A stretch of DNA of 64,000 nt from Hyphomonas chukchiensis (GTDB lineage Bacteria; Pseudomonadota; Alphaproteobacteria; Caulobacterales; Hyphomonadaceae): contig NZ_AWFG01000074.1 in the NCBI RefSeq assembly GCF_000682695.1, forward strand, positions 124,001 through 188,000. The letters are read 5' to 3'. How positions within the stretch are numbered: position 1 is the stretch's first letter; the number at the start of each line of letters is the position of its first letter. The notes beneath the pieces were generated by a model, which was given only the letters and a program-made list of their open reading frames with translations, was not told where the DNA came from and ran no database searches. This document shows, piece by piece, positions 1-64,000 of the stretch. Both the position numbers and the translations under genes were made by a program.

Positions 1-507
1 TGTCTTTCCTCCAGCCTTCAAGGCGGCCATTTGCGGAAGCGCTTCATCAATGGCTTGCGCAAGGATTTTTGGGTGGGCGTCGCCATGAACCATGGCGCCC
101 ACATCGTGTAGAAGCAGCATATCAACACTGTCGACACCAAGCCGCTCCTGGCTTCCGGCAAAGGCCTCCCTGATCCCGCACGCCGAATAGTCGAAGTACG
201 GGATGAAGGGTGCGGGCGATGCGAACCCGTTGTCCGGGATTGGGTTTGAACCCGCTGGTTCGAGGCGCCGCCCGACCTTTGTGGATAAGGCCGGTCTATA
301 GCCGGTCTTGGCCAGGAATGCCCCGACACGCTGCTCGCTCAGACCGTGCCCATAATAAGGAGCGGTATCGAAATAGCCGAACTGCGCGTCTTTCGCTGCC
401 GAGAGAACGTCCGCCGCCTCTTCATCGGTTATAGCCGTATAGAGATTACCCAACCCTGCGGCACCGAGACCGTAATCTGGCAGTTTAGGAGCAGCGCGAT
501 CAGTCAT
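1..507 (-). CDS. Aldo/keto reductase, probable L-fucose (D-threo-aldose) dehydrogenase, partial
   Basis: The 169 codons from the ATG at 505-507 stay open to the left edge, so the C-terminus is missing. The product begins MTDRAAPKLPDYGLGAAGLG and contains FDTAPYYGHGLSEQRVG, which matches the AKR beta-strand with the catalytic Asp and Tyr, followed by STKVGR and LLLHDVG. This is the pattern of the D-threo-aldose 1-dehydrogenase branch, which oxidises L-fucose to fuconolactone with NAD(P). It starts only 11 nt after the fucosidase stop, so it is the downstream member of the 4691-to-1 operon. The fucose role rests on family resemblance plus the neighbouring fuconate dehydratase and fucosidases. 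Lactonase and later pathway genes may lie beyond the left edge. Confidence 0.85.
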   Translation of the reverse strand, partial: MTDRAAPKLPDYGLGAAGLGNLYTAITDEEAADVLSAAKDAQFGYFDTAPYYGHGLSEQRVGAFLAKTGYRPALSTKVGRRLEPAGSNPIPDNGFASPAPFIPYFDYSACGIREAFAGSQERLGVDSVDMLLLHDVGAMVHGDAHPKILAQAIDEALPQMAALKAGGKT

Positions 508-518
508 CCACCAGACCC

Positions 519-1940
519 TTACTTGGCCAAGCCGAGCTTGAATATCTGCACAGCTTCATCGGCCCATTCATTGACGGTCAAGCGAAGCGTGTTCTGTTCA
601 ATTGACCAGTCGCCCACTTGCCCGCCGATCTGCTCGACTGACGTAACGCTCTCCAGCTCAGGCGGAAGGGCCACTTCCAGCCTGCCTGCAGCAGGTTTGC
701 CGAACATGTGGATATACAGAGCCTCCGCGTTACGGGTTGCCCCGATGCTGACTCCATCGACGGCTTTCTGAGCCAATTCGACAGGCCGTGTGCCCTTGAT
801 CGCCTCGCCTCGCGTTTCGAGCCATTCGCCGACCGCTTCCAGGCGGGCAGCCTGAGCGGGCGGCATTTGAGCGTCGCCGCGCGGACCCACGTTCAGGAGA
901 ACGTTGCCATTGAAGCAGGCTGAACTGGCCAGCATGGTCGCAATGCCATTCTTGGTGATGTAGTCGGCCTCGGTTTCATTCCGGTTATAAGCGAAGGAGT
1001 GCCCCATGCCGCGGGTCGTTTCCCAAATGAACGGAAGAATGTGATTGAACATGCCGTATTCCGGCGTGCGCACATCCCAGACAGGGGGCTTGGGCGGCAG
1101 CACGCCGGTCATGCCCTCAGGCCGCTCAAGCGCGTCAGCCAGCAGCTCGCCATCGATCGGGAACCAGCGATCATTGGTCAGGCCCTCCGGAATGGAGTTG
1201 TAGTACTTGGCCAGGATTTCGAATGTGGCCTGCTGGCTCGGATAGCCGATATCATTCCAGAGATAGTCAGGCTTGTAGCGCTCAATCAGCTCATAATAAT
1301 GCGCATTCGCGTATTCCGTATAGTTTTCAGCATCGCCTGGAATGTTCAGGCCGAGATGACCAAGGCTTTCAATGCGAATGTGCTTGAACGTCCAGTCGAT
1401 GCCACCCGAATAATAGATACCGAACTTGAGGCCCTCTGCGCGCACAGCATCGGCGAGTTCACCCACGACATCGCGTGTCGTCTGCCAGTTGGGCTTGTGC
1501 GGATTTGGTATGGCACTCGGCCACAGCAGGAAGCCATCATGGTGCTTGCTGACGAGCACGACGTAACGCGCACCAGACTTCTTGAAGAGTTTCGCCCAGG
1601 CAACGGGATCCCAGTTCTCCAGCGACGCGTTGAAGGCCTCGCCGAAATTATCGTACGAATAGTCTTCGCCATAAGTCTCACGGTGGAATTGCGCCGTTGG
1701 ACCGTCCTCGAACATGACCGTATTACGGTACCAGGCCGCGTAAGGCGTGTGCGCGAATGCATTCGCCTCAGACTCCGCAGCAAGCTGGTCAATCTGTTTG
1801 CTGTGCGGCGCAAAGGACGGAATGGAGTATGGCCCCCAGTGGATAAAGATTCCGAATTTTGCATCGCGAAACCATTCCGGCACTTCGTGCTCGTTCAGGC
1901 TCGCGCGGGTGGGCAGATAGGTTTTTCCGGTTGCGGTCAT
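519..1940 (-). CDS. Alpha-L-fucosidase, GH29 (paralogue A)
   Basis: The 473-aa product has the GH29 (beta/alpha)8 signature throughout: WFRDAKFGIFIHWGPYS at about residues 23-39, KHHDGF at 132-137 and YLWNDIGYPSQ, in which Asp230 is the expected catalytic nucleophile. A C-terminal beta-sandwich-like part follows from about residue 370. It releases alpha-linked L-fucose from glycans. There is no signal peptide: the N-terminus is polar and begins MTATGKTYLPTR, so a cytoplasmic location is inferred. The gene lies 31 nt after fuconate dehydratase in the same operon and is a close paralogue of the gene at 3273-4691, most likely from a tandem duplication around the dehydratase gene. Confidence 0.95.
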   Translation of the reverse strand: MTATGKTYLPTRASLNEHEVPEWFRDAKFGIFIHWGPYSIPSFAPHSKQIDQLAAESEANAFAHTPYAAWYRNTVMFEDGPTAQFHRETYGEDYSYDNFGEAFNASLENWDPVAWAKLFKKSGARYVVLVSKHHDGFLLWPSAIPNPHKPNWQTTRDVVGELADAVRAEGLKFGIYYSGGIDWTFKHIRIESLGHLGLNIPGDAENYTEYANAHYYELIERYKPDYLWNDIGYPSQQATFEILAKYYNSIPEGLTNDRWFPIDGELLADALERPEGMTGVLPPKPPVWDVRTPEYGMFNHILPFIWETTRGMGHSFAYNRNETEADYITKNGIATMLASSACFNGNVLLNVGPRGDAQMPPAQAARLEAVGEWLETRGEAIKGTRPVELAQKAVDGVSIGATRNAEALYIHMFGKPAAGRLEVALPPELESVTSVEQIGGQVGDWSIEQNTLRLTVNEWADEAVQIFKLGLAK

Positions 1941-1971
1941 AGGGGTCTCCGCTTGAGATTAAGGATCGAGA

Positions 1972-3276
1972 TCATGCGACGGGCTCTTCCGCCCAGACGC
2001 TGCCATTCGGGAATTCGTGATCGACGAGGCTTTGCGGATAAATGTCCACAGAATAGCCGGGGGCGAGGGGCGCCATATAGCGTCCCTGGCGAATTTCGAT
2101 GGGGTTCTTGAAATGCTCGTGCAGATGGGCGGCATGCTCAATCACCCTGCCCTCCATCGTGCCCGAAATGCACACATAGTCGATCATCGAGAGATGCTGG
2201 ACATATTCGCAAAGGCCAACACCGCCCGCATGCGGACAAACCGGAATGCCGGCTTTGTCTGCCATCAGCATCACCGCGATGACTTCATTGACGCCGGCCA
2301 GACGGCAGGAGTCGATTTGGCAAAATCCAATCGCCTCGGCCTGCAGGAATTGTTTGAACATGACCTTGTTGTGGGCATGCTCCCCCGTTGCCAGCAGAAT
2401 CGGCGCAACGCGATCAGCAATGGCCTTGTGGCCCAGCACATCATCCGGACTGGTCGGCTCTTCGACCCAATAAATGTCATAGGGCGCCATCGCCTTCACG
2501 GCCGCAACCGCCTCGTCCACACTCCAGACCTGATTGGCATCAACGCTCAGGCGGACGTCGCTGCCCAGCGTATCGCGGAACAGGGCGCAGCGACGCACGT
2601 CCATGGCCACATCTCCGCCGACCTTGATCTTGAAGTGGCGCCAGCCATCGGCATGGGCCTGCTTCAACAGGTTGACGATGGCCTCATCCGTGTAGCCGAG
2701 CCACCCTGCCGAGGTCGTGTAAGCGGGATAACCATCCTGCAGGAGCGTAGCGATACGCTTGTCCTTCCCGTCAGCTTGTTGCTTCAGGCGCTCCAGCGCT
2801 TCATCTTTTGAAAGAAAGTCAGATATGTGCCGAAAGTCGAGCGCCGAGATAATACGCTCGGGCGACATATCACTGACATATCTCCACAGGGGCTTGCCGG
2901 CGCGCTTTGCAAGCGCATCCCAAACAGCATTGATCAGTGCGGCAGCCGCCAGATGAACAACGCCCTTCTCCGGCCCAAGCCAGCGGTACTGGCTGTCATT
3001 CAGCAACAGGCGCGAAGCGAGACCGAGATCGGCCTCGAATTCATCCAGGCTCCTGCCGACCAGATGTGCGCCAAGGCCCTGGATAGCAGCGACGCAGAGG
3101 TCATTGCCGCGCCCAATCGTGAATGTCAGTCCGTTGCCGCCGGGCTGGCCATCCTTCATGACCAGCGTTGCATAGGCACAGGAATAATCCGGGTCCGGAT
3201 TCATGGCATCGGAACCATGTTTTTGTCGCGATGTCGGAAAGCGGATGTCACGCGCCTCGATACGTTCGATGATCAT
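1972..3276 (-). CDS. L-fuconate dehydratase (enolase superfamily)
   Basis: The 434-aa protein is full length for the family and removes water from L-fuconate to give 2-keto-3-deoxy-L-fuconate. The mandelate-racemase-type active site is complete by eye: KIK (Lys216, Lys218), metal ligands Asp246 (SVDAN), Glu272 (WVEEPTSPDD) and Glu299 (ATGEH), and His349 (CPHAGG). These sit at a constant offset of two residues from the catalytic residues I recall for the characterised Xanthomonas fuconate dehydratase. The ATG overlaps the upstream fucosidase stop by 4 nt (ATGA), showing translational coupling. It is the key marker that this cluster uses the oxidative, non-phosphorylated fucose route. The symbol is left blank because fucD and similar names vary between organisms. 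Confidence 0.93.
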   Translation of the reverse strand: MIIERIEARDIRFPTSRQKHGSDAMNPDPDYSCAYATLVMKDGQPGGNGLTFTIGRGNDLCVAAIQGLGAHLVGRSLDEFEADLGLASRLLLNDSQYRWLGPEKGVVHLAAAALINAVWDALAKRAGKPLWRYVSDMSPERIISALDFRHISDFLSKDEALERLKQQADGKDKRIATLLQDGYPAYTTSAGWLGYTDEAIVNLLKQAHADGWRHFKIKVGGDVAMDVRRCALFRDTLGSDVRLSVDANQVWSVDEAVAAVKAMAPYDIYWVEEPTSPDDVLGHKAIADRVAPILLATGEHAHNKVMFKQFLQAEAIGFCQIDSCRLAGVNEVIAVMLMADKAGIPVCPHAGGVGLCEYVQHLSMIDYVCISGTMEGRVIEHAAHLHEHFKNPIEIRQGRYMAPLAPGYSVDIYPQSLVDHEFPNGSVWAEEPVA

Positions 3277-4691
3277 ATAGAAAGTCCAAGTTTGAAGATT
3301 TGCACGGCCTCATCGGCCCACTCATTGACTGTCACGCGAAGCACGCCCTGTTTAATCGACCAGTCATCCACCTCCCCGCCAAGCTGCTCAAGGGATGTGA
3401 CGGTTTCGAGCCCCGATGGAAGCTGAATTTCCAAAGTGCCCAGACTGGGTTTCCCAAACATTTGCAGATAAAGCGCATCCGCATCGCGCGTGGCACCAAT
3501 ATTGACGCCATCAATGCTTTTGTTCGGGAGCGCTACCGGTCGGGTGTCCTGAATTGCCTGCCCCTTGGTTTCCAGCCATGCGCCGATTGTTTTCAGACGA
3601 TCGGCTTGCGCGGGGTCCAGCTGCGCATCGCCGCGTGGGCCGACATTCAGAAGGACATTGCCGTTGAAGCAGGCCGAGCTGGCCAGCATGGTCGCGATGC
3701 CCCCAGGAGACAGATAATCCGCATCGCCTTCGCGCTTGTTATAGGCAAAGGAATGGCCCATGCCGCGCGTCGTCTCCCAGAGGAAAGGGAGTATGTGATC
3801 AAACATGCCGTACTCCGGCGTGCGTATATCCCATACAGGCGGCTTTGGCGGCAGGACGCCGGTCATGCCCTCCGGCCGCTCGAAGGCATCGGCTTTCAGG
3901 TCGCCATCGGGCGCTATCCAGCGATCATTGGTCAGGCCTTCAGGAACGGCATTGTAGTATTTGGCGAGGATGTCGAACGAGGCCTGCTGGCTCGGATAAC
4001 CGATATCATTCCAGAGATAATCCGGCTGATAACGCTCGATCAACTCATGATAATGCGCATTGGCATATTCAATATAGCCTTCGGCCTCGCCGGGCATGTC
4101 CATCAGGTCCTGGATCGTTTCAATGCATTTGCCCTTGAACGTCCAGTCGATACCGCCTGAATAATAGATGCCGAACTTGAGGCCCTCTGCGCGAACGGCA
4201 TCTGCCAGCTCACCCACAACGTCGCGCTCTGTCTGCCAGTTGGCCTTGTGGGGATTCGGCATCTTGCTCGGCCAGAGGAGGAAACCGTCATGGTGCTTGG
4301 TGACCAGAACGACATACCGCGCACCTGACTGCTTGAAGAGCCTGGCCCAGGCGACGGGATCCCAGTTCTCCAGCGACGCATTGAAGGCCTCGCCAAAATG
4401 ATCGTACGAATAGTCCTCACCATAAGTCTCGCGATGGAACTGCGCCGTCGGACCATCCTCGAACTTCATGGTATTCAGGTACCATTCTGCATAGGGATTG
4501 TATTTGAACGCCTGCATGACGTTGTCGCCGGAACCATCTGGCCGTTCATGCTGAAGCGGCGCAAAAGCCGGAATGGAATACGGCCCCCAGTGGATGAATA
4601 TCCCGAACTTTGAATCGCGGAACCAGTCCGGAACCGCGTGCGCGCTGAGGCTTGCCTCTGTCGCGGCGTAATCTGATGTCCGGCTAGTCAT
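3273..4691 (-). CDS. Alpha-L-fucosidase, GH29 (paralogue B)
   Basis: This 472-aa GH29 enzyme aligns almost without gaps to the product of 519-1940. It has the same WFRDSKFGIFIHWGPYS, KHHDGF and YLWNDIGYPSQ blocks, with Asp229 as predicted nucleophile. The two differ mainly around residues 45-65 and 188-205, which are loops that could alter linkage or aglycone preference. It lacks a signal peptide. It is the first gene of the minus-strand fucose operon, and the ATG at 4689-4691 faces a 333-nt divergent region with an 11-bp inverted repeat. The stop overlaps the start of fuconate dehydratase. Retaining two intact, diverged copies suggests different fucosylated substrates, which is an inference. 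Confidence 0.94.
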   Translation of the reverse strand: MTSRTSDYAATEASLSAHAVPDWFRDSKFGIFIHWGPYSIPAFAPLQHERPDGSGDNVMQAFKYNPYAEWYLNTMKFEDGPTAQFHRETYGEDYSYDHFGEAFNASLENWDPVAWARLFKQSGARYVVLVTKHHDGFLLWPSKMPNPHKANWQTERDVVGELADAVRAEGLKFGIYYSGGIDWTFKGKCIETIQDLMDMPGEAEGYIEYANAHYHELIERYQPDYLWNDIGYPSQQASFDILAKYYNAVPEGLTNDRWIAPDGDLKADAFERPEGMTGVLPPKPPVWDIRTPEYGMFDHILPFLWETTRGMGHSFAYNKREGDADYLSPGGIATMLASSACFNGNVLLNVGPRGDAQLDPAQADRLKTIGAWLETKGQAIQDTRPVALPNKSIDGVNIGATRDADALYLQMFGKPSLGTLEIQLPSGLETVTSLEQLGGEVDDWSIKQGVLRVTVNEWADEAVQIFKLGLSI

Positions 4692-5024
4692 TGACGGAGA
4701 CCTCGTACGACTGGCGACCAGTCCTTACGATGGCGCACCAGCGCTTCACGCTGAAGGTCATCTACTTCCTCCCGAATCCGCAGCCTCTGTTCGGGCTGCT
4801 TTAAAAAAAGTAATAGATAATCGACGTTTCATATGCAAGCACTATGATTGCATATGAACATCATTATTCTGCCGACAGTTGTCGATTATGGAATTCATAC
4901 TCGAACACCGGCCGCTATGATCGCTCACCGTTTGGCGGTTTTATGCGGGGTCAGAAGTCGGCAACAATGGCACGCAGTGTCCGCGTCATATGCGAGCGAA
5001 AACAAGGACTGGGAGAATATCCAC
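4692..5024. promoter_or_regulatory. Divergent promoter region between fucosidase operon and mutarotase
   Basis: This is 333 nt without a convincing gene. It must hold the promoter for the minus-strand fucose operon and probably that of the plus-strand mutarotase. The only clear structure is the inverted repeat at 4828-4858. An open frame runs into the mutarotase from 4848, but it has no ribosome-binding site and is not part of the family. Confidence 0.6.
4828..4858. promoter_or_regulatory. 11-bp inverted repeat, candidate IclR operator
   Basis: The arms TTCATATGCAA (4828-4838) and TTGCATATGAA (4848-4858) are perfect inverted repeats separated by 9 nt. The left flank reads ACGTTTCATAT, and the same 11 bases occur over the palindrome upstream of the IclR gene (6156-6166). 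The shared core and the position in the divergent fucose promoter suggest that the adjacent IclR protein binds both. The repeat is seen directly; the binding protein is inferred. Confidence 0.55.
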
Positions 5025-5354
5025 ATGCAGCGCAAGGCCTGGGCCATCTATTTGAAGCCCGAGAAGAAAGACGAATACAAGCAACTCCACGCCAATGCGT
5101 GGCCCGGGATTCTAAAGCAGATCACGGCATGCAATATTCGGAACTACAGCATCTTCCTGCGCGAACCTGAGAACATCCTGTTCGGCATCTATGAATACCA
5201 CGGCACGGATATCGAGGCTGACATGAAGCGGATGGCAGACGATCCGGAAACGCAGAAATGGTGGGCGCTGACCGATCCGTGCCAATCGGCATTTGAGTCA
5301 GCAGCGCCGGGGGAATGGTGGGTTCCTCTCGAAGAGGTGTTCCATCACGACTAG
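5025..5354 (+). CDS. L-rhamnose mutarotase-family protein, probable L-fucose mutarotase
   Basis: The 109-aa protein begins MQRKAWAIYLKPEKKDEY and contains HANAWPGILKQI, NYSIFLREPENILFGIYEYHG, MADDPETQKWWALTDPCQ and EEVFHHD. This is the ferredoxin-like fold pattern of the RhaM-type mutarotases, which interconvert sugar anomers. The start at 5025 is chosen because GGGAGA lies 8 nt upstream and the length then fits the family of about 105-110 aa; earlier starts add an unrelated tail. Beside L-fucose genes the likely substrate is L-fucose, the 6-deoxy sugar related to rhamnose. Its stop overlaps the stop of the convergent IclR gene by 4 bp. Confidence 0.85.
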   Translation: MQRKAWAIYLKPEKKDEYKQLHANAWPGILKQITACNIRNYSIFLREPENILFGIYEYHGTDIEADMKRMADDPETQKWWALTDPCQSAFESAAPGEWWVPLEEVFHHD

Positions 5355-6127
5355 CTTTCGAGCGGCAGCGTGTAACCGAGTACCGAGGAAATGCGTCCGG
5401 CCGCCGCCGCGACCATGCCGGGCGCTTCATCGAGGGAGACGCGCGAGCCGCGCGTCACCACGAAAGGCACCGTTAGGCTCGCCACGGCGCCGGAGCTGGT
5501 GGAATCGAAAACCGGGGCGCCGATATCGGTCACACCATCAACGATACGGGACGGCATGCGCGCAAAGCCGTTCTCGCGGGCAATGGCCGCTTCCGTCTCC
5601 AACACGCCTATCGCAGCATCATCTACGTCGGCGGCATGCAGATCCTCTATCATCTTGATTTTGTGCATCGGCGAGGCAAAGGCAAACAGGACGAGACCAG
5701 ACGCGGACTTCATGATCGACCGGCGATAGCCGAGCCTGACACTGAAACCGACATCATCAGGGCTCTCCGTGCGCGCAATGACAACGATCTGATCAGAGCT
5801 GACCACGGCCAGCTGGATCGACTGCTTCATGGCCGAAGCCAGCGCGGCCATTTCCGGCAAGGCCGCTTCATGCAGGTCCCGTTTGGGAGGCGATCGCATG
5901 CCAACCTCAAACAGGCGGTTCGAGAGCTGCAGCTTCTCAGGGTCGTCCGTGCGTTCAACATAGCCGCGCATCTCGAGCACGATGACCATGCGGTAAATCT
6001 CGCTGCGGGACCGGCCGAGATTGCGTGCGATATCAGACACCGACTGCGGTGTTCTCAAGCTGGCAAGGCATTCCAGTATGTCGAGACCCTTCTCGAGGGC
6101 CGGCGCCTTGTAAGTATTATCCGCCAT
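5351..6127 (-). CDS. IclR-family transcriptional regulator
   Basis: The 258-aa protein has an N-terminal winged helix (residues about 8-70, with LEKGLDILECLAS, SVSDIARNLGRSRSEIYRMV and MRGYVER) and a C-terminal IclR effector domain (DVGFSVRLGYRRSIMKSASGLVLFAFAS, then DGVTDIGAPVFDSTSSGAVASLTVPFV). IclR proteins sense small metabolites and often control neighbouring catabolic genes. Its position between the fucose operon and the transporter genes makes it the best candidate fucose regulator, with fucose, fuconate or a keto-deoxy acid as possible effector. GGGGGTGG precedes the ATG, and a palindrome 33-44 nt upstream of the ATG is consistent with autoregulation. Confidence 0.92.
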   Translation of the reverse strand: MADNTYKAPALEKGLDILECLASLRTPQSVSDIARNLGRSRSEIYRMVIVLEMRGYVERTDDPEKLQLSNRLFEVGMRSPPKRDLHEAALPEMAALASAMKQSIQLAVVSSDQIVVIARTESPDDVGFSVRLGYRRSIMKSASGLVLFAFASPMHKIKMIEDLHAADVDDAAIGVLETEAAIARENGFARMPSRIVDGVTDIGAPVFDSTSSGAVASLTVPFVVTRGSRVSLDEAPGMVAAAAGRISSVLGYTLPLES

Positions 6128-6159
6128 CGCAAACCACCCCCGGAGAATTGACGCTACGT

Positions 6160-6171
6160 TTCATATATGAA
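6160..6171. promoter_or_regulatory. Palindrome upstream of IclR gene, candidate autoregulatory operator
   Basis: TTCATATATGAA is a perfect 12-bp palindrome upstream of the IclR start at 6127. With its left flank it reads ACGTTTCATAT, identical to the left arm and flank of the repeat at 4828-4858. Binding by the IclR protein is inferred. Confidence 0.5.
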
Positions 6172-6260
6172 GCAAATGAAGAAATCGGCAACCTTGTATG
6201 CACGCCCGACTTCACGGCTTCAAAAATCAAAACCCCGTATATGACAAGGGGGAAAGGGCT

Positions 6261-6941
6261 CTAGTCCAGCTGATCAAGAATGGCCAAAACGGCTGTCTCT
6301 GCGACGCTCACAGCCCGGGACAATTCCGCGCTCAGGTCAATCACGTTTGGCGCCTCAACCCATTTGTCATTTGCCAGGCTGACACTGGAAACAAGAATGG
6401 CCGCAATAATGTCCGGACGGAAATCGTTGGTCCGGTCCAGACTGTACACATGAGCGACATACTCGGCGTAAATATCCCTGAGCGCCTGCTCATAAGCCGC
6501 CAGCGCGTAGGCGAGATCCTTCTCTTCCCGAAGTCCGTGCCAAAGCATCAAGCTCTGACTGGACTGCTTCTTGGACACGATGACCGCCCTCTCCAGCTCG
6601 GCCCGGAAGAAATCCAGAAAAGGGACAGTGTCGCGCGCAGCAAAAGCGCGCTTACGCAATTCATCGGTCGCCGCAATCCCGAATTCAGTCGCAAGATCAG
6701 CCTTGGAATTGAAATGCATGAACAATGTCGTGACGTGGACGTCTGCGGCATCCGCAATGTTCTGCATGGTCGTCGCAGCATATCCGGCCTCATTGAAGAG
6801 CCGGGCAGCCGCACGAATGATCTTCTCGCGTGTCAGCTTGCGCCGCGCCGTACGTCTTGGATATTTGATCTCTTCGGAAACAACAGTATCCGGGCTTTCG
6901 CCTGCTTTCGGTGTTTCGTCCGGCTCGGGAGGTCTTGGCAT
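6261..6941 (-). CDS. TetR/AcrR-family transcriptional regulator
   Basis: The 226-aa protein has a basic N-terminal tail, then a TetR HTH at about residues 35-85 (TREKIIRAAARLFNEAGYAATTMQNIADAADVHVTTLFMHFNSKADL). The C-terminal half is a helical ligand domain with no recognisable specificity. It reads toward the IclR gene and lies downstream of the GPH transporter on the same strand. The region upstream of its ATG holds an imperfect palindrome (AATGAACATTTATT, 6986-6999) that could be an autoregulatory site. Its target and ligand are unknown; the context suggests a second layer of control over fucose or oligosaccharide uptake. Confidence 0.88.
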   Translation of the reverse strand: MPRPPEPDETPKAGESPDTVVSEEIKYPRRTARRKLTREKIIRAAARLFNEAGYAATTMQNIADAADVHVTTLFMHFNSKADLATEFGIAATDELRKRAFAARDTVPFLDFFRAELERAVIVSKKQSSQSLMLWHGLREEKDLAYALAAYEQALRDIYAEYVAHVYSLDRTNDFRPDIIAAILVSSVSLANDKWVEAPNVIDLSAELSRAVSVAETAVLAILDQLD

Positions 6942-7133
6942 TGTAAGTCTCTCAGCCCCGCTCAGTTTCGGGACCTCTTGTCTAGAATGAACATTTATTG
7001 AGCCTGATCGACCCCGTCAAAGAAATGCGGTCAGCCCTTTCGTCATGATTGCGGCCTACGGCACGCAATTCATAGGATTTTTCAGCAGCAAAGCGAATGA
7101 TGCTGCATTCACGAGCATACGTCATAATATGCC

Positions 7134-8567
7134 TCATACATTCGTGGCGCGACGCCGCGCGAGTTCATCGACCGCTGATTGATGGTCGCTCCGCGTCACC
7201 GGATAGAATGTCAGGCTCAAAAGTGCAGCAAGTGTGAAGAACATGATGGCCAGAACGAAATAGAGGGCCAGGTGATTGACCGTCGCGATATCAACAGCAC
7301 CCGGCTTGGCGTCATCGGGAAAGCCGACAAGCGTCAACAGGAAGCCGGACGCGAGCACACCCATGCCCGAAATCGTCTTGTTGACCATTGAGGTCGCGGA
7401 AAAAATCAGTCCTTCGGATTGTCGCCCTGTCGAGAGCTCAATCTGCTCGATCACGTCCGCCACCATGGATACATTCAAAATGGCCGCCGCAATGACCGCA
7501 GCAGCAACGATCATTGCAAAGATGAAGAGGAGCGGCATGAGCAATGGATGCCCTATCCCCGGAAACAGCCCGACCAGATTCAGCAGGATCGGCGCGACCA
7601 TGGCGATCAGTGTAACCATGTAGAGTACAAGCGTTGTCCATTTCTTGCCGAACGATTTGGACAAGGGCAACACAATGACGAAAGCTAGGATTACACCGAC
7701 AAGATTACCTGCTGTCAGCGTGGCGATATTGTTCGCGGAAAGGCCCCAGAAGTAGGTCTGGATATAAACACCCAGCGCCGCATAAAGCCCGCCCGACATG
7801 GCGCCGAGCATGCTCGAGAACAGAATGGGTGCATTGACCCTGTGAAACAGCGTCGAAAACATTTCCTTCGCCACGGTCAGCGCCCCTCTCCGCGGAGGCG
7901 GAGGCGAATGAATCAGCGCCGAAACGCGGCTATGCGTACCGATGCTGGAGATGAATATCGCCAGCGCCATCAAGGGCGCCGCGATCCAGGCATATTTGAT
8001 ATAACCGACCTTATCGAGCAGTCCTCCCGGCGCAGCGGGATCGTTCGCGAATATGAACGCGAACACAAAGATACCCATCATGATGCCGCCGACAACGCCA
8101 AAGAAAAAGCGATACGCGACAAGCTCCGTCCGCTCGTCATAGTCCTGCGTGAACTCGGCAAGCAGGGCCGTGGACGGCACCTCATAGACGCCTATGGCTA
8201 TGCGGGTCAGACTGGTCATGACCAGCAAGTAAGTGAACAGGAGAAGATGCGACTCAAATGCGGGCGGCATCCATAGCAGAAGATAGAAAAGGCCAACCGG
8301 GAGGACAGAGGCATACATGAATGGATGCCTCCGTCCCCAGCGTGTCCTCAGACTGTCAGACCACTGCCCTACGACCGGATCGAGTACGGCATCCGCGACC
8401 ATGGCAATCATGATCGCGGCACCGACCCAGGCCGCCGGCAAGCCGATGACCTGATTATAATAGATCATCAGCAGCGCGTTGAAGCCGTTGTCCTTGATGC
8501 CGAACGCAATCGTTCCGAGACCGTAGACGGCCTTCGTGGACCACGGGAGTTTGGCAGCCTTTTCCAC
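7134..8567 (-). CDS. GPH-family (glycoside-pentoside-hexuronide) cation symporter
   Basis: The 477-aa membrane protein has about twelve hydrophobic segments. The N-terminal signature is typical of GPH transporters: YGLGTIAFGIKDNGFNALL, then VADAVLDPVVGQWSDSLRTRWGRRHPFMY. These import glycosides or oligosaccharides with H+ or Na+. The start is GTG at 8565-8567, 3 nt after the stop of the TonB-dependent receptor, so the two are cotranscribed. Together they form an outer-plus-inner-membrane uptake route. Import of fuco-oligosaccharides would fit the signal-less fucosidases next door, but the substrate cannot be read from sequence. Confidence 0.9.
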   Translation of the reverse strand: MEKAAKLPWSTKAVYGLGTIAFGIKDNGFNALLMIYYNQVIGLPAAWVGAAIMIAMVADAVLDPVVGQWSDSLRTRWGRRHPFMYASVLPVGLFYLLLWMPPAFESHLLLFTYLLVMTSLTRIAIGVYEVPSTALLAEFTQDYDERTELVAYRFFFGVVGGIMMGIFVFAFIFANDPAAPGGLLDKVGYIKYAWIAAPLMALAIFISSIGTHSRVSALIHSPPPPRRGALTVAKEMFSTLFHRVNAPILFSSMLGAMSGGLYAALGVYIQTYFWGLSANNIATLTAGNLVGVILAFVIVLPLSKSFGKKWTTLVLYMVTLIAMVAPILLNLVGLFPGIGHPLLMPLLFIFAMIVAAAVIAAAILNVSMVADVIEQIELSTGRQSEGLIFSATSMVNKTISGMGVLASGFLLTLVGFPDDAKPGAVDIATVNHLALYFVLAIMFFTLAALLSLTFYPVTRSDHQSAVDELARRRATNV

Positions 8568-8570
8568 AGG

Positions 8571-11135
8571 TTAGAAGTGCAGTTCGAGTTGGACACCGAA
8601 TGTACGCGGCGGTGTCAGGTAATAGGTCTGCTCAATCCCCGGCGGGAAGGACAGCAAGCCACCCCTCGATCCATCATAGCCTTGCTCGTCAAAGGCATTC
8701 TTCACATAGGCCGTGACGACATAGGTCTGGTCTGCGCTTCTCCATACGCCGATAAAGTCGACCTGATCGAAGGTCGGCGTTTGCGTATAGGGCCGGTTGA
8801 AGATGCCGTGATAGGTCGCGTCCTGCCAGGAATAGTTACCCGAAAGGGTCAGGTCGCCATTCTCACCAAGCGGGATATCGTAGCTGGCATTCAGGCCAAC
8901 CTTGTTCGGCACGGTGCGCGGAAGCATTTCGCCTTTGAGGTTTTGCGGCTGGCTGCCAGCAGCATTGGTTGGGCCTGACGGCTGAGCGCCTGGCTGGCTG
9001 GCAGTCGGGTCGACATTGTCGACGAAACAGCATGCGCTGCGGACTTCCGAGTCATTATAGGCATAGCTGAACATGAAACGAAGGTCGTCCGTGGGCGTCC
9101 ACATGGCTTCGAGTTCCAGACCCATGGCGCGGGAGTCTTCTATGTTGAAGAAGCGCGTGAGGGTCAGGCCGTTTTCAACGGAATCCAGAGGCACCTGGAG
9201 GCCATCATAGGCGTAATAATAGGCCGTGGCATTCAGCTGAAGCTCATCACCGAACGTGCGCTTGGCGCCGACTTCATAGGAATCGAGCAATTCCTCGTCT
9301 GTCTGCGGGAACTGGCTGATACCCCCGGCATTGAAACCGCCCGACTTGTAACCACGGCTATAGCGGAAGAAATAGTTCTGGTCCGCGCTAGGTTGCCACT
9401 GAATGCCGGCAACGCCCGAAATGGCGCTCCAGTCGTTTGAGAGTTCGCGCCTCGCAAGACCCGTCGCCGGATCAATCGTCACGTCGCTCGCAACGCCTTG
9501 GGCGTCGGCATAGGAAACAGAAGCGGCCGTCAGATCGAGCGCAGGCGCGAGATTGCCTGAACCACCGAGCGTAAAGCCCGGGACGATGCCGTAGCCAATG
9601 ACACGCAACTGTTCCGACCCGGCCTTCTCGTCCGAAGAGTAACGCAGGCCGCCGGTCAGCGTGACGGTGTCAGTGAGATCATAATCGACCTGCCCGAAGA
9701 GCGCGTAGGATTTCGTTGTCAGGTCCGACAGCGCCGTAACATAGTCGCCGCTCGGGTTGGGGGCCGCGCCGTACGGGGCCATGATTTCGGGCTGGGCACT
9801 GTTGCCGAAGTGGGATTCCTGATGGAAATCCTCTTCGAAATAATACGCACCGACAATCCACCAAATGTCCGAATCTTCTGTGGACTGGATGTTGAGCTCG
9901 TGGCTCCAGAAGGACTTGTCCTCGATGTAGCCGAACGTCAGCGATGGATAGATCGTGGCGGCGCTACAGATCGGCCCGACATTCTCCAGATACCACTGGC
10001 AGTTTGGACCGCCCGTGAAGACTTCGCCCGCTGCGACGTTCGCCGGATCAAGCGGGTATTGATAGGAGACCATGCTGGTCTCGTCATCGTCCCGGTAGGA
10101 GTCATAAACATAGGTGCGGTAGCCGCCCATGTATTTGATGTCGATCGTCGGGAGGCTCCAGGTCGCAATCGTCGAGAGACCGAGGCTGTCGTCGAGCTTG
10201 GATTTTGTCGGTGTGTTGGTGCTGAATTTCCGGATGTCGTTGATACCCGGATTTTCCGTGGCTGTGCCTTCCTGATTGTAGGTCGGCAGGAGATAGCCGA
10301 AGGCCGCGCCGGGGGTCAGGTTGCCGGTCGGGAACGGGGAATAATCATAGGAACCGGAAGAGTTCGTTGCGCGGTTATAGACATCCGCACTATTCGTGTC
10401 CGCCTTGAACCAAAGGGACAGGTTGTCGGTCGGGTCGGCTTCCAGCTGGAGTTCGAGATAGCTGGTTTCTCCCCTGCCCGCCTCGCTGGGGCCGCCGGCG
10501 ACGTTTTCAAGATAGCCTTCCCCCTGATCCCTGAAGGAGCCCGCCAGCTTGGCGCGAACCTTGTCGCTGAGCGGGCCGGCAACGCTGGCTTCAATCGAGG
10601 TGGTTTCAAAATTGCCGATCGTCAGGCGGCTGTCGGCCGAGAAGACATCCGTTGGCCGTTTCGAAACGACGTTGATCGCGCCGCCGATGGAGTTGCGTCC
10701 ATAGAGCGTGCCCTGGGGCCCGCGCAGGACTTCGACGCGGTCGACAAAGAAGTCGCTCTTGGAGACGGCGGAGGTCGATGCGTCATAGATGCCGTCAGAA
10801 TAGGTCGCGACGCCCGGATCCGACCCGTTCGTATTGGTCTGACGGCCGACACCGCGGACGAAAACGCGGTCATCGCCGGCCGAGAAGGCAAGGCTTGGCG
10901 TGAAGCGCGCGAAATCGGACAGGTTGGCCAGACCGAGTTCCTGGCGCGTATCGGCCGTAAAGGCCGTCACCGAGACGGGAACCTCGTTCAGATCCTGCTC
11001 GCGTTTCACGGCCGTGACCGTGACCTGGTCGAGCCGCCGGACGTCCGTCGTGTCGTCGGCTTCCTGCGCCCAGGCATGCCCTGCGGCAGTGAGGGCAACT
11101 ACGCTGGCAGCCGCCAGCAGCAAAGACTGTCTCAT
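8571..11135 (-). CDS. TonB-dependent outer-membrane receptor (fucose module)
   Basis: The 854-aa protein has a cleavable signal peptide ending at HAWAQ (about residue 24) and a TonB-box-like DQVTVTAVKRE. A plug domain follows (VPVSVTAFTADTRQELG, GSDPGVATYSDGIYDAST, VEVLRGPQGTLYGRNSIGGAINVVSKRP), then a long beta-barrel ending in LELHF with a terminal Phe. GGGAGGAATAATCG precedes the ATG. It is the likely outer-membrane port for fucosylated oligosaccharides because the GPH symporter follows 3 nt later. The long insert with ACGRSD-like or SusD-type partners is absent, as is usual in Proteobacteria. The substrate assignment is by context only. Confidence 0.93.
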   Translation of the reverse strand: MRQSLLLAAASVVALTAAGHAWAQEADDTTDVRRLDQVTVTAVKREQDLNEVPVSVTAFTADTRQELGLANLSDFARFTPSLAFSAGDDRVFVRGVGRQTNTNGSDPGVATYSDGIYDASTSAVSKSDFFVDRVEVLRGPQGTLYGRNSIGGAINVVSKRPTDVFSADSRLTIGNFETTSIEASVAGPLSDKVRAKLAGSFRDQGEGYLENVAGGPSEAGRGETSYLELQLEADPTDNLSLWFKADTNSADVYNRATNSSGSYDYSPFPTGNLTPGAAFGYLLPTYNQEGTATENPGINDIRKFSTNTPTKSKLDDSLGLSTIATWSLPTIDIKYMGGYRTYVYDSYRDDDETSMVSYQYPLDPANVAAGEVFTGGPNCQWYLENVGPICSAATIYPSLTFGYIEDKSFWSHELNIQSTEDSDIWWIVGAYYFEEDFHQESHFGNSAQPEIMAPYGAAPNPSGDYVTALSDLTTKSYALFGQVDYDLTDTVTLTGGLRYSSDEKAGSEQLRVIGYGIVPGFTLGGSGNLAPALDLTAASVSYADAQGVASDVTIDPATGLARRELSNDWSAISGVAGIQWQPSADQNYFFRYSRGYKSGGFNAGGISQFPQTDEELLDSYEVGAKRTFGDELQLNATAYYYAYDGLQVPLDSVENGLTLTRFFNIEDSRAMGLELEAMWTPTDDLRFMFSYAYNDSEVRSACCFVDNVDPTASQPGAQPSGPTNAAGSQPQNLKGEMLPRTVPNKVGLNASYDIPLGENGDLTLSGNYSWQDATYHGIFNRPYTQTPTFDQVDFIGVWRSADQTYVVTAYVKNAFDEQGYDGSRGGLLSFPPGIEQTYYLTPPRTFGVQLELHF

Positions 11136-11225
11136 CGATTATTCCTCCCAGAATATATTCATCGACCGCACTCTCCGGTGCAGCATTGTTGGGAGGCTAA
11201 TATCGATTAATCTAGTTGTATAGTG

Positions 11226-11891
11226 TTATCTTTGTCGGAGCCGGGTTGCCGTTGCGCCAGCCCTGGGAGGGGCATCATTGCGCACTCCTATCCGCTGGCT
11301 TGTGCCATAGGCATTGCGGATGAGCGATTGCAGTTCGGCCCCCGCCGCCTTCACCGGAAAGGCCGGATCGATGAGAAACTGGCACGACATGCCGATCAGC
11401 TGGGTCGTTATCATCATCACGGCCATCTCGATATCCACGTCCTTGCGGAGGGATCCGTCGGCGAGACCGCGCGTGAAAAGGCGCCGCAATTCGGTGTTCG
11501 CCCGGACATGCGACTGGGCAAAAAGGGGCCTGACATCGGACAAGGTGGCGATGGCCTCGCTCATCAGCACGATATAGGCGCGGATATCGACCTGTTCCTC
11601 AAGCGATTCGAAATGGATCGCGCAATAGAGCAGCAAGGCGTCGAGGCCCGACAGGGTCTCGAGGTCGGCCTCGTGGCGGACGTCCTCCATCGAATCATGA
11701 AGATGATTGATGACCGCATCCAGAAGGCCGCTCTTGGAGCCGAACTTGTGGAAGGCCAGGTTGCGGCTATAGCCGGCCCTGAGGCCGATCTTGTCGAAGG
11801 TGAGCGCCGAAACCCCCTCTTCCGCCGCCAGTTCGAGATAGGCATTGATCAGCTTGTCCGACGATTGCTTGCGCCGTTCCGATTGTTTCAT
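11226..11891 (-). CDS. TetR-family transcriptional regulator
   Basis: The product is 221 aa from the ATG at 11889-11891, chosen because AGGGGGAAGA lies immediately upstream. A GTG six codons earlier lacks a suitable ribosome-binding site. The HTH spans about residues 8-60 (DKLINAYLELAAEEGVSALTFDKIGLRAGYSRNLAFHKFGSKSGLLD). The rest is a helical effector domain, and the C-terminal 25 residues look disordered (PPRAGATATRLRQR). It is transcribed toward the TonB-dependent receptor with a 90-nt gap, so it may control that receptor and the symporter. The ligand is unknown. Confidence 0.87.
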   Translation of the reverse strand: MKQSERRKQSSDKLINAYLELAAEEGVSALTFDKIGLRAGYSRNLAFHKFGSKSGLLDAVINHLHDSMEDVRHEADLETLSGLDALLLYCAIHFESLEEQVDIRAYIVLMSEAIATLSDVRPLFAQSHVRANTELRRLFTRGLADGSLRKDVDIEMAVMMITTQLIGMSCQFLIDPAFPVKAAGAELQSLIRNAYGTSQRIGVRNDAPPRAGATATRLRQR

Positions 11892-12144
11892 TCTTCCCCC
11901 TTTTGGCACGACGCTTTGCGCCGTGTCCTTATGCCTGCATCAGGGCGCGGGGCCCCTTTGCGATTGCCGGCCGGTCGAGCGGCCGGATTGGATTCGTGCG
12001 CGTCGCAAGTGTCGCGACGGGCAAATGCCGGGAGGAATGGTCAGACTTTGTCTCAAAGTCCGCGCCGATTGTACAGCCTGTTGCACGTGCGACCGGAAAC
12101 GCCCTTTGGGGCGTCCGGCATGGAGGGCTAATTGTGTCGTGGAC

Positions 12145-12741
12145 TCAGCCCGAACTTTCCCAGCTCTTGAACGCATCCCGCAGCAGTTCCGGCAGGGCTG
12201 TGGCGATGGCGCCGAGTTCCGGCGGCAGGCGGTGGGTGCGGGTCATGGGCAGCGCCATGGGGGCCGGGTCTCCGGCCTTACGCTGGCGCTCCAGCTTGCG
12301 GGCGAGGCGGCGGGCATGGGCTTCAGGGGCTGCGAGCAATTCCTGCAGCGCCGCAAGGCGGGCGAGGATCGGGGCGGCCTGAACGGGGCCGCAGGATCGC
12401 GCCGCTGCCGACAACCCGTCCCGGTCCATGTCCGGCCCCATGAGGCGGGGCGAGAGGCCCGTGAGGCGGCCCGAGGCTTTCGTCTCGATGCGCGCGGTGC
12501 TCGAAGGATGCACGGAAGATGCACGAATGGAGACCGGCGGCAGCACGAGTCCGAGCGCCATCAAAGTGAGAAGCCGCCGGATGATGATTTCGAGCCGCGC
12601 GAGTTCCGCCCGGGCGCGCTGTGCGAGCGTGCGTTTGAGGGTGGAGGGGTTGAGATGTGCGTTCGTCATCGCGGCAACGGCGCTCAGCGCACGCTGCGCA
12701 TGGGCGATGCCGTGACTGACGAAGGCGGACGAGTTGCTCAT
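12145..12741 (-). CDS. Conserved-looking hypothetical protein, 198 aa
   Basis: I do not recognise this protein. It is rich in Ala, Arg and Leu, with helical stretches (LNPSTLKRTLAQRARAELARLEIIIRRLLTLMALG; APILARLAALQELLAAPEAHARRLARKLERQ) and no signal peptide. The start at 12741 (MSNSSAFVSHG) is preferred: the reading frame continues upstream for 150 codons, but that part overlaps the 3' end of the D,D-peptidase gene and is low-complexity Arg/Pro-rich, as expected of non-coding frames. No Shine-Dalgarno is visible, but TATACT lies 9 nt upstream of the ATG, so the transcript may be leaderless. Function unknown. Confidence 0.55.
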   Translation of the reverse strand: MSNSSAFVSHGIAHAQRALSAVAAMTNAHLNPSTLKRTLAQRARAELARLEIIIRRLLTLMALGLVLPPVSIRASSVHPSSTARIETKASGRLTGLSPRLMGPDMDRDGLSAAARSCGPVQAAPILARLAALQELLAAPEAHARRLARKLERQRKAGDPAPMALPMTRTHRLPPELGAIATALPELLRDAFKSWESSG

Positions 12742-12862
12742 GGCCGCCAGTATAGGCCGGGCGGGATTAGGGTTGGATAAGGTGGGGGAAGAGGGAGGGG
12801 CGCGAGATGTTGGGTGTCGTTGCGCTTGATTCACCCTACGGGACTTTCTTGCATTGCATGAG

Positions 12863-12882
12863 GTCCCGGCTTTCGCCGGGAC
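12863..12882. repeat. Short palindromic element (GTCCCGGC stem)
   Basis: GTCCCGGC and GCCGGGAC form a perfect 8-bp stem around TTTC. Its translation in one frame gives the peptide PAKAGT, which I associate with dispersed intergenic palindromic repeats in alphaproteobacterial genomes. Only this one copy is obvious in the window. It lies in the 203-nt gap between the hypothetical gene and the D,D-peptidase gene. Confidence 0.45.
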
Positions 12883-12944
12883 TGTGGATGTGGGGTGATA
12901 TGTGTGAGGCGCGCCCCCTTCTCCCTTGGGCGAAGGGAATAGGT

Positions 12945-14420
12945 TCAGTTCCGCTCCGCAATCCTCACCAAAGCGGCGTCCATCATTGGCGTGGCGGATG
13001 ACACGGCGAGGGGGCGTTCGTTGGCGATTATGGCGAAGGTGAGGGTTTGGCCGCTGGCGGCGGTCAGGTAGCCGGAGAGGGCGTTGGTGCCTTTGAGCGT
13101 GCCGGTCTTGGCGAAGATCCGGCCTTCGAGAATTGTGCCGCGGAAGCGGCGTTCCAGTGAGCCGTCGACGCCGCCAATGGGGAATGTGTCTTTCCATGCC
13201 CTGCCCCAGTCCTGAGCGGCGGCGTAGGTGAGCAGTGTGACGATGGTCCGTGGGCTGACGCGGTTATAGACCGACATGCCGGAGCCATCGAAGAGGTCGT
13301 GGCCGTTTGGGGCGGCGCCTGCCTCTTCCAGCAGGGTGTCGACGCGGGCGAGACCGGCCTCGGCTGCGCCGTCTTCATCGATGTGGCCGAGATGGCGCAG
13401 CATGAGTTCGGCATAGAGATTCTGGCTGTCCTTGGAAATGTCGGTCAGCGCTTCGGGAAAGGCGGGCGGGGCCAGCGCGGCAAGCGGCGGGTCGCCATCG
13501 TCCAAGCCGGTGAAGGCGGCCTCGGGCGGCGTGCCGGGCGGACGATGACGGGCCATGGGCGGGCCTTCGACTGTGATGCCGCGTGCCTGCAGCAGGGCGG
13601 TGAGGCGCGTGGCGGCACTGAGGGCCGGATCGTCAAGGCCGAGGGCGAAGCTGCGCGGGGCGCTGCCGGGCGGGACGTGGCCGGCGACGTGCACGATGGC
13701 TGTACCGGGCAGATGGGAGACGATGAGATCGTCTTCGGGCGCCTCGTCGCCCTGCCCCGGCCACTCTGCCGTGACTGTGTCGTTGACGATTGTGTAGGCG
13801 GCGTCGCCCAGGGCCCAGGTGACATTTGCCGGGGCGCCTTCGCTCGCGGGGGCGACGATGAGCGTGGCGGCATTGTCGTTGACGGTGAGGGCGGATGTGG
13901 CGGTGCCGTAGGAGGTCTGCAGGTCGTCCCAGCTCCAGCCGGGGCCCCAGCGCTCATCCGGGAACCATGTGTCGTCGCCGACGACATGGGTGATCTCGGT
14001 GAGGCCGATGGCGGAAACGGCGTCGGCCAGCGTGGCGAGGCAGCGGACTTCGCAGTCCGGCGTGTCGGTGAGGTGGGGGTCGCCGCGTCCATGGAGGACG
14101 AGCGTGGGGGCGCCGGTTTCGCCGACATCCTCGAGGGCGACGAAGGTGGCGAGGCGCGGGAGCATGGCGGCGAGATCGTCCTGCCAGCGGAAGGCGGCGG
14201 CTGTGGTGAAGAGCTTGGTGTTGGAGGCCGGGAGGAAGCGCTGGTCGGGATTGATGGCGGCGATCTCGCGGCCCTGCCCATCCGTGACGAGGAGGCCCCA
14301 GCGGATGCCGGCGATTTCGGGCGGATTGAGCGTGGTGTCGAGGTCGCGCTGCAGGGGCGTGACGCAGGCGGCGAGCAGGAGGCAGGCCAGGAGCAGCAGG
14401 CTGCGGCAGCGGTTTGGCAT
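12945..14420 (-). CDS. dacB: D-alanyl-D-alanine carboxypeptidase/endopeptidase (PBP4, DacB type)
   Basis: The 491-aa peptidase S13 protein cleaves D-Ala-D-Ala or cross-links in peptidoglycan. The three penicillin-binding motifs are present: SxxK (PASNTKLF, Ser66 and Lys69), SxN (KDSQNLYAELMLRH) and KTG (FAKTGTLKGTNALSGY). The N-terminus has a lipobox LLAAC with Cys19, so it is predicted to be a lipoprotein in the periplasm; E. coli PBP4 is not a lipoprotein. It is flanked by unrelated genes and seems to be its own transcription unit. The large central insert expected of PBP4-type enzymes is present between residues about 90 and 300. Confidence 0.92.
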   Translation of the reverse strand: MPNRCRSLLLLACLLLAACVTPLQRDLDTTLNPPEIAGIRWGLLVTDGQGREIAAINPDQRFLPASNTKLFTTAAAFRWQDDLAAMLPRLATFVALEDVGETGAPTLVLHGRGDPHLTDTPDCEVRCLATLADAVSAIGLTEITHVVGDDTWFPDERWGPGWSWDDLQTSYGTATSALTVNDNAATLIVAPASEGAPANVTWALGDAAYTIVNDTVTAEWPGQGDEAPEDDLIVSHLPGTAIVHVAGHVPPGSAPRSFALGLDDPALSAATRLTALLQARGITVEGPPMARHRPPGTPPEAAFTGLDDGDPPLAALAPPAFPEALTDISKDSQNLYAELMLRHLGHIDEDGAAEAGLARVDTLLEEAGAAPNGHDLFDGSGMSVYNRVSPRTIVTLLTYAAAQDWGRAWKDTFPIGGVDGSLERRFRGTILEGRIFAKTGTLKGTNALSGYLTAASGQTLTFAIIANERPLAVSSATPMMDAALVRIAERN

Positions 14421-14534
14421 CAGTGTCCCCCGGTCGGTTTTCCCTTGGGGGACGTTAGCGCAGGAGCGCGCTGCGCGGGAAGCGAAATACGGGGGCTTGG
14501 GGTGGCGGAGGCGCGGGGCGCCCGGAAAGCGGGC

Positions 14535-15260
14535 TCAGGCGCCGCGGCTTGCGGCCTGTTTCCGGCCGGGCGCGGGGGCGTCTTCGTGGTGCAGCAGGGC
14601 TTCGAGGGCGGCGATCCGCTCATCGAGGATGGCAATGCCCTTGCCCGTGGCCACGCCGCGCAAGGCGATGGCATAGCCAAGGGCACCGGTCGCCTGCAGG
14701 TCGCGCGTCTCGAGCGTGCCGAGGACCCAGGAGAGCATGACGCCATTGGCGAAATAGGAGAGCGACCGCTCCAGCGCTGCAGACGCAAAGCTGGCCTTGA
14801 TGAGGCCTTCGGTCTGCGCCGCCTCGATCAGCGCGCGCCAGGCGGCGCTGTTGCGCTCAAGGCGCTCGGGCGTGGCAAGGCCGGTGTCATTCGGGCTGCG
14901 CGTGTCTAGGAGGGCTTTCCAGATGGTCTGGTAGAAGTCCGGGTCGTCGGTGAAATAGCTGGAGGCGAGGGCCTGCGCCTCGAACAGGCGCTCCAGGGCA
15001 TTGGCCGCCTTGATCTTGCTGAAGCGGACGGCGAAGTCGCGCTCGTCCTCGAACACGGCGAGCACGACGGCGCGCTTGGAGCCGAACAGGTTGTACGGCG
15101 TCGCGAGGCTGACATCGGCGCGCTTGGCGATCATGCGCATGGACAGGTTGGTGTCGCCCGTCTCGCGGATGAGGTCGCGCGCGGCCTGGACGATGCGGGA
15201 GCGCCGCTCGGCCTTGGCCTGCTCGCGTTTGCCGGTCTCTTCGGTCACTGCCTCTCCCAT
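14535..15260 (-). CDS. TetR-family regulator, last gene of the 19918-14535 operon
   Basis: The 241-aa protein has a TetR HTH at about residues 20-75 (RRSRIVQAARDLIRETGDTNLSMRMIAKRADVSLATPYNLFGSKRAVV) and a helical effector domain. It starts 5 nt after the flavoprotein stop, so it is cotranscribed with the catabolic genes. A GTG four codons later (15246-15248) is preceded by GGGAGAGG and may be the true start. Being the distal gene of the operon, it is the natural candidate to bind the 24-bp palindrome in the operon promoter (19941-19964), forming a feedback loop. Its ligand would be the unknown substrate. Confidence 0.88.
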   Translation of the reverse strand: MGEAVTEETGKREQAKAERRSRIVQAARDLIRETGDTNLSMRMIAKRADVSLATPYNLFGSKRAVVLAVFEDERDFAVRFSKIKAANALERLFEAQALASSYFTDDPDFYQTIWKALLDTRSPNDTGLATPERLERNSAAWRALIEAAQTEGLIKASFASAALERSLSYFANGVMLSWVLGTLETRDLQATGALGYAIALRGVATGKGIAILDERIAALEALLHHEDAPAPGRKQAASRGA

Positions 15261-15265
15261 CGGGC

Positions 15266-16774
15266 TCAGGCCCCTTGCGCGATGCGGTCGATATCAGCCT
15301 GATAGTCGAGGGACAATGCCTTGATCATCTCGTTGCGCTCCGGGCCCGCCTTGGGCGGATAGGCCGCCGCGTTGCGCTTGGGGCCGCGCGCCCAATAGTA
15401 CATGACCTTGGCGAAGTTGCCGGGCTTGCCGAGCCATTTGTTCGGATGCTCGAGCATGTGGAAGCCGCGCATGGCATCGCGCAGCAGCCGCGTGTCGTAG
15501 CGCAGGGCGATGCGGACGCCGTCGTCGAAGAAGCCCTGCATGAGGCGGGCGCGAAAACCCGGTTTATAGTCAGGCGTTAGGGCCTGCCGGGCGCGTTTGA
15601 TGGCCGCGCGGTCCTGGGCGCGCTGGTTGAGGTAATAGGGTTTCAGCTCGGTGAGGAGGCGCTGGTGGAAGGCAACGGAGCGGGCGTCTGGATCGGACGT
15701 CTCGTCCAGTGTCTCGCGCAGGACCTGGCCGCTGACGGCGGCGAAAGAGCAGCCGCGTCCATAGAGCGGATTGGTGCGGATCAGCGTGTCGCCGAGGGCG
15801 AAATAGTGGCGTGTGAGCGGCTTGCCGTCGACCACAAGATCACGCCAGCGGCTGATCAGGTCCCCCATGCCGTGCACTCTGCCGACCGGATCGGACCGTT
15901 CCGAGTCCGTCCATGGGGCAAGGCCCGGCAGAAGCAGGGTCATTGCGTGGAACACGTCGGGGTTCAGGATGGCCTTGCGCAATTCCATCTCGACTTCCGG
16001 CACGGCCATCGTGATCGAGAAGCAGCCATTGTCGCCCGGGAAGACGCCGAACTTGAGGAAGCCGAGGTCGCCGCTGGGGGGCGGGTTGTCGATGCGGGAG
16101 GGTTCGTCCTTGCCGGGCTTCAGGCGGTAGTGGCGCGTGAAGTAGAGGATGCCGGCGGATTCGGCTTCTTCCGGAAAGTCGACACCATCGGCCTTCAGCT
16201 GGTCGATCGTGAAACCGTTCTTGCCGGAGGCGTCGACAATGATGTCGGCGCTGGCCGTGACCTCTTCACCGTCGCTGTCGCCGATGACTCCGCGCACGTT
16301 GAGCACACCGTCCGTACCCTTGTCGGTGATGAGACGGCGCACGAGGAAGCCGGAGCGGATGGTGACGTTTTCCAGGCTGCCGACATAGCGGCGCATGGCC
16401 AGCTCAAGCGTCGTGCGGCGGCTGGTGATGATGGTGAGTTCGGCGTCGCTCGGTTCGGGACTGTAATCATCCCGCTGCAGGTCGCTGAGCATGGCGTCGA
16501 AGGTGAGTTCGCGCACGCCCAGGTCGAGCAGTTCCTGCATAAGGCGTGGATGGTCCCGCTTGATGATGGACCTGAGGCGCGCGAGGAAGGCGTGGCTCTG
16601 GCGCAGGTGGCCGACGCCCGTGTGCTTCCACTCATGGAAGACGGTGTCCGGATCATCGCCGGGCGGCGGCGCATCGCGCTCGATGAGCGTGATCTCCCTG
16701 CCCGTTGGCGCAAGCGCCAGCGCTGTGCAAAGGCCACCAATGCCCGCACCGATGATGAGAACGGATTCGGTCAT
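15266..16774 (-). CDS. FAD-dependent oxidoreductase/monooxygenase-like flavoprotein
   Basis: The 502-aa protein begins with a dinucleotide-binding fold, VLIIGAGIGGLCTALALA (residues 5-22), with an acidic ribose-binding end, LIERD. A second FAD motif occurs near the middle (ALGDTLIRTNPLYGRGCSFAA, the GD...P pattern of PHBH-fold enzymes). Similarity is to the broad halogenase, geranylgeranyl-reductase and aromatic-hydroxylase superfamily. No halogenase WxWxIP motif is seen. It is a likely cytoplasmic hydroxylase or oxidase in the same operon as an epoxide hydrolase and an amidohydrolase, with a 4-nt ATGA overlap to the upstream gene. Substrate unknown. Confidence 0.8.
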   Translation of the reverse strand: MTESVLIIGAGIGGLCTALALAPTGREITLIERDAPPPGDDPDTVFHEWKHTGVGHLRQSHAFLARLRSIIKRDHPRLMQELLDLGVRELTFDAMLSDLQRDDYSPEPSDAELTIITSRRTTLELAMRRYVGSLENVTIRSGFLVRRLITDKGTDGVLNVRGVIGDSDGEEVTASADIIVDASGKNGFTIDQLKADGVDFPEEAESAGILYFTRHYRLKPGKDEPSRIDNPPPSGDLGFLKFGVFPGDNGCFSITMAVPEVEMELRKAILNPDVFHAMTLLLPGLAPWTDSERSDPVGRVHGMGDLISRWRDLVVDGKPLTRHYFALGDTLIRTNPLYGRGCSFAAVSGQVLRETLDETSDPDARSVAFHQRLLTELKPYYLNQRAQDRAAIKRARQALTPDYKPGFRARLMQGFFDDGVRIALRYDTRLLRDAMRGFHMLEHPNKWLGKPGNFAKVMYYWARGPKRNAAAYPPKAGPERNEMIKALSLDYQADIDRIAQGA

Positions 16775-17733
16775 CCATCCAGCTCCTTGAGGAAGTCGAG
16801 AATGGTTTCGTTGACGGCTTCAGGCGCTTCCTGCTGGGTCCAGTGGCCGGCACCGGGGATCAGCTTGTTGATGCGCAGGTCTGTCACGAACATCGGCATG
16901 ATCTTGAGGGCTTCTTCGGCCATCATGATGACGCCGTCATTACTGCCCGCGACGAAGAAGGCGGGCTGGGAAATGGTCGTCGGCGCGCCTTCGGTCATTT
17001 TCCATGTCAGGTCATGGTTGCGGTAATAGTTCAGCGGGCCGCGCATGCCGGAGCGCTTGAACTCGGCCTCGTAGAAATCGAGATCCTCTTCGCTCACCCA
17101 GTCTGGCAGCGTTTCCGGATATGGCAGGCTCGAGAACATGTCATCGTCTTCAGCCTTGGGCGGCAGGGCGGCGAGGTCTGTCTCTCCGCCAGCCATGACG
17201 AGGAACTTGCGCAAGGCGGTGCGAATGTCGGCCTCGAATTCGGCCTCCGCAACACCGGGCTCATAGAAATAGAGTTGGTAGAAGAACTGGCCTTTGTACA
17301 TTTCCCGGAGCATCGCCATGGGCGGAACCGGCGAGCGCGGCAGGAAGGGCACGGACATGGCACCGACCGCCCGGACCTTGTCCGGATGGTGGAGCGCTGT
17401 GGCCCAGGCCGTTGGCGCGCCCCAGTCATGCCCGATCACGACGGCTGTTTCATAGCCGAGCGCCGGGATGAGGCCGACAATGTCGTTCACCACTTCGACC
17501 TGGTTATAAGCCTCGATGGCCTCCGGCTTGTCGCTCTTGCCATAGCCGCGCATGTCTGGCGCGACGACGTGATAGCCGGCATCGGCCAAAGGCTTGAACT
17601 GATGCCGCCAGGAATACCAGGATTCCGGGAAGCCATGGACGAGGAGCACCAATGGCCCCTCGCCGGCTTCGGCAATGTTCAGTTCAATTCCGTTGGTGGC
17701 AATGCGACGCTGCGTGACACCCGGCCAGCTCAT
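16771..17733 (-). CDS. Alpha/beta hydrolase, epoxide hydrolase-like
   Basis: The 320-aa protein has the epoxide hydrolase hallmarks: HGFPE oxyanion motif (33-37), GHDWGA with nucleophile Asp103, MRGYGKSDKP, a cap region with tyrosines (FYQLYFYEPG, NYYRNHD) and the catalytic His297 in GAGHWTQQE. Such enzymes open epoxides to diols through an Asp-ester. The stop and start overlap neighbours on both sides by 4 nt, so translation is coupled in the operon. Following a flavin oxygenase, it may hydrate an epoxide formed in the same pathway, which is an inference. Haloalkane dehalogenase activity is an alternative, less likely because of the HGFPE motif. Confidence 0.87.
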   Translation of the reverse strand: MSWPGVTQRRIATNGIELNIAEAGEGPLVLLVHGFPESWYSWRHQFKPLADAGYHVVAPDMRGYGKSDKPEAIEAYNQVEVVNDIVGLIPALGYETAVVIGHDWGAPTAWATALHHPDKVRAVGAMSVPFLPRSPVPPMAMLREMYKGQFFYQLYFYEPGVAEAEFEADIRTALRKFLVMAGGETDLAALPPKAEDDDMFSSLPYPETLPDWVSEEDLDFYEAEFKRSGMRGPLNYYRNHDLTWKMTEGAPTTISQPAFFVAGSNDGVIMMAEEALKIMPMFVTDLRINKLIPGAGHWTQQEAPEAVNETILDFLKELDG

Positions 17734-19412
17734 GCGGCTACCATTTCGCGCACGCCCGGAAGCACTTCGCCGCGCGCGTCCTGATAGCCCTTGGCTTCAG
17801 ACCACGCGATGCCGCCGCCGACGATAACCGTATCGACGCCATGCGAGTCGCGGACATAGCGATGCCCGTCACCTGGAACGTCGTTGACGAACTTCTCTTC
17901 GCCACGCGCGATGGTGGAGGGATCGAAGATTGCAATGTCGGCAATCATGCCTTCCTTCAGCATGCCCCGTTCCGGAATGCCCCAGATGGCGGCTGTGTCG
18001 GACGTGATCTTCTTCACGGCGGATTCGACCGTCATCAGGTTCAGGTCGCGCACGAAGTGCGAGAAGAGGTAGCCCGTGTCGCCATAGGTGGAGAAGGAGA
18101 GGATGTGCGCGCCGCCATCGCTGGCGCCGATATGGACGCGCGGATGGTTGAGCAGGCCAGCAACCTTTGCATCATCATTGTGGCCCATGCCGGCCGACAG
18201 GAAGTGGGCTTCGAGGCCCTCTTCGACCGACAGGTCCATCATGGCTTCGACCGGCGTTGTCTTGCGCAGTTCGGCGATCTCTTTCAGCGTCTTGCCGACA
18301 TATTTCTGGTTCGCATCGGTCTCGACGTGACGCAGGATCAAGGTAGGCCAGAGGCCCTCGAGCGGCGCGGCTTCCGCAATCAGTTTCACGCGATTTTCGC
18401 TGTCGCTGAAGAAGGCACTGATCTCGTCCGGCGTGCCGAAGCGCATGATCTTGTACCAGGTGGGGAAGCGCATGAAGAGGAGGCTCGGCACCGAGAAGCT
18501 GAAGCTGATGTCGATGGGACGGGTCTGGACCTGTGGCCATACGCGGGCGCCGCGGGCGAATTGTTCGTCAACGCGGGCCATGACACGGTTCACGGCGTCG
18601 ACATTGTCGGCGTTCATGAAGAGGGGCGAGAACGTGGTCGGGATATTGTACTTCAGCGACAGCTCGGCGAGCTGGTCGAGGCGGGCGATGGTGAGATCGG
18701 AATCGTAGAATTCCGGCACGATCTGCAGGACGCGGCCATATTCGCCGAGCACGCTGGCGAGGGCATCGACTTCACGGGCATCAGCGTAGCGGCTTGGCAC
18801 CGGCTGGAGCTTTTCGTCCATGTCGACATAGCTGGTCGAGAGACCGGCAGCGCCGGCATCGAGGCATTCACGCAGGACGCTCTGCATTTCGGCGATCTCG
18901 GCATCGGTTGCCGTGCGCTCGGTGGCGGCTTCATTCATGACCCAGAGACGGATGACCGAGTGGCCGACGAGCGGCGCCACATTGATGGCGAGGCCCTTGC
19001 GGATGCGCGTGATGTATTCGGAGAATGTTTCCCAGTCCCAGACGACGCCTTCCTTGAAGGCCTTGAGCGGCATCTCTTCGATCTGGTTGAACATGCCGAC
19101 CAGTCTCATGCGGTGCTTGGCCTTGAGCGGCGCGAGCGAGAGCGAGCAGTTGCCGGGCACGATGGTCGTGACGCCGTGCGCGAGGGCCGGCTTGGCGCAG
19201 CCATCCCAGAGGAGCTGGGCATCGAAGTGGGTGTGGGGATCAATGAAGCCCGGCGCGACGATCTTGCCGGCGGCGTCGATTTCCTCGCGTGCGGATTCCG
19301 GCACCTGGCCGATCTTGACGATGCGATTGCCCATGACGGCCACGTCGGCCTTGAAAGCCGGCAGGCCTGAGCCGTCGACCACTTTTCCATTCCTGATGAC
19401 AAGATCATACAT
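17730..19412 (-). CDS. Amidohydrolase, N-acyl-D-amino-acid deacylase-like
   Basis: The 560-aa protein belongs to the amidohydrolase superfamily. It begins MYDLVIRNGKVVDGSG with the metal-binding APGFIDPHTHFDAQLLWD (HxH) and GVTTIVPGNCSLSLAP, the pattern of D-aminoacylases and N-acyl-D-glutamate/aspartate deacylases. Later blocks VHIGASDGGAHI and GMIADIAIFDPSTIARG complete the barrel and beta-sandwich. No signal peptide is present. It starts 18 nt after the 84-aa gene and overlaps the epoxide hydrolase gene by 4 nt. The true substrate could be any N-acyl or cyclic amide, and the neighbours do not decide it. Confidence 0.87.
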   Translation of the reverse strand: MYDLVIRNGKVVDGSGLPAFKADVAVMGNRIVKIGQVPESAREEIDAAGKIVAPGFIDPHTHFDAQLLWDGCAKPALAHGVTTIVPGNCSLSLAPLKAKHRMRLVGMFNQIEEMPLKAFKEGVVWDWETFSEYITRIRKGLAINVAPLVGHSVIRLWVMNEAATERTATDAEIAEMQSVLRECLDAGAAGLSTSYVDMDEKLQPVPSRYADAREVDALASVLGEYGRVLQIVPEFYDSDLTIARLDQLAELSLKYNIPTTFSPLFMNADNVDAVNRVMARVDEQFARGARVWPQVQTRPIDISFSFSVPSLLFMRFPTWYKIMRFGTPDEISAFFSDSENRVKLIAEAAPLEGLWPTLILRHVETDANQKYVGKTLKEIAELRKTTPVEAMMDLSVEEGLEAHFLSAGMGHNDDAKVAGLLNHPRVHIGASDGGAHILSFSTYGDTGYLFSHFVRDLNLMTVESAVKKITSDTAAIWGIPERGMLKEGMIADIAIFDPSTIARGEEKFVNDVPGDGHRYVRDSHGVDTVIVGGGIAWSEAKGYQDARGEVLPGVREMVAA

Positions 19413-19430
19413 GTCGATGTCCCTCCATTA

Positions 19431-19685
19431 TTATTGTTGTGTTGAATTCGAATTCACAAATCTGTTCGACGCGGCCTCAAGGGCATCGCGCACATGGTGC
19501 CAGCCCTGCCCGATCAGGGCGTCCGGCGTGGTCGCGCCGCAGCTGTCCATCAGGACACGCACGGCATATTCATCGAGGGCGACAAGTGTCTGGCCGCCAT
19601 TCTCGTATTGCAGGGTCACGTTGAGCTCGGCATCCCCGTCATGGGCTGCGGCGAGTTCGACCCGGCTGATGACCGCGCCGCTCAT
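19431..19685 (-). CDS. Small hypothetical protein, 84 aa
   Basis: This short acidic protein is not recognised. It begins MSGAVISRVELAAAHDGDAELNVTLQYENGG and ends NSNSTQQ, with an alternation that suggests beta-strands followed by a helix (ATTPDALIGQGWHHVRDALEAAS). It overlaps the upstream 78-aa gene by 4 nt and precedes the amidohydrolase by 18 nt, so operon structure strongly supports that it is translated. It may form a two-part small complex with its upstream neighbour, which is an inference from tight coupling only. Confidence 0.65.
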   Translation of the reverse strand: MSGAVISRVELAAAHDGDAELNVTLQYENGGQTLVALDEYAVRVLMDSCGATTPDALIGQGWHHVRDALEAASNRFVNSNSTQQ

Positions 19686-19918
19686 CCGTAAGCGAGCGGC
19701 GGCTCAACGAAGATCACATCGCTCGGCAGGATGTTGTTGCTGCCCGTGCCCATGCGGGCCGCGGCGCGCATGTAGACGTGGAGGTTCCAGCTTTGAAGGC
19801 TGGCGATGGCGTCTTTTTCGGAAAGATCCGGCAGTTCGCGACTGGCGATATGGCTCCAGTCGTCCCCTACTTGGGGCAGGATGGATTTGCGAACGCGCGA
19901 AAGCTGTTCAACCGGCAT
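19682..19918 (-). CDS. Small hypothetical protein, first gene of palindrome-controlled operon
   Basis: The 78-aa product begins MPVEQLSRVRKSILPQVGDD. The start at 19918 is set by GGAGGAA, 6 nt upstream; an ATG eight codons earlier lies almost inside the operator palindrome. The C-terminal part (LQSWNLHVYMRAAARMGTGSNNILPSDVIFVEPPLA) recalls the end of a LysM-like or carrier segment, but I cannot assign a family. It is the promoter-proximal gene of the operon that ends with the TetR gene at 14535. Function unknown. Confidence 0.65.
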   Translation of the reverse strand: MPVEQLSRVRKSILPQVGDDWSHIASRELPDLSEKDAIASLQSWNLHVYMRAAARMGTGSNNILPSDVIFVEPPLAYG

Positions 19919-19940
19919 ATGTATTCCTCCGTCATTTTTC

Positions 19941-19964
19941 ATAATTAGAACGCGTTCTAATTAT
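19941..19964. promoter_or_regulatory. Perfect 24-bp palindrome, probable TetR operator
   Basis: The two 12-nt halves ATAATTAGAACG and CGTTCTAATTAT are exact reverse complements, with core TTAGAACGCGTTCTAA. On the minus strand TTGTCA lies just upstream of the palindrome and a TAATTAT-like element lies at its downstream end, so it would sit between -35 and -10. That is the classical position for a TetR repressor. The likely binder is the TetR protein encoded last in the operon (14535-15260). Confidence 0.7.
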
Positions 19965-20002
19965 TTGACAAGCTATGACGCAGAGGAAGGGAATGGGGCG
20001 GG

Positions 20003-20908
20003 TTAGAGGCGGCGTGCGCCGATCGTGACGCCGAGGTGGAGGGTTTCGCCAGGCTGCAGGATTCTGAGGCCCGCCTCGCGCATGTCGTCCGCCTCGAAGG
20101 CGCCGGTGCAGTGCGTTACGGGTTCGAAACAGAAATAAGGTTCATTCGCGGGCGTGTAGACGACGCAATGGGTCGCGTCGCCCGTTGCCTTGAGGGTGAG
20201 GTCGAGGCCTGCGTCGGCCTGCGTGATGCGCGCCGTTCCGGGCCAGCCGTCGAAACAGTGATCGAGGACGCAATTCGAGACCAGGCGGAGCGTGGCGAAA
20301 CTGTTGGTGCTGTCGGGAGCCTTCGGCGTGGGGGCCGTGTCGCCCAGGGGTGGCCAGATGCGTTTGGCAGCGAACTGGAGGCGTGTGGAGGCTGTGCGCG
20401 GGAAATAGGGATGGAAGCCGAGGCCTGCCGGCATGGGCGTTTGGCCGGTGTTCCGGAGTGTGAGCGACAGGCCTATGCCCGCCTTGCCGACGGTTATTTC
20501 CTGCAGGCATTCATAGGGCCAGGGCCAGCCATTGCCGCCGGTGAGGCGAAGCACGGCGCGGGAACTGTCCTGCTCCACGACATCCCACGCACGCTGCCAG
20601 CCCTCGCCATGGATGACATGTTCGTCGCCTTCCCAGTTGGGTGCGAGCTGGTGCGTCTTGCCCTCGAAAGTGAATTGGCCCCGCCGGATTCGGTTGGAAT
20701 AGGGAACGAGGGGGAAGCAGGCGGACTCCAGCGCGCTGGACGGACCAGTCGTCAGGTCGCGCCGGAGGATGTCCACGCCTTCATACGTGGCTGAGACGAT
20801 GCGGCCGCCGCGAGCCGCGTCGATCTCGACTTCATATCCATGGGCGGCGATGCGCACGACGGCCTGTGCAGGACTGGCCGTCGTGCGCGTAAGATCAGTA
20901 TTATTCAC
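20003..20908 (-). CDS. Aldose 1-epimerase family protein (mutarotase)
   Basis: The 301-aa galactose-mutarotase-fold protein has the family blocks GGRIVSATYEGVDILRR, SACFPLVPYSNRIRRGQFTFEG, VIHGEGWQRAWDV (catalytic-type His), GLGFHPYFPR and VVYTPANEPYFCFEPVTH. It interconverts alpha and beta anomers of free sugars. Its start overlaps the GH3 stop by 8 nt, so it is made together with that beta-glycosidase and may feed the beta-anomer released by hydrolysis into metabolism. No signal peptide is seen. Xylose or glucose are plausible substrates. The shorter C-terminus compared with GalM suggests the YeaD/DUF4432-like edge of the family is possible. Confidence 0.88.
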   Translation of the reverse strand: MNNTDLTRTTASPAQAVVRIAAHGYEVEIDAARGGRIVSATYEGVDILRRDLTTGPSSALESACFPLVPYSNRIRRGQFTFEGKTHQLAPNWEGDEHVIHGEGWQRAWDVVEQDSSRAVLRLTGGNGWPWPYECLQEITVGKAGIGLSLTLRNTGQTPMPAGLGFHPYFPRTASTRLQFAAKRIWPPLGDTAPTPKAPDSTNSFATLRLVSNCVLDHCFDGWPGTARITQADAGLDLTLKATGDATHCVVYTPANEPYFCFEPVTHCTGAFEADDMREAGLRILQPGETLHLGVTIGARRL

Positions 20909-23399
20909 TCAGACAGGTTTCCTGCGCATCTTCATCTTCGGAGAAATGGACATCCGTCACGGCGACCGTACCTGCGCCCTCTACCTTGAGACTGAAGGGC
21001 GATGTCACGGCTTTCATGTCCATGGCCGTGAGGCAGCTGAGCGAGAGGCGGACCTCGGTCCATTCATTCGCATTGGCGACCTCGGCCGGGAGCGTGTCAT
21101 AGCCCGCGCAATCATCGGCTTCGCACTGCATGCCGATCTCGACCTTGCCGGCCGTGCTGGACTTCAGCATCAGCGTCAGTTCCATGTCGCCATTGGTTTC
21201 GCGCAGGAAATCGCGGGCCGTGCCGTCCTTGAAGGCGACGCTGCCCCCTGCCCCGCCGAAGGTGAAGAGGAGCGCGTCTTCCTGGGCGTTGTGGTCGACG
21301 CGGGATTGCGTGACGTCGCCCGTGAGCTCCGCCGCCCAGTCGGAGACGAAGCTGCCATTCTCGAAGAAGACGCTGTTGGCGCGCGCTGACACGAGGTCGG
21401 CACTGACCGTTTCATCAAGATCAGATGGGACAGCGCCCGGCGCGGCATAGGAGAGGCCATAGCCATAGGCGAAGAGCGGATCGTAGACAGCGTCGCCAAC
21501 ATTCAGCGGCTGCTGGTCGGCGGCGCGCGGCCAGGAGAATGAAAGCTTGCCGGTGAAGTCGTAACGCGGCTGGCCTTCGGCATCGGCGATGAGGAGGTCG
21601 GCAATGCCGGCGCCTTCGCTGCCCGGCCACCATGCGGCGACAAAGGCATCAGACGCATTGAGTTCCGGATTCACCCACATCGGACGGCCAGAGAGGAAGA
21701 CTGTCACCACGGGGATGCCGTCTGCCTTCAGCTTCTGGAGCAGGTTGCGTTCTTTCGTGCCATCAATGTCATAGGCGAGGTGGTCGACGTCTCCGCGGAA
21801 TTCCGCATACGGCTCTTCACCGAAGACGATGATGGCGACGTCCGGCTTGGCCGTGTAGCTGCCATCTGCGTTATACGTGACATTCGCAGCAGCGCCCTGG
21901 AGCCCATCCAGTATGGAATCGGCATTCGGGAAGAGGTCGTTCGACATGCCGCCGCCCTGCCATGTCAGGGTCCAGCCGCCCGCCTGTTTGGAAATATTGT
22001 CGGCGCCGTTACCGGCCACGAGAATCTTTGCATCCGGTTTGATGGGAAGGACGGAGCCTTCATTCTTGAGGAGAACAAGCGATTCCCTCACGGCTTGGCG
22101 TGCCACGGCGCGATGCTCGGGAGAACCGAGAATCTCCGTCCGTCCTGACAGCGGACGCTCAGACGGGCGCGCCTGGTCGAAGACCTTGTAATAGAACTTG
22201 GCGCGCAGGATGCGGCGGACGGCATCATCGAGGCGGGCCATCGGGATTTCGCCGGATTTCACTTCGGCGAGCGTGTTCTTGTAGAGGCCCTTCCAGCTGT
22301 CAGGCGCCATATACATGTCGAGGCCGGCGAGCAGCGCTGCCGGGCAGTCTTCAGTTGTACATCCCTCCAGCTGGCCATGCGCATTCCAGTCCCCCACGAC
22401 GAATCCGTTGAAGCCCATACGCCCCTTCAGGACATCGGTGAGCAGGTAATGATCGCCATGAATCTTGGAGCCGTTCCAGCTTGAGAAGGACGCCATGACA
22501 GAAAGGGCGCCGGCTTCAATGGCGGGCGGATAGCCAGCCGCATGCAACCGCACCAGATCGGCTTCCGGCAGGATGGCATCGCCCTGGTCCTTGCCGCCGT
22601 CTGTACCGCCATCCCCCAGGAAGTGCTTGGCCGTAGAGATGACATGCTCGTCGCTCAGGAAGTCATCGGAGCCGAAAACGCCCTGAAGGCCTTCCACGAT
22701 GCGTGGGGAATAGGCGCTGACAATTTCCGGGTCTTCGCCGAAGCCTTCATAGGAGCGTCCCCAGCGGCTGTCGCGGGGCACGGCCACTGTCGGCGCGAAT
22801 GTCCAGTCATGGCCTGTGACGCGCAATTCCGCCGCGGTGACGCGGGCAATCTCGCCCATCAGCTCAGGGTCGCGCATCGCGCCGAGCCCGATATTGTGCG
22901 GGAAGAGCGTGCCGCCGATCACATTATTATGGCCGTGGACCGCATCGATGCCCCAGAGGATCGGGATGGCAACTTCAACGCCTTCGGGGTCGACGGACGC
23001 CATATAATAGGCATCAACTGCCGCGACCCATTCGTCAGCGGTTCCGTATTGCTTGCCATTGGGGCCGGAATTGCCGCCGCTCAGGACGGAACCGAGCCGG
23101 TATTCCTTGACCTCTTCCGGCGTGACCGATCCGTTATCAGCCTGAATGACCTGGCCGACCTTCTGCTCGATCGTCATCCTGGCCATCAGCTCATCGATGC
23201 GTGCTTCAATGTCAGGATCGATTAGGTTGCTTTCGACAGCAGGCCAGAGTTCAACCTCACCTTCCAGGGCCGCTTGAGCCTCCGGTGCGGGTTGCTGTGT
23301 CTCGGCGCTATCGAGATTTGCGGGTGCCGCTGTGTTGCAGGCTGCCAGCAGCAAGGCTGAAAAGCCGAGCAGTGCCCCTTTTTGCGAGTCCATTGCCAT
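20901..23399 (-). CDS. GH3 beta-glycosidase lipoprotein with C-terminal ExoP-type domain
   Basis: The 832-aa protein has a lipobox LLLAAC near residue 20, so a lipid-anchored location is expected. The GH3 barrel contains MTIEQKVGQVIQ, WGIDAVHGHNNV, SAKHFLGDGGT and GFVVGDWNAH (nucleophile Asp). The second domain carries GHGAD-like KILVAGNGADN and the GYGLSY motif. A C-terminal beta-sandwich of about 150 residues fits the ExoP/galactose-binding-like module of exo-1,3/1,4-beta-glucanases. GGGAGG lies 7 nt before the start. It is divergent from the GH115 gene across a XylR-type box, so activity on xylo- or gluco-oligosaccharides is likely; the exact specificity is not readable. Confidence 0.92.
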   Translation of the reverse strand: MAMDSQKGALLGFSALLLAACNTAAPANLDSAETQQPAPEAQAALEGEVELWPAVESNLIDPDIEARIDELMARMTIEQKVGQVIQADNGSVTPEEVKEYRLGSVLSGGNSGPNGKQYGTADEWVAAVDAYYMASVDPEGVEVAIPILWGIDAVHGHNNVIGGTLFPHNIGLGAMRDPELMGEIARVTAAELRVTGHDWTFAPTVAVPRDSRWGRSYEGFGEDPEIVSAYSPRIVEGLQGVFGSDDFLSDEHVISTAKHFLGDGGTDGGKDQGDAILPEADLVRLHAAGYPPAIEAGALSVMASFSSWNGSKIHGDHYLLTDVLKGRMGFNGFVVGDWNAHGQLEGCTTEDCPAALLAGLDMYMAPDSWKGLYKNTLAEVKSGEIPMARLDDAVRRILRAKFYYKVFDQARPSERPLSGRTEILGSPEHRAVARQAVRESLVLLKNEGSVLPIKPDAKILVAGNGADNISKQAGGWTLTWQGGGMSNDLFPNADSILDGLQGAAANVTYNADGSYTAKPDVAIIVFGEEPYAEFRGDVDHLAYDIDGTKERNLLQKLKADGIPVVTVFLSGRPMWVNPELNASDAFVAAWWPGSEGAGIADLLIADAEGQPRYDFTGKLSFSWPRAADQQPLNVGDAVYDPLFAYGYGLSYAAPGAVPSDLDETVSADLVSARANSVFFENGSFVSDWAAELTGDVTQSRVDHNAQEDALLFTFGGAGGSVAFKDGTARDFLRETNGDMELTLMLKSSTAGKVEIGMQCEADDCAGYDTLPAEVANANEWTEVRLSLSCLTAMDMKAVTSPFSLKVEGAGTVAVTDVHFSEDEDAQETCLSE

Positions 23400-23491
23400 T
23401 CCTGTTCCTCCCGGGATGATTCACCCTTTGCGGGCATTATGGGTCGCCATCCATTTTGCGGCCCCTTCGGAAGAAGGGTTGCGCGGAAAAA

Positions 23492-23505
23492 TGATGGCGT
23501 TAACA
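23492..23505. promoter_or_regulatory. XylR-type operator between GH3 and GH115 genes
   Basis: TGATGGCGTTAACA matches the near-palindromic consensus TGWTAGCGNTAMCA, with one difference (G for A at position 5). It lies in the 167-nt divergent gap, where it could repress both transcripts. The same motif recurs at 28309, 32283, 32495 and 40993. Confidence 0.65.
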
Positions 23506-23566
23506 TTTTGGCTAAACGAAAATGAGCCCCGGTTCAACGGGAAACGAACTCAGGGGAGAAAACATC

Positions 23567-26479
23567 ATGATTCATCCGGCGCGAAGATCGTTTATCCCGA
23601 CTATTCTGACCCCGCTCTTAGCCCTGTTTTTCTGCATGATTCCTTCGGCCTGCGCACAGGTGCCGCCTGTTGCGGAGCTTTTGTCCGATGCGCCAGCCGC
23701 GCAGGTTTCCACCGAGCAAGGCGCGCGAGGCTTCCCGCTTTTCGAGAATGGCGTGGCGACGACCATTCTCGTTGATCCGGACGATGATCCGGGAATTCTG
23801 CGCGCCGTGCGCAACCTGCAAGCCGACCTCGAAGCCCGCGGGTCTGCCCGCCCTGAGATCAACACGGCCATTCCAAAACATGCGGACAACCTGATCATTG
23901 TCGGCTCGCTCGCGAAGTCGCGCTGGATCGCGGACCTGAAGGCCAGTGGCCATGTGACGGACACGGGCCTAAGCGGGGAATGGGAAGCGTTCGCTCAGGA
24001 AGTTGTGGAGCGCCCTTTCGATGGCGTGGAGCGTGCGCTCGTCATCACCGGCTCGGACAAGCGTGGGACGATCTATGGCGTCTATGACCTGCTGGACCGG
24101 GCCGGCGTGTCGCCGTGGAACTGGTGGGCCGACGTGCCGATCGCGCCGGTCGATGCGCTCTACGTGGCGCCTGGGCGGCGTGTGGAAAAGCCGGAGGTCA
24201 AGTATCGCGGCATCTTCCTGAACGACGAGAACCCTGCCCTACTCGACTGGGTAAACGAGACATTCGGCGGCTTCAATCACGCCTTCTACGAGCGCGTTTT
24301 CGAACTGCTGCTGCGCCAGAAGGCCAATTACCTGTGGCCCGCCATGTGGGGCAAGGCGTTCTATGATGACGACCCGATGAACGCCGTGCTGGCCGATGAA
24401 TACGGCATCGTCATCGGCACATCCCATCACGAACCGCTGGGTCGCGCTCATGTGGAGTGGGAGCGCTATGGCGAGGGCGACTGGAACTATGCCACCAACA
24501 AGGACACGCTGCAGGATTTCTGGCGTTATGGCGTCGAGCGAATTGGCGACCACGAGGCAATCGTGACGATCGGCATGCGCGGCGATGGCGATGAGGCGAT
24601 GGCAGAGGGCACGGCGATTGACCTGCTTGAAGAGATCGTCTCGGACCAGCGCAAGATCATCGAAGACGTGACCGGCGCGCCTGCGGAAGAGACGCCGCAG
24701 CTCTGGGCGCTCTACAAGGAAGTGCAGGATTATTACGACAAGGGCATGGATGCGCCCGGCGACGTCACGCTGCTGTTTGCCGATGATAATTGGGGCAATA
24801 TCCGCCGCCTGCCGGAGCTGGGGAGTGAGCGGCCCGGCGGCTATGGGGTCTACTACCACTTTGATTATGTGGGCGACCCCCGGAACTATAAATGGATCAA
24901 CACGACGCAGATCGAGCGCGTGTGGGAACAGATGAACCTCGCCGATGCATACGGCGCCAAGCAGATATGGATCGTGAATGTCGGTGACCTGAAGCCTATG
25001 GAATTCCCGATCAGCTTCTTCATGGACATGGCGTGGGACCCGTCTGACTTGCCGCTGGAACGGCTGGCGGATTATCCGGAGACATGGGCTGCGGAACAGT
25101 TCGGGCCCGAGCATGCGGCAGAGATCGGCGAGATGCTGACGGCCTATACGCGCTTCAATGCGCGGCGGAAGCCGGAGCTGCTGGAGCCTGGCACATACAG
25201 CTTGGTCAATTTCAATGAGGCGAACCGGATTGTCGCCGAATATGAGGCGCTGGCGGAACGCGCGACATCTGTCGGCGAGCAGCTGCCGGAATCCTATCAG
25301 GACGCTTACAGGCAGCTGGTGTGGTTTCCGATCCATGCAGCAGCGAACCTGTATGCGCTCTATGTGGCGGCCGCGAAGAACCAGCTCTACGCTAGGCAGG
25401 GCCGCGCCGAGACTAACGCCATGGCGGACAGGGTCGATGCCCTGTTCGAGAAGGATGATGAGCTGACGCGAATCTATCACGAGGACATCGCTGACGGGAA
25501 ATGGAACCACATGATGGCCCAGACCCATATCGGCTACACGTACTGGCAACAGCCCGAGCAAGACAACAAGCCGGAGACGGTGCGCATTGAGGTTCCGGAA
25601 GCGGCGGGGCTGGGCGTCACTGTTCCGGGGACGGAGGCGATTTCGACGGGGTCTGATACCAAGCTAACGATGCCTCTGTTCGCGCCTTATGGCCGTTCAG
25701 TGCAGACATTCGATGTGTTCAATCGCGGACAGGCGCCGTTTGAATTTGCGGTCATGTCGGATGCAGACTGGGTCGAGGTGTCTGCGCCCGAAGCAGAGGT
25801 TGCGATACAAAGCCCCGTGACTGTCTCGATCGACTGGCACCTTGCGCCCGAGGGGCGGGCCGATGCGACAGTGTGGGTCACGAGCGGCGACGTGCGCATA
25901 CCTGTCAGCGTTCCGACGCATAAGTTCAGTGTGCCAGCGGGCAGCGATGCCTTTGTCGAAACGGATGGCATTGTCAGCTTTGCAGCGAGTGCGGCGCAGA
26001 CTGTTCAGGATGGCGTGGAGGTGACCTGGAAGGTGATCCCGAACCTAGGCCGGACGGGTGACAGTATCAGCGTGTTTCCGGTGACGGCTGATAGCCAGGT
26101 GCCGGGGGCGGCCGGTTCTCCAAGCCTGTCTTACGATATCTACGTCACAGAGCCGGGTGACTATACGGTCTATACGACCTTGGCGCCCAGTCTCGATTTT
26201 CGCGGCAAGGGGGGGCTGAAATATGCCGTCTCCGTGAATGACGAGGCGCCGCAGGTGGTCAACATCAATGCCGACACGTCGCAGGCCGCATGGGAGAAGA
26301 CTGTCGCCGATTATGCAAACGTTCAGGAGACAAAACACAGGATAGAGGCCGCGGGCGTGCAGCGCGTCACACTATGGGCCGTTGATCCCGGTGTGGTGTT
26401 CCAGCATGTCACGGTCGCGCGGCGGCCTCTGCCCCCGTCCTATCTGGGACCGCCGCCGAGCGTTCAGGCTGGCAACTAG
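23567..26479 (+). CDS. GH115 xylan alpha-glucuronidase
   Basis: The product is 970 aa from the ATG at 23567, which has GGGGAGAAAACATC upstream. An in-frame ATG 15 codons earlier lacks this. A signal peptide ends near SACAQ (residue about 28). The central region carries GH115-typical stretches: GSDKRGTIYGVYDLLDRAGVSPWNWWADVP, KYRGIFLNDENPALLDW, NYLWPAMWGKAFYDDDP, GTSHHEPLGRAHVEW and VTIGMRGDGDEAM. A C-terminal beta-sandwich follows. The family removes 4-O-methyl-glucuronic acid from polymeric glucuronoxylan, in contrast to GH67, which acts on oligomer ends. It is convergent with the GH43 gene, leaving 2 nt between their stops. Confidence 0.92.
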   Translation: MIHPARRSFIPTILTPLLALFFCMIPSACAQVPPVAELLSDAPAAQVSTEQGARGFPLFENGVATTILVDPDDDPGILRAVRNLQADLEARGSARPEINTAIPKHADNLIIVGSLAKSRWIADLKASGHVTDTGLSGEWEAFAQEVVERPFDGVERALVITGSDKRGTIYGVYDLLDRAGVSPWNWWADVPIAPVDALYVAPGRRVEKPEVKYRGIFLNDENPALLDWVNETFGGFNHAFYERVFELLLRQKANYLWPAMWGKAFYDDDPMNAVLADEYGIVIGTSHHEPLGRAHVEWERYGEGDWNYATNKDTLQDFWRYGVERIGDHEAIVTIGMRGDGDEAMAEGTAIDLLEEIVSDQRKIIEDVTGAPAEETPQLWALYKEVQDYYDKGMDAPGDVTLLFADDNWGNIRRLPELGSERPGGYGVYYHFDYVGDPRNYKWINTTQIERVWEQMNLADAYGAKQIWIVNVGDLKPMEFPISFFMDMAWDPSDLPLERLADYPETWAAEQFGPEHAAEIGEMLTAYTRFNARRKPELLEPGTYSLVNFNEANRIVAEYEALAERATSVGEQLPESYQDAYRQLVWFPIHAAANLYALYVAAAKNQLYARQGRAETNAMADRVDALFEKDDELTRIYHEDIADGKWNHMMAQTHIGYTYWQQPEQDNKPETVRIEVPEAAGLGVTVPGTEAISTGSDTKLTMPLFAPYGRSVQTFDVFNRGQAPFEFAVMSDADWVEVSAPEAEVAIQSPVTVSIDWHLAPEGRADATVWVTSGDVRIPVSVPTHKFSVPAGSDAFVETDGIVSFAASAAQTVQDGVEVTWKVIPNLGRTGDSISVFPVTADSQVPGAAGSPSLSYDIYVTEPGDYTVYTTLAPSLDFRGKGGLKYAVSVNDEAPQVVNINADTSQAAWEKTVADYANVQETKHRIEAAGVQRVTLWAVDPGVVFQHVTVARRPLPPSYLGPPPSVQAGN

Positions 26480-26481
26480 GC

Positions 26482-28239
26482 TCAGGGATTGGCGCCCGGT
26501 GCCTGCGCATAGAGACCGAAGACGGCGCCGACAAATCCGCCAGCGACATGCGTGCTGAGAATCTTGCCGTCGAGGCCGTCGGCTAGCGTGATCCAGTCAC
26601 TATCTCCATCAAGGCGATAGGCGAAATCATAGACATCGCCTCGTGCCGTAATGCGTAGCTGGATCGGCCTGCCGGGCGTCAATGCTATGGTTTGGGCGGC
26701 AACTTGCTCACCTTCGACCGGATCGTCAGGGCCCGCCTTACGGCGGAGTTTGATTGCGAGGCCGCCTGCCTCGTTTCGGACGATGCCCATGGCGTAAAAG
26801 TAATCATCGTTCTGGAGCACGGCGAGGCCGGCTTCCTCACCTGCCGTTTCCGGCGTGAAGATAAGGGAGGTTTCGGCTGTGGCGTTCTGGTGCTGCTGTC
26901 GCCTGCCCCAGAAAGAGGGCTGTGCGCCTGCGCCAATGTCAACAGGGCGCGGTTCGAGCCTCAGGTCGCCATCTTTCAATGTCCACCATTGCGAGGTGGG
27001 AACGCGCAGGGTCATCCAGCTGAACGGCAGACGGTCTGCATCAAATTCCTCGACATAGTCGAAGTTTCCGGTGAGCGGCACGGGGGGCGCCTCTGCTTGC
27101 GCAGCGGATGGCCTCTCGGACACGAAATGCGGCACAAGCTCACCCTTCGGCAGGATCACGGGCCAACCTGTGGACCAGTCAACCGGGAGCAGGAAGGTCT
27201 CGCGGCCGGTATTGTAGAAATCATCCTCATAGGGACGCACGCCGAGGAATGTGGCCCACCATTGCCCTGCCCCATCCTGCACGAGATCGGCATGACCGAC
27301 CGACGTGATCGGATCAGCGCGGTCTTCCGGCTGGTCGCGCTGCGTCAGGATCGGGTTGCCGTCATAGGCGACATAGGGACCGGTCACGGTCTTAGACCTG
27401 AGAACGACCTGGGAATGGTCAACCGCCGTGCCGCCCTCGGCCGCGCTCAGGTAGTACCAGTCACCGATGCGGTAGATATGCGGGCCTTCGATCCAGATCG
27501 GCTTCTCTTCAGGATGCACACCGCCATCAATCAGGACAACGGGTTCGGAGATGGACTGGAATGTTTTCGGATCGACCTCGCGAATCCAGATCGCACGGTG
27601 ACCTTCGTATCGGGCCTCTTCGGGCGGGGCATCATTGTTGATGGCATAGACCTTTCCATCCTCATCGAAGAAGAGCGAGGGGTCGATGCCGCCGACCTCG
27701 GGCAGCCAGATCGGATCTGACCACGGGCCGGCCGGGTCTTTCGTTGTGACGATAAAGTTGCCACCACAGTCGACGCAGGTATTGCCGACGTAGAATGTGC
27801 CGTCATGGAATTCGATTGTCGGCGCAAAGACGCCGCGCGACAGGCCGAGGCCGTCAAAGTCCAGCATGCCGGAGCGATCAATCACATTGCCGACCTGCTC
27901 CCAGTTGACGAGGTCGCGGCTGTGCATGACTGGAATGCCGGGAAAATAGCCGAATGTGGAGGTCACCAAGTAATAGTCGTCGCCTGCGCGTGTGACGCTG
28001 GGGTCCGGATAGAAGCCTGCAAGTACGGGATTGAGATAGCCTGTTGACAGGTCTCCCGCCGCCTCGAAGGCCGGGTCGTTGCCGGAATACCTGAACCATT
28101 CAAAGCGCGCGGCTGAGACAGTATCATCCGTTGCGGGCGTTACTCGTGGTGAATCGCCTTTGTCCGATCTGCCGCAAGCGCCCAACAAAAGCAGCGCCAC
28201 TACGAACGCTGCGTGCCCTATGGATCTTGCCAAAACCAT
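26482..28239 (-). CDS. GH43 beta-xylosidase/alpha-arabinofuranosidase lipoprotein
   Basis: The 585-aa protein has a lipobox LLGAC (Cys22), a five-bladed GH43 propeller and a C-terminal concanavalin-like sandwich. Catalytic residues are visible: base Asp79 (FYPDPSV), pKa-tuning Asp186 (GGIDPSLFF) and acid Glu251 (IWIEGPHIY). The C-terminal domain begins near FDYVEEFDADRLPFSWMTLRVP (residue about 395) and resembles the extra domain of GH43 xylosidases. GGAGGAA precedes the ATG. It is divergent from the GH10 xylanase over a XylR-type box. Removal of xylose or arabinose side chains from xylo-oligosaccharides at the outer membrane or in the periplasm is expected. Confidence 0.92.
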   Translation of the reverse strand: MVLARSIGHAAFVVALLLLGACGRSDKGDSPRVTPATDDTVSAARFEWFRYSGNDPAFEAAGDLSTGYLNPVLAGFYPDPSVTRAGDDYYLVTSTFGYFPGIPVMHSRDLVNWEQVGNVIDRSGMLDFDGLGLSRGVFAPTIEFHDGTFYVGNTCVDCGGNFIVTTKDPAGPWSDPIWLPEVGGIDPSLFFDEDGKVYAINNDAPPEEARYEGHRAIWIREVDPKTFQSISEPVVLIDGGVHPEEKPIWIEGPHIYRIGDWYYLSAAEGGTAVDHSQVVLRSKTVTGPYVAYDGNPILTQRDQPEDRADPITSVGHADLVQDGAGQWWATFLGVRPYEDDFYNTGRETFLLPVDWSTGWPVILPKGELVPHFVSERPSAAQAEAPPVPLTGNFDYVEEFDADRLPFSWMTLRVPTSQWWTLKDGDLRLEPRPVDIGAGAQPSFWGRRQQHQNATAETSLIFTPETAGEEAGLAVLQNDDYFYAMGIVRNEAGGLAIKLRRKAGPDDPVEGEQVAAQTIALTPGRPIQLRITARGDVYDFAYRLDGDSDWITLADGLDGKILSTHVAGGFVGAVFGLYAQAPGANP

Positions 28240-28308
28240 GCGCCGAATTCCTCCGCTGTCTTTTTTTGTTTTCGCCCCGGTCGCCTATGGACGTTTCGAC
28301 CCGAGGAA

Positions 28309-28322
28309 TGATAGCGTTACCA
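28309..28322. promoter_or_regulatory. XylR-type operator between GH43 and GH10 genes
   Basis: TGATAGCGTTACCA is a full match to the consensus TGWTAGCGNTAMCA. It lies 64 nt before the GH10 start and 70 nt before the GH43 start, in the shared promoter region. Confidence 0.7.
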
Positions 28323-28385
28323 TAATAAGTGGACAGGTCCGGCGTCAACTCGGCCTGTTTCGAGAAAAATCATGGGAGGACCAGC

Positions 28386-29507
28386 ATGTCCAAAATCTCT
28401 CGCCGGGAGTGGCTTGCATTGGCAAGCGCTTCATCCGCCTTCGGATTGAGTGCCTGCGCGACGCCGAATGGCGCCGCTGAAACGCAGCCCCTTCAAACGC
28501 TCGCTGCCGCGAAGGGTATGCGGTTTGGCTCCGCTATGGGCGCAGGCCAGCTGGATGATGCCCGCTACCGGGAAATCATGTTGCGTGAGTGCTCCACCAT
28601 GGTGGCTGAGAACGAGTTCAAATGGTACTCGGTCTATCCCGCGCCGGACGTCGTGAATTTTGAGCCCGCTGACCGGCTCTTCGCCTTCGCTGGCGAGAAT
28701 GGACTGACCATGCGCGGGCATACGCTGCTTTGGCATCGACCGGAATACTCGCCGCAATGGGTCAATGATCTTGAATTCGAGAGCGCCTCTGCAACGGCTG
28801 ACTTTGTTGAAGAAAAGATCGCGCGTGTCGTCGATCGCTATGCTCCCGGTATTTACGCCTGGGATGTCGTCAATGAGGCGATTGATGACCAGACAGGCAA
28901 ATTTCGCGAGACCTCGCTGAGCGCAAAAATGGGCGAACAGCTGATTGATCATGCCTTCCATGTTGCCAAGGCTCACGCGCCGAATGCGCGGCTCGTCTAC
29001 AATGACTTCATGAGCTGGGAAACGACCAGCACCGCTCACCGCGCGGGCGTGCTCCGGTTTCTCGAGCGCCTACTGTCTCGCGGTGTGCCGCTCGATGGCC
29101 TAGGCATCCAGAGCCATTCGAATTATGAAATGCCGGATGAGTACACGACGGACAAGCAACGCGAATGGGTTGCCTTCTGTGATGAGGTCGCGGGCATGGG
29201 CCTCGAAATGTACATCACGGAATTTGATGTGAACGATACGCGCCTAAAGCCCGACATTGCCTATCGTGATGCGCTTATTGCCACTTACACGCGCGATTAT
29301 TTCGATCTGATGCTCGCCTATCCGCAGGTCAAGGAGGTGCTCGCCTGGGGGATGGTGGACGACCAGAACTGGCTTCAGGGCTTCCTTCCGCGCGCCGACG
29401 GTGTCCTCAAACGGCCGACTTTGTATGACAAGGACTACAAGCCGAAAGCTATCCGGGAAGCCTTGGCAGCCGCCTTCAAGGCCGCGCCGTATCGGCAGCC
29501 GATATAA
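28386..29507 (+). CDS. GH10 endo-1,4-beta-xylanase, Tat/lipoprotein type
   Basis: The product is 373 aa from the ATG at 28386, with GGGAGGA upstream. The N-terminus SRREWLALASASSAFGLSAC combines a twin-arginine motif (Arg6, Arg7) with a lipobox LSAC (Cys24), suggesting export folded and then lipid anchored. The catalytic barrel carries GHTLLWH, WDVVNEAI (acid/base Glu164) and ITEFDV (nucleophile Glu279), plus the substrate-binding NDF and IQSHS segments. It cuts the xylan backbone internally. The length fits a single-domain GH10 with no carbohydrate-binding module. Confidence 0.95.
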   Translation: MSKISRREWLALASASSAFGLSACATPNGAAETQPLQTLAAAKGMRFGSAMGAGQLDDARYREIMLRECSTMVAENEFKWYSVYPAPDVVNFEPADRLFAFAGENGLTMRGHTLLWHRPEYSPQWVNDLEFESASATADFVEEKIARVVDRYAPGIYAWDVVNEAIDDQTGKFRETSLSAKMGEQLIDHAFHVAKAHAPNARLVYNDFMSWETTSTAHRAGVLRFLERLLSRGVPLDGLGIQSHSNYEMPDEYTTDKQREWVAFCDEVAGMGLEMYITEFDVNDTRLKPDIAYRDALIATYTRDYFDLMLAYPQVKEVLAWGMVDDQNWLQGFLPRADGVLKRPTLYDKDYKPKAIREALAAAFKAAPYRQPI

Positions 29508-29635
29508 TCCTGCTCCGGGAAATACAGCCATAATTTTGTGTTTTTTGAGGGTTTGGCATCCAAAAGTTCATCAATTGCGAGGAGAATAACCTTGCCAACT
29601 CAGTCTTCGGATAGTTAGAGGCTGAAGCCCCCATA

Positions 29636-30694
29636 ATGGCACAGTGGATGGATAGTATTGCAGTGAACAAGCCTCAACCGATCACCATCAAGGAAGTTGC
29701 CGAAGAAGCCGGTGTCTCGCAGATGACGGTTTCGCGCGTGCTCAACAAGCAAAAGCTGGTCAAGGAATCGACCCGTTTGAAGGTTGAAGCCGCCATCGCC
29801 GCCTTAAATTACCGCCCCAATCTGATGGCCCGGAGCCTCGCAGGCGGCAAGTCCAAACTGATCGGTCTCGCCTATTACAACCCGAGCCCCAGCTATCTCA
29901 GCGCCCTTCTGGTCAGCGCCCTCAAGCGGTGCCGCGACCTGGGCCACCACCTTGTCATTGAAGACCTGTCCGATATCGAGGGCGACCTCGATACATCCCT
30001 GATCGTGAAGCGCCTGAGCTCGATCCGTCTCAATGGGCTGATCCTGGCGCCGCCGCTCAGCAACAACCTGACCCTGCTGGGACTGTTGAAGGATATGGGC
30101 ATTCCTGTCGTGGCGCTGAGTTTCCGGGATGAGGAATCTGTCCATTCAAGCGTTGCCTTTGACGATGTCGCTGCAGCATTCGAAATGACTGAACTGCTCA
30201 TCGCCAAAGGCCACCGCCGCATCGGCTTCATTCGCGGCCCTGTTGAGCATCCCTCAAGCCTCCAGCGCCAGGCCGGTTTCGAGAAGGCGCTGGAAAAGCA
30301 CGGCATCCCCGTGGATCAGAGCCTGATGTTTCAGGGGGACTTCACATTCGTGTCGGGTCTTGAGCTGGCCAGCAAGATGCTGGACACCGCCTCGCCTCCG
30401 ACCGCCGTGTTTGCCAGTAACGACGACATGGCGGCAGGCATCAGCGCAGGTGCGCAGCGCCGCGGCCTGAAAATCCCGTCGGAACTGTCGATCGTCGGCT
30501 TCGATGACACGGCGATCGCGGCCGCCATCTGGCCCCGCTTGACCACCGTGCGCCAGCCCATCGCGGAAATGGCACAGAACGCGGTCGATATCATTTCCGA
30601 GATCACCAGCCGGACATGGAATGGTGAGCAATTGCACGTCACCATTGATGCGATTGAGATCGTTGAGCGCGAAAGCCTGACAGCGCCGAAATAG
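29636..30694 (+). CDS. xylR: LacI-family regulator, probable xylose repressor XylR
   Basis: The 352-aa protein has a LacI HTH with hinge helix at residues about 16-75 (PITIKEVAEEAGVSQMTVSRVLNKQ ... LNYRPNLMARSLAGGKS), then a periplasmic-binding-protein-like effector domain (FIRGPVEHPSSLQRQAGFEKAL, TAVFASNDDMAAGI, LSIVGFDDTAIAAAIWPRLTTVRQP). It sits in the middle of the xylan module, where four divergent promoters carry Caulobacter-like XylR boxes, so it is the natural repressor released by xylose. The start is uncertain: no good ribosome-binding site precedes the first ATG, and one at 29648 is possible. No clear box is seen before its own gene. Confidence 0.88.
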   Translation: MAQWMDSIAVNKPQPITIKEVAEEAGVSQMTVSRVLNKQKLVKESTRLKVEAAIAALNYRPNLMARSLAGGKSKLIGLAYYNPSPSYLSALLVSALKRCRDLGHHLVIEDLSDIEGDLDTSLIVKRLSSIRLNGLILAPPLSNNLTLLGLLKDMGIPVVALSFRDEESVHSSVAFDDVAAAFEMTELLIAKGHRRIGFIRGPVEHPSSLQRQAGFEKALEKHGIPVDQSLMFQGDFTFVSGLELASKMLDTASPPTAVFASNDDMAAGISAGAQRRGLKIPSELSIVGFDDTAIAAAIWPRLTTVRQPIAEMAQNAVDIISEITSRTWNGEQLHVTIDAIEIVERESLTAPK

Positions 30695-30739
30695 TGACGC
30701 TTCGCCCCAAGGGTCGCCTGACTTTAGCCAGACATGAAA

Positions 30740-30769
30740 ATGGCAGGCGAGTCTGAACCCGCCTGCCAT
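30740..30769. terminator. Bidirectional hairpin between xylR and the xylose symporter
   Basis: ATGGCAGGCG and CGCCTGCCAT form a 10-bp stem with a 10-nt loop. On the minus strand it is followed by TTTTC. It lies between the convergent stops at 30694 and 30791 and probably ends both transcripts. Confidence 0.65.
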
Positions 30770-30790
30770 TCATAAGTGTTGCAGGGCTGG

Positions 30791-32215
30791 CTAGCTCTGC
30801 ATGTCTTCAAGTTCCTTGCCCTTGGTTTCGCGCACGGCCCAGACGACGAAGCCGATCGAGATGAAGGCGAAGATGGCGTAGATGCCGTAGGCACCTGTCA
30901 GACCGATGGCGGCGCTTCCGAGCATCATCGGGAAGGTCCACGTGATCAGGAAGTTCGCGACCCATTGGAAGAAGCCGGCAACCGCGAGGCCGGAGCCACG
31001 GATCTGGTTGGGGAACATCTCCCCCAGCGAGACCCACATGACGGGGCCCCAGGAGCCGTTGAAGAAGGCCACATAGGCATTTGCCGCGAGCAGTGCGATC
31101 AGGCCGATGCTGCCGGGCAGGCTGACCTGGCCATCCACCAGCCGCGCCTGCGAGAAGCAGAAGACGAGGATGGACAACGAGATGGCCATCCCTATCGAAC
31201 CAACAAAAAGGAGCGGCTTGCGGCCGATCCGGTCAATCAGGGCAAGGGCCACAATCACCGCCATGATGGAGACCGCCCCGGAGATGACGTTGATGAGAAG
31301 CGCGTCGCCTTCGGAGAAGCCCACTGCCTGCCAGAGCACAGCGCCGTAATAGAAGACGACATTGATACCGACCAGCTGCTGGAATGTGGCGAGGCCAATG
31401 CCGATCCACACGATGGGGCGCAGGAATGTACCCTTTGCGAGCACGTCGGACAGCCTTGGCTTGTGGTCGTCCAGCGCCAGGGAGCGCTCGATCTCGCTGA
31501 CCTTGTGCGGGGCGCGGCGGGCTCCACCAATGCGCGCCAGAACGCTCTCGGCCTTGGCGGAACTGCCCTTCACGACCAGAAAGCGCGGGCTTTCCGGAAT
31601 GAAGAGGAGCGCAACAAGAAAGAAGGTCGCCGGCAGGAGCTCGACCCAGAACATCCAGCGCCAGGCTTCAAAACCAAAAAGCCATTCGTTGAGGGACGAA
31701 CCTGCCGAACCGGCGATCAGGTAATTGCTGAGGAAAGCCACGAACAGGCCGCTGATGATGGCCACCTGCTGGATGGATGAGAGGCGCCCGCGGAAACGGG
31801 CCGGCGCGATCTCTGAGATATAGGCCGGTGACATGACACTGGCCGCGCCAACGGCGAGGCCGCCGATGATACGGTAGATGACGAATTCGAACGAGCTGTG
31901 CGCGACGCCTGACCCCCAGGCGCTGACGATAAAGAAGATCGACGCGACGATCATCATTGTGCGGCGTCCGAACGTGTCAGAAAGGCGCCCCGCGAGGGCC
32001 GCGCCCGCAGCACAGCCAAGCAGCATGGACGCCACATTGAACCCTGTGCCGACTTCTTCTGAGTTGAAGGCGGAGCGTAAGCCATCGACGGTGCCGTTGA
32101 TAACGCCGCTGTCAAAACCGAACAGGAACCCCCCGATCGTTGCCACGCAACTGATCAGCAGTACAAATGCGAAGTCCCCCTCGAATTTTCCCGGCGTGAT
32201 TGTTGTATCAGTCAT
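30791..32215 (-). CDS. xylE: MFS sugar porter, probable D-xylose/H+ symporter
   Basis: The 474-aa protein has twelve predicted membrane segments and the sugar-porter signatures GFDSGVINGT, GRLSDTFGRRTMM, PAYISEIAPARFRGRLSSIQQ, PESPRFLVVKG, FQQLVGINVVFYYG, DRIGRKPLLFVG and SLGEMFPNQIRGSG. The start at 32215 is chosen because GGGAGGCAAA immediately precedes it; a frame 10 codons longer lacks this. It is divergent from xylB-xylA over two XylR-type boxes. XylE-type proton symport of D-xylose is the expected role, though a related hexose or arabinose could also be carried. Confidence 0.88.
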   Translation of the reverse strand: MTDTTITPGKFEGDFAFVLLISCVATIGGFLFGFDSGVINGTVDGLRSAFNSEEVGTGFNVASMLLGCAAGAALAGRLSDTFGRRTMMIVASIFFIVSAWGSGVAHSSFEFVIYRIIGGLAVGAASVMSPAYISEIAPARFRGRLSSIQQVAIISGLFVAFLSNYLIAGSAGSSLNEWLFGFEAWRWMFWVELLPATFFLVALLFIPESPRFLVVKGSSAKAESVLARIGGARRAPHKVSEIERSLALDDHKPRLSDVLAKGTFLRPIVWIGIGLATFQQLVGINVVFYYGAVLWQAVGFSEGDALLINVISGAVSIMAVIVALALIDRIGRKPLLFVGSIGMAISLSILVFCFSQARLVDGQVSLPGSIGLIALLAANAYVAFFNGSWGPVMWVSLGEMFPNQIRGSGLAVAGFFQWVANFLITWTFPMMLGSAAIGLTGAYGIYAIFAFISIGFVVWAVRETKGKELEDMQS

Positions 32216-32282
32216 TTTGCCTCCCTTGGCATTCCGCGGAATCAAGTCCGTCTTTTAGTCTTGATGAATCTAAAACCCATAA

Positions 32283-32296
32283 TGTTAGGGCTACCA
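32283..32296. promoter_or_regulatory. XylR-type operator near xylose symporter start
   Basis: TGTTAGGGCTACCA differs from the consensus only at the centre (GG for CG), and its flanks extend the symmetry to AATG...CATT. It lies 68 nt upstream of the symporter ATG. Confidence 0.65.
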
Positions 32297-32494
32297 TTAC
32301 CAAAGCTAACTCAGCCTGCGCAATCCGCAAAGCGATTTAAAAAAGCCCTCGCCTGTCGTGTTTCCAACGGCGTACAAACGCCGAAGTTTAACCGGAGGCT
32401 CTCGCTACGGACGAGGAGAGTTACCCCGAACTGTCATTTTGTCATCTGATTATAGAAAAAAATGCCGACCCGTCTTGTCGGCTATCGTCTCTGA

Positions 32495-32508
32495 TGTTAG
32501 CGGTATCA
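32495..32508. promoter_or_regulatory. XylR-type operator next to the xylB promoter
   Basis: TGTTAGCGGTATCA matches the operator pattern. It is followed directly by TATAAT (32509-32514), a likely -10 element for xylB transcription on the plus strand. A bound repressor would therefore block polymerase. Confidence 0.68.
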
Positions 32509-32564
32509 TATAATTATAAAATGTACCTGTCCGCATAGACGGACGGCCAGAGGGAACGACATTC

Positions 32565-34028
32565 GTGTATTTGGGAATTGATATCGGCACATCGAGCGTG
32601 AAGGCGCTCCTGCTCAACGATGCCGGAAACGTCGTCGATACGAGCAGTGCTGAAATTCCGATATCGCGCCCCCGCCCCCTTTGGTCAGAACAGAAGCCAT
32701 CCGATTGGTGGACGGCCACCAACATGGCAGTTGCCGGACTTGATGTGAACAAGCGGCACAAGGTCCGCGCCGTTGGCCTTTCCGGTCAGATGCATGGCGC
32801 AACCCTGCTCGACAAATCGCTGACGCCGCTCAGGCCCGCCATTCTGTGGAATGACGGGCGCAGTATTGTTGAGAGTGCCGACCTGCAAGCGCGGGAACCT
32901 GACTTCGTTACCAAGGGCGGCAATATCGTCATGCCCGGATTCACCGCGCCCAAGCTCGAATGGGTGCGTCGCCATGAGCCTGAAGTTTTTGCCAAGATAC
33001 ACAAAGTCCTGCTGCCCAAGGATTATGTCCGACTGCGCATGACCGGTGAAATCGCATCCGACATGTCCGACTCGGCTGGTACACTTTGGATGGATGTCGC
33101 GGAGCGTCGCTGGCATGCGCCGCTGCTGGCGGCGTGTGGATTGTCCGAAAACCAAATGCCGACCCTTTATGAAGGCCCTGAGGAAACCGGCATCCTTCGC
33201 CAGGAAGCTGCCGAAGCCTGGGGCATGGAGCGCGTACCCGTTGTGGCCGGTGGCGGTGACAATGCCGCTGGCGCAGTCGGTGTCGGAGTGGTGGACGAAG
33301 GCGATGCGCTTCTCTCGCTCGGCACGTCGGGCGTGATCTTCGTCGCCGGGAACAAATTCCGCTCGAACCCGGGCTCTGCCGCGCACGCCTTTTGCCATGC
33401 CCTGCCCGACCGCTGGCACCTCATGTCGGTGATGTTGAGCGCAGCAAGCTGTCTCGACTGGGCCTGCCGCGCAACCGGCACAAAAAATGCTGAAACACTT
33501 ATCGAAAAGGCCGAACAGGACGGCACGATCGCCGGACAGGAGGTTTTCCTCCCCTACCTGTCAGGTGAACGCACCCCGCATAACAATCCTTATGCGAGCG
33601 GCGTCCTGTTCGGTCTCACTCATGACACTGACACGGCCCAAATCGCCCAAGCGGTGCTTGAAGGCGTTGCCTTTGGAATGGCAGATGGCCTGGACGCCTT
33701 GCTGGCCTGTGGCATCGATATCAAATCCATCTCTGTTATCGGCGGCGGCTCGCAGTCGGCCTATTGGGGACGTATCCTCGCAGCCGTCCTGAAGCGGCCC
33801 CTGTTCTATCGCGACGGCGCGTCCAGCGGCCCCGCACTCGGTGCAGCGCGGCTGGCCCGGTATTCCCAAAACCCGATGCCCTACGAGGATGCGTTCGGCG
33901 CACCCGCGACAACCAACGTCATCGAACCACATGACGCCGACATGGATCGGCTCGAAACCAAGCGCAAGAAATTTACGCGCCTCTATGGGGCGCTCTCGGA
34001 TGAATTTACAGGAGCTTCGAATGGCTGA
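32565..34028 (+). CDS. xylB: Xylulokinase
   Basis: The 487-aa FGGY-family kinase phosphorylates D-xylulose to xylulose 5-phosphate. It starts with GTG at 32565, 8-9 nt after GAGGGAA. The product begins MYLGIDIGTSSVKALLLND, with GQMHGATLLD, RPAILWNDGR, KDYVRLRMTGEIASDMSDSAGTLW, GGGDNAAGAVGVG and the C-terminal GGGSQSAYWGRILAAVL, all XylB blocks. Its stop overlaps the xylose isomerase start by 8 nt. The order xylB-xylA-transaldolase forms the assimilation operon under the operators at 32283 and 32495. Confidence 0.95.
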   Translation: MYLGIDIGTSSVKALLLNDAGNVVDTSSAEIPISRPRPLWSEQKPSDWWTATNMAVAGLDVNKRHKVRAVGLSGQMHGATLLDKSLTPLRPAILWNDGRSIVESADLQAREPDFVTKGGNIVMPGFTAPKLEWVRRHEPEVFAKIHKVLLPKDYVRLRMTGEIASDMSDSAGTLWMDVAERRWHAPLLAACGLSENQMPTLYEGPEETGILRQEAAEAWGMERVPVVAGGGDNAAGAVGVGVVDEGDALLSLGTSGVIFVAGNKFRSNPGSAAHAFCHALPDRWHLMSVMLSAASCLDWACRATGTKNAETLIEKAEQDGTIAGQEVFLPYLSGERTPHNNPYASGVLFGLTHDTDTAQIAQAVLEGVAFGMADGLDALLACGIDIKSISVIGGGSQSAYWGRILAAVLKRPLFYRDGASSGPALGAARLARYSQNPMPYEDAFGAPATTNVIEPHDADMDRLETKRKKFTRLYGALSDEFTGASNG

Positions 34029-35364
34029 CACAGATAGAATGACGCTTAAGGATCCGGTCTTCGGTGACATCGCCCCAATCAAGTTTGAGGGCCCCGACAG
34101 CGAGAACCTGCTTGCCTATCGCTATTACAACAAGGACCAGATGGTGCTTGGAAAGCGCATGGAAGATCACCTCCGCATGGCGGTGTGCTACTGGCATACC
34201 TTCTGCTGGGACGGCTTCGACATTTTCGGCGCAGGCACGTTCGACCGCCCGTGGCAGAATCCTGCCAATGACCGGAGCGCTGCCGATGCAAAGATGGCGG
34301 CGGCTTTTGAATTCTTCACGAAGCTTGGCCTTCCCTATTACTGCTTCCATGATGTGGACGTGCCCGAAGCCTCCACTACGCCGGACGAACTCTCGAACAA
34401 TTTCAAGCGCGCAAGCGACCGACTTGGCACTTATCAGGAAGAGACCGGCGTCAAACTGCTCTGGGGCACCGCGAACCTTTTCAGCCATCCGCGTTACGCC
34501 GCCGGTGGCCTGACCAATCCAGATCCGGAAGTGGCGGCCTGCGCTGTGCGTCAGATACGTGATTGTCTTGAGGCAACGCATCGCCTCGGCGGCGAGAATT
34601 ATGTGCTCTGGGGTGGACGTGAAGGCTATGACACGCTGCTGAACACGGACCTGACCCGTGAACTGGAGAATTTCGGCCGCTTCCTCTCGATGGTCGTCGA
34701 GCACAAGCACAAGATAGGCTTCAAGGGAAAAATCCTGATCGAGCCCAAGCCGCATGAGCCGATGTACCATCAGTATGACTTCGACACGGCCACGATTTAC
34801 GGTTTCCTGTCGCGCTTCGGCCTGCTCGGCGAAGTGCACGTCAATATCGAACCGAACCACGCCACACTGTCTGGCCACAGCTTCGCACATGAAGTGGCCA
34901 CGGCTGTCTCGCTCGACATGATGGGCTCCATCGACATCAATAGCGGCAACTACCAGAATGGATGGGATACGGACCAGTTCAATCTGGATGTCCGCGACAT
35001 CACGCTGGCGCTAGTGGAACTCCTGCCATCGGGCGGGCTCGATACGGGCGGTTTCAACTTCGATGCCAAGGTGCGCCGCCAGAGCAACGATCTTTCCGAT
35101 CTGTTCCACGGCCATATTGGAGGCGCAGACGCCCTTGCCCGCGCCCTGCTGGCGGCGGCCGACCTGATCGAGCGCGGCGAGATCAAGGATCTGAAAGAGA
35201 AGCGCTATAGCGGCTGGAACGGGGCGCTTGGCAAGAAGATGCTGTCCGACGGAGCTTCGCTGGCCTCCATCGCGGATCAAGCTGCATCCGAAAGCCTGAA
35301 CGGGAAGCACAGCTCGGGCCGGCAGGAATATCTTGAGAACCTCGTCGCACGCAGCATCAAATAG
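34021..35364 (+). CDS. xylA: Xylose isomerase (class II)
   Basis: The 447-aa protein converts D-xylose to D-xylulose with two divalent metals. Active-site blocks are complete: YYCFHDVDVPEA (catalytic His), VLWGGREGYDTLLNTDL, KILIEPKPHEPMYHQYDFD (metal-binding Glu), VNIEPNHATLSGHSFAHE and GSIDINSGNYQNGWDTDQFN. AGGAGCTTCG precedes the ATG at 34021, which lies inside the end of xylB. Its presence shows the isomerase route. That contrasts with the oxidative xylose dehydrogenase pathway known in Caulobacter, despite the Caulobacter-like operator sequences. No oxidative-pathway genes are seen in this window. Confidence 0.96.
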   Translation: MADTDRMTLKDPVFGDIAPIKFEGPDSENLLAYRYYNKDQMVLGKRMEDHLRMAVCYWHTFCWDGFDIFGAGTFDRPWQNPANDRSAADAKMAAAFEFFTKLGLPYYCFHDVDVPEASTTPDELSNNFKRASDRLGTYQEETGVKLLWGTANLFSHPRYAAGGLTNPDPEVAACAVRQIRDCLEATHRLGGENYVLWGGREGYDTLLNTDLTRELENFGRFLSMVVEHKHKIGFKGKILIEPKPHEPMYHQYDFDTATIYGFLSRFGLLGEVHVNIEPNHATLSGHSFAHEVATAVSLDMMGSIDINSGNYQNGWDTDQFNLDVRDITLALVELLPSGGLDTGGFNFDAKVRRQSNDLSDLFHGHIGGADALARALLAAADLIERGEIKDLKEKRYSGWNGALGKKMLSDGASLASIADQAASESLNGKHSSGRQEYLENLVARSIK

Positions 35365-35373
35365 GATCGCCCC

Positions 35374-36024
35374 ATGCAATTTTTTGTCGACACGGCCGAC
35401 CTTGATGCCATCGCAGAACTCAATGCCCTTGGCCTTGTGGATGGGGTGACTACCAATCCCAGCCTGATCAAGAAATCAGGCCGGGACTTCAAGGACACGA
35501 TTGCCGAGATTTGCGGCATTGTCTCCGGACCCGTCAGCGCTGAGGTCATTGCGGTCGATGCGGATGGCATGCTGGAGCAGGGCCGCAAGCTTGCCGCGAT
35601 TGCACCCAATGTGGTCGTGAAGCTGCCCCTGACGCTGCCTGGGTTGCAGGTTTGCAAGACGCTGTCCGATGAGGGTACGCAAACCAATGTGACTCTGTGC
35701 TTCTCAGCGAACCAGGCGCTGCTCGCGGCCAAGGCGGGAGCGACCTATATCTCTCCCTTTATCGGACGCCTCGACGATATTCACATCGACGGGCTCGATC
35801 TCATCCGTGAGATCCGCACGATCTATGACAACTACATGTTCGAGACGCAGATCCTTGCCGCGTCGATCCGCGGTCCGCTGCATGTAAAGGAATGCGCCTT
35901 GATTGGCGCGGATGTAATGACCGCGCCACCAAACGTTATAAGTGCGCTGGCCGATCATGTACTGACGGCAAAGGGCCTGGAAACATTCCTTGCCGATGCC
36001 AAGACCGCAGGGATCACGATTTAG
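35374..36024 (+). CDS. Transaldolase-family protein (TalC / fructose-6-phosphate aldolase type)
   Basis: The 216-aa short-form protein begins [13 protein letters not shown] and carries [34 protein letters not shown] (Schiff-base Lys83), [32 protein letters not shown] and [21 protein letters not shown]. Short enzymes of this type act either as transaldolase or as fructose-6-phosphate aldolase. After XylA and XylB, a transaldolase role in the non-oxidative pentose phosphate pathway is the simplest reading. It starts 9 nt after xylA and clearly belongs to the same operon. Confidence 0.92.
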
Positions 36025-36066
36025 GACCGTCGGCGTCCCTGCCTTAAGAAATGGAGAGAGCACAAC

Positions 36067-38013
36067 ATGACCGTCAAATCCCGGATTATTGGCGTACTGT
36101 TGGGCTCTGCGGCGATCCTGCCCTGGCTCCAGCTTCAGGGATTTTCCGAGCCTGTGCTCGATGGCCCTGTCATGGACGCGGCCGTCATCCAGCGAGACAG
36201 CCCTATCACCCTTCATGGATCAGCGGCACCAGACTCGCAGGTCTCCCTTAAGATTGCAGGTGTCGACGCGACGGCGCGCGCGGATGCAGCTGGCGCATGG
36301 CAGACCGTTTTGCCAGCCATGCCAGCGGGCGGCCCCTATACTCTCTCAATAAAGGACTCGTCTGGCACATCCACATATCAAGACATTCTGATTGGCGATG
36401 TCATCCTGTGTTCCGGCCAGTCCAATATGGAATTCCCGGTTTACCGCGCGCTCAACCCAGACCGGGTGATCGAGGCCGCGGTAAACCCGAACCTCCGGCT
36501 GATGACCATCCCGCAGGTCACGAGCATCACGCCTCTCAGCACGCTGCCAGAAGGCACCGTGTGGGAGGCCACCACACCCGAAACGGTCCGTGACTTTTCC
36601 GCTGTCTGTTATCTGTCGGGCAATGCCTTGCAACAAGATCGCAACGTTCCGGTCGGTCTGATCGATGCGTCCTGGGGCGGTTCGCAGATTGAGGCGTGGC
36701 TCTCGGCCGATGATCTCGAACACGTGGGCGGTTTCTCGGCGCAGCTCCACCAACTATCCCTGTACGCAAGCGACAAGCACGCGGCAATGATGGCTTATGG
36801 TGAGGAATGGGAACGCTGGTGGCGCGCCGCTTATGAGGGCGACACAACCTGGACCGGTTCCGGCGAAGGCGCGGGATGGAAACCAGCGCCAGCCGAAATG
36901 GATGACTGGCAAACTTATGACGACCCGGACCTGAAAGACCATCTTGGTCGCGTCTGGTTCTCCAAGTCCTTCACGCTTTCAAAAGCTCAGGCGCGCAAGG
37001 AAGGTGCCTTGTCACTCGGCCTGTTCGACGACACGGATGCGACCTGGATCAATGGGCATTTTCTTGGATCAACTTCCAGCTGGACGGACAACAGAACGTA
37101 TGACGTGCCGGCCAAATTCCTGAAAGCAGGAAAGAACACGATCATCGTAAACGTGCGAAATACCTATGGCCCGGGTGGCATGATGGGGCCTGCCGATATA
37201 GTTGGCCTGCAACTGGATTCCGGGGACACCCTGCCGCTGGGCATGGACTGGTCCTACAAGCTCGTCAGCGAGGACAAGCCCGGCGGGCCACAGCCGCCAT
37301 GGGAATCGGTGAGCGGATATACAACGATCCACAATGCCATGACGGCGCCGCTGGCTGGCTATCCGATGAGCGGCGCAATCTGGTACCAGGGCGAGAGCAA
37401 TACGGACCGGGGCGGGCAGTACCAGACCCTGCTCACGCAACTGATTACGCGCTGGCGACAAGACTATGGGGCTGAACTGCCTGTCGTGGTGGTGCAATTG
37501 CCGGGGTATGGCGCCATGCCGGACAAGGCGGGGCCTTCGGGATGGTCCGATGTACGTGAGGCCGAACGCCAGGTAGCGCTTGATGATGCCCTGACTGGCT
37601 TGGCAGTCACCATTGATGCCGGTGACAGGACGGACATACATCCCCCGAACAAGCAGCTCGTGGCTGAGCGAGTGACCGATGTTTTAAATGTAGTCAGTGG
37701 CGAGGAGCCCGGAGTCGCAGATGGGATTGCGCCGTCCAGTGCGACACGCGGCCAAGTCACGATCACGCTGGAGATGCCAACCGGCGGGTTGAAGGTGATC
37801 GGGTCTGACCGGCCAATCGCTTTTCAGGCCTGCGATGCGTCAGCGAACTGCGAATGGACTGCGGCGAGCCTGAATGGAAAAACAATCACAATCGCCATTC
37901 CTGCCAACATGGAGCCCGTGGAGGTTCGCTACTGCTGGGGTGATGCGCCCATATGCAACCTGTTCTCGGATGAAGACGTGCCAGTCGCGCCCTTTAGCCT
38001 CGCGGTGGATTAA
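36067..38013 (+). CDS. SASA-family carbohydrate esterase (sialate O-acetylesterase-like, probable acetylxylan esterase)
   Basis: The 648-aa protein has an N-terminal signal-like segment (RIIGVLLGSAAILPWLQLQG), a beta-sandwich start and an SGNH-like hydrolase domain split by a jelly-roll insert (about 240-400). Key motifs are GDVILCSGQSNMEFPV (nucleophile Ser119), GAIWYQGESNTDRGG and DIHPPNKQLVAERV (catalytic Asp-x-His). The family is named after sialate 9-O-acetylesterase, but many members in xylan loci deacetylate xylo-oligosaccharides. It follows transaldolase by 42 nt with a GGAGAG site, so it may be read through from the xylBA operon. The exact acetyl position removed is unknown. Confidence 0.88.
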   Translation: MTVKSRIIGVLLGSAAILPWLQLQGFSEPVLDGPVMDAAVIQRDSPITLHGSAAPDSQVSLKIAGVDATARADAAGAWQTVLPAMPAGGPYTLSIKDSSGTSTYQDILIGDVILCSGQSNMEFPVYRALNPDRVIEAAVNPNLRLMTIPQVTSITPLSTLPEGTVWEATTPETVRDFSAVCYLSGNALQQDRNVPVGLIDASWGGSQIEAWLSADDLEHVGGFSAQLHQLSLYASDKHAAMMAYGEEWERWWRAAYEGDTTWTGSGEGAGWKPAPAEMDDWQTYDDPDLKDHLGRVWFSKSFTLSKAQARKEGALSLGLFDDTDATWINGHFLGSTSSWTDNRTYDVPAKFLKAGKNTIIVNVRNTYGPGGMMGPADIVGLQLDSGDTLPLGMDWSYKLVSEDKPGGPQPPWESVSGYTTIHNAMTAPLAGYPMSGAIWYQGESNTDRGGQYQTLLTQLITRWRQDYGAELPVVVVQLPGYGAMPDKAGPSGWSDVREAERQVALDDALTGLAVTIDAGDRTDIHPPNKQLVAERVTDVLNVVSGEEPGVADGIAPSSATRGQVTITLEMPTGGLKVIGSDRPIAFQACDASANCEWTAASLNGKTITIAIPANMEPVEVRYCWGDAPICNLFSDEDVPVAPFSLAVD

Positions 38014-38022
38014 GCATGGTAT

Positions 38023-38050
38023 CTCCCGCCCCCTTACCGGGGAGCGGGAG
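38023..38050. terminator. Hairpin in the convergent gap after the esterase gene
   Basis: CTCCCGC and GCGGGAG form a 7-bp stem, with CCCC/GGGG able to extend it inside the loop. It lies between the stops at 38013 and 38068. No T-run follows, so function as a terminator is only possible. Confidence 0.35.
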
Positions 38051-38067
38051 TGCCCCATACGCCCGCA

Positions 38068-40773
38068 CTATTCCTTGACGAAGTTGACCTTGGTTGAGAC
38101 TGCGCCATCCTCGGTCACATAACCTGGTTGCCCGCCACCGACCGACAGTTCCGCCGACATACCGGCTGGTGCGATCAGTTTGCCCGCATCATCAAAATAG
38201 CCCAGCCGCTCAGGTGAAAGGTCGAAGGCAACGCGCTTGCTCTCGCCTGGCGCCAGATCGACCACGTCGAAGGCCACCAGCTCCACGCGCGGCGTCGAAG
38301 CATTGGGACGACTATCGAGCTGGATATAGGCCTGGACGACTTCACGCCCTGCCCGGTCACCCGTATTGGTCACCATGACGGACACAGGCATTGGACTCGC
38401 ACCGTCGGGATTTTCTGGCACGGACATGTCAGAATACTTGAACGTCGTGTAGCTCAATCCGTAACCGAACGGGTAGAGCGGCTCACCCTCGTAATACTTG
38501 TAGGTCCGGTTCTTCATTGAATAATCGTCAAAAGCCGGCAGCCCTTCGAGAGACTTGTAGAATGTGACAGGCAACCGGCCCGATGGGCTGAATTCGCCCC
38601 AGAGCAGGTCAGCGATGGCAGTGCCGGCTTTTTCTCCGGGATAGAAGGCCTGCACGATGGCAGGAAGGTTTTCGTCTTCCCAGTTAAGCGCGATGGCACT
38701 GCCGGAGAAATTGACCAGCACGACCGGCTTGCCGGTAGCTTGGAGCTTCTTCAACAAGTCTTCCTGAACCTCAGGCAGCTTGAGGTCGGTCCGGTCGCCG
38801 CCAAGGAAGCCATCAATCTTGACGCTCATCTCCTCGCCCTCAAGGTCGGCATCGATCCCGCCGAAGAACAGCACAACATCGGCGTCCTTGGCCGTTTCAA
38901 GCGCCTCTCCGGCCCAGTCGCGGGATGTATTCACCCAAGACAGCTTAGCGATGGGTTCGATCGTATTGACCGGCCAGTCCCGAACGGCGTTCAGTGTATA
39001 TTCGACCGGGTAAGCCTTGCCTGCCTTCATATCGATCGGGCCGTCGGTGATCTTCTTGCCGTCAACCGTGGCCTCCGACATTCTCGGAACCCCAAAGCTG
39101 TAGGCACCATCGGTTTCCGGAACGATGAAGCCTGTCCAGACAATCACAAATTCATCCGCGATCTCGCCGTTGATCGGCGAGGTTTTCCAGTGGTGATCGA
39201 TCTGTGCGTCGACCGTGACAGACACCGGATCGCCATCGCGCGCAGCATTGTCCCAGCTCGTCATTGTGAGGCCGGGCTGCAGGTCGCCATTCTCGTCGGC
39301 ATGCTTGAAAACGCTCGCCTCGACCGGCTTCCGGTTGCCGAAGACGTTGCCTGCCAGTGCAGAGCCCGGCGCATAGACGACATTCTCGGCGCCAGCCTTG
39401 GCGATCACGCCCTCAAGGGCCGTAACAGGCGCAGTCGGATAACCGAAATAGTTCGCGACCAATGTCAGCTCATTGTCGGCGTTCGGGCCAATCACGGCAA
39501 CTTTTGTGCCCTCTTTGAGCGGCAACACGCCGTCATTTTTGAGGAGTACGAGCGAACTACGTGCCGCTTCCGCAGACAGGGAAAGGTTCTTTTCACTCGC
39601 AACGACGCTGTAAGGGATCTGGGAATAAGGCACGTCCTTGTCGAACTCGCCAAGGCGGAACCGCGCCGTGAAGAGCCTGGTGACAGCCTTGTCGATCGTA
39701 GCCTCGTCGATCAGGCCAAGCGCGACGGCCTCTGGAAGGGCATCCATCTTATTGCCCTCACCATCTCCGCAATTCAGGTCCGTGCCCATTTTGACTGACA
39801 GTGCAGCGGCCTCGGCACGTGTCGCGACATAGTGATGAGCATAGTCATAGTAAAAGTCGCCGATCGCGCCGCAATCAGACACGACGTATCCATTGAAACC
39901 CAACTCGCCCCGCAGGATGTCGACCATCAATTCCTCGCTGCCGCAGGCAGGCGCGCCGCGAAATGCGTTATAGGCACACATCACGGAAGCAACCTTCGTA
40001 TTGTCGAACGCAGCCTTGAAAGCGCCAAGGTAGGTTTCGTGAAGGTCCGCTTCAGTCGGATCATAGTCATCAGAGTGCCGGGTCGTTTCGGGACCTGAGT
40101 GCACGGCGAAATGCTTCACCGTCGCAATGGCCTTCAGGTATTTCTCGTCGTCCCCCTGGATGCCGTTGACGAAATTCGTCGCCATCCGGCCGGTGAGAAA
40201 TGGATCCTCTCCATAGGTTTCCTGCCCTCGCCCCCAGCGGGGATCGCGGAAAATGTTTATGTTCGGCGACCAGTATGTGAGGTCCGTATACATCTCGTAC
40301 ACACCATGGCTCGCGAAATTATTGTGCTTGGCCCGGCCCTCATCCGAGATTGCCGTCGCAACCTCGAGCATCAGGTCTTCGTCCCAAGTCGCTGCAAGGC
40401 CGATGGCCTGAGGAAAAAGCGTTGCCTCGCCCGCGCGCGCCACACCATGCAGCGCCTCGTTCCACCAATTGTGTCTGCGGATGCCGAGACGTTCGATTGG
40501 CGCAGCCTTGTCGTACATTTGCTCGGCTTTTTCCGTAAGTGTGAGACGACCAACAAGGTCTGCCGCACGCGCTTCCGGGCTCAAGGAAGGATCCTGGAAA
40601 GCATACTCATAAACAGGCGCCGAAGGGGTCGTCCCGGCAAGTTCCACCTCTGCAGTATCACCCCCCAAAGCCTGTTCTGAAACACCCGCACAAGCTGCGA
40701 CTCCTGCAATCAGAGCAGCGATTGCCACCGTTTCACGAAACCGATTACGCCGTGGCCTGATTGTCGTGCGCAT
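38068..40773 (-). CDS. GH3 beta-xylosidase-like enzyme with PA14 insert
   Basis: The product is 901 aa from the ATG at 40771-40773, preceded by GGAGGAGTACAT; a frame 30 codons longer lacks a site. The N-terminus carries GVAAC, a lipobox. The GH3 barrel shows RLGIRRHNWWNEALHGVARAG, TKHF-like ATVKHFAVHSGPE and GYVVSDCGAIGDF (nucleophile Asp). Domain two follows (KVAVIGPNADN), interrupted by a PA14-like module at about residues 455-600 (HWKTSPINGEIADEFVIVWTGFIVPETDGAYSFGV). GYGLSYTTF and a fibronectin-III-like tail end the protein. The WWNEALHG motif is typical of the beta-xylosidase branch. It is divergent from the TBDR at 41117. Confidence 0.93.
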   Translation of the reverse strand: MRTTIRPRRNRFRETVAIAALIAGVAACAGVSEQALGGDTAEVELAGTTPSAPVYEYAFQDPSLSPEARAADLVGRLTLTEKAEQMYDKAAPIERLGIRRHNWWNEALHGVARAGEATLFPQAIGLAATWDEDLMLEVATAISDEGRAKHNNFASHGVYEMYTDLTYWSPNINIFRDPRWGRGQETYGEDPFLTGRMATNFVNGIQGDDEKYLKAIATVKHFAVHSGPETTRHSDDYDPTEADLHETYLGAFKAAFDNTKVASVMCAYNAFRGAPACGSEELMVDILRGELGFNGYVVSDCGAIGDFYYDYAHHYVATRAEAAALSVKMGTDLNCGDGEGNKMDALPEAVALGLIDEATIDKAVTRLFTARFRLGEFDKDVPYSQIPYSVVASEKNLSLSAEAARSSLVLLKNDGVLPLKEGTKVAVIGPNADNELTLVANYFGYPTAPVTALEGVIAKAGAENVVYAPGSALAGNVFGNRKPVEASVFKHADENGDLQPGLTMTSWDNAARDGDPVSVTVDAQIDHHWKTSPINGEIADEFVIVWTGFIVPETDGAYSFGVPRMSEATVDGKKITDGPIDMKAGKAYPVEYTLNAVRDWPVNTIEPIAKLSWVNTSRDWAGEALETAKDADVVLFFGGIDADLEGEEMSVKIDGFLGGDRTDLKLPEVQEDLLKKLQATGKPVVLVNFSGSAIALNWEDENLPAIVQAFYPGEKAGTAIADLLWGEFSPSGRLPVTFYKSLEGLPAFDDYSMKNRTYKYYEGEPLYPFGYGLSYTTFKYSDMSVPENPDGASPMPVSVMVTNTGDRAGREVVQAYIQLDSRPNASTPRVELVAFDVVDLAPGESKRVAFDLSPERLGYFDDAGKLIAPAGMSAELSVGGGQPGYVTEDGAVSTKVNFVKE

Positions 40774-40961
40774 ATGTACTCCTCCGCATTTGGGAGCTGT
40801 CGCGACGCGCGCACCTCCACTTGTTTGATCCTCTTTGTTGCACGCTAACATAGCCTTCGCCAAGTCCTTTCAGAATTGAAATCCTGTCTAGTAAACGCCA
40901 TGACTCGGGCGACTTTAAATTCGCCCTTAGCGAGAGGTGTTGCTAATACGACACACTTTTC

Positions 40962-40975
40962 CGGCATCGCTAACA
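40962..40975. promoter_or_regulatory. Weak second XylR-type box before TonB receptor
   Basis: CGGCATCGCTAACA keeps the right half (CGCTAACA) of the operator and differs at three positions in the left half. It lies 18 nt from the stronger box at 40993, so it could be an auxiliary site. Confidence 0.35.
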
Positions 40976-40992
40976 TTTTTGTTAAGGCCTAT

Positions 40993-41006
40993 TGATAGCG
41001 CAAACA
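40993..41006. promoter_or_regulatory. XylR-type operator between GH3-PA14 and TonB receptor genes
   Basis: TGATAGCGCAAACA matches TGATAGCGCTAACA except for one base. It lies in the 343-nt divergent region, 111 nt before the receptor start. This links the receptor and the downstream SapC-cupin-halogenase genes to the xylose repressor. Confidence 0.62.
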
Positions 41007-41116
41007 TTTCGTGGTCGCATCTACTCAGGCATGAAGACCGGCGTTCCGGCCATGACCAGATGAAAACTAGTTCGGCGCATCGTGGGATGACGTCGACGCT
41101 CAGAGGGAGGAAGTCT

Positions 41117-44100
41117 ATGACCTTTACCAAGGAACAAGTCGTGGTGCGTGATAAGCGCACCCCCAAGTGGACCGCCCTGCTCTGCGGCGTTTCCGCTGTG
41201 TCGCTCATCAGCGCCATGCCGGCATCGGCGCAGGAAGCAGCTGACGAAGAGTCCCGCCAGGAAGTCGTGGTGGTGCAGGGCATCCGTGGATCGCTCGAGC
41301 GCGCCATGGATCTCAAGCGCGAATCAAACGGCGTTCTCGACGCCATTTCGGCCGAAGACATCGGCAAATTCCCGGATACCAACCTTGCTGAATCCCTTCA
41401 GCGTATCACTGGCGTATCGATCGACCGGTCGAACGGTGAGGGCTCCAAGATCACGGTTCGTGGCTTCGGTCCGGACTTCAACCTGGTAACCCTGAATGGC
41501 CGCACGCTGCCCACGGCAGACATCGGCGTGATCGGCGAGCGCGGCAACTACGGAGCCGGCGGCGACCGTTCATTCGACTTCTCCAACCTGGCCTCTGAAG
41601 GCGTGAGCGCTCTGGAAGTCTACAAGACCGGCCAGGCTATCCTTCCATCGGGTGGCATCGGTGCGACGATCAATATCCGGACACGTCGTCCACTTGATAC
41701 ACCAGGCTTCCAGGCATCGGCCGGTGCCAAGGTGATGAATGATACAAGCAACGAAGGCGGTGATGACTATACGCCCGAATTGACGGGTCTCGCGAGCTGG
41801 ACCGACAATAGCGAGCGCTTTGGCGCGGGCATTTTTGGCTCCTATTCAAAACGCGATTCCGGCGCTCCAACACAGCAGGTCAATGACTGGCTCGTGTTCG
41901 ACCCAATTGTAGACGGAGAGTTCGGAGACAGCAGCTATGTGCGGGGGGACGGGTCTACTGTCGTCACCAACGCGCCCAAAGATGGCCAGCTCTACGCCAT
42001 CCCACAGGACAGCCGCTATGATTTCTCGGATATCTCCCGCGAGCGGATCAATGGTCAATTGGTCCTTCAATTCCGCCCGATGGATAACCTGACCCTGACA
42101 GGCGACGTCACTTACGCCCAGAACAAGTCGGAAGAAGACCGATTTGAGCAAACTAACTGGTTTGCAACACCATTCGACCAAATCACCTTTGACAATGATG
42201 GCCCCGTGGCAACGGCCGTTTTCCTCCAGGAAAACAATAACGGCACGAAGGACATTGGTTTCGAACAAACCAATCGCGCAACGAAGGACGAATTGAAATC
42301 GTTTGGCTTCAATGCGGAATGGGAATTCAGCGACCGCGCTCGTTTCATACTCGACGCACACAGTTCAGAAGCGACTTCAGGCGGCGATAACCCGCTCGGT
42401 CATTCGGCGACCTTCGTGGCAATCGGTGCGCCTGTTATCCTGCAGCACTCTGTCGACTTCACGGGCGGTTATCCAATCCAATCGTACACGATCGACGACA
42501 GTGCAGCTGGCAACAACAATGGCATTCTGGATGTAGGCGACCTTGCCTCGCAGGTCGCCCGCTCGGCGGCCTCGAACATGAAGCACGAAGTTGATGAAAT
42601 CGACATGCGCGTTGTCTGGGACTTTGATTCCAGCAGCCTGACCATCGGCGGGAACTATCGCGATACGGAAATGAACCGCACCACTCGCACAACTCAACAG
42701 GATCTCGGAAGCTGGGGCTTCAGCAATCCGCGCGATGTGGAACAGTTTGCACCGGGCATAATGGAAGCCTATTGCCTGGGATGTCTCTTTGATGACCTTC
42801 CTGTCGGCAAGGCGGATACAGCCTTCAAAGGAAGTGCAACGGATCTCTTTACAGCCCTTTCCGCAGCCTATCCTGGCAATGCTCCGAATATCTCGGAAAC
42901 TGCGGACCAGGTGACGGAAGAAATCACTTCCCTTTTCGCCCAGTTTGATATGGAAGCCGAACTGCTCAATCGCCCTGCACGTGTCAGTGCCGGCATCCGC
43001 TACGAAGACACGAAAGTGAAGTCGACAACACTGCAGTCAATTCCTTCGGGAATTTTGTGGCAGTCTGATAATGACTTCCTCGTGCAACAATCCGGCACCA
43101 AGCAGGACCTCTCCGGTGAGGGCAGCTATGACCACATTCTGCCCAACGTCGACTTCCAGCTTGATGTCACGGACGATATCGTTGCGCGTGCGTCCTATTC
43201 GAAAACGATCGGTCGCGTAGCTTACAGTAACCTGTTCGCCTCAACCACCGCGAACGCACCAAACCGTCCGTCGGCCCTTGGTGGCCAGGTGACAGGCGAC
43301 TCACAGAACCCGGCTCTCCTGCCACTGGAGTCCGACAACTTCGATGTGTCGCTTGAGTGGTACTATGGTGACACGAGCTATGTATCGATTGGCTATTTCG
43401 ACAAGCGCGTGAAGAACTTCATCGGTAACGGTGTTGTTGAGCGCAACCTGTTCGGTCTTCGCGATCCTGCATCTGGCCAGGCGGGAACACGTTCGGGTGA
43501 TGCTCTGGATGTGATCAGCGCACTTGGTGTTGACCAATCCGAGGCCAACCTGTTCACAATGGTTGCCCTGATCGACGCAAATGGTGGTGACGTGGCTGCT
43601 GCTCAGGCAGAGTTCCAGTCTAACCTGGTTGGCGGTGCGCTTCCACAGGCCTATGTGGACTCCATCCTCGGCCAGTATGATGTGACCGCAGATGCCAATG
43701 ACCCGCTCCTCACTTTTGCGGTGTCTCAGCCGATCAACAACAAGGAAGGCAATATCGACGGCATCGAGTTTGCCTGGCAGCACTTCTTTGGTGAGACCGG
43801 CTTTGGCTTCGCGGCCAACTACACGATGGTCAATGGCGACGTGGAGCTTGATCCGACTGCCTCTCCATACGAGAACCAGTTCGCGCTGGTTGGTCTCTCG
43901 GACTCTGCCAACTTCACGGCTATCTATGAGAAGTACGGATTGTCCGCACGTCTGGCCTATAACTGGCGGGACACCTTCCTCCAGGCCACGAACCAGGGCG
44001 GAGACCGGAGCGGTATTTATGTGGAAGACTTCGGCCAGTTCGACCTGAATGTCAGCTATGACATCAACGAACATGTCGCTGTATCCTTCGAGGCAATCAA

Positions 44101-44206
44101 TATTACCGGCGAAGACCAGCGGGTTTACCACCGCGTTCCGGAGCAGTTCTACTACTCCTATGAACTGTCTCCACGTTACCTGCTGGGCGCCCGCTACAAG
44201 TTCTAG
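41117..44206 (+). CDS. TonB-dependent receptor, carbohydrate type (xylan module)
   Basis: The product is 1029 aa from the ATG at 41117, preceded by GGGAGGAAGTCT. A signal peptide ends at MPASAQ (about residue 38). The TonB box and plug read EVVVVQGIRGSLERAMDLKRE, DAISAEDIGKFPDTNLAESLQRITGVSIDR, KITVRGFGPDFNLVTLNGRTLP and LEVYKTGQAILPSGGIGATINIRTRRP. This is the pattern of the Xanthomonas/Caulobacter-type TBDR subfamily linked to plant polysaccharides. The barrel ends YLLGARYKF with a terminal Phe. A strong terminator follows, so much of the transcription may stop before sapC. Uptake of xylo-oligosaccharides is inferred from the locus. Confidence 0.94.
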   Translation: MTFTKEQVVVRDKRTPKWTALLCGVSAVSLISAMPASAQEAADEESRQEVVVVQGIRGSLERAMDLKRESNGVLDAISAEDIGKFPDTNLAESLQRITGVSIDRSNGEGSKITVRGFGPDFNLVTLNGRTLPTADIGVIGERGNYGAGGDRSFDFSNLASEGVSALEVYKTGQAILPSGGIGATINIRTRRPLDTPGFQASAGAKVMNDTSNEGGDDYTPELTGLASWTDNSERFGAGIFGSYSKRDSGAPTQQVNDWLVFDPIVDGEFGDSSYVRGDGSTVVTNAPKDGQLYAIPQDSRYDFSDISRERINGQLVLQFRPMDNLTLTGDVTYAQNKSEEDRFEQTNWFATPFDQITFDNDGPVATAVFLQENNNGTKDIGFEQTNRATKDELKSFGFNAEWEFSDRARFILDAHSSEATSGGDNPLGHSATFVAIGAPVILQHSVDFTGGYPIQSYTIDDSAAGNNNGILDVGDLASQVARSAASNMKHEVDEIDMRVVWDFDSSSLTIGGNYRDTEMNRTTRTTQQDLGSWGFSNPRDVEQFAPGIMEAYCLGCLFDDLPVGKADTAFKGSATDLFTALSAAYPGNAPNISETADQVTEEITSLFAQFDMEAELLNRPARVSAGIRYEDTKVKSTTLQSIPSGILWQSDNDFLVQQSGTKQDLSGEGSYDHILPNVDFQLDVTDDIVARASYSKTIGRVAYSNLFASTTANAPNRPSALGGQVTGDSQNPALLPLESDNFDVSLEWYYGDTSYVSIGYFDKRVKNFIGNGVVERNLFGLRDPASGQAGTRSGDALDVISALGVDQSEANLFTMVALIDANGGDVAAAQAEFQSNLVGGALPQAYVDSILGQYDVTADANDPLLTFAVSQPINNKEGNIDGIEFAWQHFFGETGFGFAANYTMVNGDVELDPTASPYENQFALVGLSDSANFTAIYEKYGLSARLAYNWRDTFLQATNQGGDRSGIYVEDFGQFDLNVSYDINEHVAVSFEAINITGEDQRVYHRVPEQFYYSYELSPRYLLGARYKF

Positions 44207-44240
44207 CGGTCGACAGACAGAGACTGTTGGGGATAAATTG

Positions 44241-44271
44241 AAAAAGGCCGCTCTTCGCAGCGGCCTTTTTT
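44241..44271 (+). terminator. Rho-independent terminator after the TonB receptor
   Basis: AAAAAGGCCGCT and AGCGGCCTTTTT form a perfect 12-bp stem with a 6-nt loop, ending in six T. It lies 35 nt after the receptor stop and only 33 nt before sapC. It could therefore act as an attenuator that lowers expression of the downstream cassette relative to the receptor. Confidence 0.85.
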
Positions 44272-44303
44272 GCCCGACCGGACCACCCACCAAGAGGCGC
44301 AGC

Positions 44304-45035
44304 ATGACCAATATGGCTTTGCTCAACAATGTAGAGCACCACGACCTGAAGGTGATCGCAGGTCACGGCCCGGAATATGGCGACAGCATTAACCTGACGA
44401 CCATCTTCCCGACTGAGTTTGCCGAAGCCCAGCGGGACTATCCGATATTGTTCCGCAAGGATGAGAATGGCCAATACGGTGCAGTCGCATTACTCGGCCT
44501 GGACAAGGGTGAAAACCTGTTCCTGACGAATGAAGGCTGGCAGGGGCGCTACATTCCCGCCATTCACCAGCGCGGCCCCTTCGTAATTGGTCGGCAGAAC
44601 CAGGTCATCGACGGCGAAACCCGACAGGAGCCCGTGATCTTCGTTGATCTCGAGGACAGCCGCGTGAACCGATCCGAGGGCCACCCGCTCTTCCTTAGAC
44701 ATGGCGGCAATTCACCCTATCTGCAGCATGTGAGCCATGTGCTCAGGATCATCAACAAAGGGGCAGAAGTTGCGCGGCCCATGTTTGCGGCATTCGAGGC
44801 TGCAGACCTCATTGAGCCTGCATCCCTTGAAATCCGGATAGACGAGCACACAGTCTATCAGGTGCCTGATATGTATTCCATAAATGAACAGAAGCTCGCC
44901 GCGCTCGACGGGCAGGTCCTGGAGAGCCTCCATAAATCCGGCTTTCTCCGCGCCGCTTACCTGGTTCTCGCATCCCTTCCCAATGTCCGCAGGCTGATCG
45001 CACTCAAGAATGCAAAGCGCGCAGAGAATGCCTAG
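44304..45035 (+). CDS. SapC-family protein
   Basis: The 243-aa soluble protein is recognised by the SapC blocks near the N-terminus (DLKVIAGHGPEYGDSINLTTIFPTEFAEAQRDYPILFRKDENGQYGAVALLGLDKGENLFL) and by GRYIPAIHQRGPFVIG. The family was named after a Campylobacter surface-layer-linked gene, but its biochemical function is not established. In alphaproteobacterial and gammaproteobacterial polysaccharide loci it often follows a TBDR and precedes cupin and halogenase-like genes, as here. No signal peptide is visible. It is separated from the receptor by the terminator and is followed by the cupin gene after 27 nt. Confidence 0.88.
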   Translation: MTNMALLNNVEHHDLKVIAGHGPEYGDSINLTTIFPTEFAEAQRDYPILFRKDENGQYGAVALLGLDKGENLFLTNEGWQGRYIPAIHQRGPFVIGRQNQVIDGETRQEPVIFVDLEDSRVNRSEGHPLFLRHGGNSPYLQHVSHVLRIINKGAEVARPMFAAFEAADLIEPASLEIRIDEHTVYQVPDMYSINEQKLAALDGQVLESLHKSGFLRAAYLVLASLPNVRRLIALKNAKRAENA

Positions 45036-45062
45036 TCTTTCGCGGAAATACAGTAGCTTATC

Positions 45063-46094
45063 ATGGTCGATATAGAGCGAAAGACACGCGTCCTGGAAGG
45101 CATCTCAGTGGATGCCATTCCATATGAAAGGCTCATGCGTGAAGAGCAGCCTACAATACTGAAAGGTGTTGCCAGAGACTGGCCGCTGACCATCAAGGGC
45201 ATTGAATCACCTGAAGCAGCCATGGACTATATTTCAGGGTTCTATCAAGGTCGGCCGGTTGTCGGATATACGTGCGCTCCGCACCTGAACGGGCGGTATT
45301 TCTATAATGACGATATCTCCGGATTGAACTTCCAGCGCCAACGCGTTCCGCTGGGTGACTTCCTTGATCTTATGCGAAATGAATTGGGGCGGCCTGATTC
45401 CCCCTCGTATTATATCGGATCAACGGATGCTGATTTGTATTTTCCCGGCTTTCGTGACGATAATAATCTGATCCTGAATCACCCCATGTTCGAACACAAC
45501 TCACCCATCGTGAGTCTCTGGATCGGTAATCGCACGACCGCCACGGCGCACTATGACATGTCCAATAATATCGCCTGCTGCATCGTGGGCACGAGACGGT
45601 TCACGCTTTTTCCGCCGGAACAGATCGCCAATCTCTATCCAGGACCATTGGAGCCCACGCCTGGTGGACAGGTCGTCAGCATGGTTGATTTCCAGAACCC
45701 CGATTTTGAGCAACACCCGCGATTTAAAGAGGCCCTGGAGGCCGCAGAGGTGGCTGAACTTGAGCCGGGTGACGCGCTTTTCTACCCTGCCCTCTGGTGG
45801 CATCATGTCGAGGCGCTGAGCGACTTCAATACGCTGGTGAATTACTGGTGGAATACATCGCCGGGATATATCGACACTCCCCAGAATACCCTTCTTCACG
45901 GCCTGCTCAGTTTGCGCGATCGCCCTGAACAGGAGAAGCGCGCGTGGAAGGCGCTCTTTGATTATTACGTATTCGGACCCGCTGAAATTCCGGGAGCCCA
46001 TCTGCCAGAACATGCCAAAGGTGACCTGGCACCGATGGATGAGCCTCGTGCGCGCCGGCTGCGGGCGAAATTGCTTCAACGTCTGAACCGTTGA
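45063..46094 (+). CDS. Cupin_8/JmjC-like Fe(II)/2-oxoglutarate dioxygenase-type protein
   Basis: The 343-aa protein has the cupin_8 layout: an N-terminal REEQPTILKGVARDWP segment, SLWIGNRTTATAHYDMSNNIACCIVG with the HxD metal pair (His163, Asp165), RRFTLFPPEQ, and the distal metal His in YPALWWHHVEAL (His247 or His248). Such proteins hydroxylate amino-acid side chains of proteins or small molecules. The start ATG has no strong ribosome-binding site, and translation may be coupled to sapC. It lies between sapC and the halogenase-like gene, suggesting a shared, probably protein-modifying, task that is not known. Cytoplasmic by absence of a signal. Confidence 0.86.
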   Translation: MVDIERKTRVLEGISVDAIPYERLMREEQPTILKGVARDWPLTIKGIESPEAAMDYISGFYQGRPVVGYTCAPHLNGRYFYNDDISGLNFQRQRVPLGDFLDLMRNELGRPDSPSYYIGSTDADLYFPGFRDDNNLILNHPMFEHNSPIVSLWIGNRTTATAHYDMSNNIACCIVGTRRFTLFPPEQIANLYPGPLEPTPGGQVVSMVDFQNPDFEQHPRFKEALEAAEVAELEPGDALFYPALWWHHVEALSDFNTLVNYWWNTSPGYIDTPQNTLLHGLLSLRDRPEQEKRAWKALFDYYVFGPAEIPGAHLPEHAKGDLAPMDEPRARRLRAKLLQRLNR

Positions 46095-46117
46095 CCAGAT
46101 CTGACAGGGAGACATAC

Positions 46118-47611
46118 GTGGACGGACAGACTGTAAAGAAAGTGGTTATTGCAGGTGGCGGCACAGCAGGCTGGATCGTGGCAGCCGCCCTATCACGTCA
46201 GCTTGGCCCCCTCATCGACATTACGCTTGTAGAGTCAGACGAGATCGGGACGGTTGGCGTGGGTGAAGCAACCATTCCGACACACCGCATATTTCACCAT
46301 CTTCTTGGCGTGGACGAGCGAGCCTTCATGCGCGCCACAAAAGCGACGTTCAAGCTCGGCATCGCATTCGAGAACTGGGGCCAGATTGGTGACCGCTATA
46401 TCCACTCGTTCGGCGTCGTCGGGAAGTCGACATGGATGGCGGACTTTCATCACATCTGGATGCAGGCCCGGGAGATGGGCCTGGCGAGCGAACTTGGAGA
46501 TTATTGTTTCGAACTTAAAGCCGCAGAGGCCAACAAGTTCGCGACCTCCGACACATCGCAGATCAATTATGCCTATCATCTCGATGCGAGCCTCTATGCG
46601 GGGTTTCTGCGCCAATTTGCGGAATCCTTTGGCGCTCGCCGCGTCGAGGGCCTGATTGAAGCCGTCGAGCAGAACCCGGAAACAGGTTTCATTACAGTGC
46701 TCGTGCTCAAATCTGGCGAACGTATTGAAGGCGACTTGTTTATCGACTGCACGGGCTTCCGGGCGCTTCTGATAGATAAAACCTTGAACACCGGATTTAC
46801 GGACTGGTCTCACTGGCTGCCGACAGATCGCGCGATCGCCGTGCAAACCAAGGCGACGGGACCAGCCCTGCCCTATACCCGCGCCATCGCACATGATGCT
46901 GGCTGGCGTTGGAAAATCCCGCTTCAACACCGTGTCGGAAATGGTCTCGTGTATTCCAGCGCCCATCTGTCGGATGATGAGGCCCGCTCACGCCTGCTGG
47001 CAGAGATTGATGGCGAACCGCTCACGGATCCCCGTATCATCCGGTATCGAACCGGCCGCCGCGAGAAAGTCTGGGTCAAGAATTGCATATCGATCGGGCT
47101 TTCGAGTGGCTTTGTCGAGCCACTTGAGTCGACCTCGATTCATCTGATCCAGATTTATGCCTCGCGGCTGGTCCAGATGTTCCCGTTCAATGGATTCAGC
47201 GACGCGCTGGCGACGCGGTTCAATGACATGGCACGAGTGGAGCTAGAACGAATACGCGACTTCATCGTTCTGCACTATAAGCTGACCGAGCGCACGGACA
47301 GTGACTTCTGGAAAATGATGGGCGCCATGAACATACCGGACACCTTGCGCAACCGGATTGACCTCTTCCGCGATACCGGACTGGCCTACCAGGAAAAAGC
47401 CGAACTCTTCCAGGTGGATTCCTGGCTGCAGGTGATGATGGGGCAGCGACTGCACCCACAGGGACGCCACCACCTCGGTCGTCTGATGTCAGAAGACCAA
47501 ATCAAAATGGCGCTCAATGGCCTGCGTACGAACATTGCCAATGCAGTTGCCCGATTGCCGGTTCATCAGGATTTCCTCGACCAGTATATGCGTGAGCCTG
47601 AGTTGTCCTGA
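46118..47611 (+). CDS. Tryptophan halogenase-family flavoprotein
   Basis: The product is 497 aa from the GTG at 46118, with AGGGAGA 5 nt upstream; a TTG nine codons earlier has no such site. The flavin-dependent halogenase signatures are intact: GGGTAGW (13-19), VGVGEATIP, the catalytic-type Lys79 (ATFKLGIAFENW), WRWKIP (263-268) and VEPLEST with Glu337. It would need FADH2 from a separate reductase, and none is nearby. No tryptophan or natural-product biosynthesis gene surrounds it. The association with a TBDR, SapC and a cupin is shared by a large, poorly understood branch of the family, some members of which are reported to halogenate free indoles. The native substrate here is unknown. Confidence 0.9.
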   Translation: MDGQTVKKVVIAGGGTAGWIVAAALSRQLGPLIDITLVESDEIGTVGVGEATIPTHRIFHHLLGVDERAFMRATKATFKLGIAFENWGQIGDRYIHSFGVVGKSTWMADFHHIWMQAREMGLASELGDYCFELKAAEANKFATSDTSQINYAYHLDASLYAGFLRQFAESFGARRVEGLIEAVEQNPETGFITVLVLKSGERIEGDLFIDCTGFRALLIDKTLNTGFTDWSHWLPTDRAIAVQTKATGPALPYTRAIAHDAGWRWKIPLQHRVGNGLVYSSAHLSDDEARSRLLAEIDGEPLTDPRIIRYRTGRREKVWVKNCISIGLSSGFVEPLESTSIHLIQIYASRLVQMFPFNGFSDALATRFNDMARVELERIRDFIVLHYKLTERTDSDFWKMMGAMNIPDTLRNRIDLFRDTGLAYQEKAELFQVDSWLQVMMGQRLHPQGRHHLGRLMSEDQIKMALNGLRTNIANAVARLPVHQDFLDQYMREPELS

Positions 47612-47685
47612 AATTGTGGGTGGTGCGATGGCAACTGAAGCAGGCGCATGGCCCGCCCCAGTTGCGACATCATATGCTCGCGCGT

Positions 47686-50649
47686 CTAGTGTTCCGACCA
47701 GACGACTTCGCCGTTCTTGATCACGGTGTCGACCGTGGACACGTTGGAGATGTTCGCGAGCGGATCGGCATCGAGGATTGCAATGTCAGCGAGATGGCCC
47801 GGCTCGATGGAGCCGATGAAATCCCCGACGCCAATGGCAACCGCAGCCTCACTCGTTGCCGTTCGTATGACCTTTGCTGGCGTGAGTCCGGCTTCGGCAT
47901 AGATCTCCAGCTCCTTGTGGAGGGAGGCGCCATAAGGGATGAAGGGCGAGTCCGTGCCGGCGACGATACGGCCGCCATTGTCGACAATACGCTTCAGCGT
48001 CGCTTCCATCTTGTCGGTATTGGTCGTGCCATAGCGCGTCATCAGGGCGAGTGTTGGCGTGACGACAAGGCCTGATTCCGAGATGAGGGCGATGACGTCC
48101 TGATAGGTGTTGCTGAGCGCGGAAATCTTGAGCGAATAGCCACGACGACTGGTCGCGCCGAAATGCTCCATCTGGTCGATGCCGTTGGCGACCGCCGGAT
48201 AAAGCTCGTGCGACGAAACCGGGATGCCGCTTTCATGCGCCAGTTCGATCGTGCGGTTCTGAACGGTGTAGTTCTGGCGAACATAGCTCTTGTACATATT
48301 AAGCTTGAGTTCGGTCGACAGGCGCATGGAGTCTTCCGCGCGCTCAACCGTTCCAACCGTTTCCGAGACGCCGTAGGAGACGCGCGCGCCTTCGTTCAGC
48401 GGACCTGCGGTGAACACGCGAGGCGCAGGACGCTTGCCCGCGTCAGAGGCCTCGCGACGCTCCACCGCATGATAGGGATCGTCGCCCGTTTCACGAACGG
48501 TGGTGATGCCGTGACTGAACCAGATGTCGCCGAGCGGGACGCCCTGGCTCGTGGACTGGTGGGTATGGCTCTCGATGAGACCGGGGATGACATATTTGTC
48601 GGACGCATCGATCAGGGTGCCTTCGACGGGCCCCTCCCCGGCCGGATGGACAGCAGTGATCACACCCTTCTCAACAACGATATCGACATTCTCGACATAG
48701 GCGTCGCCGAGGCCGTCAAACATGTGGCCAGCACGAATGGTGAGGCTTTCGTCCGGCATGTCGCGCACCCATTTGGGCTTGATGTCCAGCGTGCGTGTCT
48801 CGCCGCTGGCGCGGTCATACAGCATGATGTCCTTGCCATCGATGTAGATCAGCTTGCTGGCGTCGGCCGACCATGTCGGGTTTTCGCCCGCCTTGGCAAT
48901 CTCCACGGCTTGACCGAAGACGCCCTCGGACGTCATGGGCATCATGTAGAGTGCACCATCGACCCGGTAGACGACCGTGCCGTCGCTGCTCCAGGCTGGC
49001 CTGTTCCACTGGCGACGACCGAGCGATTTGACCTCGCCGACCGGAAGGATCCAGGACTTCTCGCCCTCGCCCGATGACGGCATCATGTAGAAGGCATTGT
49101 ATCCCTCGCGGAACCGGTTCGTGACCGGTCGGCGCGCGACCACGATTATGGACTTGCCGTCGGCCGACCATGCCGGCGCGCTCGGTCCGAAGATCGGATC
49201 GGACAGTACGGTCTCCTCACCTGTCGCGACATCGATGACATTGACCGTGCTGCCGAGGAAGACGGTTGTGAGGGCATCAGCGAGATAAGCGATACGTGTG
49301 CCGTCAGGTGACCAGATGGCAGAGTTCGCTGGCTTGGGATCATCGGTGAGCTGGGTGAGCACGCCGCTGGCGAGGTCCATCAGCCAGATATCCGTCTTGC
49401 CACCACGATCGGTCGAGAAAGCCAGCTTGCTGCCATCTGGCGACCAGCTGGGGGACAGATCGACAAACGCGTCATCGGTCAGTTGCGTGGTTTCGCCTGT
49501 AGCGAGGTCCGCTATCCAGATATCGCCAAGCGCCGCGAAGGCGGCCTTGGTGCCGTCTGGCGAGAGGATCGGGTCGATCACGCCGAGCGCCGGTTGCGGT
49601 GCTTCGGACGTGAGGTCGTAGATCCGACGCTTGTATGGCGTGCGGTCGAGTGCAACGTGCGCTGCGAACGGAATGGATGTGGTGGTCGCGCCATCGACGG
49701 AGATCGTGTGGACGCCGCCATCAGCGGTGTACATCACATCGCCAGCTGGAGTGATACTGGGGCGGAACGGAAAGACATCTGAGCCATCGACGAGGCGCGT
49801 CACCGGGCTGCCATCAACCGGCACGCTGACCAGAAGGCCATTGTCGCCGATGATGCCAGCGACATAGAGGGTGTCACCGGACGGCGCCCAGACAGGCGCA
49901 CCGAGCGTGTTGGCGGCGAACAGGACCTTTGGCGCGTCCTTACCAGCCGTATCGCGAATGACGAGTGCGTCGCGCTCGCCATCGATGACCATGACGATGT
50001 GCGAGCCATCCGGAGAAAGGATCGGATAGACAGCATTGCCGGCGCCGCGGAAATAGGGTGTCAGCGGGGTTTCATAGCCGGTCTCGTCAGCGGAGGTGAG
50101 CTCCTTTGTGGCGCCACTTGCGCGATCGATCGACCAGACCTGATAGCCATCGTCCTGATCGCTGGAATAGAGGATGGAGGCCCCATCGGGCGTGTAGGAC
50201 GGATAGCGCGCGTCGCTGGCAATATCGGAGAGCTGCGTCAGGTCCGATCCGTCAGGCTTCACGGTCCAGATCGAGAATGTGTTGTCGGGGAATGCGTAAA
50301 AGGCGATCTCGGAACCGTCAGGTGACCAGACTGGCTCCTGCGCATCGAGCGCAGGCGAGGTGAGCGCTGTGGCGTCACCGCCTTCGGCCGGTATGGACCA
50401 GAGAACACCTTGAAGCGCCAGGATGATCGTCTTGCCGTCAGGTGACAGGGCAGCGGCCATGTTGGTGCCTTCGGTCATCGTCACGTCAATGATGACGCGC
50501 GCCTCAGGGGCATTGGTGACAACCGGCTCGTCGGACTTTGGCGAGGTGTCCAGCTGCGCAGGCGATTGAGTCGTCGTCGCGCATCCCGCTAGAGCAATAG
50601 CTGAGATGGCGGAAAGCAGCGATGCTCTGAGAGAGCGAGTATGGGCCAA
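47686..50649 (-). CDS. TolB-like beta-propeller fused to amidohydrolase, exported lipoprotein
   Basis: The 987-aa protein starts with TTG at 50647-50649, 7 nt after GGAGG. A lipobox LAGC (Cys22) anchors it. Residues about 45-600 hold repeated TolB/WD40-like blades of the form WSPDGSxIAF (e.g. PVWSPDGSEIAFYAF, PSWSPDGSKLAFSTDRGGKTDIWLMDLASG). Residues about 640-987 form an amidohydrolase barrel with VIPGLIESHTHQS (HxH), VSSHELYP, GTDSPFIPYG and GHLADIAILDADPL. Such fusions are thought to act as periplasmic peptidase- or imidazolonepropionase-like hydrolases, with the propeller restricting access. It follows the TBDR at 50750 on the same strand, though a terminator separates them. Confidence 0.88.
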   Translation of the reverse strand: MAHTRSLRASLLSAISAIALAGCATTTQSPAQLDTSPKSDEPVVTNAPEARVIIDVTMTEGTNMAAALSPDGKTIILALQGVLWSIPAEGGDATALTSPALDAQEPVWSPDGSEIAFYAFPDNTFSIWTVKPDGSDLTQLSDIASDARYPSYTPDGASILYSSDQDDGYQVWSIDRASGATKELTSADETGYETPLTPYFRGAGNAVYPILSPDGSHIVMVIDGERDALVIRDTAGKDAPKVLFAANTLGAPVWAPSGDTLYVAGIIGDNGLLVSVPVDGSPVTRLVDGSDVFPFRPSITPAGDVMYTADGGVHTISVDGATTTSIPFAAHVALDRTPYKRRIYDLTSEAPQPALGVIDPILSPDGTKAAFAALGDIWIADLATGETTQLTDDAFVDLSPSWSPDGSKLAFSTDRGGKTDIWLMDLASGVLTQLTDDPKPANSAIWSPDGTRIAYLADALTTVFLGSTVNVIDVATGEETVLSDPIFGPSAPAWSADGKSIIVVARRPVTNRFREGYNAFYMMPSSGEGEKSWILPVGEVKSLGRRQWNRPAWSSDGTVVYRVDGALYMMPMTSEGVFGQAVEIAKAGENPTWSADASKLIYIDGKDIMLYDRASGETRTLDIKPKWVRDMPDESLTIRAGHMFDGLGDAYVENVDIVVEKGVITAVHPAGEGPVEGTLIDASDKYVIPGLIESHTHQSTSQGVPLGDIWFSHGITTVRETGDDPYHAVERREASDAGKRPAPRVFTAGPLNEGARVSYGVSETVGTVERAEDSMRLSTELKLNMYKSYVRQNYTVQNRTIELAHESGIPVSSHELYPAVANGIDQMEHFGATSRRGYSLKISALSNTYQDVIALISESGLVVTPTLALMTRYGTTNTDKMEATLKRIVDNGGRIVAGTDSPFIPYGASLHKELEIYAEAGLTPAKVIRTATSEAAVAIGVGDFIGSIEPGHLADIAILDADPLANISNVSTVDTVIKNGEVVWSEH

Positions 50650-50707
50650 GGCAGGACCTCCGGATTATAAAAAATGATGCGGCGTCACTAATGTGACTAA
50701 AGAAAAA

Positions 50708-50737
50708 ATGCCCGCCGACAAGAGTGCCGGCGGGCAT
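50708..50737 (-). terminator. Rho-independent terminator after the peptide-module TonB receptor
   Basis: ATGCCCGCCG and CGGCGGGCAT form a 10-bp stem. On the minus strand it is followed by a run of six T (50702-50707). It lies 13 nt after the receptor stop and before the propeller-amidohydrolase gene, so the latter has reduced or separate transcription. Confidence 0.82.
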
Positions 50738-50749
50738 TGGGCAAATCCT

Positions 50750-53700
50750 CTAGAAGGATTTCTTGACGTTCACATACCAGTAGCGTGGAAGCGGCTGGTA
50801 CAGCGATGAGAGGTAGCCATAGGTGTCGGCCAGTGGCGGATCCTCGTTGAAGGCGTTCCGCACGCCGACCCGGATGGCTGTTCCGTTCGTAAAGCCGTCA
50901 TTCTCGACGGTGTACTGGCCGTAGAAATTCCAGGTCGTCTGGTCCTCGATGGGCCATGGGCCGTAGTCCGTGCTGGAGACGCTCGTGCTGTAGACGTCAC
51001 CGGTGTACTGCGAGAACGCCCCGACTTTCCAGTTGGCCCACTCATAGGATGCAGACATGGAATACTTCCATTCCGGACGGCCACCTTCCTTGATGAGGCT
51101 GCCGCCACCGGTCACAGTCACATACGAATTCAGCGTACCGTCATCGAGAGCGGCCTGAATCGCCGCAGCTTCTTCCGTCGGGCTCTGATAGTAGGTGTCG
51201 AGGTAGGTTGCGTTGACGTTCAGCGACAGCTCGCCCGGGCCAACTTTCACATCCCAGAATGCACCATAGTCGATGCCCTGCACCTTGAGCGGGGACTGGT
51301 TTGTGAACTTCGCGATGACGTTCAGGACGTCGCCGACTGGCTCAAGGCCCGTGCCCGCAAATTCGGCCACTTGCTGCGGTGTTGGATCCATGCGGATCAC
51401 GTTCGGGTTTGAACTGCCCTGCAGGCGCAACAGGTAGTCATACGTAAGTGCCACAGAGTCGTTCAGAAGGCCGATAGGGTTCTTCTGCTCAATGCTCCAG
51501 ACGTCAGTCGTGAAAGTCAGGTGACCGAAGGCTTCCGGCAGGAACTGCGGTTCGAAGACCACGCCATAGGACGAGCTTTCAGACTCTTCAGGCTCCAGCT
51601 CGGAGTTACCCGATCGAAGGCTGGCCACCGTAACGGACAGCGTGGAGCAGTTGGAGTAGTCTGAGATCCGGCCCTGACGATCAGCAGCTTCACACTGGAT
51701 GTAGTCAGGATAGCCGTTCACGCGTTCCAGAAGCGGCGTGTTGACCACTTCAAGGTTCGGCGCTTTGAAGCCTTCCGACCAGGAGCCCCGGAACCGCAGG
51801 CCGTCAATGACGTCCCAGGAAGCCGCGACCTTTGGTTTCGATACGGAGCCGACATCCGAATAGTCTTCGTAACGGGCTGCAAGCTGAAGCTCGATGGATT
51901 TCGCCAGAGGGATCTTCATCTCTTCCGAGATCAAAGGCACAGCCAGTTCGAGATAAGCTGAAGAGACATTGCGGCTGCCCTTAACATCAGGCGACGGGCT
52001 ATGGCCCATCAGACTGGAGTCGGACACCAGGTCCCCGGTGATCTGATCATAGTAAGGAAGCGAACCATCCTGGTGTGGATCGCGATCATCATGATAGGTC
52101 TCACGACGGAACTCGAGGCCGCCCGCGATGCCGATATCACCAGCCCATATGGAAAGGAGGTCAGGTTTGGATACCTTGAAGTCTGCGAGAGACAGGGTCG
52201 TCTTGTTTTCGCGAACCTGAGTGATCATGAAGCTGTCAATTGTCTCCTGCGAATTGCAGGACGCACCAGGCAGGCTTGGGTTCAGGGGATCACCGCCACA
52301 GAACGGATTGTAGGCAGAGGCATCCGTACGGTTCAAGGCCTCCTGGAACAGACGGGAGTCAACGCCGTCTGCGGAATCCTTTACCTTCGCTTCGTTATAA
52401 AGAAGCGCCGAATCCCAGTTCCACCCAAAGGCATCGCCCTTGGCACCGACAAGGAAGCGATACTGGTCGTTTTTCACGTTCACGTCACGCGTGCCGACAT
52501 CCGTTAGGCGATAGGAAGCTATGCGAAGTGGCACACCTTCAGCTGGGACATTTGCACTCAGGCCGTCGATACGATTTGCAGAACCGACCGGACCCAGCGG
52601 GTTATAATATGCGTCCGCGGCGATATAAATCGGACCCGATCCGAGGCTGGCTGGCGCGCCGATAACCGCATCGGTTTCGGCGGTATATATACCGAGTTCA
52701 CCATAGATATTCAGGCTGTCGGAGACGTCATAGTTCGCGAAGCTGAAAAAGTTGATGCGGTCAACGGCTGGCAGCATTGTGAGGGTATCGAAGGTCGCCA
52801 GTTCATCATAGCGCATGTCGCGATAGGTTGCTGACGATGTACTACCCGGGCCGTAGCAGGTCTCGCTACCAGGAACCAGACAGCCTGCGCCGAACTGCGG
52901 CGCCTGAATGTGAAAGGCGCCTGCCGCATCGGTAAATGTCGATCCGTCTGCTGATATTGCCCCAATGGATGTGTCGACGGGAGCAAAATAACCCCACGGG
53001 CTGGATGTTGAGCGGTTGTCCCAGGCCACACCGGCCCAGTTTGTATCATCTGTCAAAGGCCGCATATCGGAGAGGCTGGTGTACTCCTGATCGGACCGCA
53101 GGAGCGATGACCGCGTCGTGCCACCGAGATAGACAGAGATATTGCCCTTACCGTTGTCAAAATCCGTTCCGTAGAGAACGTCACCGGTCAGTTCATCAAG
53201 ATTTGTGCCTTCGGCAACACCGTATTGCAGGTTCATGTCGAGGCCGACAAAGTCGGACCGCATGACGTTGTTCACAACACCAGCAACGGCGTCCGAACCG
53301 TAAATAGCGGCAGCACCGTCTTTCAGGACTTCAACTCTCGCCAGGCCCTGAACCGGAATGGCGTTGACGTTATATCCAAAAACCGGAGTCTGGTTGTCGG
53401 TTTGTGAGGTGGGGTGCACCACTGAACGCCGGCCGTTGATCAGGACGAGCGTGTTACCCTGTGCCAGTCCCCGCAGACTGACCGTGGATATGTCGCCCCT
53501 TGCAGCGTTGGAGTTGCCGCCCCCGAGATACGTTCCGTTGAAAGTGATATCACCGGCAGACGGCACGGTACGGAAGAGATCTTCCGCGGACACGGCCCCA
53601 GTCGCCTCGATGTCGTCTGGCGAGACGACCGTTACGGGGAGCGCACCGGAAACCTTGGCCCCCTGGATTTGCGACCCAAGCACGAGAACGGTATTGAGCT

Positions 53701-53836
53701 TCGCCTCTTTATCCCCAGACGGATCATCTGCCTCTTGGGCAAATGCCGAATGGGCAAGAAAGCCCGTCAACAGGGCGCACGTGGCGACCGAAATCCTACA
53801 ACGACGACCGAAATCGCTTTTACTCATTTGACTCAT
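50750..53836 (-). CDS. TonB-dependent outer-membrane receptor (peptide-like module)
   Basis: The product is 1028 aa from the ATG at 53834-53836, with AAGGGGCC upstream; a longer frame starts 23 codons earlier without support. A signal peptide ends at HSAFAQ. The TonB box reads NTVLVLGSQI and the plug has VSPDDIEATGAVSAEDLFRTVPSAG, STVSLRGLAQGNTLVLINGRR and LARVEVLKDGAAAIYGSDAVAGVVNNVM. The barrel ends YWYVNVKKSF. This plug variant differs clearly from the carbohydrate-type receptor at 41117. Being flanked by amidohydrolase and gamma-glutamyltransferase genes, import of peptides or gamma-glutamyl compounds is suggested, not shown. Confidence 0.93.
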   Translation of the reverse strand: MSQMSKSDFGRRCRISVATCALLTGFLAHSAFAQEADDPSGDKEAKLNTVLVLGSQIQGAKVSGALPVTVVSPDDIEATGAVSAEDLFRTVPSAGDITFNGTYLGGGNSNAARGDISTVSLRGLAQGNTLVLINGRRSVVHPTSQTDNQTPVFGYNVNAIPVQGLARVEVLKDGAAAIYGSDAVAGVVNNVMRSDFVGLDMNLQYGVAEGTNLDELTGDVLYGTDFDNGKGNISVYLGGTTRSSLLRSDQEYTSLSDMRPLTDDTNWAGVAWDNRSTSSPWGYFAPVDTSIGAISADGSTFTDAAGAFHIQAPQFGAGCLVPGSETCYGPGSTSSATYRDMRYDELATFDTLTMLPAVDRINFFSFANYDVSDSLNIYGELGIYTAETDAVIGAPASLGSGPIYIAADAYYNPLGPVGSANRIDGLSANVPAEGVPLRIASYRLTDVGTRDVNVKNDQYRFLVGAKGDAFGWNWDSALLYNEAKVKDSADGVDSRLFQEALNRTDASAYNPFCGGDPLNPSLPGASCNSQETIDSFMITQVRENKTTLSLADFKVSKPDLLSIWAGDIGIAGGLEFRRETYHDDRDPHQDGSLPYYDQITGDLVSDSSLMGHSPSPDVKGSRNVSSAYLELAVPLISEEMKIPLAKSIELQLAARYEDYSDVGSVSKPKVAASWDVIDGLRFRGSWSEGFKAPNLEVVNTPLLERVNGYPDYIQCEAADRQGRISDYSNCSTLSVTVASLRSGNSELEPEESESSSYGVVFEPQFLPEAFGHLTFTTDVWSIEQKNPIGLLNDSVALTYDYLLRLQGSSNPNVIRMDPTPQQVAEFAGTGLEPVGDVLNVIAKFTNQSPLKVQGIDYGAFWDVKVGPGELSLNVNATYLDTYYQSPTEEAAAIQAALDDGTLNSYVTVTGGGSLIKEGGRPEWKYSMSASYEWANWKVGAFSQYTGDVYSTSVSSTDYGPWPIEDQTTWNFYGQYTVENDGFTNGTAIRVGVRNAFNEDPPLADTYGYLSSLYQPLPRYWYVNVKKSF

Positions 53837-54320
53837 TTTAATTGGCCCCTTGCGCAATGAAAACGAGCGATCCCAAAGATTAGCCTCAGACAAATTCGGG
53901 CACATTTCTGCCGTCGTCGGCAGCCACTACTGAGCCGCCGCCAACGCACACACTTTCGTAAAAAAGGTACAGTCCCGAGGTCGCCTGAACACCGTTGTTC
54001 AACGCTCTTCTCTCAAGTGACAAACTCGTGACGCGGCGGACATTACAAATTGTTATTAGATTGGATAAATATATCAAATGCCCAGAAAGTGGGCTCATTC
54101 GAAAGCAAACGTGCAGTCACTACAGCAGCATTAGGCAGCGGCCCATATTCGCCATGTACAATTGTTGATCCCATTTGTCCATTTCCGACAAATGTTCTGG
54201 CGGCAGACACATTCCGGCTTTCCCGCGCGTTGATCTGCTTGAACATAGTCTCGCACCCGGCAAGTCATTCATATGCGCAGGCATCAGGTCCCTGCGCTTC
54301 CCATACATGGAGACAGCTGA
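53837..54320. other. 484-nt divergent region between TonB receptor and gamma-glutamyltransferase
   Basis: I see no convincing gene here; the open frames are short and lack ribosome-binding sites. It must hold the promoters for both flanking genes. The only notable structure is the inverted repeat at 54172-54194. Confidence 0.6.
54172..54194. promoter_or_regulatory. 8-bp inverted repeat, candidate operator upstream of gamma-glutamyltransferase
   Basis: CATTTGTC and GACAAATG are exact inverted repeats with a 7-nt spacer, 127 nt upstream of the gene at 54321. A protein-binding role is only a suggestion, since no copy was found elsewhere in the window. Confidence 0.3.
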
Positions 54321-56099
54321 ATGCATCGCCGGACTTTTCTCTCATCACTCTCTGCACTCGGGCCGCTCGCGCTCGGCGCATCGTCACTGTTCTCGGGGCG
54401 CGCATCGGCGACTCCACTGGTCGACCGGCCTGATATCCGCGCAGGTGATCGCCTGGCCGGGGCTTCATTTGCCTCACGGTCGACGGTCTGGGGCACCAAG
54501 GGCGCTGCGGCAACATCACATCCCCGCGCCACGCTGGTGGCGATTGATATTCTCAAGAGAGGTGGATCGGCTGTTGATGCCGCCATCGCAGCCAACGCAT
54601 CCCTTGGGTTCCTCGAACCCACAGCGAATGGCATTGGCGGCGATGCATTCTGCATGCTTTGGGATCCAAAGGCCGGAAAGGTCGTCGGCTTGAATGGCTC
54701 CGGCCGCTCACCTGCAGCCCTCTCGCTGGAGACAGTGCGCGAGCAGTCTCCCAAGGGACGCATCCCGTCGCTCGGCGCTCTTTCGGTCTCGGTTCCCGGC
54801 GCGGTCGATGCATGGTGGACACTGCACCAGCGGTACGGGCTTCTTCCCTGGAAAGACCTTATGGCACCGGCAGCCGACCTTGCCGAACAGGGCATGCCGA
54901 TACCCTTGATGATCGCTGCCCGCATGCGCAGTGACATGGCACGGATTGTGAAACCAGAATCCAATGTCGAGGAAATCGACAATATACGTAAAGTCTACAT
55001 GACGCGCGGCCGGACCCCGAACGAGGGTGAAGTTGTTCGCAACCCTGACCTCGCGCGCACGCTTCGCATGATCGGCGAAGGCGGTCGCGACGCTTATTAT
55101 GATGGCCCTATCGCCGACACGATCGAGGTCTATTTCAAACGCATTGGCGGCTGGATGACCCGGGCCGACCTTGCTGCACAACATGCCAAATGGGTCGAAC
55201 CCAATCATGTAGATTATCGCGACGGCGTTTCCGTCTATGGGCTGCCGCCCAACAGTCAGGGACCAACGACACTCCAGATGCTTTCGATCCTGAAGAATTT
55301 CGATATGGCGGAACTGGGTCTGGTCTCCGCCAAGTCGATCCATCTTCAGGCTGAGGCCAAACGACTGGCCTTCGAAGATCGCGCCAAGTGGTTTGCCGAT
55401 CCGGACTTTGCAGAAATCCCGATTGAGCACCTGCTCTCCGATGAATACGGCCAGCAGCGCGCAGCTCTTATCAATCCGGGCAAAGTGATGGAACGCGCCT
55501 TCCCCGGCGATGCACCACATAAAGGGGGCACGACCTATCTCAGCGTCAGCGACGCCAATGGCATGATGGTCAGCCTTATCCAGTCCAACTTTGCGGGCAT
55601 GGGCTCCGGGCTGATGCCTGACGGACTGGGCTTCTCGTTCCAGAACCGTGGCAGCGGCTTCAGCCTCCAGGACGGCTCGCCCAACATTTACGCGCCCGGG
55701 AAGCGTCCCTTCCATACGATCATCCCGGGCTTCGCGCTGAAGGATGGTGCGCCATGGCTCAGCTTTGGCGTGATGGGTGGTGGTATGCAGCCGCAAGGCC
55801 AAACCCAGATCATCACGAATATGGTGGACTATGGTCTTGGTCTTCAGGCAGCGGGGGATTGCCCACGCTGGAGGCACGACGGCTCGTCCGAACCCACGGG
55901 CGTGTACAAGCCGGGAGTCGGGGAGCTCAGGCTGGAGAATGGTATCCCGGATGCGACCAAAGCTGAGCTTGCGGCAATGGGATGGACAGTTGGGGGCACA
56001 GACGCCGGCTTCGGTGGCTATCAGGCCACGATGAAGACAGAAGAAGCCTATGGGGCGGCCAGCGAAATGCGCAAGGACGGTCTGGCTTTGGCCATTTAA
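54321..56099 (+). CDS. Gamma-glutamyltransferase family protein (copy 1), Tat-exported
   Basis: The 592-aa Ntn-hydrolase proenzyme begins MHRRTFLSSLSALG, a twin-arginine signal ending near GRASA. GGT blocks follow: ATSHPRATLVAIDILKRGGSAVDAAIAANASLGFLEPTANGIGGDAF, GLNGSGRSP and the autocleavage/nucleophile segment GGTTYLSVSD with Thr404 as predicted N-terminal nucleophile of the small subunit. GSGLMPDGLGFSFQNRG and GGGMQPQGQTQI follow. Members cleave gamma-glutamyl bonds of glutathione-like compounds; some act as acylases. It is convergent with a second GGT homologue and shares a terminator with it. A periplasmic location is predicted. Confidence 0.9.
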   Translation: MHRRTFLSSLSALGPLALGASSLFSGRASATPLVDRPDIRAGDRLAGASFASRSTVWGTKGAAATSHPRATLVAIDILKRGGSAVDAAIAANASLGFLEPTANGIGGDAFCMLWDPKAGKVVGLNGSGRSPAALSLETVREQSPKGRIPSLGALSVSVPGAVDAWWTLHQRYGLLPWKDLMAPAADLAEQGMPIPLMIAARMRSDMARIVKPESNVEEIDNIRKVYMTRGRTPNEGEVVRNPDLARTLRMIGEGGRDAYYDGPIADTIEVYFKRIGGWMTRADLAAQHAKWVEPNHVDYRDGVSVYGLPPNSQGPTTLQMLSILKNFDMAELGLVSAKSIHLQAEAKRLAFEDRAKWFADPDFAEIPIEHLLSDEYGQQRAALINPGKVMERAFPGDAPHKGGTTYLSVSDANGMMVSLIQSNFAGMGSGLMPDGLGFSFQNRGSGFSLQDGSPNIYAPGKRPFHTIIPGFALKDGAPWLSFGVMGGGMQPQGQTQIITNMVDYGLGLQAAGDCPRWRHDGSSEPTGVYKPGVGELRLENGIPDATKAELAAMGWTVGGTDAGFGGYQATMKTEEAYGAASEMRKDGLALAI

Positions 56100-56108
56100 C
56101 GGACAGGG

Positions 56109-56140
56109 AACGGGCGCGGAATACCAGATCCGCGCCCGTT
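56109..56140. terminator. Bidirectional terminator between the two GGT genes
   Basis: AACGGGCGCGGA and TCCGCGCCCGTT form a 12-bp stem with an 8-nt loop, between the convergent stops at 56099 and 56155. There is no long T-run, but the stem is very stable and central to the gap. Confidence 0.7.
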
Positions 56141-56154
56141 TGGTCCCTGCCCTG

Positions 56155-58059
56155 CTACCAGCCGGCTGCCATGGCCATCCGACGAGGATCGGCGCCCGCC
56201 ATCGGTATGCCTTCTGCTGTCATGCAAGCACCTTGAAGGCTGCCAATTGCAAGTGGCCCGACCTGCTTGACCTCGTGCCCGAGTGACCGGAGCTTGTCGG
56301 CGACACCTTCCTCATAACGCGACTCCATCTGAAGAACGCAGGATGCGCCCGGCATATAGAAGCTGGGATCGGCCTTCACGGCGAACCGGGGTGCCTCGAT
56401 GGCTTCCTGAACGCCCATACCATGGTCCAGCACGTTGACGAGGAACTGGAACTCGCTTTGCCCGATCGTCTCGCCGCCAGGGGTGCCAAAGGCAGTAACG
56501 AGATTCTGCCCCTTCATAACGATGGTAGGCGAGTTGTTGAGGATGGGTATCTTGCCGGGCGCCACAAAGTTCACATTGTTGGGATAAGGGGATGTGGAGC
56601 CAAGCCGCATGCCATTGTTCAGCAGGAACCCGGTACTGCCTGCGACCACACCGGTACCGAAGCCACCGCCGAGCGTCACCGTCACAACCACGGTATCGCC
56701 GGTGCGATCCACCACGGTAAAACTTGCCGTATCGCTGAAGCGCGCCTTGTCTCCATCAAAGGGTACGGGCTGTGGTGGAGGCGGCGGTGCCGATGCATCA
56801 ATGGGCCGGAAGTCTGTTGGGCCAGAGACAGAGCGCGCTTTTATTGGGCTGATCATGGCTGTACGCTGGGAGACATAGCCCCCGGACAACATGGCCTTGA
56901 CGGGTGTATTCGCAAAGGCCGGGTCGGCGGCATAAGCGTAGATGTCGGCCTTGGCGAGCTTGATAGCTTCAGCCATGACATGGACCGAAGAGGCAGTCTG
57001 GCGGCCAAGCGCGGCCATGTCGAAACGCTCGATCAGGTTGAGCTGCATGCAGACTTCCAGCCCGCCGCGGGATGTGAGCGGGGAGGAAAAGACATTGTAG
57101 CCGCGATAGGTGGTCGATACCGGCGCTGCCCATTCGGCCTTGTAAGCGGCCATGTCCTCATAGCGCAGCCAGCCGCCGACTTGCTTGAAGAAACGGTCAA
57201 TCTCGCGCGCTATGGGGCCTTTGTAGAAATAGTCACGAGCAGCCTGGAGTGACGCGTCCCGATCCGCCCCCGAGGCCAATGCCCCCTGCTCCACTTTGAC
57301 CAGAGACTCGAAGGTCTGGGCCAAGTGCTCGTTCTTCAGAAGCTGACGCGGTTCCGGAGGCTTGCCACCTGGCAAATAGATCGCTGCGGTTGTTGGGTGC
57401 GCCGCGATCTTCTTCTGCATGATGCCAATAATACGGGCAATGGACGGGTCAACCGGATGGCCATTGCGAGCATAGTCAATGGCAGGGGCAAGGCACTGCG
57501 CCAGCGAGAGCTTGCCATGCTTGCGGGCAAGTTCGATCCAGCCGCCGAAGGCGCCCGGCGTCGTGGCAGCTTTGACGCCCCAGTCATAGTTTGAAGGATC
57601 CGACGCAGGATCGAGCGCAAAGGGCGCAGCGCCCCCAAACTTGAGCGCCTTCACCTTGCCTGTGGCGCGCTCGTGTACGGTCGCAAAGCCGTTGCCGGCG
57701 ATGCTGGAGGCCCATGGTTCGACCACATTCAGGGTGGCCATGACGGCAATGGCCGCGTCGGCTGCCGTACCGCCCTGCATGAGGATACGCAGACCGGCCG
57801 TCGCGGCCAATGGGTGACCGGCGCTAACGACGCCGTGCGGGCCCGGCGTTTCCACCCGGTAAGCCGCAACTTTCGTTTCGCCGGATTCCGGCGCGTCAGG
57901 CGCCTTCTGGCCGCTTTGCGCAAAGGCTGCGGGCGCCGTAAGCGCCCCCGCCAGTCCGGCCGCAAGACCAACCGTTCCGACTGAGAGGAACTGGCGCCGG
58001 TCAGGACCCGCAGGTGCCGAGTCATGTTTGCGCGTTTCGGTCTTAGTAGAAGCTGACAT
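56155..58059 (-). CDS. Gamma-glutamyltransferase family protein (copy 2), Tat-exported
   Basis: The product is 634 aa from the second ATG of an ATGATG after GGAGG (start 58059). The signal has DRRQFLSVG (Arg21-Arg22) and ends at PAAFA. GGT blocks include VSAGHPLAATAGLRILMQGGTAADAAIAVMATLNVVEPWASSIAGNGF, TYRGYNVFSSPLTSRGG, the nucleophile segment DTASFTVVDRTGDTVVVT (Thr444 aligned with the GGT catalytic Thr) and FGTPGGETIGQSEFQFLVNVLDHGM. A proline-rich linker (PPPPPQPVP) precedes the nucleophile, near the usual cleavage site. The TASFT sequence differs from canonical TTHxS, so specificity may differ. Its start overlaps the upstream amidohydrolase stop by 17 nt. Confidence 0.89.
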   Translation of the reverse strand: MSASTKTETRKHDSAPAGPDRRQFLSVGTVGLAAGLAGALTAPAAFAQSGQKAPDAPESGETKVAAYRVETPGPHGVVSAGHPLAATAGLRILMQGGTAADAAIAVMATLNVVEPWASSIAGNGFATVHERATGKVKALKFGGAAPFALDPASDPSNYDWGVKAATTPGAFGGWIELARKHGKLSLAQCLAPAIDYARNGHPVDPSIARIIGIMQKKIAAHPTTAAIYLPGGKPPEPRQLLKNEHLAQTFESLVKVEQGALASGADRDASLQAARDYFYKGPIAREIDRFFKQVGGWLRYEDMAAYKAEWAAPVSTTYRGYNVFSSPLTSRGGLEVCMQLNLIERFDMAALGRQTASSVHVMAEAIKLAKADIYAYAADPAFANTPVKAMLSGGYVSQRTAMISPIKARSVSGPTDFRPIDASAPPPPPQPVPFDGDKARFSDTASFTVVDRTGDTVVVTVTLGGGFGTGVVAGSTGFLLNNGMRLGSTSPYPNNVNFVAPGKIPILNNSPTIVMKGQNLVTAFGTPGGETIGQSEFQFLVNVLDHGMGVQEAIEAPRFAVKADPSFYMPGASCVLQMESRYEEGVADKLRSLGHEVKQVGPLAIGSLQGACMTAEGIPMAGADPRRMAMAAGW

Positions 58060-59800
58060 CATCAACCTCCATCCAGACATCATGACCACCGGGCCGCTTG
58101 ATGAGGAACCTGACATCGAGCATGTCGTCTCCGCTCCACGTCTCGTCCTCTGCGGGAGCCTCCAGGGTGTCGAACGGAACCTCGACAGTCGACCATTCCT
58201 TTCCTGCCATCAGGGACTTTGTCCAAGTCCCTTCCGTGGTTGTCGCGGCAAGGACATAGTCGCCGCCGTCGCCCCGGATATCGAATTTGAGCCCCTTGTA
58301 GTCACTGGCATCGGCAGGCTGAACATCGCCGCGATTGAGTGGCAGGACGACACCGGCACGAGCTTCTTCACGCAATGACAGGGACGCTGTCAGGTGCAGG
58401 ACGCCGTCCTTGCCGGTTTCAGGAATGACTTCATAAACCTGCCAGCTACGCTCCTTGCCGCCATCGGGATCCCCGACAACAAGCGTATCGCGATTTGTCC
58501 GTTCCGTGTCGCTGCCATCAAAATCGGCAATCAGCGGTGAGGTGATCTTGTTCGCCGTCATATAGGTTTCGGTGAGTGGCTCCGGCGCACCTTTGCCGAA
58601 CATGAGCTCCCCCCCAACGAAAGTATAGGCGGTATTGTATAGCTCTGAGATATCGCTCCAGGGCTCGCCTTTGATCAGTACGATATCCGCCGCCTTGCCG
58701 ACTTCAATCGTGCCGCGATCGCCGATGATGCCCACTGCCTTGGCGCTGTTCGACGTGCCAGCCATCAGGGCTTCGGTTGGGGTCAGACCTGCCTTCACCA
58801 TCAGTTCCATCTCGTGAAGCGTAGACTTGCCGTGTGGCGTGAGCGGCATGCCGGCGTCGGTGCCGAGGGCAATGAGAATGCCATTGTCATGAAGCGCCTT
58901 CACGTTGCGCAGGCCTGTCGCGAAACGGGCACGGCGGCTTTCCATGGCAGGTGTGTTCTCACCAAAGGACGGCATGCCAGGTTTGTCGGCCTCGTAGACG
59001 GCGAGCGTACCAGCATAGGCCGTGCCGCTGGCTTTAAGGATGTCGATTGTCTCCTGATCGACATCAGTATCAAGCATGCTGTGGGCCAGAACATCGACGC
59101 CGGCCCGACCTGCTATGGCAGCGCGGTCTACGGTGACTGTATGGGTGAGGACTTTGAGATTGTTGGCATGGGCTTCGGCCACGAGTGCGGTGAGGGTCGG
59201 CTCATCCATGCTTGTGTTGTCAATGCCCGATCCGTAGCGCCAGCCATCTGTGAAGACCTTGATGACATCCGGTTTGTAGGGAAGCAGTTCCTTGACCGCT
59301 TCCGTCGCCGCATAGGGCGTATTGACCCATTTGGTTGTGTTCGTGTCGCTCCAGTCAGCGCCATGACCATTGGTCGTGCTCATTCTGGCAGCAAAATTGA
59401 CGTGCGGCCCGGGGATTTCGGCTAACCATTCCCGACGCGGTGCAAAGGCCTCGGGCGCTTCTGCGAAATCATAGACTGATGTGACACCGGCCGCGATATA
59501 GGCTTGAGAAATCTGGGGCGTGGTGCCCGGCTCGCCGCGAGGCGTATAGTGGACATGCAGATCGAAAAATCCTGGCAGAAGAGACAGGCCTTTCGCATCA
59601 ATAATCTTTGTCTTCTTTGGCACACGGGCCTTCTTGTCGATGCTCGTTATAATGCCATCATCGATGACAACCGTGGCGACATAAGGCTCGCTGCCGGTCG
59701 CATCGAAAACCTTTGCGCCAACAATCGCCAGCGGGTCTGCCCATGAGGCCTCTGTGCACACCATCAGTGTGAACAGCGCCAGTCCTGTGTGTTTGATCAT
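58043..59800 (-). CDS. Exported amidohydrolase with C-terminal CIA30-like beta-sandwich
   Basis: The product is 585 aa from the ATG at 59798-59800, chosen because it begins a clean signal peptide (MIKHTGLALFTLMVCTEASW, cleavage after WA). Longer frames put this hydrophobic segment internally. The amidohydrolase barrel shows LLPGFFDLHVHYTPRG (HxH), VLTHTVTVDRAA, DVLAHSMLDTD and ALGTDAGMPLTPHG, then KAADIVLIKGEPW. Residues about 425-585 form a beta-sandwich of the CIA30/CBM11-like type (SWQVYEVIPETG, YKGLKFDIRGDGGDYVL, DDMLDVRFLIKRPGG). It is translationally coupled to GGT copy 2, so both probably process the same peptide-like substrate in the periplasm. Confidence 0.87.
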   Translation of the reverse strand: MIKHTGLALFTLMVCTEASWADPLAIVGAKVFDATGSEPYVATVVIDDGIITSIDKKARVPKKTKIIDAKGLSLLPGFFDLHVHYTPRGEPGTTPQISQAYIAAGVTSVYDFAEAPEAFAPRREWLAEIPGPHVNFAARMSTTNGHGADWSDTNTTKWVNTPYAATEAVKELLPYKPDVIKVFTDGWRYGSGIDNTSMDEPTLTALVAEAHANNLKVLTHTVTVDRAAIAGRAGVDVLAHSMLDTDVDQETIDILKASGTAYAGTLAVYEADKPGMPSFGENTPAMESRRARFATGLRNVKALHDNGILIALGTDAGMPLTPHGKSTLHEMELMVKAGLTPTEALMAGTSNSAKAVGIIGDRGTIEVGKAADIVLIKGEPWSDISELYNTAYTFVGGELMFGKGAPEPLTETYMTANKITSPLIADFDGSDTERTNRDTLVVGDPDGGKERSWQVYEVIPETGKDGVLHLTASLSLREEARAGVVLPLNRGDVQPADASDYKGLKFDIRGDGGDYVLAATTTEGTWTKSLMAGKEWSTVEVPFDTLEAPAEDETWSGDDMLDVRFLIKRPGGHDVWMEVDDVSFY

Positions 59801-60234
59801 ATTCCAGTTCCAATACAGAAGCGCCAGTTGAAGCGAGGTCACAGCATTCAAGCTTTTGACGAAGCCTGAAGCAACGTGCACGCAGGCTTCTGCCTTCATG
59901 CGTGTTTCCGAAACGGAGCCGTTCTGGTGTGGTGTGTCGACCGCCTTCTTTCCAAAGCACACCATTGTTGTGTGTTTGTGCCCACTCAAGTGTCATGCGA
60001 TGCAATGATGATCAGAATTCCAGCAGGTAATGGGGGCGAGGTACGCCGTATCCAGCCCGGCAAGAAATTGCGCTTGCTGTTGGTTCGCCTACGATTCACG
60101 GCGGGCGATATATCTCGTTCGGCTCCAAGCGACGACGGTTTCAGTCCGCACATCCAGAAAGTCTGGCGGGATTGAACGCCGTCTTGCGTTGAATTGGACA
60201 GGCCAAAGACCGGCTTGCGAATGAGGACAGAACC
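59801..60234. other. 434-nt divergent intergenic region
   Basis: It separates the minus-strand amidohydrolase from the plus-strand exported protein. A 56-codon frame beginning at about 60008 is open but has no ribosome-binding site or recognisable family, so I do not call it. No strong palindrome or terminator is visible. Confidence 0.5.
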
Positions 60235-60714
60235 ATGAAGCAGATACATTGCGCTCGTTCCTGGGTGACCAGAATGGTAGCATTGGGTTTTCTGGTAAGC
60301 GCGCCAATTGGCTGCGCGATGGCCGAGGCGCCGACTGAAGACACAGGCAGTGCCGAAACGGCATCGGATGAGACGGGCTCGATCTATCTGCCCGAGGGGT
60401 ATCCTGAGACAATCATGTTCCCGACCGGAACACGCCTGATCGCGGCATCCGGCGGACAGCCGCCGGAATATGAAACCCGGAATTATAACGTGACGGGCGA
60501 AACGGACTTGCCTGTCGAAAGCGTCGTCGAGTTCTACACAGGCATGCTGGCAAAAAAAGGCTTTGATATTCTCGAAGTGGAAAAGGGCAACGCCACGCTT
60601 ATCCGTTTTGGTGCTCCGGGACTCGACGATGCCAGCGTCCTGATCATGGACATGTATGGCGAAGGCACCACCACGTTTACGATATCCCTTCTCATGGAGC
60701 CCGAACCGGAATAG
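60235..60714 (+). CDS. Small exported hypothetical protein, 159 aa
   Basis: A hydrophobic N-terminal segment (TRMVALGFLVSAPIGCAMA) is a signal peptide, possibly with a non-standard lipobox ending at Cys27. The mature part is acidic near the start (EDTGSAETASDETGS) and then forms alternating strands (YETRNYNVTGETDLPVESVVEFYTGMLAKKGFDILEVEKGNATLIRFG). VVEFYTGMLAKKGF recalls small periplasmic domains that follow the pattern of a helix with two strands, but I cannot name a family. GAGG precedes the ATG. It lies before the sigma factor and is followed by a terminator-like hairpin, so it is probably separate. Confidence 0.75.
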   Translation: MKQIHCARSWVTRMVALGFLVSAPIGCAMAEAPTEDTGSAETASDETGSIYLPEGYPETIMFPTGTRLIAASGGQPPEYETRNYNVTGETDLPVESVVEFYTGMLAKKGFDILEVEKGNATLIRFGAPGLDDASVLIMDMYGEGTTTFTISLLMEPEPE

Positions 60715-60765
60715 CGACTACACCTTCCCGTAGTTGCATTGGGGTAAGTTCTTGCCTACTCGTAG

Positions 60766-60795
60766 AAAGGTTCTCACTGCGCTCAGAGCCTTTTT
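60766..60795 (+). terminator. Terminator-like hairpin before the sigma factor gene
   Basis: AAAGGTTCT pairs with AGAGCCTTT with one G-T wobble, followed by a run of five T overall. It lies 52 nt after the stop at 60714 and 15 nt before the sigma factor start. Confidence 0.55.
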
Positions 60796-60809
60796 GCGGG
60801 GATCTCGAA

Positions 60810-61373
60810 TTGGCACGCACACCCGATAAGCAGGCTTCTGAAGACGGAAATGGGCATGAACTCAGCCTCTCCGAGGAATTGCTGGCAGAGACGTACGATG
60901 TTTTGCGCCGCATTGCCTCCCGGCAGATGAACCGCCAGCGCCCAAGCGCAACATTGAACACGACCATGATCGTGCATGAAGCATGGTTGAAACTATCCAA
61001 CGACAGTGACCGTCGCTTTGCCGACCAGGACCATTATTTCGCAACCGCCTCGCGGGCCATGCGGCAGGTTTTGGTCGATCATGCGCGCCGAAAACTTGCC
61101 GAAAAGCGCGGGGCGGGCGCAGCGCACGTCAACATAGACGACCACCAGATTCCGGATCATTCCCCTGAGACGCAGCTTGTCGATATCGATACAGCTCTGG
61201 CGGCTCTGGCTGAAAAAGCACCAGACCTTGAGCGCATTGTCGAATGCCGCTTCTTTGCTGGCCTTACAGTCGATGAAACAGCTCGGGTGCTTGGTCGATC
61301 CGTTCGGACTGTCGAGCGCGACTGGGCGAGGGCGCGCACTTATCTGGCAGAATATCTGGGCCCAAAGACCTGA
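60810..61373 (+). CDS. ECF sigma factor, kinase-linked type
   Basis: The 187-aa protein starts with TTG at 60810, with GGGGA upstream and no in-frame ATG nearby. Region 2 spans about 25-95 (LLAETYDVLRRIASRQM, TTMIVHEAWLKLSN, YFATASRAMRQVLVDHARRKLAEKRG), and region 4 spans about 125-180 (LAEKAPDLERIVECRFFAGLTVDETARVLGRSVRTVERDWARARTYL). It matches the ECF group usually encoded beside Ser/Thr protein kinases. In region 2.2 the acidic Asp-Ala-Glu-Asp typical of ECF factors is replaced by Asn50-Thr51-Thr52-Met53. In the related Vibrio EcfP system a phosphorylated Thr supplies the missing charge, so activation by the adjacent kinase is likely. No anti-sigma factor is visible. Confidence 0.9.
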   Translation: MARTPDKQASEDGNGHELSLSEELLAETYDVLRRIASRQMNRQRPSATLNTTMIVHEAWLKLSNDSDRRFADQDHYFATASRAMRQVLVDHARRKLAEKRGAGAAHVNIDDHQIPDHSPETQLVDIDTALAALAEKAPDLERIVECRFFAGLTVDETARVLGRSVRTVERDWARARTYLAEYLGPKT

Positions 61374-61555
61374 GCACAGAGATATCCGGTCGCCCATGAG
61401 TGTTTGGACAAGCATATGTATTTTTTTGGCGGATGTTGCGAGTCCGCTGCGTACTTCCTTGTGGGACGGACGGACGCGGACCACTTTTCACGGTCCGACA
61501 ACTTGTAATCGGCGAAGGACGGCGGGACACTCGGTATTGACCAGAAAGGCACGCC

Positions 61556-64000
61556 TTGAAAATCGACGCGTTTTCAGATTGGAGCCGTGTGGACGCGGCA
61601 TTCACGGCGGCACTTGAGCTGCCTGAGAGTACTCGTGAAGCATGGCTGCAAAACGAACTATCGGACGCTCCCGATATGCTGCGCTTGGCAACAAGACTAC
61701 TGAGGCGAGAACGAGAGAGTCAGACAAGTTTTGATGAACTCACGTCCCTCCGCGACATGGTTCTGTCCGACATCGCGGCGGGTATGGATGACCCGTCTGG
61801 AGACCCGAGGATCGGCGCGCGTTACGGGCATTGGCGCGTTGTTAGACGTATAGGATCCGGTGGCTTGTCAGTCGTGTACGAAGCCAAGCGCGCCGATGGT
61901 CGCTATGAGCAAACGGTCGCCCTGAAGGTCATTCGCGGCGGCATGCAGAGTGCCGACATCATTCGGCATTTCTTGAGAGAGCGACAGATACTGTCTACAC
62001 TGGATCATCCCGGCATCGTGCGTATTCTTGATGGCGGCGAGACCGCGACGGGCGCGCCTTGGCTAGTGATGGACATGGCGCTCGGGCAATCCATCACGTC
62101 CTATTGCGATACGGCGGGTCTTGGCCTCTTTGCACGCATGTCATTGGTAGCAGACGTGGCTGACGCCGCCCAATCTGCGCACAGTAAGCTGGTCGTGCAC
62201 CGTGACATCAAGCCCGACAATATTATCGTCTCGCGCGATGGGCACGCACGCCTACTGGACTTTGGTGTTTCCAGTCTCGCGGATGGGGTAAATGATCCGG
62301 GCGGCATACATGCGATGACGCCTGAATACGCTTCGCCGGAGCAATTGAGGCTGGAGGCGACGTCTACCGCCAGCGATATTTACCAGCTTGGACGTGTCCT
62401 GGCAGAACTCTGCGAACCCTTTTCACAATCCGCAGACGTCAAGGCGGTCATCGCCAGAGCAACCGCAGATGTCGCAACGGTCAGGTATTCCTCCGCTGCG
62501 AGTTTCGCAAATGATCTGCGACGCGTTATTGACGGAAGAGCGCCTGAAGCGAAGCCTGACACCCGGCTGGAAGCAAGCTTGCGACTCATACGGCGCAACA
62601 AGATACTATCGGCTCTGTCAGCGGTGCTGCTCGCCGGCCTCGCGGGCTGGGGAATAACACTCTCCATATATACAAAAGAAGTGGAGCACCAACGGACTGT
62701 CGCCATTGCCGCCGCAGACAGGGCCGACAGAGGCAAAGGCGTTCTGCTCGATATCTTCCGTCGGCTCGACCCCCTTGAGCAGGATGGAATTAGCTCCAGT
62801 GTGGCAACATCCGTCAGTCTTCTCGAGCCGACGGTCAGGGATGTGCGCGAACGCTTGCCCGATGACCCGGCCCTTCAGGCAGAGCTGATCGGTTGGGTTG
62901 CCCGCGCCAAGGAAAGATCAGATGAAACTGACGAAGCGAACGCGCTGGCGAGCGAAGCTGTCGCCCTTCTGGCATCTTCGGGAGACCGAACTTCTACGAC
63001 TTATGCCGCCGCACTTGCGTATCGCGGGGCCCTGGATATCGATCTAGGTAACCGCGAAGAGGGCGAGACCTTGATCAAAGAAGCGCTGACCATAGCGCGA
63101 TCTGCTCCCATCTCCGATGAGGAAGCGCTCGATACATTCCTGAGCGCAGCCTGGTCGAAAGGCAGCGACTGGATTTCACTTCGGGCCTTGTTTGAGGAAG
63201 CGCTTCCCCGAGCCCTTGCCACAGGTTCAGTCGAAGCGGAGATCGAAGTGCGCTCAGGTCTTGGCCGCGCGCTCGGTGAGCTCGGTGAACTGAGTGAAGC
63301 TGAAGCCCAGATCAGCCAGGCAATCGCTTTAACCGAAAGTATCTATGGCGCCGATCACCCGCGACTTGCCCTTCCGCTTTCAGATATGGGACGCATACTC
63401 AATGATATGGGGAGATCAGAGGAATCTATCGCGACCCACCGTAGAGCACTCGCAATCTCAAGTGCGGCCTTCGGTCCAGACAATTCCTCAACGCTGTCTC
63501 ACCAAAACAACCTGGCGCTCGCCCTCCTCGGTGCGGGAAGATCGGATGAGGCGATCACCTTGTTTGAGATGAATCTCGCATCACGCATACGTACAGAAGG
63601 TGCAGATTCGCTTGATGCAGGGGAATTGCTTCAAAACCTCGCCGTGACGCAATCTCAAGCAGGGCGCGTAGAAGATGCTCTCGTTTCGCTTGCACGGGCA
63701 GAAGCAATATTTGATGTCCGTTTGGCTGAAGGGAATCCGCGGCGGGCCTTTCCGGCGCTTACGCGTTCAGCAATATTGCTTGATATGAAGACCTATGGCG
63801 AGGCCGAGCGAAATGCCCGGCGAGCATATGATATTCTGTCAAAGACCCTTCCAGCAGGCCACTATGCCACGGAAGTTGCCCGTTGCCGTATAGGCATGGC
63901 GCGACTGGGTCTTGGCGACAGGAAAGGCGCACGTTCCTATTTGGAGCCATCTCTCGCAGCGCTGGCCAGTCAGACGGGAGCGCCTGCTGCCTACGTCGAA
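61556..64000 (+). CDS. Membrane Ser/Thr protein kinase with TPR-like sensor half, partial
   Basis: 815 codons are open to the right edge. The start is TTG at 61556 with AGAAAGG upstream; an in-frame stop at 61538-61540 limits earlier starts, and the only alternative is a GTG at 61589. The kinase domain spans about 90-330: Gly-rich RIGSGGLSVVYEAK (99-111), VALKVI with Lys124, Glu142, VVHRDIKPDN (Asp217) and LLDFGVSS (235-237), then MTPEYASPEQL. All catalytic residues are present. One membrane helix lies at 351-371. The remainder carries TPR-like repeats (e.g. LGRALGELGELSEAEAQISQAI; LNNLALA-like QNNLALALLGAGRSDEAITLF), probably periplasmic and sensory. It lies 182 nt after the ECF sigma gene and probably phosphorylates it. 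Confidence 0.92.
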   Translation, partial: MKIDAFSDWSRVDAAFTAALELPESTREAWLQNELSDAPDMLRLATRLLRRERESQTSFDELTSLRDMVLSDIAAGMDDPSGDPRIGARYGHWRVVRRIGSGGLSVVYEAKRADGRYEQTVALKVIRGGMQSADIIRHFLRERQILSTLDHPGIVRILDGGETATGAPWLVMDMALGQSITSYCDTAGLGLFARMSLVADVADAAQSAHSKLVVHRDIKPDNIIVSRDGHARLLDFGVSSLADGVNDPGGIHAMTPEYASPEQLRLEATSTASDIYQLGRVLAELCEPFSQSADVKAVIARATADVATVRYSSAASFANDLRRVIDGRAPEAKPDTRLEASLRLIRRNKILSALSAVLLAGLAGWGITLSIYTKEVEHQRTVAIAAADRADRGKGVLLDIFRRLDPLEQDGISSSVATSVSLLEPTVRDVRERLPDDPALQAELIGWVARAKERSDETDEANALASEAVALLASSGDRTSTTYAAALAYRGALDIDLGNREEGETLIKEALTIARSAPISDEEALDTFLSAAWSKGSDWISLRALFEEALPRALATGSVEAEIEVRSGLGRALGELGELSEAEAQISQAIALTESIYGADHPRLALPLSDMGRILNDMGRSEESIATHRRALAISSAAFGPDNSSTLSHQNNLALALLGAGRSDEAITLFEMNLASRIRTEGADSLDAGELLQNLAVTQSQAGRVEDALVSLARAEAIFDVRLAEGNPRRAFPALTRSAILLDMKTYGEAERNARRAYDILSKTLPAGHYATEVARCRIGMARLGLGDRKGARSYLEPSLAALASQTGAPAAYVE

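What the first reader, a model, noticed from the sequence alone, without database searches (positions are those of the whole stretch)
41117..47611. TBDR-SapC-cupin_8-tryptophan halogenase-like cassette embedded in a xylan locus
Seen: a carbohydrate-type TBDR, then SapC, a cupin with intact HxD...H, and a halogenase-family flavoprotein with Lys79, WRWKIP and EPLEST intact, in order and on one strand, beside a XylR-type box. Known: such genes recur near TBDRs in Proteobacteria, and related enzymes can halogenate indoles in vitro. Inference: in a sugar-uptake locus with no indole pathway, the three proteins may modify an amino-acid side chain of the receptor or a surface protein, or oxidise a sugar-linked compound. 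This would be a modification system whose native substrate has not been described.
Basis: partly seen in the sequence, partly recalled or inferred. Interest (0 to 1): 0.78.

Follow-up and report, generated by a model that had tools for sequence, protein, structure and literature searches.

The report
Halogenase cassette tied to sugar receptor
Next to a gene for an outer-membrane sugar receptor sit three genes for enzymes or helpers that travel with this kind of receptor across many bacteria, which makes the receptor itself the likeliest thing they chemically modify, although no modification has yet been shown.

Summary
In detail: a TIGR01782 TonB-dependent receptor (TBDR), SapC, a cupin_8 oxygenase with intact HxD...H and a BrvH/Xcc4156-type flavin halogenase with intact Lys79 lie on one strand in a xylan locus. 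It is not chance: in 12 genomes 72 of 96 halogenases, 24 of 35 SapC and 29 of 31 cupin_8 genes lie within 6 kb of such a TBDR, about 4.5, 1.5 and 1.5 being expected. Of 41 receptors beside all three genes, 38 fall in one clade. Neighbouring enzymes differ (xylan, cellulose, starch, chitin types), which speaks against a xylan-specific substrate. The cupin's nearest solved relatives are protein hydroxylases. Best reading: the enzymes modify the receptor precursor before export (inferred, about 0.45). A candidate site is Trp533-Gly534: a Trp-Gly in those loops marks 62 of 72 receptors with a type-A halogenase, 7 of 48 without satellites, and 33 of 37 in a second set without controls. My sharper prediction, one Trp-Gly loop per extra halogenase, failed. 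The published open question of native substrate becomes testable.

The parts
40993..41006 (+). LacI/XylR-type operator-like box (TGATAGCGCAAACA) upstream of the TBDR
   Evidence: 2 mismatches to a recalled consensus; 5 such sites in the window, 1.18 expected
41117..44206 (+). TonB-dependent receptor, TIGR01782 (TonB-Xanth-Caul) family, 1029 aa, with a hydrophobic N-terminal stretch as in a signal peptide
   Evidence: 669.6 bits; fold model; Foldseek top hit FecA; hydropathy
42713..42718 (+). codons of Trp533-Gly534, candidate modified site in a loop that is probably on the outer face
   Evidence: Trp in 41 of 41 and Gly in 37 of 41 receptors of the cassette clade; WG statistics; loop placement from model, low local confidence
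44241..44271 (+). terminator-like hairpin with T run between TBDR and SapC
   Evidence: similar element in 16 of 30 TBDR-SapC gaps; the consensus scan listed a hairpin here only on the - strand
44304..45035 (+). SapC (PF07277), 243 aa, cassette subtype
   Evidence: 229 bits; no PDB relative by sequence (two hits at E 0.83 only) or by fold (weak model)
45063..46094 (+). Cupin_8 / JmjC-like Fe(II)-2OG oxygenase, 343 aa, HxD...H intact
   Evidence: nearest solved relatives FIH 4e-21 and JMJD5 1e-15; triad in 51 of 52 sequences, window included
46118..47611 (+). flavin-dependent halogenase of the BrvH/Xcc4156 kind, 497 aa, GTG start, Lys79 and Glu337 intact
   Evidence: PDB 6y1w 3.6e-170, 9luq 8.6e-164, 6frl 2.4e-142; Lys in 136 of 140, Glu in 138 of 140 sequences, window included

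Best explanation
The cassette is a maturation set for a subfamily of sugar-type outer-membrane receptors. The receptor is transcribed at a high level; the terminator-like hairpin behind it lets a smaller amount of SapC, cupin_8 oxygenase and halogenase be made from the same operon. SapC and cupin lack a hydrophobic N-terminal stretch, and the one in the halogenase is its FAD-binding fold, so they would act in the cytoplasm on the receptor precursor before or during Sec export. The flavin enzyme would halogenate or hydroxylate a Trp, and the FIH-like oxygenase would hydroxylate another side chain. SapC would hold the unfolded precursor or present the site. The altered loop residues would then sit on the cell surface and tune sugar binding, loop stability or resistance to phages and toxins that use the receptor. 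Shown: gene identity, intact catalytic residues, clustering with one TBDR family, tracking of one TBDR clade, varied sugar neighbours. Inferred: the receptor is the substrate, the cytoplasmic site, the roles of SapC and the hairpin. Only suggested: Trp533-Gly534 as a target.
For: Clustering in 12 genomes: 72/96 halogenases, 24/35 SapC and 29/31 cupin_8 within 6 kb of a listed TIGR01782 TBDR, against 4.5, 1.5 and 1.5 expected (the TBDR table was cut at about 150 rows, so these are lower bounds). A TBDR in 73 of 85 halogenase neighbourhoods (84 fetched plus the window), often in the same gene order. Tracking: a clade of 41 receptors (38 full cassette, 2 halogenase only, 1 none; local support 0.993) holds 38 of the 41 receptors so labelled; 7 label changes against a mean of 35.5 in 500 shuffles, minimum 25. 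Catalytic residues conserved. Cupin nearest FIH and JMJD5, known protein hydroxylases. A weak, below-cut-off match of the halogenase to QhpG, which dihydroxylates a Trp inside a protein in the cytoplasm before export (PMC7876137, passages read). Xcc4156 has an open active site for substrates 'possibly even peptides', and the native substrates of it and BrvH are unknown (PMC7336383, PMC5945002, passages read). Varied sugar neighbours: GH3, GH30, GH67, GH9, alpha-amylase, GH20 (one representative annotated per cluster). WG motif in loops 440-560: 62/72 with type A, 7/48 without satellites, 2/15 type-B-only, 2/3 unassigned; 33/37 in a second set. Phylogeny-aware test LR 18.5, nominal p 0.001.
Against: No modification has been observed. 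The prediction that a second WG loop follows a second halogenase failed: 6/9 against 2/4, then 7/10 against 7/10. WG follows receptor clades, and the phylogeny-aware signal is only just ahead of unrelated dipeptides (WG 18.5, PQ 17.4, GN 16.7). Loop Trp could simply stack on sugars. A quarter of the halogenases (24 of 96) are not within 6 kb of a listed TBDR, and divergent solo SapC genes stand away from halogenase and cupin. About two thirds of the listed TIGR01782 receptors have no halogenase within 6 kb (51 of 150 do). Three receptors labelled with the full set lie outside the clade, and one receptor inside it has no satellite. The three genus-mates in the sample have no halogenase match, so the module is dispensable. 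Acting on a Sec substrate in the cytoplasm is a kinetic problem. No signal-peptide predictor was run.
Confidence: 0.45

Rival explanations
1. The enzymes act on a small molecule taken up through the receptor, such as an aromatic compound bound to plant oligosaccharides (feruloyl groups) or an indole or phenol, to detoxify or use it.
For: In vitro, BrvH and Xcc4156 act on free indole but not on free Trp (PMC5945002, PMC7336383, passages read); operon with a transporter and, in this window, xylanases.
Against: Halogenases sit beside receptors with alpha-amylase and GH20 neighbours, whose polymers carry no aromatic groups (established knowledge), as well as GH9, GH67 and GH30. BrvH activity on indole is low. 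None of the 10 neighbour-cluster representatives annotated is an aromatic-degradation gene.
Confidence: 0.2
2. The substrate is another protein or peptide that works with the receptor (a secreted peptide, a surface lipoprotein, or a TonB-type partner), not the receptor itself.
For: Peptide substrates proposed for Xcc4156; SapC is named after a Campylobacter surface-layer gene (recalled); all components could act on any exported polypeptide.
Against: Besides the four families, only a LacI regulator (43 of 105 loci) and GH3 (35 of 105) recur widely; the next cluster is in 9 loci. No small exported protein was seen to recur, but ORFs under 100 aa were not examined.
Confidence: 0.2
3. The genes are only co-regulated passengers: they share the sugar regulon and do housekeeping oxidation unrelated to the receptor.
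For: LacI-type boxes and a LacI gene in 43 of 105 loci; patchy presence, no halogenase match in three genus-mates.
Against: Order TBDR-SapC-cupin-halogenase shared by the window and Pseudoxanthomonas and Lysobacter genomes, and tracking of one TBDR clade; catalytic residues kept.
Confidence: 0.12

Closest known systems
BrvH and Xcc4156 flavin-dependent halogenases (PDB 6frl, 6y1w)
   Same: Same subfamily by sequence (E 2.4e-142 and 3.6e-170), same catalytic Lys and Glu; native substrates unknown; peptide substrates already suggested in print.
   Different: The main texts have no occurrence of 'receptor' (BrvH paper) or 'TonB' (Xcc4156 paper); here the gene set and a receptor clade are tied together.
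QhpG peptidyl-Trp dihydroxylase in the qhp operon (PMC7876137)
   Same: A flavoprotein encoded beside its protein substrate, oxidising a Trp in the cytoplasm before export (passages read).
   Different: The window protein scores 27.6 bits against a QhpG cut-off of 240 and has the halogenase Lys; the cassette itself holds no radical-SAM enzyme or protease gene.
FIH (factor inhibiting HIF) and JMJD5 protein hydroxylases
   Same: Nearest solved relatives of the cupin (4e-21, 1e-15), HxD...H triad.
   Different: The match covers about 110 residues of the catalytic core; by eye, the FIH 2OG-binding Lys (recalled) is Arg178 here.
Carbohydrate-utilisation TBDR (CUT) loci of Xanthomonas (PMC1790865)
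   Same: TBDR and sugar-degrading genes for plant sugars (passages read).
   Different: That paper's main text has no occurrence of halogenase, SapC or cupin.

Membership tests
Flavin-dependent halogenase (PF04820), BrvH/Xcc4156 subgroup | Pfam match over cut-off, FAD motif, WxWxIP, catalytic Lys and Glu | tested here: met
   629 bits; GxGxxG, W263-x-W265, K79, E337 in an alignment of 140 sequences; nearest PDB 6y1w
Flavin-dependent halogenase (PF04820), BrvH/Xcc4156 subgroup | halogenates an aromatic substrate | not testable with these tools
   needs the enzyme
Free-tryptophan halogenase | residues and lid loops that bind free Trp | not tested
   the absence is reported for Xcc4156 and BrvH; loop lengths not measured here
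TIGR01782 TonB-dependent receptor | score above the curated cut-off over full length | tested here: met
   669.6 against 310 bits, model positions 4-868 of 868
FIH/JMJD5-type protein hydroxylase | Fe-binding HxD...H | tested here: met
   H163, D165, H247; 51 of 52 sequences, the other a gap
FIH/JMJD5-type protein hydroxylase | 2-oxoglutarate-binding Lys | tested here: inconclusive
   Arg178 at that place by eye, FIH sequence recalled; Arg178 kept in at least 95% of 52 sequences
FIH/JMJD5-type protein hydroxylase | hydroxylates a protein side chain | not testable with these tools
   needs the enzyme
SapC as surface-layer protein | exported to the cell surface | tested here: inconclusive
   PF07277 met, but no hydrophobic N-terminal stretch (0.3 against 1.85 for the TBDR); no signal-peptide predictor was run
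QhpG | score above the curated cut-off | tested here: not met
   27.6 against 240 bits

The most novel reading that the evidence does not exclude
A dedicated enzyme set halogenates or hydroxylates a tryptophan in a Trp-Gly motif of an outer loop of sugar receptors (Trp533 here) before export, and the FIH-like cupin and, in some loci, a DUF6445 oxygenase modify further residues. This would be a post-translational maturation system for TonB-dependent receptors and the native substrate of the BrvH/Xcc4156 halogenases.
Probability: 0.2. Interest if true: 0.88.

Novelty: new variant of a known kind. Interest (0 to 1): 0.66.

Why it matters
Papers on these halogenases say that the native substrate is unknown (passages read). 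The gene neighbourhood points to one receptor subfamily as the substrate and names residues to look at, so a single mass-spectrometry experiment can settle it.

Tried and rejected
One WG loop per halogenase: in the first set a WG in the loop at residues 240-300 went with a second, type-B halogenase (16 of 17 with, 3 of 24 without; first by eye, recounted). I fixed the prediction in the notebook before fetching more. It failed in round 1 (6/9 against 2/4, p 1.0) and in round 2 (7/10 against 7/10). Rejected. In round 1 three of the 9 B+ rows had either no Trp in the loop (L285) or the B gene outside the TBDR-SapC slot (L260, L272); they were kept in the count. Four further loci fetched, with TBDR-cupin distances too short for a type-B gene, had WG in 1 of 4 and are not in the 7/10; with them the B- count is 8/14, still no support.

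A single residue shared by the halogenase-associated receptor groups: only Arg1020 came near, at 0.94 or more in five of six groups (0.18 in the sixth, 0.26 without satellites); not pursued, because it lies in the C-terminal strand.

SapC function by fold: the AlphaFold model was weak (mean pLDDT 64) and no PDB chain matched at E 0.001 or better.

Solo SapC context: neighbours differ between loci (DUF885, DsbD, FAD oxidase, sigma factor, in L253 a TBDR that is not in my TIGR01782 table), so no common hint.

A first gene-calling pass by longest ORF lost the halogenase in 18 of 85 loci and was replaced by six-frame ORFs. A loop regex failed in 16 of 20 rows and was replaced by alignment; one search is the one that counts.

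A literature link between SapC or a TBDR and these halogenases: searches showed none in the open-access library (search listings only).

Rows dropped: TBDR frames under 780 aa, ten duplicate loci and identical repeats; 3 near-identical and 1 internal duplicate. Three TBDRs whose halogenase was cut at the locus end (L171, L177, L192) were counted as 'other' or type-B-only and set to type A by hand. Of the 48 receptors 'without satellites', 17 rested at first on short flanks or on the 6 kb limit; for 14 of them the 12-genome table shows no satellite within 6 kb (one halogenase at 8.6 kb).
Full report
The window lies in an assembly of 3.86 Mb (G000); the closest named relative found is a contig titled 'Alphaproteobacteria bacterium' (halogenase 91% identical). 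They follow a xylan locus (GH3, GH115, GH43, GH10, LacI regulator, FGGY kinase, SASA esterase, GH3) with several LacI-type boxes, one of them upstream of the receptor.

The own genome holds one halogenase that covers the family model (a second match covers model positions 1-62 only), one cupin_8 that covers its model (a second is a partial match of 32 bits), two SapC and three full-length TIGR01782 receptors over cut-off. Three genus-mates in the phylum sample have no halogenase match; 73 of 397 phylum genomes have one at E 1e-20 or better.

Is the set more than chance? I took 12 genomes that carry it and located the four families. Within 6 kb of a listed TIGR01782 receptor lie 72 of 96 halogenases, 24 of 35 SapC and 29 of 31 cupin_8, against 4.5, 1.5 and 1.5 expected from the share of genome covered. 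The receptor table was cut at about 150 rows, so these counts are lower bounds. The 12 genomes were chosen because they have the halogenase, so this measures location, not frequency. Eleven of the 35 SapC genes have no listed TBDR within 6 kb; the eight solo copies whose neighbourhoods I read (two from the window's genus) have no halogenase, cupin or TIGR01782-type receptor nearby, though one, L253, lies beside another kind of TBDR.

In 85 neighbourhoods (84 fetched by halogenase similarity, plus the window) a TBDR is present in 73, SapC in 41 and cupin_8 in 45. The named Sphingomonas and Robiginitomaculum loci show a TBDR with halogenases and mostly a cupin, without SapC. Variants are TBDR-halogenase, TBDR-halogenase-SapC and TBDR-halogenase-SapC-cupin-halogenase. 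The first halogenase of the last form belongs to a separate clade of 45 of 140 sequences (support 0.999), here called type B.

Tracking: in a tree of 138 receptors, 38 of the 41 that have SapC, cupin and halogenase within 6 kb fall in one clade of 41; its other three members have a halogenase only (2) or no satellite (1); local support 0.993. Of the three outside, one is a second receptor near a cassette and two have other arrangements. The cassette label changes 7 times against 35.5 on average in 500 shuffles (minimum 25); for SapC, cupin and halogenase labels it is 10, 12 and 15 against 40-41. The shuffles ignore that neighbours in the tree share ancestry, so this says that the genes travel with the receptor lineage, not that each gain is independent.

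The enzymes look active: the catalytic Lys is kept in 136 of 140 halogenases and Glu337 in 138, and HxD...H in 51 of 52 cupins, window included. The cupin's nearest solved relatives are FIH and JMJD5, both known protein side-chain hydroxylases (established knowledge). The halogenase's are Xcc4156, 9luq and BrvH. Its weak match to QhpG is a lead only; it fails that family's cut-off. QhpG shows that a flavoprotein can dihydroxylate a Trp of a protein in the cytoplasm before export (passages of PMC7876137). On location: SapC and cupin have no hydrophobic stretch in their first 60 residues (0.30 and 0.39); the halogenase has one as strong as the receptor's (1.84 against 1.85), but at residues 9-25, which hold the FAD-binding GGGTAGW. 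No signal-peptide predictor was run.

A fourth satellite appeared: DUF6445 in 9 of 105 loci. In 7 of the 9 it is the next gene on the same strand behind a halogenase or SapC; in 2 it adjoins a halogenase on the other strand. Its invariant residues include PHxD, GGTxFxRH, HS and RL (9 sequences), the pattern of a 2-oxoglutarate Fe(II) oxygenase (motif recalled).

The sugar differs between loci. Recurrent neighbours among 105 loci are LacI (43), GH3 (35), GH30, GH67, GH9 and alpha-amylase (7 each) and GH20 (6) (one representative per cluster annotated; the 105 include the solo-SapC loci and some overlaps). Most amylase and GH20 loci have a halogenase and TBDR but not the full four-gene set. Starch- and chitin-type neighbours make a plant-aromatic substrate unlikely as the general answer.

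Candidate site: in the receptor model (mean pLDDT 69; Foldseek best FecA) Trp533 sits at the start of a long loop, by strand lengths an outer one; local confidence there is low (about 50-56). Trp533 is kept in 41 of 41 cassette-clade receptors and Gly534 in 37, although the loop around them varies. A Trp-Gly anywhere in the stretch aligned to 440-560 is found in 62 of 72 receptors with a type-A halogenase within 6 kb, 7 of 48 without satellites, 2 of 15 with type B only and 2 of 3 unassigned. In a second set, fetched after the prediction was written down, it is 33 of 37, all with type A, so without negative controls. A correlated-evolution test on 175 receptors gives LR 18.5, nominal p 0.001. 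Among 218 dipeptides WG differs most (0.88 against 0.13; the next difference is 0.30) and has the highest LR of the 83 tested, but PQ (17.4) and GN (16.7) are close. The stretch was chosen after looking at the first set. I treat this as suggestive, with sugar stacking as the rival.

The stronger prediction, that a second WG loop follows a second halogenase, failed in both validation rounds. This lowers the case for Trp-Gly as the halogenase target; it does not bear on the gene linkage.

A terminator-like hairpin between receptor and SapC, found in 16 of 30 such gaps, would fit a receptor made in excess over enzymes that act on it. The consensus scan did not list it on the + strand, and the fold of the whole gap is not unusual against shuffles (z -1.42), so this is an inference.

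Prior work, as far as the open-access library shows: BrvH and Xcc4156 papers state an unknown native substrate and suggest peptides (passages). A genome survey of halogenases has no occurrence of TonB, SapC or cupin in its main text, nor does the CUT-locus paper have halogenase, SapC or cupin. Searches for the combination listed nothing relevant. Subscription journals are mostly outside this library, so the link may exist in print elsewhere.

Noticed in passing
L114:10741-11511, L118:8987-9691, L119:8607-9356, L126:11021-11734, L131:8344-9027, L243:2977-3711, L247:6759-7478 (same strand); L101:11549-12217, L144:13396-14064 (other strand): DUF6445 (PF20043), with an HxD...H...R pattern like 2-oxoglutarate oxygenases, adjoins a halogenase or SapC of these loci; a likely fourth satellite of the receptors.
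   Followed up: partly
G000:C28:5853-6521 (L250) and SapC hits: A divergent solo SapC is common: 42 of 192 class genomes have a SapC match, including genomes of 1.4-2 Mb; the solo copies read lie away from halogenase and cupin, with no common neighbour theme.
   Followed up: partly
L258, L144, L297: Some loci hold three or four halogenase-family frames in a row, one of them often with a weak or short match, with or without a receptor nearby.
   Followed up: no
G724:C12, G679:C413: TBDR and cupin_8 matches are under 200 bp apart, leaving no room for SapC between them; a possible cassette form with SapC lost or elsewhere.
   Followed up: no
window 23492, 28309, 32283, 32495, 40993: Five LacI-type boxes; four end 6-110 bp before the ORF starts of GH115, GH10, the FGGY kinase and the TBDR; probably one xylan regulon.
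   Followed up: partly
G000:C74:190347-190826, just outside the window: A C-terminal fragment of a TIGR01782 receptor (194-aa open frame), perhaps a decayed copy.
   Followed up: no
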